Source: Odontesthes bonariensis (lineage: Eukaryota; Chordata; Actinopteri; Atheriniformes; Atherinopsidae). From it: a DNA stretch of 64,000 nucleotides. The stretch lies in the NCBI RefSeq assembly GCF_027942865.1, contig NC_134525.1, forward strand, positions 20,645,657-20,709,656, given 5' to 3'. The notes under the pieces are model-generated. The model was not told the origin of the DNA and did no database searches. It saw only the letters and a list, made by a program, of their open reading frames with translations. The position numbers were made by a program, and so were the translations under genes. Positions 1 to 64,000 of the stretch are shown here, piece by piece (position 1 is the first letter of the stretch; each line of letters opens with the position of its first letter).

Positions 1-3000
1 ATCTGCAATTAAATGACAAGAGAACTTTTGTAGTAATTGCTGCAATTACAGGATAGGTAGTGTCCATTAGCATTTTGCTTCTTTCATGATTTAAATTGGC
101 CTGCAAACCAACGATTATAATAGGAATATGAGGAACAATTAATTTAAAAGGAGGATAATGATAGAATGAGTAGAAAACAATTTAGCTGTTCATGCGACAA
201 TAGAACGTTTGAGAGAACAGAGGACATATCTTATTTGTGGCATGCTGAGAAAATAACAATCCAATTTTGCATGACAGGACAAATATTGAATCGATCAAAG
301 CAATTCAGGGGAAATATGAAAAAGTCTTCAACAGTGCATGGCTGTGCCTTAAAAAACACATTGTTCTTGGAATTCATTCACAGGTAATATACACTCTGGA
401 GTCATTGCTGGAATGGAGAGGCCATCTTCTCTGACCCCTCTAGCCACCAGATGAGCTGTTATCGACAAATATCTCTGTCATTCCAGTTGACTCTGCTGGA
501 GTCCTTGAAATATGTCAAGTGAGAGCTCAGCAAAAAATTGAAAACGTCTGGCTTCACTTAGTTCGAAAAGAGTTCTCCACCCTTGGATGATGTCTGTGGC
601 TCAATTTAAGTGACAGTCTTGATTCTCTCATTTCCAATTTACAGCAGAGCTGCAGTGAGAGAGAGCAAAGTGTTTAATTAGCTAGTGTATGAGATTCCTG
701 TGAGTCTCCGAAGGTTTCCAGTGGGTTGTCAGATTTAAATTAGCCTCAGACTTTCAAATTTTATTTAATTAATGTCTCAGACAAGCTTGAATTGAAGGCC
801 ACGTGATTATGTCCTGGTGCTACAACAACACAGTCATGCGTTTGTGGTGGATGTGATGAGAGAAACTAAATTAATTATCCAGTGAGACCCCTAAATAATG
901 TTCTGTCATAGCAACATAGTCTCTTGGTATGCTTTCATTCTTAAACAGTCTAAAACAGTTGGACACCCCTGACTCTACAGCATAAAACTCAACCATGTGA
1001 TTAGTGTACTGGAGGCATTTAAGAGTGAAGAAAACGTGTCAAAAAGCTGTTTATTCCACTTTTATTGACCATGATGATGGTGCCATCTGCTGGTTAGTTG
1101 TGTGCAAAATCCCAACTCTGTGTTTAACCTTATCCTACCACTAGGAGGACACTGCACTACTGTATGCACCATGCATAATCCAGCCAATTGAGGAACTCAA
1201 CCACCATGGGACTTATCTCTCCTGATAAGATCTTATGTTTTGTTTCCATTTCGTTACTGATAAAGCTATCCGTTCTCCCACACAAACGAAATTCAAACTT
1301 ATCAGAGATTAGATTATGCAGTGATAGATGCGGCCTGTCACTGCCACACAGTGACCCTGCTATATCTGCTGCTCTTTATCAGAAAAAAAGTAACAACACC
1401 ACTCTTGTGGTATGACTAAGAAAATTGTAATTGATAACATGAAGTAATTAGAAAACTTAGTAAAAAAAAACATCTCTTTAAAGAGGGTAATCATTCAGTA
1501 AAACATACAAATACATTTCTGGGTGAAATTTGCAAGTAGATAGAACACATTCAATGAAATGTGATTCCTTTGAGCTCTACATGTAAGGCCAATGTCATTT
1601 TTGATAATCAGACAATCTACATAATTTACACTCATTGAGCCTTTGCATCATGTGCAAACAACACACTCATCTACAACAACTAGAATTAATAATTTGACTC
1701 CTTGCCAATGATTTTTTTTTAATGTTTTTATGTCCTTTTGGACATGCACTTTTTTTGATGGTTGCTTGTGAAAATTACTGGTTAGGCTCTGTACAAAATC
1801 CATAAAATAAAAACAGTTCCTCCTGAGGCCTTAGAATTGAAAAGCCGCTCTGTGATTCAAGGCTGAAGACACAATTTAAAGCGCAGGACAATCACACACA
1901 GTATATCAAGGCTTCAGCTCTGACAAGTGCACAGCAGGATAACAAGGTCAGTGGTGGGCCAGTTGTACAGTATGAGACATACTGTTCAAATCCTGTGACT
2001 TTCAGAATCATGTGATGTCAGTGAGTGGCACAAGTGTTAATAAGCTGTATAATCAAACAGTGACATCAAGGTTTTGAACTCTGACACGCTGGGAGACCAG
2101 ACAATCTGTTTGAGCCACAATGAATGCATTTTCTGGTCCAACCATTCACTCAGCCTGTGGACTTTTTACCTTGAATTTCAAGCCATTTTCACAAATCATT
2201 ATAAGTTGAACTATTGTAAAACTTACATTTTCTTTGTGGAGGAAATATTTTTTGCAAAACCTTAAGTAATAGTTAAGATCTGTCACACCTTTCCAGTGAA
2301 GTGGTGCAATCGGGTTGTTTTTCTCTGCATTTCAAGGGTCAAGTGGAAATCCTCGAGTTAACAGTAAACAAGGCCGGTTTACTTTTTAACTTATACTGTG
2401 TTTTTTCCCACACTAATCGTCTTTGGCAACAGGGTGTTTCGCACTTCCCCTGATATGAGGCCAGCACACAGCGTTAAACATTAAGCTGCAGACAGACTCA
2501 ACCAGTTCACAGAGTGCAGTAAAATGCTTAATTCTGTACAACCTGGTATCCAGAACAGTCAATTAATATTTACAAAACACTGGGGAAAGCTTTAAAGACA
2601 ATCAATGTTTTTGTATCACTAAAAGAACAATTTTACATTTTAAAAAGATTTCAGTATTTAGTACTGAGTACTGATATATTATTATATTAGGTCGAATAAG
2701 TACTCTTGGCAGAGAATTTTGCCTATATTAGTTTGTCAGATGATGAATGTTTTTAAATTGGACTGTAAAGTTTATGTCAACAAATGTTCCTACTATGTTC
2801 CTAAGACTCTTTCTTGTCATTTCTGGAAGTTTTGTCATGTTAGAGTTTTCTCAGAAGTCAGAACACACCCAAAATGATTAAATTCCAGTTTCAAGTTAGA
2901 AAATAAGCAGGACTTAGCTGAATGACCAGGATCAGTATTGCTATCAATACTTGTCAATAACAACACATTACACTGAATTTTGCATGTACCTAGTAGCAAT

Positions 3001-4400
3001 ATGTTCACAGATTAAGGTTATACAGTACTATGTGTGCAACTGATTTTTGCTCACAAATCACTCATTATTGCGGCCATGTTAGGTTTTTAGGTCAGGGATG
3101 GTGAGGTTCCATTGACTTTTGAACTCCAAACCTAGATCTTTATTGTTCATTGTAGGAAAGTTAAAGAAAGTCTCCTCAATTTAGATTTCTGGCTCATTAA
3201 GTCAGATGAACCTCATCAACACCAACCTTTTAATCCAAATGGCTACCTCACACATAATAAGCAGTGAAAGCTGGAGTATGTCACTTTGTATTTGTACTTT
3301 TCTCAACTTTGTGTCATATAAAATCACACAGCACTGTCTAATCTGTATCTGGGAGCATAGCAATCCCTTGCATCTCCAATCCACCAGTCATGCTGAAGTG
3401 TCCTTGGCAACAGTAGGGGGACAGTGAACCTAACATTGGCACCTTGGCGTTCCTCATTTTTACTTTGGAGTTACCTGATGAGACCATTAAACTGTCGCCA
3501 CCGAACAAGAATATAGAAGTATGGTAAAACAAGAAAGCCTCTCCTTTTCTGCCTCTGCATACAAGCAGCACATAACTTATCGGTCATGATGGTGCCTTTC
3601 ATTGGCAAGGCCAGACGGGCTGTCTAACAAAGACAATCCAACCAAGAGACTTTTATAAGCTATAAGTCATGAACCCATCTATCTTGGTGCTCTCATGGGG
3701 CGAGCTGCCCTATTATTCACTGTCTATGAAGCAGCTCCGGGATCTGCCTGTCATCAACATCATGACTCATTTCTGTCTCCGTGCAGCTTTGCTTGAGGAC
3801 AAACATGTGAGGAATATTTTTGCATCATTGTCCAACTTCTGACAAACTCACTTTTCATTTCCCTCTGCCCTCAAACACACACAAATTCACCCACTGAGGG
3901 AGCAGCTATGATTGGTCAAGAATGACATCTGAGTGAACAGCTGGGATCATTCAGGCTGCTTATTGGCTGTTGAGCTGTGCTGTTCCTGAGCACCAGCTCA
4001 GCTGGTTTGAATAGAGCTTTTGTGAAAATATGCCACACAGACACAGTGGGAAGATCACAAACATATGTCTAAAGCAGTCCTAACAAAAGCCCTACTGCAA
4101 AAGTGCTCAGTTATTGAGGTGTTCAATAGAGGCTGGTTCAGCATTACGGCATTTAATACCCTGGTAATCCCTTTATTATACTGCTAAAATCACAAATTAA
4201 TTCAAATTGTAGAAACATTAACACACTAAAGCGGTTTCCTGGAACGAAAGTTAATAAGCCAAATTTTTTTTCTTTATAAGTGTGATAAAAAGTCAACAGT
4301 TAGCTAAGCACTGTGAAGTGGGTAGTTTGTTTTGACATTTCAGTAAACTACAAAGCAAAGCAGCAAAAAAAAGTGGAAAATCATGTATTTAAAGGTTGCA
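1..4400. other. gene-free left flank, first part
   Basis: No exon with convincing splice sites or a recognisable protein was found on either strand; open frames are short and compositionally random. About 3590-4010 is a less AT-biased, more complex island containing an ATGATTGGTCA CCAAT-type box near 3909 and TTATTGGCTG near 3961. It could be a regulatory element, but this is a visual impression only. Confidence 0.5.
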
Positions 4401-4402
4401 TG

Positions 4403-4524
4403 ATGATGTGGTGGTTAGCTGTGTTGCATCACAGTTAGAATGTTCCCGGTTTGAATCTCAGCTGAGCTTTTCCGTGTGGGTTTTCTCTGGGTACTCCGGC
4501 TCCATCCCGCCATCCAAAAACATA
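4403..4524 (+). repeat. degraded fish tRNA-derived SINE-like repeat
   Basis: The stretch runs from GATGTGGTGGTTAGCTGTGT through CCCGGTTTGAATCTCAGCTG to GGGTTTTCTCTGGGTACTCC and ends at CATCCAAAAACATAAAGG. This order (GTGGTTAGC, a B-box-like GGTTTGAATC, then the GGGTACTCCGGCT block and CCAAAAACAT) is characteristic of a very common teleost dispersed repeat. The copy is diverged and truncated. The family name is not assigned. Confidence 0.7.
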
Positions 4525-4529
4525 AAGGA

Positions 4530-7500
4530 CAGAAAAGAAAAACAGAAATCATAACAGTGCGTGTCAAAGCACTTCAACAAAACACAATTGAATTTCAGAA
4601 AACAAATCAACGCTACAGAAAAATGTAACAATGGAAGAACAGAATCGTTCAAACGTGGTTTCTGAAGTTTTACAGGCTTTTTATATACGGTTTTTTGTCA
4701 TGTCATTGTACTTTGAACCTAAAGAATGACTGAAGCAAATTAAAAAAAATAACACAAAATGAAATTATTTATCTTTGAAACATAAACATTCTCATTAATT
4801 TACTTGCAAAGGGTTTTCAAGGTGTTTGGCAGGAAGATCGTTGCAGGATTCTTAGAAAATGGGCCAGTTGTTCCTTTTATTTAGGCAATTTTCAGTCTTC
4901 CAATAGATTGAATCAATTTTGATACTGAGATGGGGGATCTCCTGCAGGTCTCCTTGTTCTTCATATTGCTGAAAAAAACAACCAAAATTTGGAACAACCA
5001 ATAAGAATCTAAACATATTGAGAGTCTAAAACAGTTGCTGAAGCTCCTCGCTTATAAGATTTGCTCAGCATTAAGAATGTAAACAGAGGAATTGAATCCA
5101 TGGTAATAAAGCAATCCAACAGAGTCAGCTGTTTTAAATTTGCTTATGTTCACACTAAGTGAGTGTTTGCACCAGCCACATATTTATCATACAAAAGCTG
5201 TTAATAAGTCTGCTCATCCACCTGTGGGCACAAAAAAATCCCCAAAACATCCTACCTTTTCCCTTAAAGAACCACATTAAATGCAGGTCACTTTCTCTGA
5301 AATAAAAGCCCTGGATCAGGATTTTCTTATTAACCCCCAGCTACACTTTGTTTTGGCACAAGGCTCATAGAAAGAAGGCACACTGTACCGGAAAGTGTGT
5401 ACTACCTGTATAGGAGCTGCTGTGAGACAATTTCAGAGCTGAGCAGCAAAGAACAAAGGGATACAAAGATAGGATCCTTGTGCCACGCCCTCAGGCTGCA
5501 GAGCCAGGGCCTTTATGGCAACCTCTGTAAAGCTGGTTGATACACTCTATACCCAAGAATCCTCTTTCATCTTCCATGGCACAGTGAGAGCCAGAGAGCC
5601 ACTGAAAAAAGAATATTTATTCAGGAGACTACTCGCAATGCAATGAAGCAGTGCTTTTGGAAAAAAGAAAAAAACAGAAGGTTGGAGAAGTTTAGGGAAA
5701 CTGTGGATTACTAATCTAGCAATAAAACGGATGGATGCTGCAGTTACCTATGGCACATATACTAGAAATATTCTAATTGATGGGTTAAAGCAATTTCAGA
5801 GGTTCTCCAAATGTGTATCTCAGCACTGAAGAGAGGAACATGTCATTTTTGACACATGAAGTGGAAGGAATAAACAGGATGAAGCTGAAACCGTTTTCAT
5901 CTTAATCAACTCTCCGTGATGGTGGATTAGGATGTTTCCTTTTATAATTTCACACAGGATTGAGGAAAAAATTGTCAGGCTCGAGTTTGATAGATCAATT
6001 TGCAGCTCTTCCAGCAGGCTTTTTCTCCCCTTTCCTATTATAAAATCCCTCTGAGTCTAACAGCATAATCTATGACACGCTTGATCTGCTATTCATTTGA
6101 AGTGTCATAGCATCCTGCTTTATCTCCTGACGTGGCGGAGACCTCCTCAACGCCAGCTTCAACGCTGTTAGTTGCTAGAAGCTATTTGCTATATGCCGAG
6201 TCATTTTCACGGTTATTATGGCCCCGCATTAGCTACCATAACACTTCAGCCTCCTCATTAACGCACATGTTACTGTCAGTAGAACTACTAGACGTAATCT
6301 AGATTACCACAGTATATCTCTGTTATTCAGTATAATTCATCATGCCTTTTCCATTACTGTAACATATTATTTCATGTGTTTTCACATGTGGATGTCATCT
6401 TAGGTCATACATATCCACCACTACACCTTTTTCTTGTAGGCCTACAGTAACACACAAGTAGCACATTCAGGCTGAAGCAAAGACAGAGATTTACACGCTG
6501 ACACTCCCACACACTCACTGCTGTAGGCTTTTATCCTCAGGCACCTGGATAGCAAAGAATCACACTGAGAGAAACTAATTCATTTGGGATACACACACAT
6601 ACCACTTCCCTGAGACAAGCCTTTAGTCCTGAGGCTGAGAGGAATACTATTGTTGGAGTACTCTGGTTTTCTGGTAGTTTGGGGCCTCGGAGAGCTCAAG
6701 TGCACCCGTCTCTTTCTGACCTCCTTTACCCCCCCTTTTGTGAAATACTGAGGCTCTGGCGATTTATCGGCGTTAACCACATTGCTCACTGAAATTAGGG
6801 CAAAGTAAATATGACTGATGTCATTAACTATGGATTACTACTGTGTAATTTTAGGACTGAGGCTGTGTGTTTGCAAATATCCTCATGGAGTGGATATCAA
6901 TGAAATTATATTCAAGTATCTTTTAAGAGAGCTATGAAGTTAAGAGAAAAAGTAACCTGCTCTGGTTAAAAAACTGAATTTCCTCTTTGATGGTCCTCCC
7001 ATCCCATCAGACATGCTGCATTTGTTCAAGCCCTCCACATACATCAATACAACTCTAAGCACTCAGAAATGAAACCAGGGAGACAAATGCAAACTTTTCA
7101 ACCCTCAATATACTTTCATGCTCGACTTACTCGCGAGAAAATAGTGAAACAGCTCTAGTGGAGTGCGGATGTTACATATATATTTAAACACTCAGTTATC
7201 ACTGCCATTTTAGAAATGGCTTTTATTCTCATTCTATTCGAGTGAAACCAATTTAGTTTGAATGTGCTCTCTGAAGTTATAATGCTAACACTGAAAAGGA
7301 CTCTTTATCTCTTAAATTGTGTGATGACATGGTTAGAACACAGAGAAAGAGATTTCCTCTTTCAATACATTTTCCTTTACTTCATTTGCAGCCTCAGCTC
7401 ACATGAAAATGTGTAATAACTACATTAGTCCGCAGTCTTAATATATTACCCACACAATGAAGGTCTCAGAATTGTGACATGTTTTTTTTTTTTGCCCTTT

Positions 7501-9780
7501 CTTTTGTAGAGGTTTGCATCCATATCATATGACTGCCGTGTCTCTTTCTCTGCACACACAGACAAGCTAAAAAGCCACAAAGACCTGCTTAATAGGTGGG
7601 GAATATTTTCCATTGAGAAGACTGGGGCGTGTTTCATCTTATAGACCTAGTTTCGATTTCAGTTGCCATTATGTTTTCAGTCACATGCACCACCATTTTC
7701 ACACATTAGGACACATGAGGAGTCAGATTCTCCATCGCTTATCCGCTTCATTCACATGTGGCTTCATTTAGAGATTTACCATTGGACTAGAGCTGGTTGA
7801 ACACACATCCAGTGTGTCTGATGTGAACATATGTGTTCTCACATGTTTAGAAAAAAAATGTCAGCACTGTAGTGCATGTGTATTTAAACACCTTAAGGTC
7901 CCATTTTTTTTTAATGTCATCTTCTAGACTTAAAGATTTGCTGCAATGAAAATCAAAATGTGGGGCTTTTTATTTGCTACGAGACACGGGGGTGTCCCCT
8001 TCTGATAAATATAAAGTTGGTAAGCCTGTTAACATGTATACAAAATATATATAAAACTCTGTAACCAAAGCTGCAAAACTACATCGAAAGTGAATTCAGT
8101 TTCTTTTGAGACTTCATACAACACATCATACTGTAATACAATGTATGCAGTCTTTGTGTTTTTGGTCAGCCTTCCATTTATCAGGGTGACACCACAAGTA
8201 CCGGACTTCATGTCGATCAACTGGTAAGTTTATTTATTCTTGGTGTTTTTTTTCTCTGACCCACTCTCGTTCCACATTATGGTGCTCAATTAGTAAGTCT
8301 CTTGGTGGAGCTGCCCAGCTGTGATGGAAGGCCACCTAATATTCTTTAAAGTAAATAAAAGTGAACATTTTATCATTCTGGTCCTTCCACCTGCTACGAC
8401 TTTGTATAATTTAACTCCATCTTTTTCCGAATCCCTCTCTGTTTCAAATATGTACCCCAACATTCAAACTTGCCATTGCATAGGGTAGCAGAGATGGAGA
8501 GGACAGGGCAGTCCGGTGTCATCTGCTGGCAGCAGAGGTGTCGGAGGGGCCAAATTACAATATTGCTAGATCTCCATTGACTAAAAGAGGAAATAGGTGA
8601 AATCATACTGAAGCCTTTTTTTCTTTTATAGCAAAAAACTTTGAAATATCCAGTTATGAGCTGAAAACTGAGTTGTTAAGAGTTTCATTACAGGCATGGA
8701 GCAATTATTGCAGCATCCTCTTGACTAAAGTTTAGAGACAAAAATGTGTGTTCTCACATTTAAACTTTATGTTTAGATGAGCCTGGTGGAACTTTACACA
8801 CAGACTTAACAAGTTTCTGTGGTTAACTTGAAGATTGAAGGCAGTTTATGTACAATACTCAGCTTAGCTAACAATACTAATGTTCTGTTTCATGTTTCAG
8901 AGCTAATGTTCCTGTCTGATTTGTCATGATATAGGTCAGTGATTTTAGATGTGTAGTTACAGTTATGCTGGCATGCACTGATCCTTACCACAGTGAAGGA
9001 TTATGTTATTGTTTGATATTTGTTGCAGCTGAGGATGTGATACAAATGACTGAGTCTTGTGTGATCGAAGATTTTTCCGTTTTGAGTTGTTTTGTATTGT
9101 CTGTACCGTTGTAGCATCAGCTATTATTTACTGTTTATTAATTTATGCGATTATTTTCCAAATGTAATTATTTTTTCTGACTTATAGACTATATAAAAAG
9201 AAAAGGGGTTAGCATGCCTTGCCAAAAATAGAGCCGGTGCTTCCACATGCCACAAACCTGCATTCTATCTGTTGACAGGTGGTAACTCCTGTGGTTGCAA
9301 AAAGTTAGTTCAATCATTTTCCATACAAGTGGGTAAATATGAATTTGTGACTTCAGTAAGCATTTTCTTTATGGTTTTATGGTCTTAACAGCCAGTTCTG
9401 TATCTTGTTTTATAAAACAGGATGTCAAAGTTGTGATTAATGTTCCATCTAGAGGGAAATGGGCAGGCTATGCCTTTAGATGAAACCATGGGGTTACTGA
9501 TACACTGCTGGTCAATGATCAGATCATGGTCACACTGACATCCATCGGTCATTCATAATTTTCATTTTCTTTTAAAAGATTTGGAAAGCTTGAGTCTCCA
9601 AACCAATGGAATGAAATTTAATAAGACCGTTACAAGACAATTTGGACTGCAACTTTATGTCTCCTCCTCTTCTCAACACAAATAACTCTGTTAACTCAGT
9701 TGCCCATTCACAATTTTAACCAAAGATTATTGTAACGTTTTGCATTTTGTGCTGTGATACAATGTAACTGAAACTATTAC
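4530..9780. other. gene-free intergenic stretch
   Basis: No gene is recognised. Short open frames lack splice sites or protein-like composition. About 6000-6290 is a more complex island (GCATAATCTATGACACGC, CCTGACGTGGCGGAGACC, GGCCCCGCATTAGCTACC) that might be a conserved noncoding element. The rest is AT-rich with homopolymer runs. Confidence 0.45.
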
Positions 9781-10200
9781 TATGATGGTACTATATCACG
9801 GTTCACCTGTTAGCATGCTAATATTTGCAATTTGCACCAACACAAGGCAAAACTAATATGAAATCTTGAACGTGTTTCTAATTGATCTTGACAGGCTTAT
9901 GAACGTCCGTTCAAGATGATCCACTTTGTAAAAATCAATCCATTTTCTCTGAAGCACAACTGGAATGCCCTGTATGGAAAACTATGAATGTCTGTCTAAA
10001 AAGGATTAACTATTTTATTGGATAAATCCTAAAAGTAAAAGGCTTAACATCACAACTGAAGACAGTTAATGTCTTTGCAAAATTTCACGCCCATCCATCC
10101 AACGTAGTAGACTGACAGATACAACCAAACCTCTGGTATGGCTAAAATTATTTTAAAAATCTCTGGATCACCCATATTGTTTTACAGTCAATGGATGCTT
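9780..10200 (+). repeat. degraded teleost interspersed repeat
   Basis: The blocks CCTGTTAGCATGCTAATATT, then later TGTATGGAAAACTATGAATG and TTTCACGCCCATCCATCCAA, occur in the same order as in an abundant teleost interspersed repeat (…GTTAGCATGCTAA… ATGAATGTCTGT… AATCCATCCAA…). The copy is heavily decayed and its boundaries are approximate. Confidence 0.4.
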
Positions 10201-10661
10201 TTACAATAATTCCCGGTATCTGGGGCAATGTTTTCCTTCCTACGACTTAAAATCAGCCAAAATAATTGAATGAATAAATAAATTAGTAGTTGGTTTAAAG
10301 CTACGAAGCTGAATATTTGACAACTAGAAATGAGTCTCAATCTAAGCATTCTGCATTTTAGCAGCTAATGATTGCCATGAAACAATAAACACAACGGAGA
10401 CATCAGCAGCAGTTACTCAGACCAAGAAAAAAAAAAAAGGTTTTCAATTGCACTTGATTGAAAAGAAATGTTATCTGAAGAATATGCTGTTTTTGTTTAC
10501 CAAATTGGCTGTAGGTCATGAAGCCTCACTCAATTACCATTACCATAAAGCATACAAGATTCATGTATTTCATTGCTTTTCATGAGATGCCTGAGGCAGA
10601 TAAATAAATCTGACTTAGTTTGGGAGAGGTGAGTTGAAATAACTATACTTTTGTTTATAAT

Positions 10662-10685
10662 CTAGCTAACCTAACCTAACCTAAC
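10662..10685 (+). repeat. short CTAAC tandem repeat
   Basis: About four tandem CTAAC units (CTAACCTAACCTAACCTAAC). The unit is five bases, so it is not the vertebrate telomere hexamer; treated as a minor simple repeat. Confidence 0.7.
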
Positions 10686-10811
10686 GTCTTCTGCTGTATG
10701 CATGCACAGGGTGGGTGTCTGTTATTCCAAATGGACTAAAGGCACCAAAGTAGGTTACGCAGACCACAGCAAAACACGAAGCCTATCCATGTTGTTGTCA
10801 GTCCTTGGAGG

Positions 10812-10867
10812 AGGACACTGAACCTTTTTTTTTTTTTTTTTTTTTTTTTATAGGACACTGAACCTTT
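10812..10867 (-). mobile_element. poly(A)-only retro-insertion with 16 bp target-site duplication
   Basis: The 16-mer AGGACACTGAACCTTT occurs at 10812-10827 and again, identically, at 10852-10867. Between the copies there is only a T run of about 22 plus AT. This is what is expected from target-primed reverse transcription of a poly(A) tail inserted in minus orientation with nothing upstream of the tail. A 40 bp tandem duplication that captured a T tract is the alternative. Confidence 0.6.
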
Positions 10868-11339
10868 GTGCGATTACATTATCGCTGACTGACGTGCCGA
10901 AGCTCCACATCCCCTACCAAGCCCCCTTCCAAGCCACACCTCTTCCAGACTGACCCATAGTTCAACAACTTTTCACCGGAACCGATAGTTCCACTAACCC
11001 CGTTTCCCAATACCTGCCTATATAGAGCGCCTATAAATGAGATCAGAGTTAGTTGTAGCAGGTGTAACACACTGATTTAGTGCGAGAGGAAGCTTTTTTC
11101 ATTCATATACCCGAGGGATTAAGGCTTCAGGCTTGAGTCCTGCCTGGTAAAACACCACTTATAGTTTCATATAGAGCTGTAGGGTTTAGTTATTACAATT
11201 GCTAAGTATTAACATGTCCATCTTTTGTTTTATAATATCGATTTTTGATGCTGTAACTGTATCTTCTGATGACCATCTTCGAAGGCACGTTTTGCCATTC
11301 AAAGTATTTCTGTTTCTACTTTCGCTTCAGTCCTGCAGC

Positions 11340-11500
11340 CTCCTGATCTGTGCGTCTGAACCGGACGAGGGGGCGGTGGGGTGGCGACACGTCATATCAT
11401 CCGCCGCGCTCTGATTGGCTGCCGCCTCTCACCCGACACAGCTGTGATTGTTTTCTGCAGAGGAAGCTCTTGTCCGCGGTATGAGCTCTGTGCGGTGGAA
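11340..11500 (+). promoter_or_regulatory. insig1: insig1 promoter with SRE-like, GC-box and CCAAT elements
   Basis: A locally GC-rich stretch lies just upstream of the noncoding exon. It contains GGGGGCGGTGGGG (GC box, about 11370-11381) overlapping GTGGGGTGGC at 11376-11385, which is 8 of 10 to the reverse complement of the LDLR-type sterol element ATCACCCCAC. CACGTCA is at 11388-11394, GATTGGCT (inverted CCAAT, NF-Y type) at 11413-11420, and a second SRE-like TCACCCGAC at 11429-11437. Mammalian INSIG1 is a known SREBP target; SRE next to NF-Y and Sp1 sites is the classical arrangement. The transcription start is not defined by sequence alone. Confidence 0.6.
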
Positions 11501-11704
11501 TGAAGCAACACTGTGTTTTTTTCCCCCCTCCCTCTGTGCGTGTATTTACTAAAGATGATGTGAACAAACAACGTGATTGCGATCCGTGTTGTAAAGCTCA
11601 GGAAACCGAGGAGGGGATCCTGGGATAATCATTGGCCGAGGCGCGAATGAACAGGAGTAGAGGTTTCTGTTTCAAACAGACACAGAAGACGCCAGGAGAT
11701 CAAG
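11470..11704 (+). other. insig1: insig1 noncoding first exon (5' UTR), approximate start
   Basis: The sequence ends in AGATCAAG followed by GTAAGG at 11705, a strong splice donor. The next acceptor, TTTTTAACAAACAG, ends at 11817, so the coding exon begins at 11818, 14 bases before the start codon. The 5' boundary at about 11470 is a guess from the promoter position. The 113 bp intron 11705-11817 is therefore inside the 5' UTR. Confidence 0.55.
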
Positions 11705-11831
11705 GTAAGGACCACGAACTGTGACCCTTTCTCGTTGCTGTTTTATAGCCTTAAAAACGCATTCTGACACCAATTAAATCTTCTAGTTGGTTAAATGTGT
11801 TTATTTTTAACAAACAGACTCAAAGTGCCAA

Positions 11832-14800
11832 ATGTCCAGACTTGAGAACCACTGCTGGAGCTGCTCTTGTTCACCGAAAGCTGAAATTAAGCATTCATCT
11901 GGAGCAAAGTGGTTTGCATCCAAAGCTGAAGAAATGATGTCCATCATCACCACGGTGCTCGGCAGCGCCTACGGCTCCCTGCACGACGTCCGGACCGCCA
12001 ATCTCATCCGCCGGGGTGTCGTACTCTTCACGGTCGGAGTGTTCCTCGCCCTGGTGCTCAACTTGCTGCAAATACAAAGACATGTCACCCTGTTTCCCGA
12101 GGAGGTGATGACAACTTTGTTTTCGTCTGCCTGGTGGATCCCACCTTGCTGCGGCACAGGAGCAGGTGAGCGGACTATAAGCTGATAGAAAATTTTGACT
12201 GGTGGGTTATAAATAGGTCTGGGGGGGCAGTTTTACACTGTTTCTAAGTTGTTAGCTCCTATTTGGGACAAAGGAATGTAGAGAGAGGAGGGGTCACAGT
12301 GCAGTACAATTTCCTTATTAACAGAAAATGAAAGTGAGGAATGTAATCTAGTTTAATTTTTCTTTCAATTGTAGTGACTAAAACTTGAGAAATCCCTTCT
12401 GCGAGGCGTATTTTCATTGCACGCCTAACGAGACTGCAAATAGTGCCATCTTAAACGAAATACGATAGAATCAGAACACCTTGATTGAGTCACCAAAGTC
12501 ATCAACTTCTGTAGCATCACATGGTGATGTATCATCATTAGGCTTTGTATTCATTAGCTATTATTTAAGCATTCTTATCTCGGGCAACGTTAGTTCTTAT
12601 GGTTTTGTCTGGCAGCCAGTTATCGAAAAACCTGACTCGGTACAGATGGTAGAGATTCTTGATCTCTGATTGGTCGCAACAACCGGACACGACGTGTGCT
12701 GTACGCTCATTGGCTGGTGTCATAACGGGTGAGCTGAGGGCCTTCCCCTTTTTGAGGCCAAGAACCAGGAAGCTGGGGAAAAAATAAAGAAGCATCCGTG
12801 TTAGACTCCTCCTCACATGTGCTGCAGGGAGGAAAACAAACCCGAACAAAAGGGGTATAGCGTCAAGTTTCACGGTCTGTTCACTTAAGTATCTGCCTCA
12901 TTAAAGTGTCAATGTCAAGCAACAGCTTGTTCTGAGGGTTTTTTTTGTGTAAACTAAGTACATTTAATTCTCAGAAGATTGTTCAGAGAAGCTATCACGG
13001 TGCCATGTCTTTAATCCCTTACTATAATAATAATAATATATTTTATTGTAAAGTTTCAATTGAAAAGTTGACCAGTAACAGCAAAATATCATGCTTTGTT
13101 AGTTATTAGCATTCTTTCTAATAATCAACTTCAAAGAAAGGTGAAATTGCTGTGCTATTTTCTTACAGTAAACTACAGTAAAAAGCAGTTTCTTCACAAT
13201 TTCTAGTTTTAAATGTTCTGCAGATATGTAGTAAAAGAGTGCCAAAACATACATTAAATGGACACACAAACAAACAAGTCGGAGACAAAATAAGTAAACT
13301 TTTTTTTTTTTTTCCTTGCCAGTGTTTTAAGCATACGCACAGGTTGTGTATAAATGAGTCACTAAGTATGGAAACACAAGCTCAGCAAAAAAAAAAAATC
13401 TCTTGCAGTAGCTCTCTGGCGGGATTTTCCATCTGTGGTAAACATAATTTTTTGCTTATCCTGTGTAATTTTGGCCTGTTGCTTCCTTTTTTTGCAGCTG
13501 TTATCGGCCTGCTGTATCCCTGCCTCGACAGTCATTTGGGGGAGCCACACAAGTTCAAGAGGGAGTGGGCCAGCGTAATGAGATGCATCGCAGTGTTTGT
13601 CGGTATCAACCACGCAAGTGTTGTATCCTTTCATGATGGACTCATCCTCTGCAGACTCGGTTATTTTCATTGTTTCCCACATCCCTTTTAATTTTTCATT
13701 GTTGAAATCAGTGGAAGGTTCACCAATAATCCATTTGTTAGCAGGGCTAGAGCAGTGCACCAGCCTGCATTACCCTTTGACGTCAACTGTTGGTGGAACA
13801 AACTGGTCGTACAAATATTTGAGTGAGACCTAATCACATGTCAGCTTCATACTGTTTGACTTTGTCCTTAACTTACCATAACGCAGAAACTAGACTTTGA
13901 CAACAACGTGCAGCTCTCCCTAACGCTGGCAGCCCTGTCCTTGGGCCTGTGGTGGACATTCGACCGCTCCAGGAGTGGCTTTGGCCTGGGCATTACCACC
14001 GCCTTCCTGGCCACCGTGATCACACAGCTGCTGGTCTACAATGGAGTTTACCAGTAAGTCTAAAGGTTTCTGCAACACCACGGTGTTCAGGAACAGTTGT
14101 ATAAGTGGGTCAAAGTAAACCCAGCTCTGGTGGGATTGAATGAGATAAAATACTTGGAACTACCTTTCTGCTTATAGCATGTGAAGCACTGAGGGTTATT
14201 TATGGTGGTCTCCTTGTCTCTTGGATTCCAAGTAGTAGTGCCTCAATGAGAATTTGTGGCATATGACATCCAAAATATGCAGCATAGATGGGTAACTGGT
14301 CGAAAAAGTAGCTGCAAAATATTAGAGCAACAAAGCAGAAAGCTCCTAAAAGTGTTGTGAGTTGTAATCCATTTATCCCACATTAGTAACAATTATATAA
14401 TAATTGTTGGGGTTTTTGTTTTGTGTTTTTTGTCTCCTTTTCAGGTACACATCTCCAGACTTCTTATATGTGCGCTCCTGGCTCCCATGCATATTCTTCT
14501 CAGGCGGGGTTACTGTGGGTAACATCGGACGGCAGCTTGCCATGGTAACGTCTGCTGCCATTTCTAATCTGTAATCCTCTAAGTGAAGGATCAGTCTGAT
14601 GTATTAATGCCTTTGTATGCTGCTGACACTGCCTCAGGTCACACTTGACATAACACCTCACCTCAACCCGTCTTTGGAATGTCGCCATTTTAGGATTGAC
14701 CTCGACCAATATATCTGCTTATAAAGTGGCTCCATTACATACCTGAAAAGACCCCCTCATTCTGCGGCTGTTGCTCCGCTGTATTTCTTCACACTGATAA

Positions 14801-17012
14801 ATCAGAAGCAGCACATTGGCATCCCGCTGTCTCCTTTCAAATAGAAAGCTTGCATTGTTGAATCAGAGGTACGACAGTGGTGATGGAGTGAAGTCTGACC
14901 ATGCCAACACACCTTTCTTAAATCGCAAAATTTCGGAGTCCGCCGTGAGAAAATCTTTATGTTGTCTTTCGTGATAACAAAGTCTGTCATTGTTTCCAAA
15001 CACATGGTGCTCACACCCTGTGTTCTGGAACCACGTAACTGAGTTATGGGTCCCAAAGTTTAGCGTTTAACATGCTTAAGATTGATCCTGTCCATTTAAC
15101 ACACTGAGCCAAGGGTTGCCCATCAATAGTTAAGAAGCAAATCACAGATTAAATGATCATGAGGCCTTAGTGTCGTGAATTTCGTCATCCTCAGCAGCCT
15201 GTGAAGGCCCACCGGGTCCCTCTGTGGCCAACTGCGTGCAGCCCAAATATTTGTCACTGATACTGGATCAGTTTCCATTCAGAGAAACAACATACGAGGC
15301 TGATGGTGCATTCAATTCAGACGCTGGAGTGTTTTGTAGCACTGTAGGACAGTCAAGCATTTACCCATTTAACATGATTACATTTGTTCTGCTACCTGTC
15401 GCCAGCTACAACTGTAATCATGAAGCTCCGGGATCTCAATGACAGCTATGTTAAGTTTAATTTAGTGGATCACTGCCATCCATTCGTAAAGGAATCTACT
15501 GATCCTGTGACCCGGTGATTGGAGGATAGATACATTGGATGCAATGGATCCCAGGACAAAAACCTGTGATATCCAATTGTGTTACCTAGTTTGATCATAA
15601 GAAAAAGTTTTGTCACATTTTTCTTTTCCTTTAAAGTGCTTCCAAACTGTTTTTTCTTTCTTTTCTTTTTTTTAAATCAACTCCAGGTTTTATGTGGAAT
15701 CAAGCAGAAAGATATCTTGATATCGATCCATGGCCTTCTCATCCGCCCTGTCAAAATTCAGTGATAATCACATAATAATTTATCACTGTCAGCTTCTGTT
15801 ACAAAAAAATGACTTCAAAAGACACCCTGCGCCACACATGCTTTATTTGTTACGCAGCTGAGCCACAGCAGCAGATGAGATTGTCAAATTGGTTAAGATT
15901 TGTTGGAAAAACATTGGATGCCCCCCTTTCCTTCATAATTATCCCATCAACTCAGCTTTGATGTCTTCATTAAGCGTCTGCCCGGAAGCCTCACCTCATT
16001 CTGTCTGTAAAGTAAGAGTCCCGTCACTCCCTCAGTTTGACTCAGTGAAAGCGTGAAAGCAGATTAAGAGCTGTTGTTTTTCACAGTCGTGCCGAGACAC
16101 AGAGCCAGTCAGGACTCGGCTGACCAGAGGGTCATTTGCTACTTGTTGTTTTTGTTTGTGATGAGGCCTGAGGAATGTTGGCACAAGTTGGAACTCGTGG
16201 TTTTGTTCCGTGTTTTTCCCTCAGTCGCTCCAGTGGATAATTTATGAGAGAGATCAGAAGGAACGGGAGACTTTCCTTCTCAAAATTGTTTTTTGTGGCT
16301 TTTTTTCCCCCTTTCTTTTATTTTAAGTTTAAGCCACTTAAAGTGAAACAATCTCTTTAGCAGAATTATCCATGCAGAGTTAGAAAAAAATTCTAAATAA
16401 ACCCCTGTGTAGCACTGGTAATAGATTTTTTTTTTGTTTGTTTTGAAGCTAATTAGCTGCTAAGTTTCCCATTTCACCAGTTACAGTCAGTGTGGTTTCA
16501 AAATTCATGGGCAAATAGGCTTACAAAACTGCCAACTTCTATCTGAAAGAAATTTAGAAAAATATTTTGGGATGGGTAAAATGAGAAGTTAGGAAACACG
16601 TATGCATTTTATTCATTTTGAGCAAGCAAAATTTTCTCCACTGACGGTATAGCAAGTTTCCACTTTCCTAGAAAAGGGAACAAAAAGAAAAAACAAGACA
16701 CTTAGGGGAAGTTTTTAAATTTCTTCAAACAGCAGCTCGAACAGATCCATGGTTACACGAAGGATTAAAAATGTGTGAAGGTTTTAGGGAGCTGAGACTC
16801 GAACATGAGGTGTCATCAGAACATTGTAGCAACTTCTCACAATGCAGGAAATGTTGTTTTAACTTGTGAATGTCTGCTCTTTTTACATGTAACTGTTTGC
16901 ATTGTGTGAAGAGTTCTAATCACCGGATCAAATGAATCAATATATTGCTAATACGGGATTACGGGCCTTCTTTATCTTTCAGGGTGGCGTTGAGAAACCC
17001 CACATGGACTGA
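11832..17012 (+). CDS. insig1: Insig1, insulin-induced gene 1 ER sterol-sensing regulator (5 coding exons)
   Basis: Coding exons are 11832-12165, 13498-13622, 13887-14053, 14445-14544 and 16983-17012. Phases close exactly and give 251 aa, shorter than the human protein (277 aa). Insig1 is a polytopic ER membrane protein that binds oxysterols, retains SCAP-SREBP and recruits HMG-CoA reductase to ER-associated degradation. The first membrane segment is about residues 62-80 ([19 protein letters not shown]). Residues 126-133 read GEPHKFKR; K130 and K132 align with the ubiquitinated lysines of human INSIG1. [10 protein letters not shown] at 175-184 carries D179, equivalent to human D205 needed for SCAP binding. 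The long N-terminus with HCWSCSCS and the C-terminus EKPHMD fit INSIG1 rather than the shorter INSIG2. The exon 2 donor (GTT followed by GTATCC) is weak, but the phase and the HASV-KLDF junction support it. The last exon codes only nine residues. Confidence 0.95.
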
Positions 17013-20000
17013 ACGCTGAACTGCACAATGGCAGAAAGATGGACAGCAAGGCAAAGGGCAGCCAAACTAGAGACGGATTAGTTATGTGAGGAATGAGAAG
17101 AGTAACTGGAGGAAAAAAAAAGACTCATTGTTTTTTGACTCCATCCTTTGTTCTCATCTGTCATGAGAACAAAGTGCAGGTCAGAGAAGCCCCTCATCTA
17201 ACGTGCCATGTCCTCTGCACCTCCTTGCGGCCAAACAACCTCTCGCTCCCGTCTGTGTTCTCCATTAGCATTAAGGCTTCCTTCACACGCGACGGGAGGA
17301 CAGCGTTTGCCTTTTCTGTTTTCTTGTTTGAAGTGAACAGTGAACTGCTTTCATTTATGGAGTGGACGTGTGCACTTGAGCGTGGGATGTACTGTATCCT
17401 GGTCTTAGCACAACAGACTCGATGGGGATATGATGTTTGTTTGAGTTTTTTTTTTTTTTATTAGCCTGAGTATAATATTATCATAAAAGGGAAATGTTGC
17501 ATAAGTGGGCACAAATATGTCTTCACTCTCACATGGAAATGTATCCAGTGGCCTCAGTGGCGTCAGTGTGACACGGGGGAGATGTATGTTCCCAATCAAA
17601 ACCAAATTAAGTATTTATTTTCTAAGCTCTCACTGACCCCAAACCAAATGTATGTGCGATAATGAATGATGCTGCTCATTTTTGAGGAGTTGTTTGGGAA
17701 ATGTTTTACTTTCTTTCTGAGAATTGCTGTATGTCCATAGAAAGAACTCACAAAAGGAACTTTTTTTTTTTAAGAAACTAAAAAGATTCCCTCAGATTAA
17801 AGACTCGTGAAGATGAGACAAATTAGTTCTCCAATGAATGACAAACATGACGGCAACGATGCTATAACTGGTTTCTAGTTGGTAGTGATAATCCAGAAAG
17901 ACTGTGCAAGAACAATGAGGCAACATAAAGCAAGGAGCAGGCAGCGCTGTAACAGTAAGCATGGAGGAGCATGGATTTGGTTCCTGCTGCTGTAAGTCTT
18001 AATTTACTGCGTGCAAGTGGGGTCATTGATTTTGATGCTGCAAACAAGACGAGCAGTAGCAACAGAGCAAATTCAAAATGCCCACAACCTTGTGGGAGAC
18101 TGGCCATTTTAACTTTTGCAGAAACTGTACGTGATATGACTAGGATGGACTGAAATAGAATGTTCAGCGCTGCTAAAGTTCCTGCAATATCAGAAAAAAA
18201 CAACCCATTCCTTGCAGGGACTTATGGGAGTTAAAGAAAATTTCTTTGGAGCCTAATTTAGACTTGCTTCAGATTCTCTGTTTTTGTCAATAGAGTGGCA
18301 GCTTTTTAAAAAAAAAAACATAACAGCAAGCGGAAGTGCTGTAGTTCCCTTTTCTCTCCATAGTCAGAACATAGTTTCATACCCATTAAGACCCGATGCA
18401 ACATGTGGGTATTGCAGTTGTCTGAGAAAGCGCCTCAGGTCTAAATGGGTTGACTTGGGCCTCATTGATCTAATATGAGTAAATATTCAGCCTCTAAAAC
18501 AGGCTGGGCTCATGCTCAAACCCCACAGGCTTACAGAAGTAGGCGCCTGGGTAGACTAGTCTGCGGCCCGGCCCTTATTTAAGTTTTTGCTGTGGAAATG
18601 TTGCAACAGAAGTGAACAGAGGGGAAACTGCTCGCTTTGGCGGACTTGTGGCTTGTTTGACTTGAGTCTAAAAAGTCAAGGTAATTTAGCTACGTATTGA
18701 TTTCCTGATCTTTAGAAAAAAAAGCAAATGAATTCCAGAGTATTTCCTTTTTTCATAAATTTTGGTAAACGAAATGCAGAGAGACAGGGAACATGCATGA
18801 AGTGCCAGTGAGTTTACTACCCATCTTCCTTGTGGATATGAGCATTTTCACTTCTGTGTATTAGGCTTTAGGTGACATGCTGTAAAATATTTTGAGCACA
18901 AAATGCAAACTCCTTAGGTTACTCAGTGGAAATAAGTCGTTATTTTCCGGTGGATATGATATTCACAGTCTAAGCCGTCTGTCAGTACAAGATTATCTGG
19001 ATCTTTTTTTTTTTTCTGCTTTAGTTCGAGTAAAGCAAAGAGAACTGTTTGTAGATGAGAAGGAAAGTTTGGACGAGTACAACACATGAGCATTAGTCTG
19101 GGCTGAAAATATGTCAGTACTATGCAGAGGCCACCAAGGTGGTTCTGGAAGAATGTACCAGAAGTATATCCAGTGATTTTTCACCTATGGTCTAAATGTC
19201 ATGTAGAATGGCCCTTTGTTTCCCATTTACACATTTTTCTGTGTGATCTCACACATTTCCCACTTGTAGCTTGAAACTTGCTTTGATAGTTTGGGAACAT
19301 ACAGAATAAAGGGGAGGGCACCACGTTTCTTAAGATTTGCAATCCGTGATTGCCTGTGTATTATAGAATGTAGTGCTTCTGTCACTATAACATTTTAGGT
19401 TTATTTGTATAAAAAGAAAATTTAAAAAAAGACATTACTGCTTGTATATACAGTATAATGGCTTGCCAATATAATCAGACAGGTATTACCGAAATAGACC
19501 TACAGTATGTTAGAGTTTTTTGGGGTCTAGAGGATTAAGTGCAATCAAACAACACACGAGCCGATTATTCTTTATTTATTATTTCTGACAAAGGCTAAAA
19601 ATTATAATTATTTGTTTGTAATGCAGTGTGGATCATCCAGAAAAAGCAATAACATCTTTGTTTTTGTGAAGAAGAAGTTTTTGTCAGAGATCACATGCCT
19701 TTGGGGTTCATACCAATGACTCTCATCAGAGAGACGAGATGACAAATTGTGTTGTGTCAAACTGTTATTTAGGTCTCATTTGATAGCGTTAAGTGAGGAA
19801 ACCTGATTTATTTTTCTAAGTAATCTTTGTGGCAGACCACTTCAGGTTACGTCTGCTTTCATTCAGGTGTGCTAAACAGAAGACGAAGCTTCATTTTGTT
19901 GAAGTGGTGAAGCACCTTTTGTTGTGATGTGTTAGAGTATCCGTGTGTCTGATATTTCAGCTGTGTATTGTTTTTGCTACGTTGGATTTAAGTGAAAAAT

Positions 20001-20025
20001 AAAAGAAAAAAACACCGACAAGGAT
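17013..20025 (+). other. insig1: insig1 3' UTR, likely extent
   Basis: No further gene is seen after the stop codon; open frames here look random. The first good polyadenylation context is AATAAA at 19305-19310. A second, stronger one is AATAAA at 19998-20003 with GT-rich GGATGTCTGTTATC downstream. The region is T-rich and AU-rich like other long fish 3' UTRs. That the whole 3 kb is transcribed is inference; an earlier end is possible. Confidence 0.5.
19998..20003 (+). terminator. insig1: candidate insig1 polyadenylation signal
   Basis: Canonical AATAAA followed within about 30 bases by GGATGTCTGTTATC, a GT-rich downstream element. The alternative upstream AATAAA is at 19305. Confidence 0.5.
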
Positions 20026-20709
20026 GTCTGTTATCATTTCTTGGGTTCGGGGCTGGATTAAGGAATTCAAAATGTTTATTAATGAAGATGAGCATCAAGA
20101 TTTAGCACTGATATTATCCATGAGAAATAAAAACAAACAATTCCAGCCTCCCATTTGTAGATATTTACCATTACCAAAACAACAAACTGATTAAAAACTG
20201 AAGTAATTAGATGTACTAACAGCTTCAGTTCATAACAATAGTCCACTAATGTTATTGAGCTCCTTAACGCTCAGTTGGAATGGAGCTGTCTGGTGTGTCG
20301 ATGGTGGCACTTGTGTCTGCTGTCACAGCCAAGTTGAATAGATGAGGACGCTCCTTTGTCTCTGATTTCTGTCAGTCTTCGAAGCCATCATAATGTCTTT
20401 GGCTGTATATTCCCTCTTCTTCGTCTCGTCTGTAACACCCTCCCCAACCACCAAAATGCCCTGAAAACACCCCCCTCCCCCTGTGTGTCACAGGGATCAT
20501 GAGGAACTGCCCCCCCTCCTTCTCCTTCCTCTGTCTACCCCCTCTCTGAACACGCCTTTCTGGAGGGCAGACTTCTATTTATACCTAGCGGGGGACTGAC
20601 AGTTAACCTTTTGCACTGGGGGGAAATTTCTGGGAATGGGGCCAATATCTGTGGGTTATTTTGAATCAACCCCTTATTCTGGAAAGCTCTCTGTTCATCT
20701 ACGTATCCA

Positions 20710-20752
20710 TGTATCTATGTATCTATCTATCTATCTTTCTATCTATCTATCT
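20710..20752 (+). repeat. imperfect TATC microsatellite
   Basis: Repeated CTAT/TATC tetranucleotides interrupted by TATGTA and CTTT variants. Confidence 0.85.
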
Positions 20753-20959
20753 TTTCCTCCATGTCTCTGCTGGGACAACGATCCAGCGCCACACGCCAGC
20801 TCTTTCCACTGCTTCCTCGGTCTCTCCTCGGGCAGAATAATTGGCCAGGCTTCAACCTCCTTTCATTTCCAGCCACAGCAAACTCAAAGACTCCATTAGA
20901 GCACCTCCTTATTGCCAAAAGCACCCCATCTCTCCCCCCTCCTCACTCCCTCCATCCTT

Positions 20960-21110
20960 CCTCCAAGGCAATCAGGGGAGCCGAGGAGGGCCTATCTCGC
21001 ATATTGATTTGCGCCATCTATGGGTTTGCACTGGCAGACAGCTCTTTGCTGCACCTTTGTGACTTTAAAATTTCTGTTATGTCGGCCATTGATATAATGT
21101 AGTGAGTCAA
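20960..21110. promoter_or_regulatory. candidate conserved noncoding element
   Basis: A compact, non-repetitive block (CATATTGATTTGCGCCATCT, CTGCACCTTTGTGACTTT, CGGCCATTGATATAATG) stands out from pyrimidine-rich flanks. It has an ATTGAT Hox/Sox-like site and a CTTTGTG TCF/Sox-like site. No alignment was run. Confidence 0.25.
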
Positions 21111-23267
21111 CTGCCAGAAAATATGAAGACATTGAAAGTTTAACAACTATGCACTCAATCGCAACCTTTTTAACTTCACTTTAACGTCTTAAAATCTCAT
21201 CGTTCATGAGAGAAGTGGGAAACCATGCCCGTTTTGTGGAACATTCTCAGCAATCAAGATCACCATGAATGGGATAGAAGCAGTCTTTATTGATTTCAGG
21301 CGGAAACATTGCAGCAGCAGTCTGAGAGGTATACATGGTTTAAAAAGAAAAAAAGACTACAGACAACAATAAGAACACTGAGATAAACCCTAGTGCAAAC
21401 TTTACAGTTAAACTTTCTGACAATCCAGTTAAAACCAAAGTAAATAGAGCATGTTTTAAATCAACACAAATATGCGAAGGTTGATAATGAATTTGTACAA
21501 AATTTCAGAAATAACAATATCATTAAAATCATGCATACGTGCTTATGTAACACAGAGGCTGTGCAATCTAGACTATGAGATCAAACCACAAAAGGTTGAA
21601 CTAAAGTCACAGTTTAAGAGAAGTATGATACAATACGTTGGTTAAATTACTCCCTTTTTTTTAACTTTACAATTTCTGTGATGCAGCTATAACTCAAATA
21701 CAAACTTCTGCCCAGGACAGAAGTGCTGTTCATGTATATATTCAGAAAAACTATTCGAGACTTAAGAAACATAGTTTAGTACTTCGACTGCATTTCACAT
21801 TAGTATCCCTCAAAATATTGTGGAAATGGAAGATCAACATGATCATTTTTGTTTAATGAAATATACTATTAACGGCATTATGTTCACACCTGGATACAGG
21901 TTATTTTCCTCATGGCAGTGTTGCATTAAAAATGCATTCATTAGCCTTACAAAAGGTGTTGCTGTTGATCAAACCATTTATTCCCATGCTTCTTTTTTAG
22001 AGGAAGTTATTCCGCGTTGTCATATATTTCATATAAAGATAAGTTATAAGCAGATCCATCAAGGGAATCTTTCTCCTCCAAAATTCTCAGTTGAGTTCAT
22101 ATAAGATGCTCAAGGCTAAAATAAGTAAATATTTTCATGAATTAATACTTATTTTTGCAGCGTAACTTAGTTTTTTCTGCATTCCTATTTAAACAGTTGT
22201 CTTACAAGCTCTCAGATTCATCTTAAGGCCCTATGGGAGTGGCTAAAATCAAAGGTTTGGAGCCACTGGAGCGGACTACTAAACTTGATATATCAAGTTT
22301 AAGTTTACACCCACCTTGAGCAGCTACAACAGAGAAATGCTGCTTACAGATCGATGCATCGGTATTAATAAACTAGTTATGCAACACAGCTATTTCAGTC
22401 CAAAGTACATTATTTTGGCACTAGTGTACTTTCCCTCTGAGCATCAATTTCTATTGTCTTTCGGTCAACTCATCCTGCCTCTCACACACATTTAAAATCT
22501 GTACAGTGCTGCATACATGGTAGTTGCTTTGCTTTACATCCCTCCCTTGTGTTTAACTGATGTTTGGTCTTCCTTGGCTGGCTGAAGTTCAATCTTAATT
22601 TGTTTTGATGCACTGAGGACGCGGCGGAGAAACAAGTTGAGGGGCAGAGGAATAGGAAGATATTGAAATACATAGGCTCTGGAGCTTTTAGCCGTAAAGC
22701 AGAGTACAAGATAACAGTGTTGTCTCCTCAGTAGTGATGGTCTTTGTTACCACCAGATGACAGTGTTTATCCTCTCAGCTTGTCTGGACATGACATCTAT
22801 GGACCCCTAGTGGAGGGACAGGGAACTAAAATGTCTTGGAAAGCAAAAAAAAAAATAATTGCCCTATCACTAAACTGTACTTCCATGAAAATATAGATAC
22901 GTTTTTTAATAAATCACACGCTGTACATCCCTCATTTGAGAGAGCAATTCTTTTATGTTAAAAAATGCATTTCCAAGACAGGAAATGATATCGATAACTT
23001 AAAAAATGTATACACATTTTCCATGAAGCCTCTTAAAGCTGCTGATGAACATGCAAACTTGGATTCCAAAATATGTTTTATCAAACAGTGTCAGGAATAT
23101 TATTCCTGGAATATTTTTCGCACACTGCAGTGAGTAGGCTGAGTCACATGCATGATAGAAAAGGTCAGTGGAATGGATTTAGTGTGGAGAAAATCATTGC
23201 ACATTCTTATTTCTCAGCCAAAAGGTCTTCAGCAGCATTAATATCCTGCGCTCTCTGATAGATAATG

Positions 23268-23302
23268 AAAGATTGTGTGTGTGCAAGTGTGTGTGTGTGA
23301 GA
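23268..23302 (+). repeat. TG microsatellite
   Basis: Interrupted TG repeats (TTGTGTGTGTGCAAG, then GTGTGTGTGTGAGAG). Confidence 0.8.
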
Positions 23303-24499
23303 GTCGTTTAGGTCTACTGAGTCTTCATTACACCAGAGCGGGGTCCACTCCTGTCCTCTGCCCTCACTCATTGCCTCTCCCACTGCTAGCCAGGAATAAT
23401 GAATTACAGTCGATGCCATGGGGGGGCTGAGTGAGTGGCTCAGAAGTGGACTCCATTTTAGCTCAAATTACCTCTCAGATCCCATTCAAATAGCAGTCTC
23501 AGGCTGCTCTCTGCTTTCCCTCCATATTCCAGTCTAAAGAAGGAAATCATCCTTTTACCTCTTCTCCATTTACACATCTAAGTTGTGATTCCCACTTTTT
23601 TGGTGGTCATTTCTTTGTGCTCTTGTTTAAAATCACAGGAGAAATCAGGAGAATCCAAAAAACTAAATAAGCACAAACATTTACTTAAAACAATTGACTA
23701 AATCAGCTTTAAAAATGTAAACCCATCGGTATCAACATATAATCATCATGCGCAATTTACCATTCCTGTTGCTCCCTCCTCTTCCTTCCACAGAACAATA
23801 ACAAAATGACAGCACAAACCTCAGGTGATGGCACATTATGCATGCCATCCAAACAAATCCCTCCCAGTGTAAATTAAACACACCCATTGCATCTTACAGC
23901 ACAGATCAGACTCTGTAAAATCGACCTGGGTAATAACACCACCAGCTGAATGAAAGGTAATGGAATAAATCAAGGTGAGCATTTCCACTGCATGATCTAT
24001 CCTGACAGGCAGACAACAAAAACTCTGCATTTTGTGAACTCGCAAACAAAAGGCTAAAAGTATACCTCAGGTCAACAACTGTGCTCATTGTTTTCTAGGG
24101 GGAAAAAATGAGTGGAGATAATTCAATTCATGATTGAAGAAGATTAGTCACGTTCTCTGGCCTGGGTGTGGGCTTCATTTGCTAAGGGAAGCGCTGTTGA
24201 AATATAAACAATTTGGTGGGGGGGCAAAAGCCCTTCCTGCTGTTTTGTGGCTCTACAGAGTCAAAATCAAATTTAAACACACACCAAAGCAATATATGTC
24301 ACCTGTTTTTTCAATTTTTCAAATAATGGAGACTTAATCTAAATAACCTACAGCAAGCTTGCTGCCACACTTGCTAAAGGTCAATGTTAGTCATCTTTTA
24401 ATTAGCCTTCATTCGTAGGCCTATAGGCATATGTCTAGTAAAAGAAAGAAAAATAAAAAAGGCATGCTTTTCACCTGACTGTTGAGAAACACACCAAGT

Positions 24500-24760
24500 T
24501 GGCAGACTAAAACCGTCCGGGAAAGTTGCCGTGCACCTAAGTGACACATTAACAGCATATCCGCTAAGTGGGGGGTAAAAACAACTCAGGTGCGCAGGGG
24601 GTGAAAGGGACTCTTCGGTAGCACATGGCGCTTTCAGGGGAGTCCTGCACTATTTTGGCGAGTTTAACGGCAAAGGGCGCGATGCCACACAAGAAGAAGG
24701 GTCAAGTGACCGCATATGAGTGACCTCCATCCACTATAATTAAAGTTGCAAGCTGGACTC
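24500..24760. promoter_or_regulatory. candidate conserved noncoding element
   Basis: A balanced-composition island between AT-rich flanks. It includes GCATATCCGCTAAGTGG, CACATGGCGCTTTCAGG, ATTTTGGCGAGTTTAACGG, GTCAAGTGACCGCATATGAG and CTATAATTAAAGTTGC. Both E-box-like CATATG and homeodomain-type TAATTA sites occur. No open frame with splice sites runs through it. Confidence 0.3.
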
Positions 24761-26559
24761 GGAAACATAACCCAAAGTGTTTCTCGCGTTTGGAGTAGAT
24801 TCCGATCTCGACAAAGAAAAGAAAAGAAAAAACTTGATAGCTTTGCTCGCCCTCACCCACCCTTTGTTTCCCTTCCTTGACACTTAAATGTGTAACTTTT
24901 GAATCACCTTGTCCTAATACAACATTTGGCTTGTTTTTTGGCTTTCTGTAACTGTTCTGATACAGAAACTATGGGTTGAGTGGAATTTATCAACCTCTCG
25001 TGAATTTTGGACAAGGTATTCCTCAATGGTACCGGTGCAAACAGTGTTGGTCTGTATTTTACCTTTCAGACTAACCTTTAAGAGATCTGAAACTAAAATA
25101 ACACAGTTTGACAACAGTTAGCACGCAACTTCAGGCACATTTCGCGTCGTAATGAGTTATTTACCCGTAAAGCAGCTCTCAGAGGAACAAATATGTGTTT
25201 ATTCTGCAGCAAGTGCTTTCCACCTGTCTGTTCGCCACTTGTTCCTCTTTTCCTCACGCGGCAGGTGCATGAGACATGCAGAATATCCAAAGCATTTAGG
25301 ATAACCCGCACAGGAGAATGAAAGACCAAAAACTTTATGGGGGGCCACCTTGCAGAGCCGAGCGAGGATCGGTGAACATCAAGCTGTCTGTTGCGCACGG
25401 CTGCTGCTTTGTTGCTTTTTGCATTACACTGGCTTCACTTTGAAGTCTGTTTAGCGACACATTTTCATTCAAAAATGCCCATTCTTGTCCCTCTCGCACT
25501 AAACCTGCCCACCCTCGCCCCCATGACGCACGGCAGCTCATTTGTTCTGTATGACTGAGAATGTAAACCCATTAAACTTACAGAAATAGCCAACACGTGC
25601 AGCTCACTCCTTGCTGTCGGAGGTACAACTCCCTGACATGTGAAAAGTTCTGCAGACCAGCTGCAAAACTACAGCTCATGAGTAGAACTGACACCAGTTG
25701 AGCATCACGTACGATAGCGGTTTGATTTTTTTTTTGCAAATTACATTATAATTTGTAATAAATACATAAACTTGCCTTTAGAAATGCAGAAATTAGGACT
25801 TTTGATTACTTTAACGCGTTTTTTTGGACATATCAATAAAAGCGCAACGTCTCTTTTATAAGTTACTGGTTTAAAAAAAATAAAAAAGGAGGACAAAAAT
25901 CCATGTGTACCATGTCTTGTGTTTTTTTCCCCCTAATATCTGATATCCATCCAACTCAAATGTCACTGGTTCCTAAATGAACAAAGAAAGATTACGCTCC
26001 AGTTAAGCAGAGGTGTGTTTGAAATGAAAACAATAAGGTTTTTTGTTTTTTTTAAATATATCGATTTGAACATTTTTTTTTTAATCAGACTATATGGCTG
26101 GGTTGTTATTCTATGGGCTCTCTCTGTGTCCCTAAGTAAAACCCAACACTTGCAAATACATTTTTAGTGTGCTGATTAACATCCTTCCCTGTTGCGATAT
26201 TCTCTGCTGTGCAGCAACTTTTCCTTATAAGTTTCTTTTCAGTCACAGGCAACATGATCCATATCCAAGGCCAAAAACTAACACCATGGTTATTAAACCT
26301 GTCACAGTGTACATTAAACTGTATTTTCTACTAGTTTTATATTGATTCAGCCTTTGGTTACAACACAAAACACAACAAAGGGCACAGAAGAGATTAACAA
26401 AACAAAAGTAGACATTTCATTTTGGCTTCTCTTCTAAGCAAACATGTTTGTTCTTTTCTAAGAACAGGCAAAAGAAGGGTTGCTTGCTTGCTTGAGCTTC
26501 TTTCTTGGTATTTTACTAAATAGAAATAGCAGCCCTTAGAAAAGTAATAAATAGTGACC

Positions 26560-26880
26560 ATCAAATGGCCGCTTTCCTCACATTAGTAAAGCTTTCGAGA
26601 GTTTGCTGATGGGAACTCAGCTGCATTCAATTAGCCTTGATCTAATTTAGCTGGGGCCTTAATTGCGCTCAGGGTGGTGCAGTTGTTTGTGCTAAGCTCT
26701 GTTTGAGACTTCTGTGGAGAAAAACGAGCCGCTCCTTTAGAACAATCCTAATTCAAATGAGACTTATCTACGCCACACCGATCAGACGGATTAAGAGTTA
26801 TTAAAACCTATAAAGGGCTGAAAGCAGAAGATTCAGCGGCCCCAAAGTCCGCTGCGTGGCGGCTCTAGAGGATTTCTCTC
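26560..26880. promoter_or_regulatory. candidate enhancer-like conserved element about 5.5 kb upstream of en2
   Basis: A dense cluster of homeodomain-core sites lies in a non-repetitive block: TTCAATTAGCC, GATCTAATTTAGC, CCTTAATTGCGC, CCTAATTC and GGATTAAG, with a Sox-like AACAATCC at about 26741-26748. No coding potential is seen. This is the best-looking regulatory candidate between insig1 and en2, but the call rests on motif density and complexity alone. Confidence 0.4.
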
Positions 26881-29679
26881 TAAGCACAGTCGAACCACGG
26901 CTGAATTATATAGACATCATCTACCTGTAGTGGGATGTAGGATGAATTAAGATTGGGAGAGAGAAGGAAATATTTTTTCGTGGAAGTATGATTTTTCTCA
27001 CACATGCTAAGCCAAACCAAAGTTTTGCATAATTTCAAAGCTTTTGGAAGAACTGGGCCAACAGCAGTAACTTCCCAGTAAGATGGAGCAACAGTGGACG
27101 GTAAACACAAAGGCTCCATCATAACTGAAAAGATGCCTTATCTCGATACAAGATGCAAAATGTGTCCCAAAATAACAGCCTTTGCTAAAACTCAAACCTT
27201 AATAACTTTTACTCATCTGTCATGTTCGGCTAAATTTCTGGGAAATTGTTGGGGGAAACAACGGGGCTCTCCCATTGTAGCCTACTTTAAAAAATATTGG
27301 GATTTAAACGTGTTTTCTAAACTGATCTACTGTTTGCATTGTCCACTACACGCAATTTCGCCTGCTTCCAATCTTTTCTAATTCGGCTGCCATGCTCTTG
27401 GCTGACCCGGGATGAAAAACAGGGGGCTGTCGGCTTCCAGGCCCACAAAAGGGCAGAGAGAAAAAAAAAATCATACAGGATCATCAAATAGGAGAGACGT
27501 GCTTTCAGGTTTTGAAAGGCACAGGAAGCAGGAGGATTTGGGTCGACCCCTGCAACGGTGACAGAGCTGATATCTTAGAGACCCCCATTCATCTGGAGGC
27601 AGGGATGGTGACCGGGAGAGGGAGGGGTGCTGGGCCTCGGGGTGCATCTGCAGAGGTCCCACCGCCCTCTGATCTGTGAGCTGGCACACATCACGGCGTC
27701 CATTCACAAATCCTCCTTCTGCGCGTCACCTTTTGTAGTACTCCATAGTACTCAGCGCTGGTGACGTTAGACAATCCTACCACAAAAAAATACAGAAGGG
27801 GAAAAAAAATAGGTTATAGGAACTCAAGGACAGAGCACATGCGCAATGCATGCGATTGATTTATCGTGGTAGGGGTGTGTGTATATGTTTATGTATATAT
27901 GTGCGAGTGCGTGCGTGTGTGAGGAGGAGGGAGGGTGGGGTAGAGCTATAAGTGAATATGAAATAGACCCAGTCGCTCTGTAGGTAGGTGCAGAAACCCA
28001 ACGTTTAAAATGTGCCTTTAAAAGCAGGGCTTTTAACCCTTTCCTGCAAGTCAGGGGAACCCCAGGAGCTTTTTAACAAAAAGCACAAGATTAAGGGGGT
28101 AAGAAAAGGAAGAATTATTATCATTATTTAGGAAAACCTGACGGACACGGTGGACAACAATCAGTGCTCCCCGTGAACAAAGACAGAATAAGTTACTATT
28201 TCATCCAGCCTAAATGGCCACATTCTCAATGTTCATTATCAAATGGTTGAATGAGCTAATGATCAGGTGATCCAACATGAAAAAAAGACAAATAGTGGTA
28301 ACAAAAATGGTCACAAACATTACATCTTTTATTGGTGCTTTTGCGTTGATTTGCTGTTTGGAGGAAGCCTTCTAAAAAATAACGGTGAATAACTGCGCGG
28401 ATATAATGACTGCATTTATGTTCCACATGTGAAACTACTGCGGACGAGGCCTGGTTTCACGTGCTGGATTTGCAGCAACAGCTGCGAGGCTGAACACTGG
28501 ACCACGTTTTGTCTTACTGTGAAGAGGCTGCAGAGGCACAGCTCACAAAAGTCATCTCAGACAAACAAACAAAAAAAGCTTCGCCTGAGCTGTTTGTTTA
28601 AATCAAGCATTAGCTACACATTCAGTTTTTCAGTATCAGATAATATCCCAAGAAAAAAAAAGACATTTTTAAAAGTGTGTTCACCGCGGCTGGACAGGCC
28701 AGACACCGTGAGACAAAGGGATGAGCTACCACCATAAAAGCTTCCACTTGAAATTGCATTGTTTTTTTTTATAAATCAATAGGAAACAACAAATATAAGG
28801 AATTTAAAGTGGTCTCCCCAAAACACCAAGAGCAACCAAACAGCCAGTAGAAAGCTAGCTACGCCGATGCACATCGTGCAATAAAACAGCCAAATTAATA
28901 AAAAGACAACATTTGCTTTGAGCTTCATGTGATCCTGGTTCCATTTGATCAAGAAGAACAGCAGTATGCTATTGTAATTTGCCAGTTATTTGAATACAAC
29001 AGCACTAATTTAACCCTTAATCAGCCAAGCCAAGATAGAGGGAAAAAGAAAAATATTTTCAACCACAACCAGAAAAGTCAACCAGAGTCTCGCTAACATG
29101 TCAAGTCACTTTTCTTTCTTTCTTTTTTCTCCAGAAGATGAAGCAACAACAATGATAACAACGATGAAGACGGCGGTAATCATAATGAGGATGGTTTTCA
29201 ACACAGTCATTTTTTTTGTCCTTTTCATCAGTGTGCAGACCCAAACAAGTCAAAATGAGAAGACAACAGCGGCGATTCTGGGCTGGTGGAAATAAAAAGA
29301 AAAGAAAAGAAAAAGAGTAACTTATTTTGGTCTAAAAGCTGCATCCAACTGTACGATATTTTGCTGTTTCACTTGTTTTGGTTGTCTTTCTTTCTAAAAA
29401 TCAATTTCCAAACAAAGGGACTCACTATTCACACCCGCCTTCCATTCAAGCCCCTGTTTTAAAATACGTTTTTACATTACGACACACTGAAATGAAGGGG
29501 TGATATTCCTTAAAAGTGGGAAAAAAATAAAAAATAAGATATAAGCGTTTGTATTGCAGGCCGGTTGATGTGTTGAAATGTGTAGTTTTTGCATTGCACA
29601 AAGGCTCTTATTAAAATTCAGAGTCTGAAATGGTGTCATTTCCTCCAGACATCCCTGTTTTGCTGGGAGGTTAGAGGCC

Positions 29680-29880
29680 AAGCCCAGGCGGTAGCGGCCT
29701 GTCTGTGAATCCATTGTCTGCCCCTTATTTAGCGCTCAACATTAATCTGCGCTTCCCCTCACAAGTGAGAAACAATCGCAGCATGAGAGTGGCCTGTCTA
29801 ATTACATCTTTCACTCTCAACTTTCACTGTTTGGATTGGGCCCTTTGTGATGGGGCACATGTGCGACAGGAGAAGGTAGG
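29680..29880. promoter_or_regulatory. candidate conserved noncoding element upstream of en2
   Basis: A non-repetitive block with CCATTGTCTGCCCC, CATTAATCTGCGC, GAAACAATCGCAGC, GTCTAATTACATC and GGGGCACATGTGCG. It combines Sox-type (CATTGT, ACAAT), homeodomain (TAATTA) and E-box (CACATGTG) cores. No exon signals are seen. Confidence 0.3.
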
Positions 29881-31739
29881 TTTGGAGTAAAACATGTTTT
29901 GTTTTTTGAGGGCGGGGGGAAAAAGCTGCGTTATAGCTTTTGAAATAAATGAACTGAGCTACACAAAGATTCACTAAAACCCCGTGATGCTAGACTTTTG
30001 TGAGCCTGAACACAAACCCAGATTAACTCACTGTAAAGTGCAGGCAGTGAGACTTAACCATAATTGCTTGTATTACACACACATAGCCTAAACACACACA
30101 CAAAAAAATAACTAGTTGATGTTTCCTGTGGGACAAAGCCGGGCCAAACGAGCTTAAAACACTGAATCTGTGCCATAAATACAAATGAAAACGATTATGG
30201 ACATAGTCACTGACGTATTTTTCTGTTTGTCCAAAAGCATAAATTCAAACAAAACTAATATGTTGACACCATAACGCCTGGTCGGCCTCTAGTAGGCTAC
30301 CAAAAATAATCACATTATACAAGAAAGTAGGTTATGCGCGTGGGTTAATTTTAGAAATGTGGATGCTCCACTCAACTTAAGGAAAAGACGATGCGTGTCT
30401 CTAATAGTAAAAAAGAAAAGAAAACACAAAGTTGAACTGTTCGAAGGCTTCTTACTCAGTCGCTGCCTTGCTGTTCCTCTGGTCCTCCTCGGATGCCCCC
30501 TTATTTTCGCGCAGCCCCGGCTCAAAAGCCACAAGAGAGCCGGCTGTGCGATCCTCGCTGGCCGGTGGCGTCCTGGGAGGGGAAATGCAAACTTAGTGCT
30601 GGTCAGCAAAGTTGCTCAAAGTTTTGTCTTTGGCGCGACTCTGGATCCCGAGCAGTGCGCACAAAACAGTTTGTTTGCATCACTGATTTTCTTTTAAAGG
30701 GATATGGACCCAGTTCTGGGTCGACCGCAGCGTCGCGAGAGGCAAACACCAGAAAATGAGAAATACCTTACACGCATCCCTGCGCGTTTCAAATCGGACA
30801 GGAAGGCTTCTTTAGCTGTCACGTTTTTAGTTTTGATGCATTTGGTTGCCAATTATGAAGTGACTGGAATCTACTTGATACAACAGGCAAATTAGAGTGG
30901 TAAAAAGCCACACTATATGAAACACATGCTGTTGCTATGGGAAGAAATTAATGTATGTTTGAGGTACAAATAGTGTTTTTTTTTTTAAACAAAAATGCTG
31001 TTACTGCGTCTTTAGGCATACGTGCGATGATAGCCATCCAGTAGTACTGTTTTTACGCATGTAACCTTGCCCAGGACGAACTGTTTTTAAGTTACTCTTC
31101 TCCCTCTTGATCTGAAAGCAGTGATTACAATGTTTAATGTAGAAAAATGTTGAATATGGACAATACTCAGCATACACTAGGGTTTTTAACAGAGCAGTTT
31201 CAGATGATGTTTTAAGGTATGCTAACATTTTGACATCACGGATTTTCAAATAGGCCAGTGAACGTATTTTTAGTAAAATAAATAAATAAATAAATTGTCT
31301 CATTTGTCTTCACGTCACTAGATTTTCGATTGCTAATTAGTTTAAATTAACTGCACCTAACTGTGGGCAGATATGAAAGTGGAGACGATGAAACTTATTA
31401 TCATTGAGGTGCATTAGAAAATAGTGAAAATGTGCTTTCACCGTCATGTTAGTGGGAATGCCTGCCCTTAAAGCAAGGAACCCCGGGGGTCCTCGCTGCT
31501 CACTTTGACAACCAGTGCTCCATATCTATTGTTTTGTTTTACGCACAAACTGGTGCGCATCGTGTTTCCATCTCCCAACTAAAACTCCCAAGAAATAAAA
31601 TAAAACCTGTCACGGCTTCCTAAACGCAGGTGAAATATTGGGAGTATCTGGGAGCATGCACTGGATTTAAATTAGGCTTCCTCCCCGTTAGTTCGGGACT
31701 CTTTCTCTTTACTAAGGCGAGAATGGGCGTTTGTAGACT

Positions 31740-31900
31740 GCTCTGGAGTCTGCGTCACGTGGCCTGGTTTCTGCCGTCCTATTGGTCCAAGGCACGTGTC
31801 TGGGAGGACGGTGGAAGAACGTCACTTGGGGGGCTCGTATTGAAAATAAGAACAAAACTCCAGAGTGAGAGTATTAGAGCATCAGTTTAGGAGCCTCTTT
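31740..31900 (+). promoter_or_regulatory. en2: en2 promoter region
   Basis: Within 510 bp of the en2 start codon there are two canonical E-boxes, CACGTG at 31756-31761 and 31793-31798, flanking an inverted CCAAT box (CTATTGGTCC, about 31780-31788), and then GAACGTCACTTGG. Local GC content is raised relative to flanks. No clear TATA box is placed. The start site, and therefore the 5' UTR (roughly 31870-32249), is not resolved; an ATG at 32049 would open a short upstream frame if it is included in the mRNA. Confidence 0.45.
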
Positions 31901-32249
31901 ATTTACCCTTAGTTTAGTTTAGGTGTAGGCAATACTGAGCACGCTGAAATCGGATGACACTGAACTGGATGGTGCGCAAATGGCAAATGTTTTAGCTCTG
32001 AGAAATCAGTTGTAACCCGAGGTTGAGGGAATATATGTGAAAAAATTATGCTTATCTCAAAGGACACTATCGCAAAGCTTTGCATGGTGTCCATGGGACT
32101 CATCACTATCTGAGCTTTTTTTTTTTAAATTTATTTCTACTCGTGCAGTTTTTGGCAATCTTATTTCCTTGAAGTTCTTCGCAAATTTCATTGCAGCGGA
32201 GGGAGCGATAAAGGGGTTAACGAGAGTAAAGCGGGGAAAGTGAATCAGT

Positions 32250-34874
32250 ATGGAAGAAAATGATCACGGCAACAGAGATGTGGTGGAGCGGCAGGAGTCG
32301 GCGGATGAATCCAACAGAGCCATCCTTCCCCTCTTACAGGCGCCGGGTAACTTGCAGATCCCTCATCGGGTTACCAATTTCTTCATCGACAACATACTGC
32401 GGCCGGACTTCGGACGGAAAAAGGACGGGAGCGCAAACCGCGAGGAGAGTAACCTGGCATCGCGGGAGAGCCACAACAGCCCCGCAGCCCCTCAGACAGA
32501 GCCGGTGGGGAGCACGGTGCCAGCGGAGGGGACTTCCACCCCGCACACGGTTACCGGAGCCAAGAAGCCTGCGATAGCCGCCGAGGAGCCTCTGAAACCC
32601 CGCGAGGAGAATGAAGACCAGTGCCTAAGCTCAGACTCAGACAGTTCCCAAGCCAGCTCAAAAGCATCCATGTCTCAGCCCATGCTGTGGCCAGCCTGGG
32701 TCTACTGCACCCGATACTCGGACAGGCCTTCTTCAGGTTGGTGCCATGCGTTTATCTATCTTGTATTCTCGGTAACCTGAAATACCCCGTAACACTGACC
32801 CCAGATGGCTTGACCGACTTCTCGCTGAGGAGTAGCGCGGAATGGAGCGAACCGTGCTGTGGAGCGCACAGTGAGAATTTACAGAACACAAATCACTTTA
32901 GAATTTACAAATACGTAATAATATATATCCAAAGCAGCCAGAGGGAGAGTGTATGAAAAGCGTGTTTTTGCACAATTTAGAAAAAAATGTACCACATGAA
33001 TATTACATTTAAAACAGCTTTTATGTGAGAGTAGGCCTATTAAAAACAAACGAGAATGAATTCATTTTTTAAAATAGTAAAACTTTCTCAAATGCTTTTA
33101 TATCAAACGCTTGACAGAATACATAAATACAACATATTTGTCGAACTACTTTGCACAGATTTCTTGTTTGCAAAATGCTACAATTCGGGTCTTCTTGCAG
33201 TGAATTTATTCGGGTTAAGAGCATCCTATTGGGGTCCTACATAGGACCGTAAACATGAGCCCGCTGATAGGCTGCTCGTCTTTCAGAGACGGTGCATGGC
33301 TGCAAGTTAATATTTGGTGCGCTTGTTTGGCTGTTTTGGTTTGCGGAACTTGTGTTTGGGATTGTACAAAATCTGTTTTCACAACGTTGCTGTCTGCTGG
33401 CCAGCAAAGTTCGCTTTTGATACCATTCATAATCTTTCTCTGAAAGGAAATACATCGCTACTGTTCAGTTGCCAGCAAGGTAGTGACTGTATATGTCTTA
33501 GTACCTATCAAAAGTGGAGTACAACTTGTTCTCATGCATTATGTAACGCCATATAGTGTGGCGTAGGCGACTACTACAAGTTGTAGAGCTGCAGTTTTCA
33601 TATGGGCTGCTCGAAAAAAAGGGCACGCTCGCTGATTCACGAACTTTGAAGACGTATTGTGTTGTTTCCTGATTGTTTCGCACAGTTTAGGAGGAAGGCA
33701 CCAAGCAGGCCCCCATCCAGATGGAAAATTAATCTCTCGCCAATGCGTGCTGCTCAGATTCTGTGCACGTTTGCCCATTGAGGCGCTTTTCAAGTGGCCC
33801 ACAAAAAGTAAAATGCAAAGTAGCAGCACTGAAATTGATCCCGTTTTTCCACGAACACCAGCAACACAGAGGCTGAGCTGTGTCAGCGGTGCTCTTCCAG
33901 CGTTATCGACTAATAACTCCTTATTACTATAGACAGTTGCAGAGTGTGTTCAGTGTGTGGGCTTGTGTGAGTGTGTATGATGTGTGCAAGCATGGAAGAA
34001 GGATAGCAACAGGGAGGCATGGGTGCTCTCTCTGGCTTCTTGGATGTTTTTCTCAGTGAACGTGACAACACTTGGGCCCTCGTTCTTTTTCCTTTTCTTT
34101 GAAAGTTTTGAAAGAAAAAATAGTCTACTTTGCGGGGTCAGACGAATATATTTTTGCATTCATCATGGACCATAAAAAGTCTACGCGAACAGGCACATGA
34201 AAAGCCATTAGTTTACATGTATAGTTTGGAGAGTTAGAGCAAATCAAATTCTTGCAAAATACACTTTACGCACGTGTTTTGGACACATTTTGAGGCACTG
34301 TCTTCAATGCAAAGTATCCTAAGAGCATGCTGTTCACATGTTACTGCAGTATTTCTATGAGGAAAATCTAAAAATTAATCGATGATGCTCACAAAGTTGT
34401 TATTACGGCGTTTCCAAGACTATCCCTAACGTAAAGCTCTGGGTCTATTTTTCATTCTTTATCTCCATTTCGCTGGTGGCCATGTTGTGATACTGAAAAA
34501 CCAATGCATATGTGTCTGTGCACCCCCACCTCCCAACCCCACTCCACACTACAGGGCCAAGATCTCGCAAACCAAAGAAGAAAACGACCAGCAAAGAGGA
34601 CAAGCGACCACGGACGGCCTTCACAGCAGAGCAACTGCAAAGACTAAAATCGGAGTTTCAGACAAATCGGTATCTGACGGAGCAGAGGCGTCAGCACCTG
34701 GCGCAGGAGTTGGGCCTGAACGAATCCCAGATCAAGATCTGGTTTCAGAACAAGAGGGCCAAAATCAAGAAGGCCACCGGCTCTAAAAACTCTCTGGCCT
34801 TGCACCTGATGGCACAGGGACTTTACAATCATGCCACCGTCTCGTCGAAAGACGAAAAATCAGACAGCGATTGA
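32250..34874 (+). CDS. en2: Engrailed-2 homeodomain transcription factor (2 coding exons)
   Basis: Exons are 32250-32736 and 34555-34874, joined by a 1.8 kb GT-AG intron (TTCAG then GTTGGT; CACACTACAG then GGCCAAG). They encode 268 aa, close to other fish En2 proteins. The EH1 Groucho-binding motif is at residues 41-55 with core FFIDNIL at 44-50. The PBX-binding EH2 block [14 protein letters not shown] is at 147-160. The basic linker PRSRKPKKK is at 164-172. The homeodomain is about 177-236, with [11 protein letters not shown] in helix 3 (Q227 is homeodomain position 50, N228 position 51). The C-terminal EH5-type end is [13 protein letters not shown] at 243-255 followed by an acidic SDSD terminus. 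The intron sits between EH2 and the homeodomain, as in vertebrate En genes. En proteins are nuclear repressors that maintain midbrain-hindbrain boundary fate. Linkage to insig1 supports en2; I think the en2a co-orthologue, but sequence alone does not prove a versus b. Confidence 0.96.
32737..34554 (+). other. en2: en2 intron
   Basis: A single 1818 bp intron with GTTGGT donor and CCACACTACAG acceptor. No independent gene is seen inside; open frames on both strands here look random. Confidence 0.9.
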
Positions 34875-36865
34875 TTTCCAGAGATGTAACGGCAGCCTCC
34901 TGACGAAAAAGAACCTATAGTAATCCTATGATAGATGTTTATAGAGATATCACAGAAAGAAAAAAAAACTCTACAGGAATATTTTATGTTGCCACAGCAG
35001 ATAAAAATATGACAAAGTACTTACTATAACTATCACTCACAATGGATGTACAATGGTTCCAGGACACAATAACAAATAAAAAAGGAACAATAAGGTCACT
35101 ACCAAGAGTCCCTAGCTGAATTTTTAACGATACCATGGCTCTCTGTAGGTTCCTATGGGAATATTATAGTGATTTTTCGTTATATGGGAGGTTAAATCAA
35201 GCCTACAATGCAATAATATGACCGATTAAAGGGCCAGTGTATAGAGTATACCAGCATAAATTGTTTAAAAATAACAGAGAGATATTTCTGCAATATCACG
35301 TCTATAAAAGATGTTGTATAAAGGTATGTTTTCATTGTTTGTCGTCCCCGCCCCTTCCAGGAGGTACAACTGCTCACACCCTTCATTTTTATATACACAG
35401 TAGAATTACTGCTTTCCACGATGGTCATCATTTCACCTTTAACTAACTGGCACCTGACGTTTCGATCTGTCAGTAGTGAGAAAAGAAGAAAAAAAACAAG
35501 AAAAAAAAAAAACTGAAGTCCAAAGAATATTTTTCTGCTGCATCCAGGCTACTGTGAATTTAAATAAATGCTAACACGGTTTCTATTGCCATGCTTGGTT
35601 TTTCTTGGTTGTGTTTGGTGTAAAACTGGACAGAGGAAGGTGTTCCGTGCTAGCTCCAGAGCTAATTGGACAGACTTTGAATTTTTATACGCTTTGTTGT
35701 TGTAATTCACGGGATCAGTTTGTTATAAGTGACCGAGAGAGTAATTTTTTCTTCTTTTTTTTTTCCTAACACGCCACTTAACTAAAACGCTAAGTTAGGC
35801 TTTTGCTTACTCGAATTATGGTCGTCTCACAAAACGTGCGTGTTCCCTTCGTTATGCCAATGCATCAGTGCAGCTATTATAGTTTTAAACAGCAATATGA
35901 ATAATTTTTGTAGCTAAGTGAAGGTTATAATGCTGCCTTTTGAGTCACAGAAAACAACTCTGTAGCATAAAGACAATGATGACAACCATTTTGCGCACTC
36001 TTTAGACTATAAATGCAGGTTATTGGATGTTCTTGGTAAATAGGCTACATTTTTATTACATATCCATATATCATAAAAAGAAGGCAAATCCGTCAGTGAC
36101 TGTATTACAAATGTTGGAAATCTCTTATCGTTGTTGAAAGGACTTCATATGTGTATTTATATAGATTATATTGAGAAAAAAAAAATCTATCCAATGACCA
36201 GTGTTGCTTTAGAGTAGATTTCTGAGGTGTTTACACTGCTTGTTTATCTTGCAATAACTTCTTTTTGTTTTCTTTCCTTGTTTCTTTCTTTTTTTTTTTT
36301 TTCTTTGTGAATGAAATTGTTTATGGGGCCTTTGCATGAAAGCTGCAATTTGTTGTACTTGGGCAAATAACTGTGTTTATAAACTTTGGTCTTTCTTGAC
36401 AAAAGTATGATCAGCTAAGTTTCAGACTGTATCCATACCAAATTATGGACTTTTTGCCTTTCAAAGTGTTTTTGTTGTGTATCTGCAAAAAGTGTGTGTG
36501 AATTAAAATCCACCAAACAGAAACACACTTTGCCTTAAAGTTCAAGTGGGAACTTTCTATGAAACAGAACTGTGCCGAATCAGAGAAGCAGTATTACTTC
36601 AAATGCAGACTACTCAAGTTTAATGCCTTTATGAAAACTGCTGGTACGACATTATGAATTTACTCATCAGCGTATATCTATCTATATATGAACATGTTTA
36701 AATGAAATTACAACACAGAGTTGTAGAATACAATGCTATTTTTTATTTTATGTTGGAAGTATTCTTTGGTATAAATGTACATAATTTGTATCATGTATTA
36801 ATTGTGTAATTAACTGCCTCCCGGAGACTGCAAAAGAAGAGTAAATAAACCTTGAAGTTTATACA
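34875..36865 (+). other. en2: en2 3' UTR
   Basis: AT-rich, about 2 kb, without genes. It ends after AATAAA at 36844-36849 (AGTAAATAAACCTTGAAG). T-rich tracts occur at about 36270-36305. Confidence 0.65.
36844..36849 (+). terminator. en2: en2 polyadenylation signal
   Basis: Canonical AATAAA about 2 kb after the stop codon; cleavage is expected about 15-25 bases later, near 36865-36875. Confidence 0.6.
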
Positions 36866-37437
36866 CAAGTTTCTGAATCCTTTATGCAAAGCTTTGTATG
36901 GTGCTCTAAAACAGAGAAGAAGCCTGACTGAAGAAGTACATGTGACCCTTGATCAATGCTGAACTTTTTCAGGACTTTTTGGTCCCCTTAAAACAAATTT
37001 AGTACTTGGTACATGTGTCAAGAAAAGAGAAAAGAGAAATACATTCAGTGTTCACAAACATAACCACAGACAGAAATACACTGCATTGCTTGACAATCCT
37101 TTCCATGAAATCATTTTCAGTTAGATTTACAGAAGATAAAATTCATGGGTTTGGAGATTAAAACATTTGCAAAAGCATCAAAATATTATGCAAGGGAAAG
37201 CCTTGAACAATTCCCAGGCATGTTTCCACAACAATGCCTTATCTGCATTTCCATACTTGCACCACTAGTCTTTGAACGCCATGTCTAACGGCCGGTGACT
37301 AGCATTAGAGCAGATAGGGCTGCTCCCAACACTGTCTTCAAGACGGTCAGTCTTCCTCGCCGCCTCTGAAAGGAGCCTGTGCTTCTATCACGAGGCAGAA
37401 ATGGGAATAGAGAGGGGGGAGGAAGGGGTGGGGGGAT

Positions 37438-37506
<69 letters not shown>
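37438..37506 (+). repeat. GA microsatellite
   Basis: About 33 nearly uninterrupted AG units with one AAAG interruption. Confidence 0.98.
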
Positions 37507-37507
<1 letters not shown>

Positions 37508-37509
37508 AA

Positions 37510-37619
37510 TGAAGGTCAAAGCCCGTCATGGCTGCAGGTGGCTGGTTTCCCCCCCTCCCGTCCCTCAGTAACCCATTCTCCACACACAGCTTTCTCACTC
37601 TGCAACTCATACTCTATCT

Positions 37620-37651
<32 letters not shown>

Positions 37652-40600
37652 TGTATCACTGGATTTTATTTTATTCTTGCTTTACACACACACCCACATT
37701 CCCAGACTCCATTCATTTCTGTTCCTCCTCACACCCGTTGTTTTGATCCTTCATTCAGCGCATCAATAGAAACCTTCATCAAAATATTCACAGGCAGAGG
37801 AGCTGCCTGAAGTTCAGACAGGGACACCAAAAAAAAAGAGAAGAAAAACAAAAATGGCTGTAAGGCTGCATGGACACATTCTCCTGGAACAAAAGCTATT
37901 ATCTGAGAATAATTTGTCTCATATATGGAAGTGAGATTCAGGTGCAGGTGACCTCAACCCATCCATCTTTTAGGCTCTCAACTGCACCATGCAGGTCTTG
38001 CATCTGTCAAAACATAACACACGACAGTGTAAGTAATCAGCAAAGTGATATAAAGAAAATCTCCGTAGCAACTGCGGAAACTTTTAAAAAGGTGTCGAGC
38101 AAAAGTTTTTATCTCGCTGTGACTTTTCATGCTGTAAAAATGGAAGTGAGTGCAGGATAGATCAGGAAAGTATCAATGTCTACCTCTGCACACAAAAGAA
38201 CCCCATCCTGCTATGACCTCTCCTACCATCCTCCCCCTCCCCTACTGTGTCATTTACCCACAGTTTCTAAATGCTTCCTACGGCCAGAGTGGAATCTGCT
38301 CAGAGGTGCCTGGGCTTTGTGGCGGAAACATAATTAAAGTGGTGAAAGATGTAAAAGGTGAAGAATGGGGATGACATCAGGCCAATTTCACACTTGGCAC
38401 TCGAATGGCTACGTCCAAGCCAGGACTCTTGCCTCGCAACACAGATCAAAGCCCACTGTCAACGCACCAGTGCAGGAAAAAAAAAAGAGGCAAAAGGACA
38501 CCTAACTATGCTAATCCCCAGGACGAATATATTTTAATCTTGTTAGAATACAAGTTAATGCCGTGGCTCAGTGGCTGAACTTTTTTTGGTAAGAATAAGA
38601 GGTGGACAGAACTACTTTTACCTTTTCTACATGAGGTGCCTCTGTCTGGCACCGCCGGACAAACTGTGAGAGTCTGAACAAACTTTCTTTTGGGCAAACT
38701 TAGTGTATTATCAAGCCACATACTGTACAAGCAGCAGATAGTCACAGGCCACTGAAAAGGCAAGCAGTTTTCATTAAGAACAACGATGGGAGGGAAAAAA
38801 AGAAGCTAAACATGCAGTGGCTGTGTCAGTGACCTGATCTGAATCCCCACTAGGGCACCTAACAAGCAAAGGAAATGAGTATTTTGTGGACCGGTTTGTC
38901 CCCTCTCACATTGAGCCCTCCTTTCTCAAAAGCACCTTGGTAACCCTTGATCTCTCATGTATGGAAAGTCAGGGCGCTGGGGCCTGCAGAAGTTGACTAG
39001 GCAGACAATAGCATGTGGATGCTTTCTGCTAAAGTCACACCCAGGCAACTCTCATTTCACACACCGTGTTTGAGTGACCCTTGAAAAAAAGATGCAAGAC
39101 TTTTAAGCACAAATTCTTTCCGTTCATTTGGAGGAAATCCTGGAAAATAAGAAAAAAACCCACGACTTATTCACATTTCTTCCAGAATGCTGCTTCCATA
39201 TTCTATTTCTAGAAGGTTTTTTTTCTGCTCAGTAACTAGAATTAGTGGATTACATTTCCCAAAGTTGTTTATAATGGTGCTGCTGCTCCAAAGTGGCTGA
39301 TTGGTTGATGAAAACAGATTAGACTGTTTTGGACAAAATGTAGAAACAATTAAAGGATGAACGACTGAAGGAAATATCTTAGAGGTAGCTTTTGTAGGTT
39401 CAGAAAAAAAAAAAAAAAAAATAGCTGACGCGTTTGATTTGATCACAAAAGTTGCACCATTTGTTTTGTTTACACTTTAAGTCATGATGTATTTATGGAC
39501 TGTATCTGAACATTTGTGATGTTTTTTAGGAAAATTCTTCTCCGATACTCTGAACACAGAGACAACGGATCACAACAGGCCCTTTAAATACTCTAAAATC
39601 TAACCCTAACATTTAAAATGACGTCTTGATTTTAGTGGGATGATTTGGCAAGTGGAAGTGGAGCATATTCAAAGAACAAACTAATAAAATCTTTATTTCT
39701 AATGCATGCAATGTCTCCAGATTTTCAATTTCAAGATATTTGCTCATGGACGAGCAGCAACCATGACTTTTGTTTCAAAATCAATAAACAGCTTGCTTAT
39801 AATTTTCATGAGTCGATCAAATTCCTTGCGGACGAATACAGAAAAACGTGTTTCATCCAGAAAAGAGCCCAAAAGTCTAAATATATTCATCATACTTATT
39901 CGACAAAAAAGAAAGAAAAAAGAAGAAGCATTTTCCAATTTCAAATTTCTGGATCACTTTAGTTTAAAGCAAGTTTTGTTCAGGGCTGATTAGATTCCTT
40001 CCAATGAGAAATTACGATGAATGAGTTACATTTTCAAAACTTTCTCATTCTAATCATAGTATCAGTGTAGGTTAGATCACCTTCACATACTGTAACACAT
40101 GGAGTTGTGTGGGATTTTTCTGTCATTTAGCCTTAGATCCTGTTGTTCAACTATTCTTATGAAAGGTTTTCATAATTTCCAGCTACAATTTGCTGGTCTT
40201 CAAATTATACTTGAGGTTTTTGTGGTGGCTCCTTTGCAGTGCAACAGTGAATATTCGTCCGATCTATTCTATAGTGGATACCTGCATCAAAACAAGACCT
40301 GTGTCATACAGAAGCTTTTAAAACAAGCTCGATTTTCATATATAAACATACACATTACATCCTGACCGGAGATTGGGTGTTCTGTGCTGTATCCGATGCA
40401 CTGAAGTGAGAAATGTTGAACAGCGACCAAAAATCAGTGTGCGTTTCAAACATGTTTGTAACAACTATCAAAAAGCTAGAAGTAAAACATTCAGTCCCTT
40501 TGTGGGACAAGTAAACACAAAGCTGTCAGGTATCGATTTTTTTATGTGATGTGCTGCATTATTGTATCATAATTCACAAGTTGAGGGAGTCTAAGAAACA

Positions 40601-40890
40601 AAATACAGATCTTTTGAACAGATTGATTGGATCTTACATCACATTTCCTTACACATACCAAATAAAGATGTACAGTGTACAGTCATGCCAGTTCTGGCCC
40701 TTTTTACTGAGTTTTTGTTGCTTGCTGACACACAGCTAGACAGGGTCAAGGATACTTCTGACTCACCTCAGGCCCCCTGCTTTCCCTAAGGACTGGCCTG
40801 TCACTCACTTTGTGGTTACGGATCATGGCTGACAGAGGCACAAAGTGAGAGCTCGATGCTGCATCAACAGCAGCAACATCATCACCAAAA
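37510..40890. other. intergenic region downstream of en2
   Basis: No gene is recognised. About 38770-39065 is a non-repetitive island (CAGTGACCTGATCTGAATCC, TTGTGGACCGGTTTGTCCCC, CACCTTGGTAACCCTTGATC) that could be regulatory. About 38200-38370 is another weaker one. Confidence 0.45.
37622..37650 (+). repeat. compound CT/AC microsatellite
   Basis: A TC dinucleotide run switching directly to an AC run. Confidence 0.9.
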
Positions 40891-40897
40891 CACATCC

Positions 40898-41128
40898 TTA
40901 GCGTGACATCTTCCTTCTAGTCCACCACCAGCTTTCTGCACTGTGGAAAGGAAGAAAAACACATTTACACACCAAGAGCCAATAATAAAGTGTCATTCAG
41001 CTTGAGGAGGAAGAGCTAAAAATAAAAATAAAAAAAAAGAAAGAGGATGTTTACCTTAAAATTCCACACACTGCTGGGTTGTATGTGGGATGCCTCACAA
41101 TAGAGTTGTTAGGAAGAGGCATCCAGTC
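40898..41128 (-). other. possible minus-strand exon pair, gene unidentified
   Basis: On the minus strand, TTTTGAACCTTTGCAG precedes a 74 nt candidate exon (41055-41128) that ends in TTTTAAG before GTAAAC. Only one frame is open, reading DWMPLPNNSIVRHPTYNPAV and then CGIL. The next acceptor TTTCCACAG sits at 40941; joining in phase gives 14 more residues and a stop at 40898-40900. Splice sites are good, but I recognise no protein and the final peptide is unconvincing. It could be a noncoding transcript. Confidence 0.3.
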
Positions 41129-43202
41129 CTGCAAAGGTTCAAAATGATGAGGCATGATACTTAATTTCAGCTGGATATACACATCTTAGCTCTGTGAGCC
41201 ACATTAAAAGGGACTAGAGATCACTAAAACAGTGTTGGGTTAGTGTAGCGTATACCCTTTAATTGGTATTAGTTAGATTACTTAATAAGCAAATATATAG
41301 AGCCATCTGACTAAGAGCAAACAGTTCCAATAATAACTGATCATTGTGTTTTGTTCTTTTGCATAAAAAAATATGGATGCTGAAATACTGTATCTTAACA
41401 GTCGAGAATGCAAAGGATACTGTGGCTAATGCACACAACCTAAACTAAGTCAAAAAACACACACATACATATATATGGAATATGAATAATTCAGATTCTC
41501 CACATTTTCTGTGATACAAAGCAGGAAATTATGCGATAATCAGTATCTCTGAGCAACTAAACCAACCTTTATCAAATCAGTTTCACAATTTAATGACAGC
41601 TAGCCTAAGAGCTGGATGAAGAGTTAAAAAAACATGAGTAGAAAAAAGGTAACAATGATTACCAAAATACATATATTTTTATAGATTTGTTCCTTTTGAA
41701 TGCATTTGCATGTGAAACAAGTTGAGGCTTTATGTTAGGTTTCTACTTTTTAATCCGTTTCACATTAAAGAAGAATAAGGATTCAGTTGCAAGTTCATTA
41801 GGAACACCATACACTATATTATACTTCGGACATTATAGCAACATCATTTAAAAGTTAAAATTGTGCTGAATTCCTCAGTTGGTGTGTTATGGGAGTATGA
41901 ACGTATATGCATGTGCATGCTCATGCAGAAGTATTCTATTACTTAGTATCCAAATATTAGATGGTAGTTTTTGTGACATTAATATTTTAGTTCCCGCCCC
42001 CATCTTCCTCAAAGAAAGAAAAAAGAAAAAAAAAAAAGACAGACAAACAGAAAAGGAAAAAAAAAGCTTACCCAACACTGTTGATAAAATCACCTCAAAT
42101 GGTCAAATGATTTGTTGATTTGTTCTGGTCCTTGTCTTGTGTTTTGCAGCGATTGTGAGTTATTACATATTACGTTTTGGTTCTTTTTTAATGTTGTGTG
42201 TACAATTGAAATTGCGATGTTACAATTTTGAAAGTAATTTATAACCTGTTAGCATATTTTGTCCCAATATCAATCTTTTAGTGGATAGCAGGAAGAATAG
42301 CTGCAATGCCGAGGCGAACAGGAATTCAAATGAACTAAACCGGACTAAAACTGCCGTACGACAAATCCCACGTCATGTTCAGTTTGGGTTCAAACTATCG
42401 TAGAAAGGTAGTGTTCGGCTGTGTGATTACTTCAGATGATGGCGATAGTGATGCTGTTTAAAACAAAGGCCAAAATGACAAACATGTTAAGGTATGACGC
42501 AGTGCAACATGACCATGCCTTGGCAGCTTTATCAGCTTAAAGAAAAACTGAATAGAATCAAAGCCAGGATAACATATACAGCCATCTTATTTTATAACCA
42601 ACATGAAGGCGAGATTCATAGCATGGCGGGTGTATTAGACTGCATCACTTTTATGGCAGTACTCCTACTGAGTCAGCAGTTGCATGAAGACATACTACAA
42701 TAAATAATGGCTTTAACGGATGTCGGCTAAATCTATACAAAAGAAGTTAGCTATTTACTCATTTCAGCCATTTTTTTTAAACTTCTCTAGATATAACCCT
42801 GTACTCAGATGGTCAAATATACCTAAATTAATCCAGGGCTAAGTTGGCATACGAGACGAGCTACAGCTCAGTCGACCGTGCCTTAGCTCGCAGTAGTGGG
42901 CGTTTCCCCCCTTTCTCCCTCTCACTCATTTTGCTGCATGCTGCCATTTTAACTGCTCCTGAGTGGCAGGCAAGAGGGCGGGGTTGATACTGGCGGAGGC
43001 CATGATGGTGAAATCACTACACCCACTCCTGAAGTGTAGATTCATCATCAAATAAAGGTTCTGCATTAGTCTATATTGTCATTCTGGCAAAACCAAGGAC
43101 ATGAGCGGATGAGGAAATCACTGTCAGCATAGGGTAAACATTTCAACTGAAGAACAAAGTTATTACTCTTTTACAAATCAAGTGAGAAGAGAAATTTTGA
43201 AA

Positions 43203-43210
<8 letters not shown>

Positions 43211-43267
<57 letters not shown>
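43211..43267 (+). repeat. AT microsatellite
   Basis: About 28 AT units following a run of A. Confidence 0.98.
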
Positions 43268-43269
<2 letters not shown>

Positions 43270-43669
43270 ATCACGCTGATTATTTGTGCAGACTTATATA
43301 AAAATACCAAACTCATCTGATTGGTGAGAATACTACATTTTGCCATGTTTTCTGCCTCTTTCTTTTACATTGGTAAAAAGTGTGAGCTCTGAATGTTTTA
43401 TGAAAAAAAGCACGTTCACAAAAGCCTGTTCTGCTGCATCTTGCTTCCATCAACCAAAAAATAAAATCACAGTCTGATAAAGAATAAAACTGAGTAAAAA
43501 AATGCAGAGATTTCCTCATCAAGACATAAAACACAATTCAAAAAGCCGAGCTCTGCTCAGAATCTGTTTAAAAGCAGTGAGTTGGGCATTTTTCTTGCTT
43601 TTGCCTTTCAAATTGTTTGTCGACTACAACATGAGAAGATGACAGAAACCAAATTCAGAAGTTACTTAC

Positions 43670-43744
43670 TGTGCACGAGAAACGTAATGCCCATAAAGTG
43701 CATTCAGCTGGATCACAATTTGACCTCCTCTGATGTCTTGTATC
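43670..43744 (-). other. possible minus-strand exon, gene unidentified
   Basis: On the minus strand, GATGATTTCAATTAG precedes 75 nt ending before a strong donor GTAAGTAA. The single open frame reads IQDIRGGQIVIQLNALYGHY and then VSRA. Its phase does not fit the candidate exon at 41055-41128. It would fit the exon at 55193-55254 (split codon TG plus G), so an alternative 3' end of that gene is conceivable. Weak evidence. Confidence 0.3.
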
Positions 43745-44026
43745 CTAATTGAAATCATCAAGTGGGACAATCACTGAAATAAAGAAAAAGATTTGCCAGT
43801 AAATTCATCCCCGCGGTCTCTCAAAGCAGCATGTTTTTAATGTGGGTCACATCCATTCGCTGCTTTATTTCGCCACCTCCAACCCTGAAAATTAAAGAGA
43901 AAAAAATGCCTTCCCCTAGATGACCAGAGTAGCTTCTACCCAACTATATTTGAGGTCAAAGTTCATTAAATCCCCTTGGTAACACCACAGCAACAAGAAA
44001 CAACGATGTCTAGACAGGTCATGGTG

Positions 44027-44061
44027 CCCCCCCCCCCCCCCCCCCCCCCTCCCCCCTCCCC
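44027..44061 (+). repeat. poly(C) tract
   Basis: A run of 23 C followed by CT-interrupted C blocks. It is prone to length error in assembly. Confidence 0.95.
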
Positions 44062-46579
44062 TCTTCTCAGCAATGCCACCCCACCTCCCTGTGGTTCCTT
44101 CCGGAAGGAGGTGTCAGCAGCAGCCAAGTACAGGGTAAACAGGGCAGGGTGGGGGGGTGGCCTTTGGCCCGCATGGGGTCGGATCAGCACCTCCACCCTC
44201 CACTGATCAAAGATGAGTATCCTCCATGCCAGGGCCTTGGTCAAAGGGGGCAGGGTTGGGAGATGAACTCTGAGTTTCTGTAATCTAGACGTGTCCAGAT
44301 CCGATTGTCTTCTTTCACGGCCCAAAATGGACCCTTCCGGTGCTGCTGATTACATTAGGGAGGACAACCTCTTTTCACAGGGGCACCCAGACAAAAGAGG
44401 CGCTTCCGTGCCCCTCGCCATCTGGTCCCAAAATAACAGAAAAGGTCCCAGGGAAGGGGAAAAAAAAAGAAAAAAAAAAAAAAAAAGAAAAAAAAAAGCC
44501 CAGCCAGCACACAGACTTAAATGAAAGGAACACTGTTTGAATAGATGGGATGCTTGGACAGATAAGCAAACATACAGTAAAGCCTCACATTTACAGAGAG
44601 ATTGGAACCCAATCTACATCTGCAAATAAAGCTGTGTACGTTAGCTCTGTGATGAGTAGGCCTGCAAATTGAGAACTCTGCCAGACATACATATATACAT
44701 GCATCATTATTATTGCAAGCCATCAATGCCCAGTGGCTCTTCATCAGCTTGAACTAATCTATGTCGTACCATTCAGGACCACGTTTAAAGATTTGGATGG
44801 AAATTAGATAAAAGGCACTAAAATGTGCGACGGTTCAGAGTTCCTAAAACAATGCAGTCAATAGAAATTAAGCAAAATAATTCAACATGTAGTACATTAG
44901 CCATAACTAGGGCTGAGAGAGCCAGTGCATGGAGTAGCCAAAGGGATTTTCAACACATTATGTTGATTGGCAATTGATTTCCAGCCTTAAATAATGCACA
45001 CTGTATGTTTGCCATATCCCTGGTGGTTACTCTGCAACTTGTGTGCCTGTTTATGATGTGCATGTCATTAGGACTTCTTACTATAAGTGTGACAGTTTCT
45101 ATATATTTTATATATTCATCTATCTTATTTTTAATACTGATGAAACTGTTCTTCAGCAATAGAGTATTTAGTCCTTCTCCAGGTCAGGTTTCCTTGAAAA
45201 CTACACTGAATCCAAGTGCTGAGCAAAGAAGAGATACAAACTGGAATTCTCCAGCCTCATTTTTGATATTCTCACAGGGTTACTTCAGATTTGGGGTCCT
45301 TTATGGAAAAAGAAGAGCCTGGGTTTAGAATGGCATTACATTGTTGAGGTTATCAGCCAAATGCAAATCTTTGCCGTCAATCACTTTTCATTTGTTAAGT
45401 TTTTCAAAATCCAACTTGAGATGATTCTAAAGCACTTAATGATTTTATCTCTAAAAGCCTAAAATTTGTTAATCTTAGGAAACTACCGACTGAGGACTCC
45501 TCATTACAGTCTCTTGGAGATTATGTCAAATTCAAAATCCTGTATGTCTTTGTTCAGACTGCAATAATGTGGTCCGCTGACTTGAGTGGGCTCGTTTGAA
45601 AGGTTTGCAGGTTAAACAGGGAGGGAGGCACTTCAGGTAAGTAACCCTGTGTTATACTGTCACACGATGTATAACCTGGGACTTCTAGAGCTCTGTTTAG
45701 TTGATACTGATTATATGCTCTGTTATGCATGGTCTGTTTTTGTCTCCATTTGAGCCCAGGGAAATTTGGTAAATAAACTACCTCATTAGCAGAAAAGGTG
45801 ATGATGTCCTTGATCTTGAATGGTTCTGTCAAGAGAAAGCTGAACATAAAGGACTGAGGGATAAAGTCAGATGAAGTAACTTTGTTCGTATTGTCTGCCA
45901 TGCAGCTCTCAACATACACATGAAGTTCTTAAATGGTGTAAGTCATGGAACTGTGCTGGGTACAAAAAAAAAAAAAAAAAAAATACAAAATGTGTAATTA
46001 GTGCAAATCCCTGAGCAACTCAACCCTGAGACTTGAGACACTAACCATCGGCCATCGCTGTGATCAGCTGTCATCTTTTGAAACTCTGCCCATACTTGTA
46101 GATAGCAGGGCTAAGGTTATACGTTAAACCAACTCAGACAAGGAATTTTATTCTAAATAAATGCACAAATTGAGGGTTTTAGATGAACCTGTCAATCCAA
46201 CTTTAACTGTAGGAGACGGGGATTTGGGAGATTTGATTAAACAGTACTGCAGAAACAAAATTTTTAATGAATCATGGCACATTTGCATATTGTTGGTACA
46301 ACTAGGCCACGCAGAATTTCCAAGGCAAAACCCAAAGATGGGTTTTTAATGAAGTTTCTTGTTAGCTTTACTTGCACACCCGAGACACTCTGCTAAGATG
46401 AATTGATTGTAATGAAATTTCATGCAACTTTGAATTTTATTTCTTAATGCCTCAGAGTATACAGTACACCAAGTCTTACATAAGGAAAGAATGATATGTA
46501 GTTAAAGGGCAAACACAGCAATAAAGCGAATCATTTACAAAGTACCTGTTCATTTTCAATAGGTTCAAATTTGACTCTT

Positions 46580-46585
46580 TTTATT
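46580..46585 (-). terminator. candidate polyadenylation signal of the unidentified minus-strand gene
   Basis: TTTATT on the plus strand is AATAAA on the minus strand, about 290 bp beyond the stop codon at 46871-46873. Confidence 0.4.
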
Positions 46586-46870
46586 CCTTTTTCCCCTTTT
46601 TTGTTTTTAACAGAAAGTCCAAATAAATCACATATAGGCCACAAAGTCCACTATTTTTAATAGCCAAATAAAATAAAAAAAAAAAAAAAAATCAATAATA
46701 AATAATCATTTCATCTAGTCCTAAATGGTCAGAAGGCACAGATACACAAAATAAATTGAATGCAAATGACTCGTTTCTGGTGGGATTCTTGACAGCTACA
46801 TCCTGAGTGGATTGGAAATTACCGTCTGTGTCTTAAAAGACCTACTTCAAGACATGACAACAAGCTCCTC

Positions 46871-49800
46871 TCATCCCTGCTGTGATGCGGCAACATCTTG
46901 CAAGTACTTTACATCTGATATGTTCATCTGTGTCATTTCCACGGGACGCAGTTTCTCTCCAAACAATATAGAAAGAACAAACTGATCAGGTGAGGTGCCG
47001 TGATCTTGCTGCAGTTTCTGTAGAAAGCTCAAAAGGAAAAAAAGATAGATATTTTACAATGTAGCATAAAAGTATGAGTAAAGCCTAGCTGTTCTGAATT
47101 ACATTCAGACCAGAGTCAGACTGTCAGTTGCCAGAAACGCAAGTGTAATGATGACGCCTATTTTCACTAGGTTTGGTTCCTTCAGTGTGTCAATGTTAAA
47201 CCTTTAAGACACTCACACAAACTCAAGCGGCCAACTTTGTTCGTCTTTGTTTACTCGAGGAGTACTTTTTGGCCTTGCAATTATTGATAGAAAAAAAGGG
47301 TCTATGTAGGAGAAGAGAATACCGAACTAAAGAACAGCTAAAGCCAGAATGTTTGCGGAGTTCGTTTGGTTTTTAGTTGAGTGTGCTGCAAGATCATAGC
47401 AATATAAAGACACTGTTGAATCATAAGAACACAAAATATTACATTAAATGCGTGGGAGTCTGACAGCTCTAGAAAACATCTAAATGTGTTTGAACTTCCT
47501 CTACTGGTGGAATACCAGCATGGATGTTAGAACCTTGTTTTCTATACGCTCAGGTGATTTCACTGCTCTTATATTCATGAACTGCTTTGCATGATTTTTT
47601 TCTTCTGCTCGGAAAAACTGGCAGTGTAAGGATTCACATGCAGCCACAGCCAGAAGTGAAGCAAACTCCTCATATAGTATGCACATGATCACACACCTGC
47701 TGTCTATTCCCCCCCCAAAAAATCTCACATTTTAAGAAAAGACAAAAGCGAGAAAACCAAAAGCTCCTCCACCTGCGGATCAAAATAAAACACCTGACGG
47801 ATACCTTGCAGTTAATCACACATGTTGAATACTTCTACAGCATAAAGAAACAAAGACTGTATTTCTAGAACTTTTTCTCCAGTACTCTGCCTTAAGCCTT
47901 TCTAAACTTCACTGAAGATAGTAACAGCCATCAAGAGAGTTTGCTTACTTTTGTGGTTGCTAAATATTTCCTCAACGACACAATCTTTAAAGTTGTACGC
48001 TAATCGTTAATTAATGAGTAAAGCGAACCTAAATAACAGCAGCATTGCAGTCCAACCCATCCCAGATTTGTTGCATGTGTGTCTGCTGGGGGTTGCACAG
48101 GATTGGCAGACACCAGCTCGATATCACAGCAGTGGGATATGTGAAGTGAGTGTGACATATAGAGGGCAGGTGGTGCCAGTCATGTGGATACATCAGCATA
48201 GTCCCAATCTGTAGTGTCTGAACTCCATAATTAGTTATTTTTCTTTAGCAGTCTCCAAATTATGTCATCAGGCCTTACAGAGTCCTCATTATTCACTGCA
48301 GCAAACAAACTGCAAATAGCACTCAATCCTATGGAGACCTGAGAAATGCATTCCAGGGAGGGACTTGAATTGCTGTGTGAAACCAACAAGAACCAACATG
48401 ACACCTGGCGTTTTACAGCTAAAGTGGGTTGTTGCACACTGCTGAGCACAATGGTGAGACATGCTTCTTAATTGTACGGGTTCTGAGCATACGGAGAGAG
48501 GAAGAAAACATCACGGCTCGTCTATAAAGGGCTGAACCTTTTTTTCTTTTCTTTTGTCTTTAAGATATCGACGTAGTGAAAACATGGCTCGGGCATTATC
48601 AGGGCTCATCTGCCCCTAATTGCCAGTGTAAAGAAATGTCCAAAAGCTTTCAATAGCATAAAATATCAGAGAAAAATCCAAAAAGAAAAAAAATGATTAC
48701 GTTGAAAAAAAATAAAAATAAAAAATAAACCTTTAAAAGATGTTAAATTGGCACAAGTCACATAACTATGTTCTCTTTGGGGCAACAACTGCAATCAGTG
48801 GTGCTTTGCTGTCATGTTGGAGGTGTGGGGAAATATTCACAACAATCTGTTCAGATTCTAAAGCATTTGGGTCAAAGACATTCATTGTGATGTGCAAGGT
48901 GAATAAAAAACTTTAGGTGCACCAAAGGCAGACAGGTCTTAAATCTGAATTTTTTAGACTAAACATAGACAAGCTGAACATAATCTTACTATTTGGTAAA
49001 ATGATTTCTTGTTGAATCTTTTCAAGGTATGTGAATGTAAAAGAAGCTTGTTTAAAAATGGGGGGAAAAAAAACAACAAAAAAAAACCCCACAGAATCGA
49101 GCTAAAATAGTACACAAGATGTAATGACAACTTTCAGTAAAATTCTAAGTATTCTTTCATTTCCTCTTCATTTCTAAACTTAAAATATCTGTCAGTAACC
49201 ACATCAAAGTCACAACATTACAAACTGTTTTGAGTTTTTGGGACAATGTAATTTGAAAAGAGAATGCACGGATCCAAAAAAAAAAAAAACAACAACTCAG
49301 TTCTTTAGTATCAAATACAAAAGTGAACTACCACTTGTAGCTGTTCTTAAAAAGAAAAACAATACTTTATAATGAGCAACTATAACAAATAATGCAAAAG
49401 TTTAATGTTCACGAATGAGCAACAAACACTAGTAACTTTTGACTGTAAAGGTAATCAGTTGTTCACAGGCTCTCCACTATGATACGTGGAGTTAAGACAA
49501 ACAATTCCAAATAAATAGGATCATATAAGCCAAAGCTTTTTGTTGCAAAGCTTGTGAATTGGTGTTACAGCTGGCACCTTGGAAATCGTACGGTGTGTAC
49601 CTTTTCATAAAGGTGACATGTGCCCTGACTTAAAGCCTGCACAAACATTTTAAAGAGGATAATTAGTTCACAGTTAAAGGCAGCAATCATCCAGTGATGA
49701 GGATAAAAGGGCTCAAAGGAAAACGATCTGGAAATGGGCTGGTACCATTCACATCACAGTCGGATTCCAGAGGTTATATGCTAAGTCCTGTTAAGAGCCT

Positions 49801-52800
49801 CAAAGGGCGAACACTGAACACTGAGCACTTTTCCGTGACTGTTTAGAAACACAGCCAGAGTTTAAGCACACAAACATGAAAAATATCAATTTCACATTTG
49901 GTTTAACGCTTTCACACTTTGTGTCACTGACACCCAGAGAGAAGGGCGGTGGAAGACAAAACACAGCTCCTGGATAAGGATCATGTTAATGCCTATCAAT
50001 TAGGATCAAAAAGGGATTAACCGGCATGGTTGCAGCGGTGGGATGGGAGCCCATGCAAAGTCACTGAATACTTGGGGTCGCACCCCCAACTTCATTAGGG
50101 CTGACCTTTCCACGCCATTGTGTGACAGGAGAGACCCTATAGTCTGTGGGTGCAGTCATAGCCACCTTAGAAGGCTTGTGGAGAGCCAAATATGAGACAT
50201 GCAGAAAAGCTGCTGGAGATCAGTGAAATATGAAATATTCACTCTTAAAGTCCAGGGAGACTTATTAGGTTACTGCAACTTGGTGCAGGTAGGTATTTAC
50301 TCATCAACTCCAACACTCAGAGCAAAGAAAATCATTTTCTTTTTCACCTTAGAGAGAAGTGAGATTTACTAATTAGTCATGGTGAAGCCTCCCCTCACTA
50401 TGATGTACCGCATGGTTGACGAGCTCCAACACTACCTTGCTGTCTTAATTCATGAAAGGTCAAATGGCAAAGTGAAAGCAGGTATTCAAGGTGTGTTGGA
50501 AAAAGCCCCAATTAAGGAAAAATGCAAGCACACCCTAAAGTCTCGCATATCCGACTTAGGGGGAGAAACTTTTCGCAAAGCCCCTGCACTGGGGAAATTG
50601 TAATGCAGCTGCATGTTAGGAGCACTTCTTCAAAAGATATTCATGAATGTGAAAGATAAGAAAGAAAATAGGCTGACATACAGAAAAGATTCAACTCAAA
50701 CCTGCTGTAAGGATATGATATAAATAAATACTAAATACTCATGACATAACTAACCCAGTCATGTCCAGCTTGAATTGCCTGGGTTTCTCTCTGGACCACT
50801 CAACATTAAAAGCAGTTAGTAGAGACAACATGTCCCAACTTTATGGTTACATCAGAGAATGGAACAAGTAACACGATTTTTCAAAGCATCTTTGAGAAAT
50901 TCTGCATTTACAGCCGAGTGGCCTCAATGTTAAAGGATAAGACCGGTTTTTTGACATCGGGCCCTTGATTTCACATTATAACATGATGTTCTACTCACCC
51001 CTGCTTGTTGTTGGTCATTTGGAGCTGTTCCGAAGATATTCGAGAGGCGTCTGGCTGCTCTCTTGAGATATTCGGCCATGAAACGGTTTCCTATGGGCAA
51101 GTTTATACAGGCACAAACTATGCTTTTTATAATTTATTAATTACTGTACACTAGCACTGATAACGTGGAGGTGCGTCGCTTACTTAAAAAAATCCGGGTT
51201 ACTGTAATTTTGAATTTTTGTCGTAAAGTGGGTGTTACTGACGTCATCGTCGTGCTACTGCCACAGACAGCCCACAGATCTGCTGCCTATTTATTCATTC
51301 GGCTAAAATTCAAAATTACAGTAACCCGGATTTTTTTAAGTAAGCGACGCACCTCCACGTTATCAGTGCTAGTGTACAGTAATTAATAAATTATAAAAAG
51401 CATAGTTTGTGCCTGTATAAACTTGCCCATAGGAAACCGTTTCATGGCCGAATATCTCAAGAGAGCAGCCAGACGCCTCGCGAATATCTTCGGAACAGCT
51501 CCAAATTACCAACAACAAGCAGGGGTGAGTAGAACATCATGTTATAATGTGAAATCAAGGGCCCAATGTCAAAAAAACGGTCTTATCCTTTAACTTGTAG
51601 TGTACCCTCAGCCTACTATGCAACAGCCTAACCAAAAGATTGTTCTCACTCTGGTAATAATAACTGCCTTATTTTTGTAAAAAAAATAAAAAATACTACA
51701 GCGATGCATCTTTAATTTAAAATACCTGTGGATTTTGATGATTTAAATGTCAGCCCTTAAATACTAATACTATATATTCCTATAATTGACCTTCATATGG
51801 TAACCCATATGGAAAAGTTTGCAAAGATACGATGTACTTGTTGTTTTAACTTTCCATACAAATGTTGAGCTGTCTGCCATGTGCAGCAAGGTGGAGTTAG
51901 GTTGGGTTAGACTGACAGTGATGCTTTTATGCTCAACAATGAAAAACAATATTTTGCCAACTCTAAGCCTTTTTATGAACAATACAGCCTTCATTAAACA
52001 CTAAGCAGCAGGCCAAGTTAAATAAAGTTTAGAAGGAAAATCTTTACTTTGTCAACGTGACCCTTTTTCATTTGGAAGGCTTCAATCCAGCAGCACACGT
52101 TCACTTTCAAGTGTTGAGAACTCAGTGAAACCCAGAGTTAAATAAGCAGAAGTTCTTCTAAAGGCAGAGAAGTTTCTTCCCAGAAGGAAAGTACTTGTTC
52201 AAGCTGCTGTTCAGATTAAGCAGGCGTGTAGCCTTGCACTGCAGTTAAACAGTGGTCACCCTGACTCACAGCCTTCTTTGTGCTGTTTATGAGCGTGGTA
52301 TAAATGAGCACACCCCATGTAGAAGTCAGTGCTGGATTTGCAGTCAAGTGAAAACAGGAGGCACTGCTGAAGCTGTCACCGCTACGCTGCTGACTGGGAA
52401 CGGACATGCAGCATGTGCACATCTGAAGTTTGGCAGGATCACAAACAGTTGGAACAAATGCAGGCAAATACACAACATTTACACTGCCGTCATTGAGAGA
52501 CCTTACCTTTCATGTGCCCCAAAAAGAATAACCGACGTTTAAATTACAGTCACGGTGGTTTTTCAAGCAGGCAGCCCTTTTTTTAAATGAGGACCTAATA
52601 TTCATGAGATGCTGTGGCTTCAGCTTAAATTTAGAACCAATACTCAATTAATGGGTGGTGATAAACAAAGTTCTGACACCTCCAAGAAAGAATCTTAATG
52701 GTGGATGAACAGGATGAATTCCGTGTCGCTGAAATTTTATTTTAGAACAAAAACAAGATTCAAGAGTCCATAAGATGAGCAAACGCTATTCATCGTTTTA

Positions 52801-55800
52801 AGGCTTCATGAATACAATATAAATCAAATGGTAAAAAACAACTTATAAAACAATATGATCAATAGTTCAAATGAACAAAAAACATGGTTGTATCATCAGA
52901 TGGGGTTTTTGTTCAAATAATTGCATCCAATTCAAAAATACTAACACTCAAAACAGTTTAAATAAATAATTTAACTGTGAAATGCCAATTCTCCTCAAAT
53001 AAACTGAAGAGAATTTTGCAAAGTAACTTCACTTTTTTGCTCCCCCCCCCCGACAAAAGTCAACAGGTTTCAGTGTGAAATTGGGAAAAAATAAAATCCA
53101 CTTCGCCAAACATTAATCTTTAGGTTCGGCAACTCTGACCTGCCTACTTTGGTCGTGACACCAAAACACATGCATAAACCCAGAGGTGCCTTTTTCTCCC
53201 CCTGTTTTTCGTGGCAACAGAGCAGAGACCCAGCTTAATGTTACTGACAGCCACTGTTGTGTTACGTGGCATCAGAACACTGTCTGGCTTTCACATAAGG
53301 TCTTAACAGTGAAGGAAAACAAGTATTCCAGAGGGTTAAGGTGACCTCAACCTTTCCATAAGACAAAAAAAAAGCAGTACCACATCACAGTGTAAAGTAC
53401 TTTTAAATAAATGCTGCAATGGGGTGGTCGTAATTTTGAAGTGCAATTACAGCCCATGCAACTTCATTAACGTTTAAACCTTCATTTTCAATTCATGCAA
53501 CATGAAATGCAAACAACACAGCATAATGTCATTATGGCTTTAATTCTAAATAAGCGCAATAAACAGAAAATAATTTTCAGATATTCATTACATTTATTGC
53601 ATGCATATAGCTTGATTTATATAACAGAAATGACATGCGGCAGAATTAAACGATTAAAATAAAGAATAGATGCAAAAATGCGGTCGCCCAAAACAGAAAC
53701 TGAACAGTTAAATTCCGATGACATTAAAGAAACAAATAGCACGACATTTGTTTCATATTAAATCGTGCGTTCAATGCATGACTCTGTGAAATAAAACAGC
53801 ATTCTTTTTGTCGTGAAAATAATTTGTTTTGTCGACCAATTTTTATTCAGTGAATCTTAAAACCTTTCTGTTATATTCACTACGTGAAAAATTCCATTCA
53901 TTAATAAATTAATTTACGTTGTGCCACTTACATTTTGCCAGCAATGTTATCTAAATACCTCATTGTTTGTAATATTATTTTTTTACAATCAACAGTATTA
54001 AATGTGTATCGCACACTACAGTTCAGAAGAAAAATAATTGGATAATGAAATGTTATGTTACTGTATGTTTGAATTTATTCATTCTTAAACATTTATGTTA
54101 AATTTTTATTTCTTATTTTAATAAACCGCATCAAACGCTGCACCAAAAGATCGTTTTGAAAAATCCAAAGAGAAAATTAAAATTAAAATACTCCGATAAA
54201 ATGAAGTCTCGTCGATGTTTACCGGACCAAAATTAACTATTTTAATTATGAACCCCAATTCTAGCCATATATATTTCCAAATATCTTCAGCAGAAAAGTT
54301 TGCGTACCCCAGAAAAGTTTTGTCACTTTCCTACAGGCGTTACAGTGAGTTCTGATTCTCTTCGACTACAAACTACAGAACAAACCCTCCCTTTCGCCTA
54401 ACCCTAAAATGGATGCTGATCGCTTTGAGTTATGGATGCCTAACACCAGCTATGGGTCACAGCTGTGCTCTTGGAGAATCAGCAAATGGACCCACGTGTT
54501 GGCAGACGGCCAGGAGACATTTGAAAAAATACAGTGAAGTCCTTGATTTAAAATACGCCACTCCAATATGTGTCATTACGCAGCAACAACTGGTGAGATA
54601 AACAAACAGCTATCTACAGCAGACAGTGGCAGGCCCTGCTGTCGCACAGAGCAATGCTTTGAAACATGCTCAGATTTGACTCAGTATATACACAGAAATA
54701 GGCTCAGAAATCTTTTCATTAAAGCTCAGGAAGCATTAGAGCCTAGATGAAAGCCTTTTTTTCACCAAACATCATCATGATGTTAGACCTCGTGACCTCA
54801 ATGTGGGTGGAGACAATGAACCAATAGAAAAACAGGATGGAGAATCACAGTGCCTCTTGCATCAGCATTTTTCAGCTAAGCCTCAAGTGAAAGTTACGAG
54901 CTACATATCCATGATTGTCTTATGAAGAGATCAAAAATAAGTGTTAATAAAAAAAATATTGCAGCTGAGGAGTGTGTGACAGGAGTGGATTTGATTCGCC
55001 AATTCTCAATATAACATCATGAGAAATGGCATTGCAGACCAGGGAAGAACCTCTGTAAATACTGCTGCGTGCAGCGGAGTGATATTTCCCTCAGGCAATC
55101 ACATTCACTCACTGCAGCATTCCTAGAATTGCTTTTCTCAACTTTAAACAAGCGTAAATGTGCTTTAATGAACAGGTCAACACAGATCTTACCATTCGGA
55201 TGGGTTTACTCCCGGACATGAGGGCACGACAGTCTGCAAGAGACCTTGAATCTCCTGTGTGAACAAAAGAGAAAAGCATTATAAAACAAGTGTGTGGCTC
55301 AGTAAGAGGCAATACACACATTATTTTGTTGCAAAAACAGAAAAGTACAAACTACACTTCCAATCACAATACCAAAATAAATTAAGCATTGTGCATGCTG
55401 CATGTATCGCTTAGGGAATGTGAAAAAAACATTTAATTAACGGTAATTAACGGTTCTGAAACTTGTTTAAAAAGGGCTGAGTTGTTGTTTATCCTCAAAT
55501 ATTTTCTTAGCCGATTTATAATTCGAGACGCACACGTTAGCAACAATTTTATTTTAAGGTACATTTAAGTTATACACTTTGGTTTATTATCCGCATAAAG
55601 AGGCAATCACGCAAATCCTCAATTATCATCATGGTCACTATTTATCAAACAAAACAAAAAAGGATAACCTTTAATTTAACGGACAACAAACATATTACAA
55701 AAAAAATTTTAAACTCAGTTCTGATCGTACATAATCAATTTTAAGTATTTGAAAGGCCAAAACAAATAACTGTTAGCCACACTGTACTTTCAGAAAGGTG

Positions 55801-56724
55801 TGTTATAGTCAGTGTTTGCCAAATCATCGCTGCACACGCAAACTTAATTTAGGAGCATGAAACTCCTGCTTTGCGCTAATTTCTTACCTTCCTAACTGCA
55901 ATTCCAGTCATATTTGCCAGATACTGGATCAGGTTTGGAACAGGCCTGAAAAAATGCTGCATGTTTTAAATGGGGCTGCACGTCCCAATAAAAACACAGT
56001 CCACAAGCACTCAAACCATTAGGCAATAAGACAGGGTGAGATTAAAGGAGCTGTCTGACAGCAGACGAGTATGCACAAAGTAGGTGATAATGAAGAGATC
56101 TGTCCAGGCTGGTCAATGATATGACAACAGATAAACATAGACTCAGCGAGTGGAAGTAACTTGTAATGTCAGAGTGAAGCTGGGGGCATTTTTTTTAAAA
56201 GGTAAGTATCATTTGTAGCCTTGTTTGCTCAACAAGGCTCAACAAGCCTGCTACAGTTGCTTTGACTTTTTTGTAATAATAATGATAATATAAAACCTGT
56301 AACCCTGTGACTACACATTACGTTTTACCTACAGTGCACACTGTGAATGAAGCAGTGTTACACAAAACATACCGGGAAAAAAAAGTTGCCGTTTACAAAA
56401 CAAGACTTTCTGTGTTAATAAGAGATTTTAACCTGAAGATCACATGTCATATACATGCATAACAGTGATTTTGGTATTAAGATGGATTTCACTGGCTCTT
56501 AAAATAGCAGCACATGGGCTATAGTTATTGACACACTAAAAAAGTAAACTGTCTCAAAATATATTTTCAAAGCCGAGTAGCAGTGAGAGTAGCTTTTGTT
56601 TGTACTTTCATATGGTCTGCAGGGTTTAAGAGACACTCACAAGAAATATAAGAGTAGTTGGTTACTAAATACATTCAACAAGCTGCAGTGTAGTTTTCAG
56701 ATGGTGTTGGTTTTCTGCGAATAC

Positions 56725-56799
<75 letters not shown>

Positions 56800-58568
56800 A
56801 TATCATAAAAAAAATCTTTCAGAATTTGATGCCATGTACATGCAGAGCCATTGTGGTTCTTCTATTTTTTTAAAGCCCTGCAAGCATCTGGCAGTGATGA
56901 ATCAGACAAAATGGCTACCAGGTGTCCCAAGAACAGACAGATAAGCAGCAGTCGAGAAATGGGGGACAGGGGTACAACTAATATTTTGAGAATCACAAAA
57001 AAAAAAGAAAAAAAAAAAAAAGGAAACTGGCCAGTTAAAAGGACTAAGTTGACCCAAGGGTGCTAACTAAAGTGTAAATAAACCTTCGACCAACAAACAC
57101 AACAAATTAGAAAAATACACGAAAAACGTGACCTTCAGATTTCCCTCCATTTGCTCGTTTCATTATGGCGTAATTTAAATATAGAGCATCGCCATACTTC
57201 CCATGTTTTGATTTGTTTTTTCCCAAATATTTTCTCCTATAAGTCATGGGTAGCAACAGCGCTTTAGCGGCAGCCATCTTGCCCCAAAAGAGCAGACACT
57301 GGAAGGCGGGAGGAAGGCTCTCCCAAGTCATATGACTGCTCTGTCTGCAGACAACTGCAGTGACAGAGCAAAAGCGTCTAGACAAGCAGCAGATCAGGTA
57401 CACTGGCACTGTCGCACACAGCTCACTTGGATTTTTTTTCTTTTGTTAAATCCTCATCAACATATTTCTTTCGCCTGAAATGTAAAGTGTTGGAAACTGT
57501 GTGACGATGAACCTCGTCAACCCTGGTCAGGCATTGTTCAAACTAGATCAATTCCAAAGTGAAGATATTCCAGGCTGCGGGAGGAAGAATAAATGCTGCG
57601 CAAAATATCAAAAACGTTCAATTTGGTCTGATGAAGCAGAGTTCTGGGTCGTGGTTCTCTGTGTGTTTGCATACCAAAACAACGGAACGATACTCTAAAT
57701 GCAGTTTTATGGAAAACGTTTTCTTTGCTCTGAAGCATGTCGGGTGAAGTTAAAGATGAACACTGAAAACAAAGACTTCAAACTACAAGAAAAATAAAGA
57801 TAGTTTTTTTGTTGTTGCGATAAACATCCCTATGAATCCACCTTCTTCATATTAGCAAGCACAGTCTAAAAGTGAATACACAGTTCCTATTTTGCCCTAC
57901 AATGTATACAGCAACTAACCTCTCTGTGCTTTTGCAGGCTCCCTGCTGAATGGTGCACTCCTCCTGAACTCCAGTGATGAAGGATGATTTCCTGCAGAGC
58001 ATAAACAAGGTCAGGACAGGACAGAAAGGTGACAGAGGGTTCATATTGCATCGTCCTTATGCCACATAACACGTGTTTTTCTGTATCAGATTAGTAGCCT
58101 AAACTGTAAGTGTGCGAGCAACCCAGTGCTTTGTAATCATAGCTAGTTAAGGCAGGGAAGCTGAAAGGGTTAAAACAAACAAACAAACAAAAAAAGGTTA
58201 TGATCCACTGAAGGTTTTCTCCCTCAGGTGTCTGCTGCCTCGCGTCAGCACAGGTGCGTCACCTGCGCATCTTCCTGGAGTGGTGAGAATGAGGTCAAGT
58301 CCGCACAACAAATTAGCTACGGGCTGTTGTTTGAAATGTGGTGGAAAAGACTGTCTCCGTGAAACACAGTGCGAATCATTTCACAACGTTAAATTAATCG
58401 AGCCCCTCACAGTTTGTCAATGAACGGAATGATTTTTGATAGAGAAAAATGGGACTAAGAAAAAAAAAAGAACAAATAAACACCTTTTAAAGCAGTGGTG
58501 TAATGCTGCGGTATCTACGGTATGTTGGGCAGTTTGCACTCTGGCGCTTGCCTTGCCTACCTGTGCAT
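46871..58568 (-). CDS. unidentified multi-exon gene, minus strand
   Basis: Exons in transcription order: 58561-58568 (ATGCACAG, start codon), 57920-57991, 55888-55945, 55193-55254, probably 52062-52120, 50999-51090, 46871-47017 (stop TGA). The first three junctions are phase-perfect, and exon 55888-55945 is open in only one frame. Peptides include EECTIQQGACKSTER, PVPNLIQYLANMTGIAVRK, EIQGLLQTVVPSCPG, NRFMAEYLKRAARRLSNIFG and FVLSILFGEKLRPVEMTQ. Acceptors (TTTATGCTCTGCAG, GCAGCATTTTTTCAG, TTGTTCACACAG, GAGCTTTCTACAG) and donors (GTTAGT, GTAAGA twice, GTGAGT) are good. Exon 50999-51090 joins 46871-47017 in phase 0. The link from 55193-55254 to 50999-51090 needs an intervening exon; 52062-52120 satisfies phase but uses a weak GTCACG donor. 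About 190 residues are predicted, with no signal peptide or membrane segment and a basic helix-like KRAARRL patch. I do not recognise the family. It lies where cnpy1 might be expected but does not resemble it. Confidence 0.55.
47020..50920. other. large intron of the unidentified gene
   Basis: No secure exon is seen. It contains several A-rich tracts and a long complex island at about 49920-50640. A minus-strand frame ending at 48231 (VSIGLSAICSLFAAV…) follows a CATTTCTCAG acceptor and might be an alternative terminal exon, but support is poor. Confidence 0.4.
49920..50640. promoter_or_regulatory. candidate conserved noncoding block
   Basis: About 700 bp of non-repetitive, balanced sequence inside the large intron, with many homeodomain-type cores: CAATTAGGATC, GGGATTAACC, CTAATTAGTCATGG, GTCTTAATTC and CCAATTAAGG. 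It also contains ATGCAAAG octamer-like and TGACCTTTCC nuclear-receptor-like sites. The short plus-strand frame at 50379-50603 lies within it but has no splice sites or recognisable product. Confidence 0.35.
50930..51593. repeat. near-perfect inverted repeat carrying an exon in each arm
   Basis: Arms 50930-51219 and 51304-51593 are reverse complements, with about four or five differences by eye, and flank an 84 bp loop. The outer ends read TTAAAGGATAAGACCG and CGGTCTTATCCTTTAA, so TTAA lies at each border. Each arm contains the same acceptor-exon-donor unit: minus strand 50999-51090 and plus strand 51433-51524. Two arm differences fall in the exon and change residues (S/A and D/Y). The loop contains a perfect palindromic CRE, TGACGTCA, at 51239-51246. 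It could be an inverted local duplication or a foldback DNA transposon with TTAA target sites (piggyBac- or Kolobok-like). Confidence 0.9.
52125..55190. other. intron of the unidentified gene
   Basis: Mostly AT-rich (especially 53500-54300) without secure exons. A plus-strand frame at 54413-54601 followed by GTGAGATAAA looks mildly protein-like but has no acceptor or partner exon. Confidence 0.4.
56725..56796 (+). repeat. compound TA/CA microsatellite
   Basis: A long TA run interrupted once by TACA, then a CA run. Confidence 0.97.
57198..57277 (-). CDS. alternative first coding exon of the unidentified minus-strand gene
   Basis: On the minus strand, CAAGATGGCTGCCGC contains a YY1-like AAGATGGC overlapping a start codon at 57277, an arrangement typical of housekeeping first exons. 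The frame reads MAAAKALLLPMTYRRKYLGK and then NKSKHG. It ends with AA before GTATGG, leaving phase 2, exactly what exon 55888-55945 needs. It lies inside the intron after 57920. The N-terminus is basic and could be a targeting peptide; that is speculation. The donor is mediocre. Confidence 0.35.
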
Positions 58569-58649
58569 AAAGAGTCTGCTGATGGACTGCAGGAGAAAAA
58601 ACTTTCACACCGTTAATCTAAGAAAAAAAAATATATATATATTTTGACT

Positions 58650-58990
58650 GAGCGTGGCGACTCGTGGGCGAAGGCGTCTGAGGATGAGAGCGAAGATCAC
58701 ATTTCCCAGCAGGCGGCTTCCTTGTAAATGCGCAGAGGCATGTAAAAACTCCATTTCCAAATTTATCAATTTCAGACAGACTCCAGACAGTCTCCCAACG
58801 GTTACGTGCCTGGTTCCCTTGCGCGTGCACGCCGAATGGCGCGGGAAGTGGCGATAACAGATCCTGAGCGACGGCCCGCGCGGCCAATGGCGAAGAGGAG
58901 CCCGATCTCTCGACCAACCGCGACGGGCGACAAGTGTCAGCTCCCGCCCTTCATCCTCCTCCTCACCCGTTTGTTGACTGTGAGGGCGCT
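58650..58990 (-). promoter_or_regulatory. CpG-rich promoter, probably of the unidentified minus-strand gene
   Basis: The most CpG-dense stretch in the right half of the window (GCGCGTGCACGCCGAATGGCG, GACGGCCCGCGCGGCCAATGG, CAACCGCGACGGGCGACAAG). It has a CCAAT box in GGCCAATGGCG near 58880. It lies directly upstream, in minus orientation, of the first coding exon at 58568. CpG retention in otherwise CpG-poor DNA implies an unmethylated promoter. Bidirectional activity is possible, but no plus-strand exon was found. Confidence 0.55.
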
Positions 58991-59216
58991 GAATAAAACA
59001 ACAGTCTGAATTAAGCAGTTCATAGCATCGACATGTGGGTCACTGACTGCAGCTTATTCACTAAGGGAGAACAGCAGACATGCATGGCAGTCTGTGTTAA
59101 ACAGAAATGATATCATATGTACTTATCCCAGTCATAAATCATTTAGAATAAAATAGCTATTGGATTGTAGACTGCCTCTTTATAGCCTACACACAAATAC
59201 AATGACTTGACTGCAT

Positions 59217-59296
<80 letters not shown>
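59217..59296 (+). repeat. GATA microsatellite
   Basis: Twenty uninterrupted GATA units. Confidence 0.99.
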
Positions 59297-59298
<2 letters not shown>

Positions 59299-59299
59299 G

Positions 59300-61680
59300 A
59301 TCCCTTAAATAAGAAATATAGGTTGTGCCAGAGGTATGCAATTTGGCAAACCCTAATTTTCTTGGAGTACAAAAAGTTCCTATTTTCACATTAGGCAACA
59401 AAAAAAACCTCCTCAAACCTGAATGCAGTCATCTTCAAAAAGTCTGACAGGGTTAGTTCATGACAATGGTTATTTGTTTTTCTAAATGCAGTTTTTTTTT
59501 CCCCCATTCACTAAAAAAAAACAATCATTCCTCAGCCCTAGTATCACTTTTCTCAAGACAGCTGCTGATCCTCAAAAACTGACATCAAAACCTTTTTGTA
59601 TCACACAAAACAACTTCCAAGTCAGCATTTAAATTCCGTCAAAGTCTACACAAGCCATACAGACAAGTTTGTTGTAAAGAACCTCTGTCCTTTGGATGGG
59701 AAATAACAAGTCTGGTCTCCTTCAGCTTTGCACCCTTTAATTTGCATTGTTATGGAAAACCGCTGGATTTGGATAGCACAGAATCATTGAGGTCACCATA
59801 ATAGAGTGTGACAGCTCCCCTTTTCAAATCTATTTGGAAGTAAAATCAAAATTCCTGGGAAAGTAAATCCAGCGAGCACAGAAATATCGCATACAGCTTT
59901 AGTAACAGATGTGTTGAATGAACGTTTATTAAGATCTGTAGCAAATATTAAGTTGAATTGCACCTGCAAAATTTGGGGGGAGTTAGAAAGTACTTGGCCC
60001 TTTGTCTTTGTTACTGTTAACTTGTATACTATCAGAAAATATTGTATCTATTATGTCCAATACTTCAGTAACTTCCCGCATTATATAAACTGAATCTCAT
60101 ACTGTAAAAGAGAAAAGGAAAGCATTAGTCAAATCAACATTTTGTGTGTTCAGTCCCAACAGTCTATTGGAATTTAAAAACTGTTTTTGGGGGGGGGGGT
60201 TTGCCAGAAAAGTCCCTTTTTACGCTTTCTCAAATTAAAAATCTCACGGCTGATCCTCTCCATCGCCCTGCCTTTCAGATATTGACCTTGTGGTGTAACA
60301 AAATAGCCTCTTCCTCACTGCGGGACCCCATAATGAGCCATTACAATGAGGCTTCAGTTCAAGTTCACTGCTCACCTCTCTTTGGTGTCTCTCGGGGTCT
60401 TTGTTGACGTTTGTCAGCCCGGGAGGAATTTGGGGGGTTAGATTTCTGCTTGTGGCTCAACGGTAGACTCAGACAACTTTGACTCGCAGGCTTGAGCACA
60501 AAAGAGGAAAGTTTATCCACGTGATAAACAGGTTTTAAACTTAGAGGAAAGAAAAACCAAAGGAGTGAACTGAATAAAGAGTCGGCCACATTTAGAATTT
60601 AAGCCAAAGTTATCAAAATTTGAGAAGGGCAAGCATTTATACATTTTGCTGCTTTCGCTGGGGTACTGAAATTGAAAATGAAGACTCTAAATTTGAGGGT
60701 TTGACATGGTGATCTGTTGAGTTATGACTCCTGCGAACAATGGTGAGAAAAAAAGATAGAGCTGATGTTTGTTTTCTTTACTATACATGTGCCAATCTAA
60801 TTTCACCTCCAGACAACAACAAACAAACTTTCTATGAGGCTATTTTTTTATAATTTCCCTTTAGGATTAATAAACATTAGTTTTCATTTTTCACTTGATT
60901 TCTTTTCATATTTCTACAATGATAATTCCACTTAAAGTTCCCCTAAAGTAGAGCTGGTATGTGGTATGAAAGATGAAAATGTCATTAATCAGCTCACGTT
61001 TTAGAGGACTGTTTTGAAGATTTCCAGAAACTCTAAGGTTTTAGGAGGCTTTTTTAAAACACTCAATATTTTGTATGACTCTGTTTTATATGCAGTGCCT
61101 TCTGTCTGTTTGACCTATCTTCAACCTGTGATTTCTTGCTATTCTGTGACGGCAAGTTTACATTTCACCCCCCCATCTCTGAAAGCTCTGTTGGTAGATT
61201 CTGGTGCCCTGGTGCTTTTCTTTTTCTAATTCCCGAAAAATGACAGATTAAACGTTTCATTAACACTGAAAGCAAACTTATCTCTAGGTTCCATCTGAAA
61301 ATCTGTGAAACTGTCTCAAAACGCCATCTATTCACTTGTATTCTTGAACTCAACTTTCTCTTTTTTTGTGCGTGCAGGCTACAAGGATGTGAAAACAGAT
61401 ACATACAAGGGAAACACTTTGACAACATTTTGTGAAACTGTCAAGAATGGGGTATAGACTTGGTTTAATGGGCGAAGATTCAGTGTTTGTGGGTTTTAGG
61501 GGTCTAGCAGTGGAGTTACATACACGACTTTCCAACACTTGAGTTTGTTTGAGCTCGATTTGCACTATATTTAATTTCAGGCTTTGCTTTAATGTCAGGG
61601 TTTGATTAGGTTTTGGAATTGGAGCTAATTGATTAGAGTTAGGAAAACTTCATGGCTTGTTGTGAAATAGACATTCTCAA
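59300..61680. other. gene-free intergenic stretch
   Basis: No exon is recognised. Two complex islands stand out: about 59680-59850 (CTTTAATTTGCATTGTTATG, CAGAATCATTGAGGTCACC) and about 60180-60440 (CCATAATGAGCCATTACAATG). These could be regulatory. The rest is AT-rich. Confidence 0.4.
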
Positions 61681-62265
61681 AAGATTTACTCCGTCATGGA
61701 CTGGCGACCTGTCCAGGGTATACCCTGCCTGTCGCCCAATGACAGCTGGGATAGGCTCCAGCCCCTCCATGCCCATTGTCGCATATATGCTACAAACCGT
61801 TTGACTCAATCAACCAGCTGAGCTAGCATCTTTATTCCCCCAATGCCGGTTAGTTCATTTTCACTAGGGACCTAGGAACCTTTATATATATAAATATGTA
61901 AAAAAAAAAAGGGTGAATAAAAAAAACATTGTTTTTTCACTGTTATATTACTGTGTTGTTGTTATCTTATTATTGACCATTTAGCCTGGTGTTGCAAATA
62001 AGCAACATACCAAATTACATACAAAACATAACAAATTGACTCCAAATTAACCAGGATGCCTGTTGTCGCAAATTTGCAACATACCAAAATTTCTATTTAT
62101 TTTTTGTGCAAAAGTTAAATTAATAATCTCAGCATTATTTACCATCTACTTAAAGACTAAAACACAAACAAAACATTTTTCTTTATATACAGCTATATAA
62201 ATTCAGGCGTTAAGGGGTTAAGTGGGTATGGAAAATGGATGGATGCATGATGGACAAGATTTACT
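61681..62265 (+). mobile_element. L2-type retroposon 3' end, interrupted by a nested insertion
   Basis: The piece ATGGACTGGCGACCTGTCCA … AGCTGGGATAGGCTCCAGCC (61696-61764) is the conserved 3' region of teleost L2-type retroposons. The matching end of the element, GGGTATGGAAAATGGATGGATG, appears only at about 62224-62245. The 10-mer AAGATTTACT flanks the whole unit at 61681-61690 and 62256-62265, consistent with a target-site duplication. About 440 bp of unrelated sequence separates the two parts. Orientation is plus. Confidence 0.7.
61775..62208. mobile_element. nested insertion of unknown type with palindromic units
   Basis: This stretch splits the L2-type end. It contains three related imperfect palindromes: TTGTCGCATATATGCTACAA (61776-61795), TGTTGCAAATAAGCAACA (61990-62007) and TTGTCGCAAATTTGCAACA (62063-62081). 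The last two share the following ATACCAAA. No coding capacity. Possibly a nonautonomous DNA transposon; boundaries are approximate. Confidence 0.45.
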
Positions 62266-62905
62266 ACATATATGTATATATATATAATTATATATTTTCA
62301 TGTCCAAAAGTGTCATGGACATGAAAAAAAACATGTTACTGTAAAAGCTGAGTGTGGTTTAACGAATAAATAAATACATACACTATTTGTGTCCATATGA
62401 AGCATATATTTTGAAGAAACCACAACTTGTCCTCTGAGACCACTACTTGATAGCCTTCATTTGACAGATGATTTGAGTTCTGTTATCTTTGGCAAAATCT
62501 ACATAACTAAATTGAAGCTGCTTTTCTATCTCTTTGTGAACAAATGTTGATCCAGTGATCTTCTGATCTTGCATTCATGTTTGGTCTGCCTAACTGTGCT
62601 GAGGATACAGCTGCAATTTCCACAAAGGACCATGCACTGAACCCTCAGAAACTCTAAGCACAGCTCTGATTTGACACTGAAAAAGACTTTCTTTGCTAAG
62701 AATAAATATATGACTTGTGACACTTTCCCTTAGTTCAGATGTTTCTTTTTACTACAACTTAGTGAGCAATGCTCTGTAGGAAACGTGAGGCAAAGCCATA
62801 TTTAGAAGCTGTGAACACATTTCTGATAAGCAATGATGACCTTTTGTACAAAGGAGATAAAATGGCTAATTTAGCCCATTTTGACTGCAGAACTTGATGT
62901 ATTTC

Positions 62906-63017
62906 ATCATCTTAAGTATCTATCCATTCATTTTCTATACCGCTGAATCCGTCGGTCGGGTCGCGGGGGGGCTGGAGCCTATCCCAGCAGTCAATGGGCG
63001 AGAATCATCTTAAGTAT
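62906..63017 (-). mobile_element. 5'-truncated L2-type retroposon with 14 bp target-site duplication
   Basis: Element 62920-63003 read on the minus strand gives CTCGCCCATTGACTGCTGGG, ATAGGCTCCAGCCCCCCCGC and CAGCGGTATAGAAAATGAAT, the L2-type 3' end. It is flanked by identical ATCATCTTAAGTAT at 62906-62919 and 63004-63017. The insert is only 84 bp, so it is severely 5'-truncated. Confidence 0.9.
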
Positions 63018-63019
63018 TT

Positions 63020-64000
63020 CCTCTTAATTGTATTTGCAATAATTATTGTGTTTTTATTTGTGTATGTTTGGTTTATTCTAAATATGTAATATTTCTAGCA
63101 AAATATTTGAACTTTATGATAAATGAGACAGACTTTTAGACCATACTCTGCAATTTTCTGTTTGGTTACTCAGTGAAAACCTAATTACGGTTTCCACAAT
63201 ATGATTATCATTTCCATTTACAGTGTGACCCGAGAGGCCCAAAAGATACACAGGCTGCAGGCTGTTGTGAGGAGTGGTTTCCAGTCCCAGCTGACTGTCT
63301 CTGTTTGACGCTGAATTCAAAATTTAGTGTCTTTAAGGAGTCACTATTGGTTGGATTGTGTGAGCCGTGCAAAGTTGGCCAAGTTATTTCCTTGTAAATA
63401 ATCCTGATTTTACCTTATTTTATTCCATACATTAGTAACAAAAATTTTGGACGATTGATCATCTTCCCTGTGAGAGGTCGCCTTGCAGGTTAGTTTGGCC
63501 TTCAGTGTACATAGACCTTTATGATCCAGATATCCTCGCTTCTCCTGAGAGGCCCTTATCTATTTGCTCAAGCGCACAAAGGAAACTTTTAGAAGGAGGA
63601 CAAGAAGGTAACCATACAGATGCAACTCTTTGGAAAGACCATTCTTCTTTTTTCGTTGCTTGAAAGGGGTATGAGACTCAGATATATCAGGGTTACGTGT
63701 CATTTCTATTTTATGGATATCAGTTTTGTGTGCATTTCTATTGCAAGGCCTAAAGTTATTTTCTTTAAAAAAATAAAAATAAGTGTAATGAAGTTTTTCT
63801 TTTTGCTACTGCCTCTCTATCTGTTTTCATTCTTAGCCCCTGCTGCTAAGAATAGTCTGTTGGATGATTTTTATACATGATGAGGAGTCTTCATGAGAAA
63901 AATTATCATCGCTCATCACAGGGCCAACACAGAGACAAACAACCATGTATACTCACCCCAAGGAGTCAATTTAGAGTCACCAATTAACCTAACATAAATA
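63020..64000. other. gene-free right edge
   Basis: No gene, RNA or repeat is recognised with support. Confidence 0.4.

What the first reader, a model, noticed from the sequence alone, without database searches (positions are those of the whole stretch)
50930..51593. A coding-type exon sits inside a 290 bp near-perfect hairpin
The two arms are reverse complements, about 98-99 % identical by eye, with an 84 bp loop, and both contain an identical splice acceptor, 92 nt exon and GTGAGT donor. The minus-strand exon (50999-51090) joins the terminal exon at 46871-47017 in phase 0 with a continuous frame. Pre-mRNA from that gene would fold this exon into long duplex RNA, which could mask splice sites, attract ADAR editing or yield small RNAs. 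Of the few arm differences, two lie in the exon and both are nonsynonymous, so one copy may be drifting.
Basis: partly seen in the sequence, partly recalled or inferred. Interest (0 to 1): 0.75.

Follow-up and report, generated by a model that had tools for sequence, protein, structure and literature searches.

The report
Fish hairpin transposon (MITE), not exon
The 664-base hairpin is best read as a short, probably young DNA transposon with very long inverted ends that inserted at a TTAA site near a fish engrailed-2 gene; the "exon" inside it has no support as part of a gene.

Summary
The hairpin is real: arms 50929-51223 and 51300-51594, 289 of 295 positions complementary without gaps, 76-nt loop, predicted to fold at -550 kcal/mol. 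The splice-like motifs, the 92-nt open segment and the in-frame join to 46871-47017 are also there. But the repeat stops at TTAA on both sides (50930-50933, 51590-51593) with ends 5'-AG...CT-3'. These are published marks of Kolobok DNA transposons (PMC9587614, PMC6004289; passages), unlike piggyBac, whose ends mostly begin CCC. CpG o/e is 0.98 against a window median of 0.41; 0 of 852 GC-matched windows reach it. I read it as a non-autonomous long-TIR MITE, built like zebrafish Angel, about 16 kb downstream of an en2 exon. The exon reading lacks support: weak acceptor, a frame that runs on through the "donor", four of four arm differences in that ORF nonsynonymous, 17 of 26 nearby acceptor-frame candidates joining in frame, and no relative of the 75-aa product in a protein set that holds fish proteins. 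Copies elsewhere could not be tested: the genome search did not complete 16 times. An ordinary member of a known kind.

The parts
50930..50933 (.). left TTAA, target-site copy
   Evidence: the inverted repeat ends here apart from one extra matching base
50934..51223 (+). left terminal inverted repeat, begins AGGATAAGACCG
   Evidence: pairs with 51300-51589; 6 mismatches over the 295-nt repeat
51224..51299 (.). 76-nt segment between the arms; contains TGACGTCA at 51239
51300..51589 (-). right terminal inverted repeat, ends CGGTCTTATCCT
51590..51593 (.). right TTAA, target-site copy
50999..51090 (-). 92-nt exon-like segment of the left arm (no support as an exon)
51433..51524 (+). the same 92-nt segment in the right arm (two differences)
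51444..51590 (+). 49-codon ORF of the right arm, reading through the GTGAGT, probably chance; counterpart on the - strand at 50933-51079
   Evidence: no homologue for the right-arm ORF, no Pfam match for either

Best explanation
It is a non-autonomous DNA transposon: a MITE of about 656 bp with ~290-bp terminal inverted repeats, most likely moved by a Kolobok-type transposase. The enzyme would recognise the 5'-AGGATAAG ends, cut the element out and insert it into a TTAA, which is then found on both sides. Shown here: the long inverted repeat, the TTAA on both sides, the AG/CT termini, no stop-free run above 81 codons, and the raised CpG content. Inferred: the mobilising enzyme, that many copies exist, and that the insertion is recent. 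The GTGAGT and acceptor-like motifs are then simply part of the arm sequence. The only local effect I would expect is passive: a transcript that crosses the element would form a long duplex.
For: 295-nt arms with 6 mismatches and a 76-nt loop. Repeat bounded by TTAA, a word with frequency 0.0073 per position in the window; of 8404 TTAA pairs 80-2500 bp apart, 3 have 16-nt inverted ends with at most 3 mismatches, and all 3 lie in this hairpin, one being its outer boundary. Termini AG...CT fit the published Kolobok rule: TTAA duplications with 5'-RR and YY-3' ends (PMC9587614, passages; PMC6004289, passages). CpG o/e 0.977; 0 of 852 GC-matched 664-bp windows reach it. Longest stop-free run 81 codons; no Pfam match for the two 49-aa arm ORFs. 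The window is a vertebrate insig-engrailed locus (Pfam Homeodomain and Engrail_1_C_sig; INSIG above its cut-off for one ORF, 26.6 against 28 for the other); first named relative engrailed-2a of Seriola aureovittata, 95 % over 86 % of the query. Long-hairpin MITEs of fish (Angel) are documented (PMC3636048, passages; PMC12628747, passages).
Against: No second copy was found: none in this window, and the own-genome search did not complete. The T2-MITE rule AGGRR is met at four of five positions (AGGAT). No transposase relative was sought in the genome or found. TTAA is palindromic, so within an inverted repeat the two TTAAs are not independent observations. No empty site in a relative could be checked. 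High CpG could also mean unmethylated sequence; 13 windows elsewhere reach the same CpG o/e.
Confidence: 0.85

Rival explanations
1. A real exon, of a gene running on the minus strand, was duplicated in inverted orientation; the hairpin masks its splice sites or is edited.
For: AG and GTGAGT flanks, the donor a good consensus match, and an in-frame join to an ORF at 46871-47017 with 12 of 16 pyrimidines before its acceptor.
Against: Weak acceptor of the 92-nt segment, 9 of 16 pyrimidines, absent from the screen. Reading frame runs through the donor. In-frame joins are common nearby, 17 of 26 acceptor-frame combinations. No Pfam match for the 47-aa terminal ORF; its two PDB matches had no stretch passing on its own and cover 14-16 residues. 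Joined product without relatives, although fish proteins are in that database. The repeat edges fall at TTAA, not around an exon.
Confidence: 0.03
2. A MITE of another superfamily: above all piggyBac, which also uses TTAA, or a TA-flanked Tc1/mariner-type MITE.
For: TTAA is also the piggyBac target, and one piggyBac element is reported with inverted repeats of 528 bp (PMC10813416, passages); TA lies inside TTAA.
Against: Conserved piggyBac end motifs listed are CCCTT, CCCTC, CCCAT and CACTA (PMC10813416, passages), while these ends begin AGG. The repeat matches out to the full TTAA.
Confidence: 0.1
3. Assembly artefact: one arm assembled twice in opposite orientation.
For: Two near-identical arms; no reads could be inspected.
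Against: Six arm differences, an asymmetric 76-nt loop and TTAA at both outer ends are not expected of a folded-back artefact.
Confidence: 0.02

Closest known systems
Angel MITEs of zebrafish
   Same: Non-autonomous fish element whose long inverted repeats give a stable stem-loop (PMC3636048 and PMC12628747, passages).
   Different: Sequence membership not tested; no Angel consensus was at hand. A likeness of the TACTCACCC...TTGTT subterminal part to Angel is recalled only and comes from no call.
Kolobok superfamily, including the T2-MITEs of Xenopus
   Same: TTAA target and 5'-RR...YY-3' ends; the element starts AGG (PMC6004289 and PMC9587614, passages).
   Different: Fifth base is T where T2 has R; no transposase found; the arms make up nearly all of the element.
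piggyBac MITEs
   Same: TTAA target.
   Different: Ends begin AGG rather than CCC (PMC10813416, passages).

Membership tests
Kolobok superfamily | 4-bp TTAA target-site duplication | tested here: met
   TTAA on both sides; the empty site was not seen in a relative
Kolobok superfamily | 5'-RR and YY-3' termini | tested here: met
   AG...CT; rule from PMC9587614 (passages)
Kolobok superfamily | Mobilised by a Kolobok transposase | not tested
   genome search unanswered (16 requests, first, last)
T2-MITE | AGGRR terminal motif | tested here: not met
   AGGAT: four of five positions (rule from PMC6004289, passages)
piggyBac | ends beginning CCC (most elements) | tested here: not met
   ends begin AGG (rule from PMC10813416, passages)
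MITE (general) | short, inverted ends, no transposase ORF | tested here: met
   656 bp between the TTAAs; longest stop-free run 81 codons
MITE (general) | many similar copies in the genome | tested here: inconclusive
   no other copy in 64 kb; genome search unanswered
Angel | sequence match to the Angel consensus | not tested
   no consensus in the tools; a recalled fragment found nothing in viral contigs, which says little

The most novel reading that the evidence does not exclude
The long hairpin arms of a fish MITE carry ready-made acceptor, open segment and donor on both strands, so that wherever it lands in an intron one sense copy can be exonised while the other arm pairs with it and restrains its splicing: a self-regulated portable exon.
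Probability: 0.03. Interest if true: 0.6.

Novelty: new member of a known kind. Interest (0 to 1): 0.12.

Why it matters
Mainly as a caution: exon-like motifs inside a hairpin with TTAA ends are better explained by a transposon than by a gene. If transcripts cross it, it would be one more natural source of long duplex RNA near a developmental gene, as has been proposed for Angel elements in zebrafish non-coding RNAs (PMC3636048, passages).

Tried and rejected
Gene model: canopy-family motifs were scanned for in six frames because CNPY1 lies next to EN2 in vertebrates (recalled); nothing convincing appeared. Simple splice-site exon search. PDB match of the terminal ORF gave two hits to TAL-effector chains with no stretch passing on its own, over 14-16 residues: taken as chance. 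Rfam (gathering threshold) and tRNA scans of the window were empty. A search for other copies in the window found one 20-nt hit with E 0.42. Exact-pattern scans of viral contigs and bacterial/archaeal genome contigs found nothing; these collections are not expected to hold fish DNA, so this says little. A full-text search for six sequence strings (four from the element, two Angel-like from recall) found no paper. Of a review, PMC7786948, passages were seen and not used. Paper searches added nothing used here.

Full report
What is there. The inverted repeat is real and strong: arms 50929-51223 and 51300-51594, 6 mismatches in 295 positions, no gaps, 76 nt between the arms. It is the longest found in the window with arms up to 3000 bases apart; of 29 pairs, 25 were shown, and the rest of these are simple-sequence runs and one 37-nt pair. 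As RNA it folds at -550.1 kcal/mol, and 0 of 20 shuffles fold as well.

What it is. The paired part ends at TTAA on both sides, apart from one further matching base. Among 8404 pairs of TTAA 80-2500 bp apart in the window, three have 16-nt inverted ends with at most three mismatches; all three are in this hairpin, and the outermost is its boundary. The ends read AG...CT. Kolobok elements make TTAA duplications and have 5'-RR and YY-3' termini (PMC9587614, passages). T2-MITEs of Xenopus are described with TTAA and AGGRR (PMC6004289, passages); here it is AGGAT, so the T2 motif itself is not met. PiggyBac, which also uses TTAA, mostly begins CCC, though one such element with 528-bp inverted repeats is reported (PMC10813416, passages). 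The longest stop-free run in the element is 81 codons. Its CpG o/e is 0.977 against a median of 0.41 over 1267 windows taken every 50 bases; 13 windows elsewhere (ten starting at 53351-53801, three at 58251-58351) reach that value, but none of 852 GC-matched ones. This fits DNA that has not had long to lose CpG, though unmethylated sequence would look the same.

Where it is. The window carries two INSIG-type ORFs near 11.8-13.7 kb (one above and one just below the Pfam cut-off) and an engrailed homeodomain exon at 34.5-34.9 kb, all on the plus strand. The first named protein in the relatives' list is engrailed-2a of Seriola aureovittata (95 % identity over 86 % of the query), so the host is very probably a spiny-rayed fish (inference). 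The element lies about 16 kb downstream of that exon. I saw no gene that spans it, but ran no full gene prediction.

The exon claim. The motifs are present but carry little weight. The donor is a good match to consensus; the acceptor has 9 pyrimidines of 16, and the exon is not in the list of a simple splice screen. The four arm differences within that ORF are all nonsynonymous (S/A, D/Y, R/Q, T/N), which gives no sign of selection on a protein; four differences are too few for more. On the minus strand at 44-51 kb, 65 acceptor-like sites gave 26 acceptor-frame combinations with an ORF of at least 40 codons; 17 would join in frame with one of the two open frames of the 92-nt segment, and 9 with the stated frame. 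The joined product had no relative (only proteins of 0.55-1.75 times its length are searched), nor did the right-arm ORF. The same database returned 1080 relatives of the engrailed exon at E <= 1e-10, 120 listed, named fish among them. The 47-aa terminal ORF has no Pfam match; its two PDB matches are taken as chance.

How it works. Most likely a passenger element moved by a transposase supplied in trans (inferred from the superfamily features). Fish elements of this architecture are known: Angel elements can form stem-loops through long inverted repeats, 71 zebrafish lncRNAs hold exonised Angel elements, and compensatory substitutions are claimed in two (PMC3636048, passages). A hairpin-based amplification model was built on them (PMC12628747, passages; the original 1999 paper was not seen).

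What is missing. Copy number, an empty site and an autonomous parent would settle the matter. The own-genome search was sent 16 times and never answered (listed under Tried and rejected). The confidence of 0.85 therefore rests on structure, not on copies; that it is a transposon of some kind I hold at about 0.95.

Noticed in passing
53350-54500: AT-rich stretch (32 % GC) with the highest CpG o/e of the window (up to 1.54): a possible conserved non-coding or enhancer-type element downstream of en2.
   Followed up: no
61732-61768 and 62965-63001: Inverted pair of 37 nt at 92 %, which looks like a dispersed fish repeat (the likeness is recalled).
   Followed up: no
51239-51246: TGACGTCA (CRE-like palindrome) in the loop of the element; one other copy in the window at 13778.
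   Followed up: no
58251-59014: Second stretch with CpG o/e above 1 (three overlapping windows).
   Followed up: no
44000-51000, - strand: More acceptor-plus-open-frame combinations on the minus strand (26) than on the plus strand (12) by the same screen; no gene identified.
   Followed up: partly
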